DNA from: Candidatus Equinaster intestinalis
GTDB taxonomy: Bacteria > Bacillota_A > Clostridia > Oscillospirales > Acutalibacteraceae
Assembly (NCBI GenBank): GCA_018065375.1
Contig: JAGHTJ010000067.1
Span: 1 to 16,967, forward strand
Reading direction: 5' to 3'
Length of the DNA stretch: 16,967 nucleotides
In this document: positions 1-16,967 of the stretch, one piece after another
How positions within the stretch are numbered: the first letter of the stretch is position 1
Layout: every line of letters starts with the position of its first letter
Notes under the pieces: model-generated
What the model saw: the letters and a program-made list of their open reading frames with translations, nothing else
Databases searched by the model: none
Told to the model about the DNA's origin: nothing
Translations under genes and position numbers: made by a program

Positions 1-1314
1 ATTAAGTACATTATAACATTTTTGCTGATTTTTTCAATATTTTCGTTAAATATACTGCCCGCATCTGCTTTTCAGGTAAGCGGATTTGAAATCTGGGCGC
101 AGGGCGCATTGCTTGTAAGCCTCGATACCGAGGAGGTCCTTTACAGTAAGAATGCCGACCAAAAGCTTTACCCCGCTTCCCTTACAAAAATGCTGGTTGC
201 AACGGTTGTGCTCGAAAACACCGAAAACCTCGACAACGAAAAAATAACCTACACCGAAACTGCCAACAATGCCATTCTCGGCACCGGCTCAAGTGTTATA
301 GGTCTTAAAATCGGGGAGGAGCTTACCGCAAGGCAGGCGCTTAACTGTCTGCTTATTTCTTCGGGCGGAGATGTGGCTTATGCCCTTGCCGAGCATTACG
401 GCGGCTCTACGGAAGGCTTTATGCAGATGATGAACGATACCGCGCAAAAAATCGGTATGACGGCTTCGCATTTCGGCAATCCGGTTGGTCTTCACGATAA
501 TGACACCTATACCACACCCCACGATATTTATTTGCTTGCAAAATACGCCCTTAAATACAAGGATTTCGAGGATATAACCTCTACAAGGAGATACACCCTC
601 GAGGCTACGAATATGTCGCGCGCACGCACACTTTCCACAACAAATTTCCTTACTGACCCCTCTACAAACTATTATTACAAGTATGCAAAGGGCATTAAAA
701 CGGGATTTACGGACGAAGCCGGCAGATGCGTTGTAAGCACTGCAAGCTACGGCGGATATAACTATATTTGTGTTATTATGAACTGCCAGAATACAGACGG
801 CAGACGTCACGAATTTTTGGACAGTCAGAATTTATACCGCTGGGCATTCAATAATTTCGAGTATAAATCCGTTCTCGATACCACAAAGCCCGCCGCAGAA
901 TTACCGGTTGAGTTAAGCCTTGATACCGACCATATTGAGCTTTTCCCAAAAACTACCCTCAACCGCATTTTACCGAAAAATGCCGATGCTTCAACAATTT
1001 CGCTCAAGGTTAATCTTAACTGCTCGGTTGCCACGGCGCCCGTTGCCGCCGACACGGTTTTCGGAACTGCCGATGTTATTTACGCGGGAGAAACGATAGG
1101 TCAGGTTGAGCTCGTTTCAAAGGAAAATATTTCTTCGAATATCTTCCTTAAAGCCGGCAGATTTATAAAGGACGCCGTAAAATCAACCGCCTTTAAAATA
1201 ATCGTATTCCTTATTATTGCCGCCGTAATAATTTTCATAATAATCGTTATATTTATGAACAGAGACCGTAAAAAACGCAGAAAAGTAAAATATGTTCCAT
1301 ACGATAAAAAGTAA
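1..1314 (+). CDS. D-alanyl-D-alanine carboxypeptidase (class A low-MW PBP, DacF type), 5' end cut by window edge
   Basis: Serine peptidase that trims the terminal D-Ala from peptidoglycan stem peptides outside the membrane. The reading frame is open from base 1; the first possible start inside the window is a TTG at 22, but the codons before it (IKYIITF) look like the middle of a signal peptide, so the true start is probably just upstream. Residue numbers here count from the TTG. Signal peptide ends near PASA/F (residues 13-17). The catalytic SxxK is S53-L-T-K56 and the KTG box is K226-T-G228. The second active-site motif, usually SxN, reads S114-G-G116, lacking the Asn. A C-terminal membrane anchor (about residues 392-414) followed by a basic tail is typical of DacF/PBP5 proteins. 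The stop lies 14 bases before the ATP synthase operon, so the two may be cotranscribed. Confidence 0.93.
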   Translation: MKYIITFLLIFSIFSLNILPASAFQVSGFEIWAQGALLVSLDTEEVLYSKNADQKLYPASLTKMLVATVVLENTENLDNEKITYTETANNAILGTGSSVIGLKIGEELTARQALNCLLISSGGDVAYALAEHYGGSTEGFMQMMNDTAQKIGMTASHFGNPVGLHDNDTYTTPHDIYLLAKYALKYKDFEDITSTRRYTLEATNMSRARTLSTTNFLTDPSTNYYYKYAKGIKTGFTDEAGRCVVSTASYGGYNYICVIMNCQNTDGRRHEFLDSQNLYRWAFNNFEYKSVLDTTKPAAELPVELSLDTDHIELFPKTTLNRILPKNADASTISLKVNLNCSVATAPVAADTVFGTADVIYAGETIGQVELVSKENISSNIFLKAGRFIKDAVKSTAFKIIVFLIIAAVIIFIIIVIFMNRDRKKRRKVKYVPYDKK

Positions 1315-1328
1315 AAGAGGGTGATAAT

Positions 1329-1616
1329 ATGAAAATCGCCGCACCAATTATCTGTGTAATTTTAGGACTTATAATCGGATGCCTCAATTACCGCATTTCA
1401 AGGCATTTTCTCAAAAAGAATACAATTTCCGTATTTACTTTAAGAAGCATTATTTGTGTGCTGTTTCTAACGGCTGATTTTTTCGTAAGCCGAAGATTGC
1501 CCGGGGTTAATACGCCGAGCATGCTTATTGGCGGCGTAATCGGAATCAGCATTACTTCGATTATCTTTACTAAAAAACTTTTAAATCAAAGCAATGGAGA
1601 TGATAAACTTGGGTGA
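1329..1616 (+). CDS. small membrane protein at the AtpI position of the ATP synthase operon
   Basis: A 95-residue hydrophobic protein with three likely membrane helices at about residues 4-19, 36-53 and 64-82, and basic loops between them. It starts with ATG after AGAGGGTGATAAT, a good ribosome site. Its position directly before atpB, its size and its helix pattern fit AtpI, the poorly conserved assembly helper for the c ring, but I see no diagnostic sequence motif, so the call rests on context. Its last codons overlap the start of atpB, so the two are translationally linked. Confidence 0.6.
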   Translation: MKIAAPIICVILGLIIGCLNYRISRHFLKKNTISVFTLRSIICVLFLTADFFVSRRLPGVNTPSMLIGGVIGISITSIIFTKKLLNQSNGDDKLG

Positions 1617-2316
1617 AGAATCAAAGGTTATATTTTCGCTTTTCGGCTTTCTTGATGTTACGGGCGAGGTTATCGGTATGTGGATAATTTTAGCCGTAAT
1701 TACCTTGCTTTGTCTCATAGTAAAAGCAAATCTTAAGGAGCGTCCCGGAAAATTTCAGAATATGGTGGAAACCGGAGTTGAATACCTTGATAATTTCTTC
1801 GGTGATGCCCTGGGAAAAGAAAAATCAAGAAAATACTTTTGTTTTCTGTCTTCCCTTTTCGTTTTCATAATATTTTCAAACTATTCGGGGCTTATCCCGG
1901 GAATGGGACTCACCGATTACGTTAAGGCGCCCACCTCTTCCTTTTCGGTAACCATAGGGCTCGGCATAATAACCTTCGTATTTTTACAAATTGCCGGCAT
2001 AAAAGCCGGAGTTAAGCATTATTTCAAGCGTTTTGTATCGCCGATGTTCTTTATGCTTCCCCTCCTGCTATTAGACGAATTCATAAAACCGGCTTCCCTG
2101 GCGCTTCGTCTTTTCGGAAATGTTTTCGGCGAAGAAACCGTAACCGAAAAGTTATACGAAATACTGCCGATAGGCGCACCGGTTGTTATGATGGCGCTTT
2201 CGGTGCTCTTCTGCGCTTTGCAGGCTATAGTATTCACAATGCTCGTTTCGATATATCTTGATGAGGTTACCGAAAACGATGAAACAGAAAAAATTAAAAC
2301 AATAAAGGAGAAATAA
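1594..2316 (+). CDS. atpB: F-type ATP synthase F0 subunit a
   Basis: The stator channel subunit that carries protons to and from the c ring. The family signature around the essential arginine is present as S-L-A-L-R172-L-F-G-N (residues 168-176), with several long membrane helices before and after. The length of 240 residues is normal for Firmicutes. The start is uncertain: ATG 1594 and ATG 1600 have poor ribosome sites, whereas TTG 1609 lies 9 bases after GGAG (1596-1599) and would remove five residues. In either case the start overlaps the end of the preceding small membrane gene. Confidence 0.97.
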
Positions 2317-2318
2317 TT

Positions 2319-2549
2319 ATGACACAATCAGGACTTATCGCTTTGGCGGCGGCAATAGCAATCGCCATCAGCACAATCGCTCCTGCGCTTGCGCAGGGTC
2401 TTACCGCAAAATCGGCCATGGAGAGTATTGCACGCCAGCCCGATGCCGCAAAAGACATTCGCTCGGCTCTCATCATCTCTCTGGCTATGATGGAGGCTCT
2501 TACCATTTACGGTCTTCTCATTGCCTTTATGCTTATTGCAAAAATTTAA
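2319..2549 (+). CDS. atpE: F-type ATP synthase F0 subunit c (ring subunit)
   Basis: A 76-residue two-helix hairpin forming the rotary ring. The ion-binding carboxylate is E59, in M-E-A-L-T-I-Y-G; the polar loop is A-R-Q-P (38-41). Q26 and Y64, residues shared with both chloroplast and Na+-type rings, are present, but the residue after E59 is Ala rather than Ser/Thr, the chloroplast-like arrangement, so proton coupling is the better guess. Helix 1 has A21-P-A23-L-A25-Q-G27 where most rings have GxGxGxG. The protein ends soon after helix 2, without the usual ANPF-type tail. It follows atpB by two bases, with AAAGGAGAAATAATT as ribosome site. Confidence 0.97.
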
Positions 2550-2558
2550 GGTGAAATA

Positions 2559-2978
2559 ATGAACATTCAAATTTCAGTAGTAATTTGGACGGTCATTTGC
2601 TTTTGCCTGCTTTTATTTATACTTACCAACCTTTTATTTAAGCCGGTGCTTTCGGTAATGGATAAAAGGAACAAAAAAATCGGCGATGCCAAAAAGAAAA
2701 AGCAGGAAGCGGCAGAAAACGCCGCCCGAATGCTCAAAGAGCAGGAAGCCCTTGCTGATAAACAGCGCGAATCCGAGCTTGCCGATTTAAAAGCGCAGGC
2801 AGAAATATTGCGTTTGGAGGGAAAGAAGTCGCTTGACGAAGCAAGAAAAGAACGACTTGCCACAGTAGAAGAATACCGCGCAAAAACCGAAGCGGAATTC
2901 GAAACCGAAATGAAATCGGCTGAATCGTCAATTTCCTCGCTGGCAGATGCTTTTCTTGAAAAACTCTTTGCGAACTGA
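2559..2978 (+). CDS. atpF: F-type ATP synthase F0 subunit b (peripheral stalk)
   Basis: Membrane-anchored stalk subunit: one N-terminal membrane helix (about residues 6-27), the usual F-K-P-V segment right after it (27-30), then a long, charged, Ala/Glu/Lys-rich coiled coil to the end. At 139 residues it is shorter than the common 155-170. The ribosome site is AAGGTGA before ATG 2559. The next gene also begins with a b-like membrane helix, so this complex probably has a heteromeric stalk of this b and the fused b', as in organisms with separate b and b' subunits. Confidence 0.93.
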   Translation: MNIQISVVIWTVICFCLLLFILTNLLFKPVLSVMDKRNKKIGDAKKKKQEAAENAARMLKEQEALADKQRESELADLKAQAEILRLEGKKSLDEARKERLATVEEYRAKTEAEFETEMKSAESSISSLADAFLEKLFAN

Positions 2979-2986
2979 CCGTAATT

Positions 2987-5209
2987 ATGGAATTTTTATA
3001 CTACATCATCAATTTTTTGATTTTGGCAGGCATAATACTGCTTTTATTCGGCAAAAAGATAATTGATATTTTCAAAAGTCGCCGCATTAAAATCGAGCAG
3101 GAATTAAACGATGCCGAAAATGAAAATAACAGCATAAACGAGGCTGTAGCTCCGAAAGAGCCGCAGTCTGTTGGTGTTTTGTCTGACGGTGATACCGATA
3201 ACCCCCTCGAGGAGGCAAGAGAGCTCACCGAAAAGCGGATAAACCAGGTTAAAGCCTATACCGAGCTCGAATGCCGTGATTTAACCCTTCACAAAATGCA
3301 AAGGGAACAAGCCGAGCTTATTAAGCTCTTTTCCGATGCAGTTAAGGAAAAATGCAATGCCGAAGAATATACCGACATTGAAAAGCTTGACGATGAAAAA
3401 ACCATTGACCGTATTCTCGGTATGATAAAGCTTACTGCCGGTGATATGGCATATCTTAAACAACACGAGGTATTATATGTTACCCTGTTTTCGGCAAACA
3501 AGCTCCCCGAAGCACTCATTAAAAAGGTGGAAAATGCCGCTTTAAAGCTTATCGAAACGGTAAACGGCAAAATCTCATTTTGGGTAAAGGAAGACCCCGT
3601 TCTAATCGGCGGCGTAAGGCTTCGTATCGGTGATACAATGTATGACGGTACTGCCCTTGAACAGATTTATCTTTTTTCAAAGGCGATAGAAAAAATGCAG
3701 GTAACCGAGTTTGATACTACCGACACACTCCTTGAAAGATTTTCCGGTCAGATTGAAAAAACCGAGCATATCGTATCGGTTTATCAGCTCGGCAGAGTTA
3801 TTTCGGTTTCGGACGGTATCTGTTGGATGGACGGTCTTGCCGATATTATGTACGGCGAGGTCGTTGAATTTGAATGCGGTGCCAGAGGTATGGTGCTCGA
3901 TATTCAAAAGGATCGTATCGGCTGTGTAATTTACAGCAGCTACGAGCATATCGAAAGCTACAGCCGTGTAAGGCGTGTAGGCAGAATTGCCTCTGTTCCG
4001 GTAGGCGAAGGCCTGCTCGGCAGGGTTGTTGATTCAATAGGCAACCCCATAGATGCAAAGGGCCATCTGCCGCACAGCGAGCGCCGCGCCATAGAGTTCG
4101 CCGCACCCGGTATACTTGACCGCGCCGCAGTAAATCGCCCCTTACACACCGGAATTAAGGCGATAGATTCCATGGTGCCGATAGGAAAAGGTCAGCGTGA
4201 GCTGATAGTAGGTGACCGCCAAACAGGTAAAACCTCTATTGTTGTTGATACAATCGTAAATCAAAAGGGCAAGGACGTTATCTGCATTTATGTAGGTATC
4301 GGTCAAAAGGAAACCACCGTTTCGGATATAAGGGAAAAGCTTTATCTGCACGGTGCTCTCGATTATACCGTAATAGTTTCGGCAACCGCTTCCGATAGCG
4401 CGGCTTTACAGTATATGGCTCCCTTTGCCGCTACGGCTATGGGCGAATACTTTATGTATTCGGGAAAAGATGTTCTCATTGTATACGATGACCTTTCGAA
4501 ACACGCCGTTGCCTACCGTGAGTTGTCGCTTCTTCTTCAGCGTCCCTCCGGCAGAGAGGCATATCCCGGCGATATTTTCTATCTCCATTCGCGTCTGCTT
4601 GAACGCTCCGCGCAGTTATCCGATGAGCTCAGCGGTGGCTCTATGACGGCTCTGCCCATCATAGAAACACAGGCGGGAGATATATCCTCTTATATACCGA
4701 CCAATGTAATTTCGATTACTGACGGTCAGATTTTCCTCGAAAGCGAGCTGTTCCACGAGGGTCAGCGTCCGGCAATCAATGTAGGACTCTCGGTATCCCG
4801 TGTAGGCGGTGCGGCACAAACAAAGCTGATGAAGCAGGTTTCCGCAAGCTTGCGCACACAGTTGGCACAATACCGCGAGCTTGCCGAGTTTACGCAGTTC
4901 GGCGCAGATATGGACGATGAAACCAAAAAAACACTCAACGCCGGCGAGCATCTCACCGAAGCTTTAAAGCAGAGCCGCTTCAAGATACTTGAGGACTGGC
5001 AGCAGGCTCTCCTGCTTTACAGCGTATCGCACGGCTTTACAAACGAAATACCGATAAATCTTATGCACCGCTTCGAGAGAATGCTCTACTCATATTTCCT
5101 CGAAAACAAGGCAGACCTGGTGGAAACACTTAAAACGGGTAACAAGCTTTCTCCCGATACCGCCCAAAAACTCGATGATGCAATATCCGAGTTTGCTGCG
5201 AGGTTTTAG
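2987..5209 (+). CDS. atpA: fused ATP synthase b'-delta-alpha protein
   Basis: A single 740-residue frame joins three ATP synthase parts. Residues 1-22 are a membrane helix, followed by a short basic amphipathic helix (23-47) like the start of subunit b. Residues 48-73 are a Pro/Ser/Asp-rich linker. Residues 74-159 are charged and helical. Residues 160-235 are the delta (OSCP) C-terminal domain, with its signature E202-D-P-V-L-I-G-G209. From about 237 on is a complete alpha subunit: P-loop G409-D-R-Q-T-G-K415-T, Walker B near D-V-L-I-V-Y-D-D, and arginine finger S-V-S-R605-V-G-G. The usual six-helix delta N-terminal domain is not recognisable. No other atpH or atpA is in the operon. An in-frame ATG at codon 237 could give free alpha of 504 residues. 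Actinobacteria are known to fuse b and delta; I know of no described fusion to alpha. The gene ends with TAG two bases before atpG. Confidence 0.95.
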   Translation: MEFLYYIINFLILAGIILLLFGKKIIDIFKSRRIKIEQELNDAENENNSINEAVAPKEPQSVGVLSDGDTDNPLEEARELTEKRINQVKAYTELECRDLTLHKMQREQAELIKLFSDAVKEKCNAEEYTDIEKLDDEKTIDRILGMIKLTAGDMAYLKQHEVLYVTLFSANKLPEALIKKVENAALKLIETVNGKISFWVKEDPVLIGGVRLRIGDTMYDGTALEQIYLFSKAIEKMQVTEFDTTDTLLERFSGQIEKTEHIVSVYQLGRVISVSDGICWMDGLADIMYGEVVEFECGARGMVLDIQKDRIGCVIYSSYEHIESYSRVRRVGRIASVPVGEGLLGRVVDSIGNPIDAKGHLPHSERRAIEFAAPGILDRAAVNRPLHTGIKAIDSMVPIGKGQRELIVGDRQTGKTSIVVDTIVNQKGKDVICIYVGIGQKETTVSDIREKLYLHGALDYTVIVSATASDSAALQYMAPFAATAMGEYFMYSGKDVLIVYDDLSKHAVAYRELSLLLQRPSGREAYPGDIFYLHSRLLERSAQLSDELSGGSMTALPIIETQAGDISSYIPTNVISITDGQIFLESELFHEGQRPAINVGLSVSRVGGAAQTKLMKQVSASLRTQLAQYRELAEFTQFGADMDDETKKTLNAGEHLTEALKQSRFKILEDWQQALLLYSVSHGFTNEIPINLMHRFERMLYSYFLENKADLVETLKTGNKLSPDTAQKLDDAISEFAARF
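3679..3697 (+). promoter_or_regulatory. candidate internal ribosome site and start codon for free alpha subunit
   Basis: Inside the fused gene, AAAGG (3679-3683) is followed after 11 bases by ATG (3695-3697), which is in frame and is codon 237. It lies at the end of the delta domain and the start of the alpha N-terminal extension (M-Q-V-T-E-F). AAGG is the 5' part of the anti-SD match, for which a spacing of 10-12 is acceptable. Translation from here gives 504 residues, the normal size of alpha, with the P-loop lysine at 179. It remains a hypothesis; in-frame methionines and AAAGG are common in such sequence. Confidence 0.45.
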
Positions 5210-5211
5210 AT

Positions 5212-7670
<2,459 letters not shown>

Positions 7671-7680
7671 AAATCGGTGA

Positions 7681-7839
7681 AAAACGCGCGGCGTTTATAT
7701 AATGCTTTCATTCCTCGAGCTGAACGGCATTAAACTCGGTGCGAGCTCCGATGATGTTGTTAAACTCGGACTTTCTGTTGCCGATGGCAGTTTTAATAAA
7801 GATGATATTTTAAAGTGGATTTTGGAGCACAAAGCTTAA
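7681..7839 (+). pseudogene. C-terminal remnant of a Doc/Fic (death-on-curing) toxin gene
   Basis: The frame 7681-7839 reads K-T-R-G-V-Y-I-M-L-S-F-L-E-L-N-G-I-K-L and ends I-L-K-W-I-L-E-H-K-A, which is how death-on-curing toxins read after their HPFxxGNKR active-site motif. Only about 53 codons remain. A TGA lies directly before them (7678-7680), and the active-site half and any Phd-type antitoxin are missing. The shifted frame at 7676-7699 reads G-E-K-R-A-A-F-I, which may be the corroded GNKR box out of frame. An ATG at 7702 could in theory be used but has no ribosome site. The piece lies between atpC and the operon terminator. Confidence 0.72.
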
Positions 7840-7844
7840 ATATT

Positions 7845-7874
7845 ACACCGCCCTGAAAATCAGGGCGGTGTTTT
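7845..7874 (+). terminator. Rho-independent terminator of the ATP synthase operon
   Basis: A perfect 10-bp stem CACCGCCCTG (7846-7855) / CAGGGCGGTG (7861-7870), extendable by one A-T pair, with loop AAAAT, followed by TTTTCTT. The GC-rich stem and T run make it a strong + strand terminator. It lies two bases before the end of the convergent lipoprotein gene and may also slow transcription from that side, though the T run there is poor. Confidence 0.93.
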
Positions 7875-7875
7875 C

Positions 7876-8640
7876 TTATTTAATTAAATCCAAATATTCA
7901 AAATTCCATTTTTCGCTTTTTAGATCCCAAAAGGAGCCTTTTTCATAATACGGCTTTAATTTTTCAAAGCTTCTATCCATATTAAAGGTTACTTTTTCTA
8001 TCGGCACGATATATTTTTTCTCGAATTTCGCTTTCCCGTTTTTATCAAATTCCGTTTCAACAAATTCATAGTTTTCCTCGTCCTCTGTCGGCTCATAATA
8101 AATAGAATTTGTTATCACAAAATCTTTCTTTTCGGAAGAATACTTACTCATCGAATATGTGGTTATTCTTGATGCTGTTCGGCTTCCCAAAACGGTTCTG
8201 GTTTCATTATCCAGAGAAAAATTCGGTATTGTTTCAAAGGTGGGCGCATAGGCAAAGCTTTTTTCTTCCGGCAAATAAATATACGCCTTAAAATAAACGG
8301 CGGAGGCAGGATTTAAATAAGGAATAAGTATATCTTTTTTGCCATCGAAATTAACATCGGCGGTATAGGCAAATTTATCCCCGAAGTGCTCATCCCAAGA
8401 TATATCTATACTCATTAACTGCTTTTTCTCATCTGCATTAAAAACTATAAGCTCTTTCTTTTCGCCAATCTCACGAAGCGCCAAGCTATAATCGTCCGTT
8501 TTTTCGCCCACAGTATCACTCATTTCATTTTTCACAGGTGTACTTTCTACCGGGATTTTTTCATCATTTATTTGCTTACAGCCTGCAAGCGAGCTTAAAA
8601 CCATAAGTATACATAATGCCGAAAATAAATGCTTTCTCAT
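7876..8640 (-). CDS. lipoprotein with XAC2610-like calcium-loop domain
   Basis: A 254-residue exported lipoprotein: basic start, hydrophobic helix, and lipobox L-A-G-C with Cys21 as the predicted lipidated residue, then a polar linker (22-50). The central part has D95-V-N97-F-D99-G-K-K-D103, a calcium-binding-type DxNxDG loop, within a beta-rich segment like the XAC2610 family, whose function is unknown. It is likely anchored on the outer face of the membrane. It has its own promoter and GAGAGGTG ribosome site, is convergent with the ATP synthase operon, and shows no functional tie to either neighbour. Confidence 0.85.
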   Translation of the reverse strand: MRKHLFSALCILMVLSSLAGCKQINDEKIPVESTPVKNEMSDTVGEKTDDYSLALREIGEKKELIVFNADEKKQLMSIDISWDEHFGDKFAYTADVNFDGKKDILIPYLNPASAVYFKAYIYLPEEKSFAYAPTFETIPNFSLDNETRTVLGSRTASRITTYSMSKYSSEKKDFVITNSIYYEPTEDEENYEFVETEFDKNGKAKFEKKYIVPIEKVTFNMDRSFEKLKPYYEKGSFWDLKSEKWNFEYLDLIK

Positions 8641-8674
8641 AAATTCACACCTCTCATTTTTTAATCACAATTTA

Positions 8675-8703
8675 ATTATATGGCAGTATTTTCCTTTTTA
8701 CAA
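8675..8703 (-). promoter_or_regulatory. sigma-70-type promoter of the lipoprotein gene
   Basis: On the - strand, TTGTAA (8698-8703) and a perfect TATAAT (8675-8680) are separated by exactly 17 bases, about 35 bases upstream of the start codon. The ribosome site GAGAGGTG lies at 8648-8655. Confidence 0.75.
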
Positions 8704-8710
8704 GCAACAA

Positions 8711-8745
8711 AACGGTTACAAAATAATTACAACTTTGTAACCGTT
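8711..8745. repeat. 12-bp perfect inverted repeat upstream of the lipoprotein promoter
   Basis: AACGGTTACAAA (8711-8722) and TTTGTAACCGTT (8734-8745) are exact inverted copies separated by 11 bases. The repeat sits eight bases upstream of the -35 box of the lipoprotein gene and beyond the terminator of the uronate operon. Read on the - strand the hairpin is followed by TTTTG, so it could be a second weak terminator; alternatively it could be an operator. Confidence 0.7.
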
Positions 8746-8774
8746 GCATTTTAGATAAGTTTACATAATAAAGT

Positions 8775-8813
8775 AAAAGCTTACCCGATAAAAATACTCG
8801 GATAAGCTTTTTT
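8775..8813. terminator. terminator at the end of the uronate operon (hairpin usable in both directions)
   Basis: AAAAGCTTA (8775-8783) pairs with TAAGCTTTT (8803-8811) and CCGA (8785-8788) with TCGG (8798-8801) around one C/A mismatch, with a 9-base loop. On the + strand it is followed by TTGTTTT; on the - strand the stem itself ends in TTTT. It lies just after the uxaC stop, so its likely job is to end the - strand operon. Confidence 0.8.
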
Positions 8814-8823
8814 GTTTTAAAAA

Positions 8824-10182
8824 TTATATGCCGAAAAATTCCTTTGCATTCTTAAAGCATACCGCCTCAACTATTTTTGCGGCGGCTTTTTCATCGGGGA
8901 ATTCATCGTTTTCAACGAGCTCGCCTATATATGCGCACAAAATTCTTCTGAAATACTCGTGCCTTGTATAGGAAAGGAAGCTTCTGCTATCGGTAAGCAT
9001 TCCGATAAAAGCACCAAGAGCCGAAAATTCCGAAAAATCGGCTATCTGCTTTTGCATACCGCGGCGGGTATCATTAAACCACCAGGCGCTTCCCTGCTGA
9101 ACCTTACCCTTTATTCCCTTTTCGGCAAATGCGCCGCAAATGGCAAGTATTTCGGCATTATCTTCAGGGCGAAGCGAATAGAGCAAAACCTTCGGCAGTT
9201 TTCCGATTTTTTCCTGCGCATCGAGAAGTTCTTTGAGCCCGTCTACCGAGCGGCGACCTATTACATCGAAGCCCGCATCGGCGCCCAACTTTTCAAATGC
9301 CGCGGAGTTTATATTTCTTTCAACCCCGAAATGCAGTTCGCAAACGAGGTTTTCCTCGGCAAAAATTGTGAGAAGCAACTGTAAAACATAGGTTTTATAC
9401 TCGTCCTCTTGAAGCTGTGTAAGGGCTTTACCCGAAAGCCTATCCTTTAAAATTGCGTTTGCCTTTTCACGGCTTGTTTGCGCATTCGGAACATAGGGCA
9501 TTCCGCAGTCTGCCGCTACACAACCCGCCTTTTTAAATTCGGCAAGACGGCTTCTCAAGGCTTCCTCAAGGCTTTCTACATCGGAAGCACCGAGAGTATT
9601 CATATAATCGCAAAAATCGGATTTTTCAATGGCAAGCGCCCTATCGGGACGAAATGCCGGAAAAACTCCCGTTTTAAAGGTTTTATCCGCCGAAATTTCG
9701 TGATGATAGGATAAATCCTCGGTGGGGTCATTCGTAGTACAAAGCGCGTAAACATTGGAGCTTTCAATAATATTTTTTACCGAAAGATTTTTAAGCTTTT
9801 CCGCCGTTTTTTCCCAAATGAGCGGTGCGGTTTCCTCCGATAAAAGGGTATCAATGCCGAAATATTTTTTAAGCTCAAGGCGGCACCAGGTATAAAGCGG
9901 ATTGCCCGCAAGGCTCGGCATAATGCTCGCAAAAGCAAGGAATTTTTCATAATCATCGGCTTTGCCCGTGATTTTTTCTTCCTCCACTCCGCAAACCCTC
10001 ATCTGCCGCCATTTATAATGGTCTGCTTCGAGCCAAACCTGCGTTAAATTTTCGTAAACGCGGTTTTGAGCAATTTCCTTTGCCGGAACGTGGCAATGAT
10101 AATCTATTATCGGCTGATTTGCGGCATGGTCAAAATAAAGGCGCTTTGCCGCATCGGTATTAAGTAAAAAATTATCGTTCAT
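8824..10182 (-). CDS. uxaC: uronate isomerase (glucuronate/galacturonate isomerase)
   Basis: Converts D-glucuronate to D-fructuronate (and galacturonate to tagaturonate) in the cytoplasm, the first step of hexuronate breakdown. This amidohydrolase-superfamily enzyme shows the N-terminal metal motif I-I-D-Y-H29-C-H31 and the conserved late block T-D-S-R-S-F-L-S-Y-T-R-H-E-Y-F-R-R. The length of 452 residues is near the usual 460-470. It is the last gene of the operon; its ATG overlaps the TGA of the preceding gene (ATGA), so it depends on translation of that gene, which carries a nonsense codon farther upstream. The terminator follows its stop. Confidence 0.97.
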   Translation of the reverse strand: MNDNFLLNTDAAKRLYFDHAANQPIIDYHCHVPAKEIAQNRVYENLTQVWLEADHYKWRQMRVCGVEEEKITGKADDYEKFLAFASIMPSLAGNPLYTWCRLELKKYFGIDTLLSEETAPLIWEKTAEKLKNLSVKNIIESSNVYALCTTNDPTEDLSYHHEISADKTFKTGVFPAFRPDRALAIEKSDFCDYMNTLGASDVESLEEALRSRLAEFKKAGCVAADCGMPYVPNAQTSREKANAILKDRLSGKALTQLQEDEYKTYVLQLLLTIFAEENLVCELHFGVERNINSAAFEKLGADAGFDVIGRRSVDGLKELLDAQEKIGKLPKVLLYSLRPEDNAEILAICGAFAEKGIKGKVQQGSAWWFNDTRRGMQKQIADFSEFSALGAFIGMLTDSRSFLSYTRHEYFRRILCAYIGELVENDEFPDEKAAAKIVEAVCFKNAKEFFGI

Positions 10183-11303
10183 TTAAGGGTTCTCCACCTT
10201 TTTTCGTATTCGCCGCTTGTATGTGTATCGGCGGTTTCTTTAAGCTTTGAGTTTTTACGGCGTTGCTCGAGTAAATTATCAAATTTTTCGGTATCGAGCG
10301 GAAGCGCAACCTCTTCACCCGTCCAGGCGGAAAGATATGCGGCATTGGTAATCGTAAGCTCGTTTATGCCCTCTGTGCCTCTTGCTACAAGCTCTCCTCC
10401 CGAAATTATCGCATCGGAAAGGCATTGCAAAACGCCCTCGTGCTGTGTGCCGGGGTCGGTAAACTCGGTAACCGTAACATCAAAATCGCCCTTTTCGTTT
10501 TTAAGATAAAGGGTGAGCTTTTGCATTTCGGCTATGAGCTTGCCCTTTTCTCCGCAGATTTCAAGACGGTTTGTTCCGGGATTTTCCCCGGTAGAGGTCA
10601 TAAAGACTGCCGTTCTGCCGTCAGAATACCGACAGCTTATCACGGCATCGTCCTCAACCTCGATATTATGCTATTTACCGACATAACAATCAGCGCGAAC
10701 ATAATCGGGCATACCGAAAATCCATTGCATCAAATCGAGCTGGTGAGGTGCCTGATTCATAAGCACACCGCCGCCCTCTCCGAGCCAGGTTGCACGCCAT
10801 GAGCCGGAATCGTAATACTCTTGATTTCTATACCAGGCGGTTGCCTCCCAGAGAAGTCTTTGGGGTTTGCCCAAAATGCCCTCTTTTATGATACGGCGGA
10901 CCTCTCTATACATCGGGTTTGTACGCTGATTCCACATAATTGCGAAAACCTTGCCCGATTTTTCAGCCGCCTCGTTCATTTTAATTACATCGCTCACCCT
11001 TACTCCAGCCGGCTTTTCGGTGAGAACATTCAGTCCCCGCTTGAAGCCCTCAATCGCATAAACGGTATGGAAATAATGGGGGGTTGCAATTATAACGGTA
11101 TCTATTTTTGCGCAGTCAAAAAATTCCTCTGCCGTTTCGAAAAATTCGGCATCAGGGCAGTTTACCCTTGCCCACTCCTTACGCTCGGGCGAAATATCGC
11201 ATATCGCCGCAAGCTTCATACCGGAGATTTTGCCGCCATAAATAGCGGTGGCATGGGCTGAACCGACATTACCTATGCCGATTATACCTACAGAAATTTG
11301 CAT
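10179..11303 (-). pseudogene. Gfo/Idh/MocA oxidoreductase gene interrupted by one in-frame TAG
   Basis: NAD(P)-dependent sugar dehydrogenase family. Start ATG 11303 follows AAAGAGGTAG; the frame then shows the Rossmann motif G-I-G-N-V-G, E96-K97-P98, and H187 in Q-A-P-H-Q-L-D, all family hallmarks. At codon 211 (10671-10673) there is a TAG; beyond it the same frame continues cleanly (H-N-I-E-V-E-D-D) to TGA at 10179, giving 374 codons in all. The paralogue at 13997-15160 has G-K-W-H-D-I-E-V-E-D-D here, so the stop replaces W214, a single TGG-to-TAG change. There is no other damage, so the mutation is recent, polymorphic, or a sequence error. If real, the 210-residue product lacks most of the substrate domain. 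The end overlaps uxaC by ATGA. Confidence 0.9.
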
Positions 11304-11316
11304 AAAACTACCTCTT

Positions 11317-12138
11317 TTAAACTCCGGAATATGCTGAAAATCCACCGTCAATCGGAAGAACAATTCCGGTTATAAAGCCCGATTTTGTTTCATCAAGCAG
11401 GAAATCGAGACCGCCGTTAAGCTCCTCGGCTTCACCAAATCTGCCCATGGGGGTAGACCTTAAAATTTTATCGGTACGGGGTGTAGGTGTGCCGTCCTCA
11501 TTAAAAAGGAGGGCTCTGTTTTGGTTGGTTACGAAAAATCCGGGAGCTATGGCATTTACCCTTATACCCTGCGGTGCAAAATGGGTTGCAAGCCACTCGG
11601 TTAAGTTTGAAACGCCTGCCTTTGCCGCTGAATATGCCGGAATTTTCGTAAGCGGACGAAATGCGTTCATTGAGGAAATATTAAGAACACAACAACCCTT
11701 TTTACCTATCATATCGGGTATGAAAACCTGGGTGGGAATGAGGGTTCCGAGCAAATTCAAATCAAAAACAAAGCGGAAGCCATCTGCATCGAGATTAAAA
11801 AATGTTTTAAAATCTTCTGCGCTTTCGTCTCCCTCTTCGAAAAACTCGTGAGCGGTAGTGCAACGCGGATTGTTTCCGCCTGCGCCGTTTATGAGTATAT
11901 CGCATTTGCCCATATCGGCAAGAATTTTTTCGTGAACGGCATTAAGGCTTTCCTTTTCGAGCACACTGCAGGCATAAGCGAAGGCTTTGCCGCCCTTTTT
12001 ATTTATTTTTTCGGCAACCGCGTTTACCGCCTTTTCGTTTATATCAAGAAGCGCAACATTATTGCCTTTTTCTGCCAAATGCTCTGCGAATGCTGAGCAG
12101 AGAACTCCGCCTGCACCCGTAATAACTATATTTTTCAT
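11317..12138 (-). CDS. uxuB: SDR-family oxidoreductase, probable D-fructuronate reductase (mannonate oxidoreductase)
   Basis: A 273-residue classical short-chain dehydrogenase: nucleotide motif T7-G-A-G-G-V-L-C14, N-G-A-G-G in the fourth strand region, and catalytic Ser (S-S-M), Y169 and K173 in Y-S-A-A-K. In Firmicutes the fructuronate-to-mannonate step is often done by an SDR of this type (B. subtilis YjmF) rather than the long-chain UxuB of E. coli. Its place between uxuA and uxaC, the enzymes on both sides of this step, supports that role. The start follows GAGAGGAAACGGAAT. The symbol is given by role, not by homology to E. coli UxuB. Confidence 0.8.
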   Translation of the reverse strand: MKNIVITGAGGVLCSAFAEHLAEKGNNVALLDINEKAVNAVAEKINKKGGKAFAYACSVLEKESLNAVHEKILADMGKCDILINGAGGNNPRCTTAHEFFEEGDESAEDFKTFFNLDADGFRFVFDLNLLGTLIPTQVFIPDMIGKKGCCVLNISSMNAFRPLTKIPAYSAAKAGVSNLTEWLATHFAPQGIRVNAIAPGFFVTNQNRALLFNEDGTPTPRTDKILRSTPMGRFGEAEELNGGLDFLLDETKSGFITGIVLPIDGGFSAYSGV

Positions 12139-12151
12139 ATTCCGTTTCCTC

Positions 12152-12934
12152 TCAATCGAAAATTTTGAGAACCTCGCGCATTTGCTTTACGGTTTCGTCC
12201 CAGTTTTCACCGAAATTACCCTCAAGGCTCATTCTTTCGTTATAACCGTTTTTCTTTATTGCCGCCGCCCATCTTTCGCAAACGGGTTTATCCTCGGGGT
12301 TAATCGGCATTTTTCTATCGGAATTGGCTCTTGCTATATGAAGGTGTGCAAGGGTTTCGCCGCAGTTTTCTATTGCATCGAGGCTTTCACCTGTCATAGC
12401 AACATGGAAGAAATCGGCGAGCACCTTTGCGTTTTTATGGTTTGCCTTTTTGCATATATCAATGCCCTCGGCTACGGTATTTATGAAATTGCTGTTACCC
12501 TTATAAAGCGGCTCTACAACTACCGTAATGCCGTATTTTTCGGCAATTTTCGCCGAAAGACCGAAAACCGTTGCAAACTGATTTACGCCGTCCTCCCAAT
12601 TTACATCATCGGGAATCTGTCTGGCACCGCCGCAACCGATAACCGCAACCTTTGTGCCCAGCTTCTGCGCCTTTGAAAGAGCAGTTTCAAGATAATTTTC
12701 AACATCAGAATAATCAATACCGGGTTTTACGAGATAACTGCCGCCGTATTTAAAGAAGCAGTTTACCGCCTCGGCATAAATTCCGGTTTTTTTGCTCTCT
12801 GCTAAAAATTCTTCGATTTGGGTTTCGTCCCAATCCGATACTACCGAGAGCGGAATTTCGGCATAATCGTAGCCGAATTCTTTAAGCTTTGCAAGCTTTT
12901 TATAATCTGCATCAACGCATACTCCGTAACGCAT
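12152..12934 (-). CDS. sugar isomerase/epimerase-type TIM barrel (AP endonuclease 2 superfamily)
   Basis: A 260-residue xylose isomerase-like TIM barrel. The likely metal ligands and acid-base residues are E141 (V-V-E-P), D174 and H177 (A-D-F-F-H), H199 (L-H-I) and E238 (S-L-E-G). ATG 12934 is preferred over ATG 12940 because AAGGAG lies seven bases before the former and only one base before the latter; ATG 12940 would, however, form an ATGA overlap with the uxuA stop. Such proteins isomerise or epimerise sugars, and some act on 3-keto sugars. The substrate cannot be read from the sequence; the uronate operon suggests a uronic acid or keto-uronate. Confidence 0.8.
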   Translation of the reverse strand: MRYGVCVDADYKKLAKLKEFGYDYAEIPLSVVSDWDETQIEEFLAESKKTGIYAEAVNCFFKYGGSYLVKPGIDYSDVENYLETALSKAQKLGTKVAVIGCGGARQIPDDVNWEDGVNQFATVFGLSAKIAEKYGITVVVEPLYKGNSNFINTVAEGIDICKKANHKNAKVLADFFHVAMTGESLDAIENCGETLAHLHIARANSDRKMPINPEDKPVCERWAAAIKKNGYNERMSLEGNFGENWDETVKQMREVLKIFD

Positions 12935-12936
12935 AA

Positions 12937-13974
12937 TCATTCTCCTTTTTCTGCGGCTTCAAACAAGCCTTTTAAATAGGCGGCGCCGAGCGCACGGTCA
13001 AAAAGTCCGTAACCGTAGCGTCCGCTTTCGCCCCAAATCATTCTGCCGTGGTCGGGACGAACATATCCGTCAAACCCGCCATCGAGCAGTCCCTTTACTA
13101 TTTTATACATATCGAGCGAACCGCACTCGGAGGGGTGACCGACTTCTTCAAACTGTCTATCCCCCGTGATTTTTATATTGCGCAGATGTGCAAAGGGTAT
13201 ACGAGAAGCATACTTCTTTGCCATATACGGTAAATCATTCTGCGGGTTTGCACCGAGTGAACCGGTGCAGAACGTAAGTCCGTTATACTCCGAATCCTCG
13301 ATTTTAAGAAATCTATCGAGATTCTTTTCGCAGGTGATAATTCTGGGAAGACCGAAAATTCCCCATGGCGGGTCGTCCGGATGTATCGCCATTTTTATTC
13401 CCGCCTGCTTTGCTACGGGAATTACGGCGTGCAGGAAGGTTTCAAGGTTTTTCCAGAGTTTTTCTTCGTCTACGCTTTCGTAAGCGCGGAGTAAATCCTT
13501 AAGACCCTCTTTTGTATAGCTCGAATCCCAGCCGGGAAGTGAAAGGTCGCCCTTTAAGGGGTTCATCTGAAGAACGGTGTTTTCATCGTAGGCAAGGGCA
13601 TTTGCACCGTCCGCCTGCTGATGCTCAAGCTCGCTTCGCAGCCAATCGAAAACCGGCATAAAGTTATAGCAAACGCATTTTACGCCCGCTTCGCCGAGTC
13701 TGCGGATATTTTCGCAGTAATTTTCAATAAGCGCGGCGGCTTTTTCGTTTCCGAGCTTAATATCCTCGCTTACCGGAACGCTCTCAACCACCTCAAATTC
13801 GAGACCATTTTTCTCTGCCTCGTTTTTTATGGCGGCTATGCTTTCCCTGCTCCAGATTTCACCCGGTTTTACATCGTAAACTGCCGAAACAATTCCGGTC
13901 ATACCCGGTATCTGCCTTATTTGAGAAAGGGTTACCGGGTCGCCTTTACCGTAATGGCGAAATGTCATTTTCAT
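12937..13974 (-). CDS. uxuA: mannonate dehydratase
   Basis: Dehydrates D-mannonate to 2-keto-3-deoxygluconate in the cytoplasm. The 345-residue protein has the UxuA signatures M-T-F-R-H-Y-G (3-9), A-I-H198-P-D-D-P-P (197-204), T-F-C236-T-G-S-L-G, P-F-A-H263-L-R-N-I, and R-P-D308-H309-G-R-M-I-W-G-E. H198, C236, H263 and D308 are the likely Mn2+ ligands. The start at ATG 13974 follows GAGGGGAG. It is one of the shorter UxuA forms but keeps all core motifs. The enzymes that would use its product (KdgK and KdgA) are not in the window. Confidence 0.97.
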   Translation of the reverse strand: MKMTFRHYGKGDPVTLSQIRQIPGMTGIVSAVYDVKPGEIWSRESIAAIKNEAEKNGLEFEVVESVPVSEDIKLGNEKAAALIENYCENIRRLGEAGVKCVCYNFMPVFDWLRSELEHQQADGANALAYDENTVLQMNPLKGDLSLPGWDSSYTKEGLKDLLRAYESVDEEKLWKNLETFLHAVIPVAKQAGIKMAIHPDDPPWGIFGLPRIITCEKNLDRFLKIEDSEYNGLTFCTGSLGANPQNDLPYMAKKYASRIPFAHLRNIKITGDRQFEEVGHPSECGSLDMYKIVKGLLDGGFDGYVRPDHGRMIWGESGRYGYGLFDRALGAAYLKGLFEAAEKGE

Positions 13975-13996
13975 AAATTTTCGCTCCCCTCAAGCC

Positions 13997-15160
13997 TTAA
14001 AAGGTGCTTGACATATCTTCCTTAATAACCTTTACAACGTTGGTTTTACGGCGAGAAGTTGCAATATGCTTTTTAAGCTCCTCGTAATAAGCATCATCAT
14101 CAAACGGAATGGAAACGGGCTTGCCGGTCCACTGTGAAAAATGCATTGCATTTGAAATGCTTACGGCCTTAAGACCCTCTCTGGCATCCGCAACCATTTC
14201 TCCGCCATGAAGAATATGGTCTGCAAAAGCATTAAGAACGCCGGGATGATTGGTGGCTTCGCCTTCAACCGGAATTTCCTTATATTCGTAGGGTGCTCTG
14301 CCAAACGGGTCGGTAGTAGTTGCAGACCAATCCTGCTCCTTATATTCGGAAAGCCACTGATAAAGTCTGCCGTTTTCGGCAACTAATTTGCCCTTTTCAA
14401 AATCTATTTCGAAACGGTTGGTGCCGGGGTTATCACCGGTAGTTGTAACAAACACACCGGTTGCACCGTTTTCATATTCAACATAAGCGGTAACATCGTC
14501 TTCAACCTCAATATCGTGCCATTTGCCGAAGCCGAGGTGAGCCGAAACCTTTACGGGAGTACCGCAAATCCACTGCCATATATCAAGGTTATGCGGGCAC
14601 TGATTGAGAAGCACACCGCCGCCTTCGCCTGACCAGGTAGCACGCCAGTCTCCCGAAGCATAATAAGCATTCGGTCTGTACCACTCGGTAATAATCCAGT
14701 TTGTTCTGCGGATTTCACCCATAACGCCGCTCTTTACGATTTCGCGCATTTTTCTGTAAATCGGATGTGTACGCTGGTTCATCATAAGTCCGAAAGGAAC
14801 CTTGGTTTTATCGGCAACGGCTATCATTTCCTTAACCTGCTTTGTATAAACGCCTGCCGGCTTTTCAACCATTACGGCAATACCCTTTTCCATAGCCATT
14901 ATGGCATATTTCGGATGGTCGTAATGCGGAACGGCAACGATAACGGCATCAATGAGTCCGCTATCGAGCATTTCTTCGGCAGAACCGAAAAGTCCGATTT
15001 CATGCTTTACAAAATCCTTTGCCCAAGCAAGTCTGTCTGCATCAATATCGGCAACTGCGGTGAGCTCTATTTCGGGGCACTTACCTGCTTCGAGGTTTCT
15101 GACGTGGCCCGAGCCCATATTTCCTATACCGATGATACCTAAACGTAATTTCTTTTCCAT
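13997..15160 (-). CDS. Gfo/Idh/MocA family NAD(P)-dependent oxidoreductase
   Basis: A 387-residue sugar dehydrogenase with an N-terminal Rossmann fold (G11-I-G-N-M-G16), the catalytic-type E99-K100-P101, and H190 in Q-C-P-H-N-L-D in the C-terminal substrate domain. It is clearly a paralogue of the broken gene at 10179-11303: both share N-Q-R-T, G-E-G-G-G-V-L, T-G-x-N-P-G-T-N-R and E-V-E-D-D. Relatives oxidise a sugar hydroxyl, often at C3 (for example YcjS of E. coli), or reduce keto sugars. The uronate operon suggests a glucuronate-containing substrate, but this is inference. The ribosome site is GGAGGAAAT. Confidence 0.9.
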   Translation of the reverse strand: MEKKLRLGIIGIGNMGSGHVRNLEAGKCPEIELTAVADIDADRLAWAKDFVKHEIGLFGSAEEMLDSGLIDAVIVAVPHYDHPKYAIMAMEKGIAVMVEKPAGVYTKQVKEMIAVADKTKVPFGLMMNQRTHPIYRKMREIVKSGVMGEIRRTNWIITEWYRPNAYYASGDWRATWSGEGGGVLLNQCPHNLDIWQWICGTPVKVSAHLGFGKWHDIEVEDDVTAYVEYENGATGVFVTTTGDNPGTNRFEIDFEKGKLVAENGRLYQWLSEYKEQDWSATTTDPFGRAPYEYKEIPVEGEATNHPGVLNAFADHILHGGEMVADAREGLKAVSISNAMHFSQWTGKPVSIPFDDDAYYEELKKHIATSRRKTNVVKVIKEDMSSTF

Positions 15161-15181
15161 AATAATTTCCTCCGTTTATAA

Positions 15182-15940
15182 TTATTTAAGACCTAAAGAA
15201 TGCAAATAATCGTAACTGCGCTTAAGACACATAAAGGGGTCCTCGCCGTTGCAGTTATCCTGCTCAACAAGAGCATACTTTGTGCCCGCTTTTTCGCAGG
15301 CGGCGATGATTTTATCCCGGTTCATATTGCCGTCTCCTATCGGCATCATACGAGGCTGGTTATCAAAGCAGGACATATCCTTAAAATGAACACAGTCTAC
15401 CCTGCCCGTAAGCTTTTCTATCCAATCGGTAACATCAGAGCCCGAATACTGAACCCAATATGTATCGAGGATTATACCGAGCTCGTCTGCCGGAATTGCC
15501 GCACAGAGCTTTTCCATAAAGCGCTTATTATCCTCGCCGCGGATAAACTCTCTCCAATGATTATGGTAATAAAGCTTACCGCCGCGCTCCTTAAAGTGCT
15601 TTGCAACCGGACCTAAATTATTTACGAAATAGGCAAGTCCCTCATCGTTTACACCAATCGGGCAGGAGCCTATGCCCATTCTCGAGCAACCGAAAACCGC
15701 GTGTTCATCAAAAACGGTATCGGGCATTTCCACCATACGCTCTGCCTTTGAATGGGTTATAACACATTCGAGGCCGTTCTTTTGGAGCTGCTCTTTCATC
15801 CAATCAGGCTCGAAAGCGCAGGTTCCCGAAACCTGAACGGTGGTGTAACCCATATCAGCTACGCGGGCAAGCGCGTTTGCCAGGTCATCAAGGGTTTGTG
15901 TGTGGTCATAGAGGGTAAAAAGTTGTGCGCCGATTTTCAT
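15182..15940 (-). CDS. sugar isomerase/epimerase-type TIM barrel (AP endonuclease 2 superfamily)
   Basis: A 252-residue xylose isomerase-like barrel. The motif L-Y-Y-H126-N-H128-W-R-E-F is characteristic of a large group of such proteins, including those paired with Gfo/Idh/MocA dehydrogenases. Likely metal residues are D159 (L-D-T-Y-W), H185 (C-V-H-F-K-D188) and E226 (V-E-Q-D). It begins by an ATGA overlap with the upstream barrel gene and ends 21 bases before the intact oxidoreductase, so it is cotranscribed with both. IolE/IolI and YcjR are members of the same superfamily; the exact reaction here is unknown. Confidence 0.85.
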   Translation of the reverse strand: MKIGAQLFTLYDHTQTLDDLANALARVADMGYTTVQVSGTCAFEPDWMKEQLQKNGLECVITHSKAERMVEMPDTVFDEHAVFGCSRMGIGSCPIGVNDEGLAYFVNNLGPVAKHFKERGGKLYYHNHWREFIRGEDNKRFMEKLCAAIPADELGIILDTYWVQYSGSDVTDWIEKLTGRVDCVHFKDMSCFDNQPRMMPIGDGNMNRDKIIAACEKAGTKYALVEQDNCNGEDPFMCLKRSYDYLHSLGLK

Positions 15941-16791
15941 TTTATAATCACCTTTCCTTTAAGAAATTCTTTAACTGCATTTACGCCGGCATCAAAGGCG
16001 GCATCGGCGTTTTCATAATCACTGCCGCTGAATTTCGAAGCATTTTTTTCAAGACTTCCGCGCGCCGCAAATTCAAAAAGATGGGGTTCTATTGTGGCGA
16101 AGCTTCCGCCCGATGAAATGTAATCGTTTAGAATAAAGGGAACATTGCCCTCGCCCTTTCCGCAGGGCACTACAACTCCGCTTTTCAGCGAATCCTTTAA
16201 ATGCAGATATGCGGTGCAGGGTTTTAACATTTCCCAAGCCGGCAGGGTATCAAATCCGCATTGAACGAAATTTGAGGGGTCGAAAATTGCCCTTATGCCG
16301 GGAATTTTTTCGCATATTTCCTTACAGAATTCGGGGTTATCGCCGTAAACGTCCTTTTCGTTTTCGTTACACAGCAGTATATCCTTTGATAATTCCGACA
16401 ATGCGTTTAATCTTTCGAGAGCATATTTTCTGCCATCTTCTTCGCTTAAAGAATCCTCTCTGTAAAAGCTGAAAATACGCATTTTATCAGCTCCCAAAAT
16501 TCGGGAAATTTCACAGAGCCTTAAAAATCTTTCTTTTTCCTTATCGAAATCCCCGGTAACCGATATTTTACCTATCGGCGAGCCGATTGTTTTAACCGCG
16601 ATATTATCCGCTTCAAGCCGTTTTTTAAGCTCTGAAGCTTCATTTTCGGTTAAATCGGCACAGTTTTTATCCCCCACCGTGCGAAGCTCAATAAGGCGCA
16701 AGCCGTTACGCTTTAAAGCGGCTATCTGCCCCTCAATATCATTTGAAGCTTCATCGGCAAATGCGGCAAGGGTAAAAAGCTTATCTGACAT
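15937..16791 (-). CDS. sugar isomerase/epimerase-type TIM barrel, first gene of the uronate operon
   Basis: A 284-residue barrel of the AP endonuclease 2 superfamily. ATG 16791 is chosen because AGGAGGAG (16800-16807) ends eight bases before it; a TTG at 16797 in frame is too close to that site. Probable metal and catalytic residues are E143 (C-N-E-N-E), D171 (F-D-P-S-N), H197 with K199-D200 (H-L-K-D), and E235 (I-E-P-H). The sequence is only distantly like the other two barrels in this operon, so the three are unlikely to be redundant. It overlaps the next gene by ATGA. Confidence 0.85.
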   Translation of the reverse strand: MSDKLFTLAAFADEASNDIEGQIAALKRNGLRLIELRTVGDKNCADLTENEASELKKRLEADNIAVKTIGSPIGKISVTGDFDKEKERFLRLCEISRILGADKMRIFSFYREDSLSEEDGRKYALERLNALSELSKDILLCNENEKDVYGDNPEFCKEICEKIPGIRAIFDPSNFVQCGFDTLPAWEMLKPCTAYLHLKDSLKSGVVVPCGKGEGNVPFILNDYISSGGSFATIEPHLFEFAARGSLEKNASKFSGSDYENADAAFDAGVNAVKEFLKGKVIIK

Positions 16792-16823
16792 AGGCAAAAC
16801 TCCTCCTATCTTGCTTTTCTTTT

Positions 16824-16852
16824 ATTATATTATGAAAATAAATGCAATAGAA
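16824..16852 (-). promoter_or_regulatory. candidate promoter of the uronate operon
   Basis: On the - strand a TATAAT (16824-16829) lies about 17 bases upstream of the AGGAGGAG ribosome site. At 17 bases farther upstream the -35 position (16847-16852) reads TTCTAT, a poor match, which fits a promoter needing an activator. The AAATGCAA/TTGCATTT repeat covers the spacer and the region just upstream. Confidence 0.55.
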
Positions 16853-16912
16853 TTGAAATATTTTGCATTTAATATTGTATTTTTGCTCATTTTGATATAT
16901 AATTATTGCAAT
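16840..16912. repeat. TTGCA/TGCAA motifs in the divergent intergenic region, candidate operator
   Basis: AAATGCAA (16840-16847) and TTGCATTT (16863-16870) form an 8-bp inverted repeat with a 15-base spacer, and a third copy is the palindrome ATTGCAAT (16905-16912). The first pair overlaps the promoter of the uronate operon; the third lies just after the -10 box of the divergent gene. The layout suits a regulator acting on both, but the surrounding DNA is AT-rich and chance repeats are possible. Confidence 0.45.
16875..16903 (+). promoter_or_regulatory. sigma-70-type promoter of the divergent gene
   Basis: TTGTAT (16875-16880) and a perfect TATAAT (16898-16903) with a 17-base spacer, about 30 bases upstream of ATG 16934. 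Confidence 0.7.
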
Positions 16913-16933
16913 ATGAGCTTCGGAGGCAAAAAA

Positions 16934-16967
16934 ATGATTTTATATCACTATGAAGACTACGATATTC
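16934..16967 (+). CDS. start of a divergently transcribed gene, cut by window edge
   Basis: ATG 16934 follows CGGAGGCAAAAAA, a good ribosome site, and reads M-I-L-Y-H-Y-E-D-Y-D-I to the window end. Eleven codons are too few to identify it. Its position head to head with a catabolic operon is typical of a local regulator such as an AraC-type protein, which is an inference from context only. Confidence 0.6.
   Translation, partial: MILYHYEDYDI

Follow-up and report, generated by a model that had tools for sequence, protein, structure and literature searches.

A conserved b'-delta-alpha fusion subunit in the F-type ATP synthases of uncultured gut Clostridia

According to Ueno et al. (2025), every ATP synthase so far has a single a subunit per complex, and the N-terminal domain of delta, which sits on the symmetry axis of F1, is argued to limit the number of stalks to one (PMC12229609). 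In the Bacillus PS3 enzyme these authors removed the delta N-terminal domain, joined the remainder to alpha and used an epsilonDeltaC version of epsilon: the resulting deltaDeltaN-alpha enzyme is described as forming as many as three stalks and a subunits, and its H+/ATP is given as 5.8, versus 3.0 in the wild type; three-stalk particles were very rare by cryo-EM, for which the authors blame stalk loss (PMC12229609). The joining of the delta C-terminal domain to alpha is thus already known, and the same source names natural deltaDeltaN-alpha proteins in Acidaminococcus fermentans and under the UniProt entries G4Q3K6 and A0A1I2C5T3 (PMC12229609). Two other departures from the usual subunit set have been described: a delta/b fusion, reported in Gordonia and Mycobacterium (PMC5709465), and the N-ATPases, reported to be without a delta subunit (PMC5706428).

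The window analysed here, a stretch of 16,967 nucleotides from Candidatus Equinaster intestinalis, carries an ATP synthase operon with the gene order a-c-b-[b'-delta-alpha]-gamma-beta-epsilon (Table 1). The anatomy of its fusion gene is firm: ORF analysis finds a single frame from ATG 2987 to TAG 5209, without internal stop, that encodes 740 aa. In its product Pfam recognizes OSCP at residues 108-231 (30.3 bits versus a cut-off of 22.3) and three alpha domains at residues 269-736, while the TIGR00962 atpA model scores 712.6 bits versus a cut-off of 484.45; an ATP-synt_B match at residues 3-61 reaches 25.1 bits, slightly below its cut-off of 28. An earlier note on this DNA had proposed such a union of b', delta and alpha in one 740-codon frame, with the signature EDPVLIGG (present at residues 202-209) and a complete alpha subunit, in an operon without separate delta or alpha genes; all of this holds by ORF analysis, Pfam and TIGR00962, the other operon genes being a, c, b, gamma, beta and epsilon. 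The b-like membrane helix that it named is seen in the structure model, the family match staying just under threshold as given above; its delta stands as an OSCP match and fails as a complete subunit, the N-terminal domain being absent by profile, model and superposition. The order of stalk, OSCP cap and alpha N-termini fits the geometry of the enzyme, as the note had argued, and the stoichiometry question that it raised, of three alphas per F1 versus normally one delta and two stalk helices, is a real one.

Table 1. Features of the ATP synthase operon in the window
Feature	Coordinates	Strand	Basis
Subunit a, conserved Arg in LALRLFGN	1594..2316	+	PF00119
Subunit c, MEALTIYG	2319..2549	+	PF00137
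Separate stalk subunit b, 139 aa	2559..2978	+	PF00430
b'-deltaDeltaN-alpha fusion gene, 740 aa	2987..5209	+	Frame analysis, Pfam, TIGR00962, 80/80 relatives fused
b' part, residues 1-146, membrane helix and stalk helices	2987..3424	+	Pfam ATP-synt_B; structure model
Disordered b' hinge, residues ~52-72	3140..3202	+	Model pLDDT; poor column conservation
Delta/OSCP C-terminal domain, residues 151-236	3437..3694	+	OSCP profile in relatives; structure superposition
Joint and alpha N-terminal helix, residues 237-264	3695..3778	+	Nearly without indels; dN/dS ~0.07
Complete alpha subunit, residues 265-740, P-loop GDRQTGKT and SVSRVGGAAQ	3779..5206	+	Pfam, TIGR00962
Subunit gamma	5212..6006	+	PF00231
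Subunit beta	5999..7390	+	Pfam, NCBIfam
Subunit epsilon, 99 aa, beta-sandwich only	7371..7670	+	PF02823 at 10-94

In the structure model (pLDDT 89.5) the b' part forms helices at residues 2-51, 73-124 and 126-146, and residues 56-69 of the intervening hinge fall below pLDDT 50, in columns that are poorly conserved in relatives. The N-terminal helical bundle of delta is absent from the model, and the delta part superposes at 1.5-1.8 A on the bovine and E. coli delta C-terminal domains. Alignments to the 172-position OSCP profile span about 95-172 in the fused gene of all 27 genomes searched; the window's own Pfam alignment begins earlier, at profile position 50. The delta portion is hence essentially the C-terminal domain, joined to the alpha N-terminus as in the deltaDeltaN-alpha type, with the N-terminal domain missing. 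We regard this loss as the key to the stoichiometry puzzle, because it is that domain which is held to limit the enzyme to one stalk (PMC12229609). The joint has equal length in 14/14 diverse segments compared, with a letter at every window column in 80-81 of 81 aligned sequences. Over 60 pairs dN/dS is ~0.07 in the joint, 0.07 in alpha, 0.08 in delta and 0.17 in b', values that are rough, as synonymous sites are close to saturation. Some frames elsewhere have unusual delta-like content: five genomes (L115-L118 in G181, G281, G372 and G257, and G393), with no F-type alpha above cut-off, have a frame of ~104-127 aa that resembles just the N-terminal domain of delta; a 290-aa frame (L121, G072) with two tandem delta-like matches lies between b and a separate alpha.

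The partner subunits a, c, b, gamma, beta and epsilon each exceed their Pfam cut-offs; by the NCBIfam equivalog cut-offs alpha, beta and a are above, and gamma, epsilon, b and c are below and therefore divergent. The window retains the alpha P-loop, the alpha SVSRVGGAAQ, the beta P-loop, the beta catalytic Glu motif, the c Glu and the a Arg. Among relatives the a Arg is kept in 77/77, c reads EALTIY in 76/79, and the beta motifs are found in 76 of 81 loci, the remaining five being without a listed beta. Thus alpha, beta, gamma, epsilon, a, b and c of an F-type enzyme are all present with functional residues intact; of the two domains of a full F-type delta the C-terminal one alone is there, which makes this an atypical F-type member. 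V-type models stay under cut-off and the atpA and atpD models score far above it, placing the enzyme outside the V/A-type. Beta starts at ATG 5999 behind a strong Shine-Dalgarno sequence (-13.4); a longer beta frame begins at TTG 5975. Directly before subunit a, at 1329-1616, lies a predicted membrane protein of 95 aa with no Pfam match above cut-off, in what we take to be the usual place of AtpI. The minus strand at 8824-16797 has sugar-acid, sugar-isomerase and oxidoreductase-like metabolism genes, as judged by eye from translations, in keeping with a plant-fibre gut habitat.

Epsilon and subunit c have further features of note. In the window's epsilon, a C-terminal helical domain would not fit after the beta-sandwich, and epsilon ends at most 17 residues past the sandwich in 70/70 operons, window included, these being the ones among 81 loci with an epsilon alignable over its whole length. 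A short epsilon is also found in 6/13 ordinary operons, and a long one in one delta-alpha operon; hence the short epsilon is consistent with a multi-stalk type and not diagnostic of it, being unspecific to fusions. In helix 1 of subunit c, the full GGGG set is absent in 77/79 fused-operon proteins versus 4/14 ordinary ones, two of 16 ordinary c subunits having been dropped as they were without the RQP loop to count from; the window's version is AxAxAxG. The register of this motif, placed by way of the Ilyobacter and B. pseudofirmus c subunits, is intended to be that of the published one (PMC2914638, PMC4453477). Such erosion of the glycine packing motif hints at a wider c-ring, of which we claim no size.

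A search with fusion residues 1-270 returned 321 protein matches, and 117 of the 120 listed exceed 700 aa. In a species-level collection with one genome per species, 258 loci encode a relative of the fusion. The best 80 of these have the fused frame in 80/80, with no stop between the parts, four being cut inside the gene by a contig end. The complete a-c-b-fusion-gamma-beta-epsilon order is seen in 66 of the 80; the other 14 have at least one gene missing from the available DNA or, in one case (L076), an odd order. Relatives with two genes at the same positions, which the earlier note had named as what would undo the fusion, were sought among these 80 and none was found. When residues 1-237 were searched alone, in a length range excluding fused proteins and with a reach solely to proteins sharing exact words, the sole match was a fragment of 141 aa, encoded on a contig of 614 bases. 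A delta-alpha query gave one protein of 339 aa (P0129) that combines b and delta domains and lacks alpha. In 398 genomes of one host's phylum, a joint profile (E 1e-18) has matches in nine: the host, which is fused, and eight with stops between neighbouring delta and alpha; the fusion is therefore a minority design in this phylum. That an assembly or sequencing error removed stops between separate genes is practically negligible as an explanation: all 80 loci do come from metagenome assemblies, many with titles naming herbivore guts, yet each of them is fused, and all eight other phylum-sample genomes have stops between neighbouring delta and alpha.

The same 398-genome sample, with a delta match in at least 334, also holds fusions of the simpler kind. 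Among 19 genomes picked for weak delta matches, nine have delta and alpha in one stop-free frame of 605-659 aa that lacks b', and in a tenth (G028) the delta end of the match lies inside a 610-aa alpha frame. Five delta-alpha proteins (from four picked genomes, and L131) were verified by Pfam to have OSCP, from position 94-104 to its end, and alpha in one chain; the others were identified by frame and delta match. Together with the published Acidaminococcus fermentans and UniProt cases (PMC12229609), these correct the earlier note, which knew of no fusion including alpha. In a tree of alpha sequences with 52 rows, reached from 54 by leaving out L120 and L132, all 22 b'-delta-alpha rows group at 100/100, the delta-alpha rows L109 and L131 adjoin them at 96/96, and all fused rows fall on one side of a branch with weak support (67/85). 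The likely course, as we infer it, is that delta lost its N-terminal domain and fused to alpha first, with a second b joined as b' later.

Since F1 requires three alphas, the source of these chains is central. Among the 27 host genomes given for the 80 loci, which are assemblies and possibly incomplete, 16 have no other F-type alpha above cut-off. Six of the 16 (G001, G008, G013, G019, G021, G022) have V/A-type subunits, as judged from frame lengths, with a V-type C subunit found in four; in the other ten (G002, G003, G006, G009, G014, G015, G017, G020, G025, G027) no other rotary ATPase was found. The 11 hosts with a second alpha comprise nine in which a full delta adjoins it and two (G007, G012) in which it is part of a 578-aa delta-alpha without b'; these two hosts thus carry two different fused ATP synthases (the second being L132 and L131, respectively). 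A free alpha might also arise if translation started within the gene, at the delta/alpha joint, and in the window ATG 3695 (Met237) sits where it would begin, behind a weak site (-4.2 kcal/mol); this is very improbable, for that ATG occurs in 1/81 sequences, the window's own, and a joint ATG with a site of -6 kcal/mol or better in 4/81, versus 9% on average (s.d. 8%) over 200 control stretches, or, counting any start codon with such a site, in 11/81 versus 19%. With no conserved internal start, and no other alpha in 16/27 hosts, all three alphas should carry the stalk arm, which we regard as strongly suggested. For the other six operon genes a start site of that strength is found in 79-100%, figures somewhat flattered because the true start was taken to be whichever ATG scored best no more than 12 codons from its expected position; the fusion's own site is weak, reaching it in 23% of 75. 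Counted from the b stop, the fusion ATG begins on the fifth base in 28/73 and on the ninth in the window, a spacing which suggests that its translation may be coupled to that of b, with a b:fusion ratio near one.

We predict that this enzyme has a three-fold stator, two or three peripheral stalks, more than a single a subunit and a raised H+/ATP, a reading to which we give a probability of about 0.6 and which the parallel with the engineered PS3 enzyme makes the best explanation of the gene. Its product would be an alpha with a built-in arm, running from the b' membrane helix and stalk through the delta C-terminal domain to alpha; with the delta N-terminal domain gone, the three-fold axis atop F1 would be free, so that each alpha could hold its own arm, each b' arm could pair with a separate b, and each resulting stalk could hold one a subunit. 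Three arms per complex, their pairing with b, the additional a subunits and the raised H+/ATP are all inferred. More protons per turn would allow ATP synthesis, or proton pumping, at low proton-motive force. Several points count against a multi-stalk enzyme: a and b are each encoded once in the operon, as in ordinary enzymes; a weak ribosome site is odd for a subunit needed thrice, unless its translation is coupled to b; and the modelled b' hinge could make for a floppy arm. The fullest form, a natural F-type ATP synthase with three stalks and three a subunits, in which every alpha brings its own stalk, is tentative, and we hold it somewhat less probable than its absence.

The single a and b genes would suit an arrangement in which all three alphas have the arm, one arm assembles a working stalk with a and b, and the remaining pair do no more than tether the head to the membrane; such idle arms would be tolerated by the hinge at residues 52-72, and three-stalk particles were very rare in the cryo-EM of the engineered enzyme (PMC12229609). 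We consider this unlikely, given that the same source reports up to three full stalks on that enzyme, and that constraint acts on both b' (dN/dS ~0.17) and the C-terminal domain of delta (0.08), though a single working arm per complex would be enough to account for that constraint. A post-translational cut between delta and alpha would bring the stoichiometry back to normal by leaving the alphas free beside a single usable b'-delta; it is less probable still, as the joint at 237-264 is nearly without indels and constrained about as alpha is, unlike a disposable linker, and a b'-delta without the delta N-terminal domain would lose a main dock on F1.

In a search of the open-licence literature, a delta-alpha fusion was found solely in Ueno et al., and no report of a b'-delta-alpha fusion was found. 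As far as these searches show, what is new is that a b' arm belongs to this chain and that the proteins so built form a conserved clade among uncultured gut Clostridia. The family is a natural, conserved counterpart of the laboratory change that broke the single-a-subunit rule, and its covalent link to one stalk chain might lessen the stalk loss that the engineered enzyme is reported to suffer. Two questions become testable with it: whether nature has multi-stalk ATP synthases, and whether a-subunit number, besides ring size, determines H+/ATP. Were the form with three stalks and three a subunits true, the proton cost of each ATP would scale with the count of a subunits; the H+/ATP would then exceed that of every known natural ATP synthase, and fermenting gut Clostridia could make ATP at very low proton-motive force. 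The fusion occurs in many uncultured gut bacteria, where the several stalks predicted may permit work at weak membrane voltages; the family is also relevant to how gut fermenters obtain ATP when gradients are weak.

Among known systems, fusion residues 203-736 align in one stretch to the deposited chain of the engineered PS3 enzyme (PDB 9jc1), with which the window shares a delta that has lost its N-terminal domain and is linked through its C-terminal domain to the N-terminus of alpha, and an epsilon without its C-terminal domain. They differ in that b of the engineered enzyme is a separate homodimer, whereas the window has the b' arm in the chain and encodes a separate b as well; the engineered enzyme has been measured, whereas the window's fusion is known here from its sequence. 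The natural deltaDeltaN-alpha proteins (L102-L110, L131/L132 and that of Acidaminococcus, likened by its published description; PMC12229609) likewise have the delta C-terminal domain fused to alpha, but have no b' part and frames of ~578-659 aa. In the actinobacterial b-delta fusion alpha is separate, whereas in the window it is in the same chain; with this and the absence of the delta N-terminal domain, the window falls outside that type (PRK13428). The Mycobacterium smegmatis b-delta protein (7nkd_d) presumably keeps the delta N-terminal domain. The N-ATPase locus L120 resembles the window in that its b carries the delta C-terminal domain (OSCP 91-172, Pfam) and differs in its separate alpha. 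It was considered as an intermediate, with b and delta joined and alpha separate, and rejected, as it is an N-ATPase by its alt_F1F0 scores of 817.6 (alpha) and 242.9 (b), which pass those models; N-ATPases instead follow a third scheme, in which b carries the C-terminal domain of delta and alpha is a chain of its own. The window's alt_F1F0 scores lie below the cut-offs (alpha 590.6 versus 750.5, beta 597 versus 752, separate b 43.9 versus 224.7), and it is therefore not assigned to the N-ATPases. The subunit E stalks of the V/A-type also resemble the fusion, a likeness that we keep as a resemblance alone.
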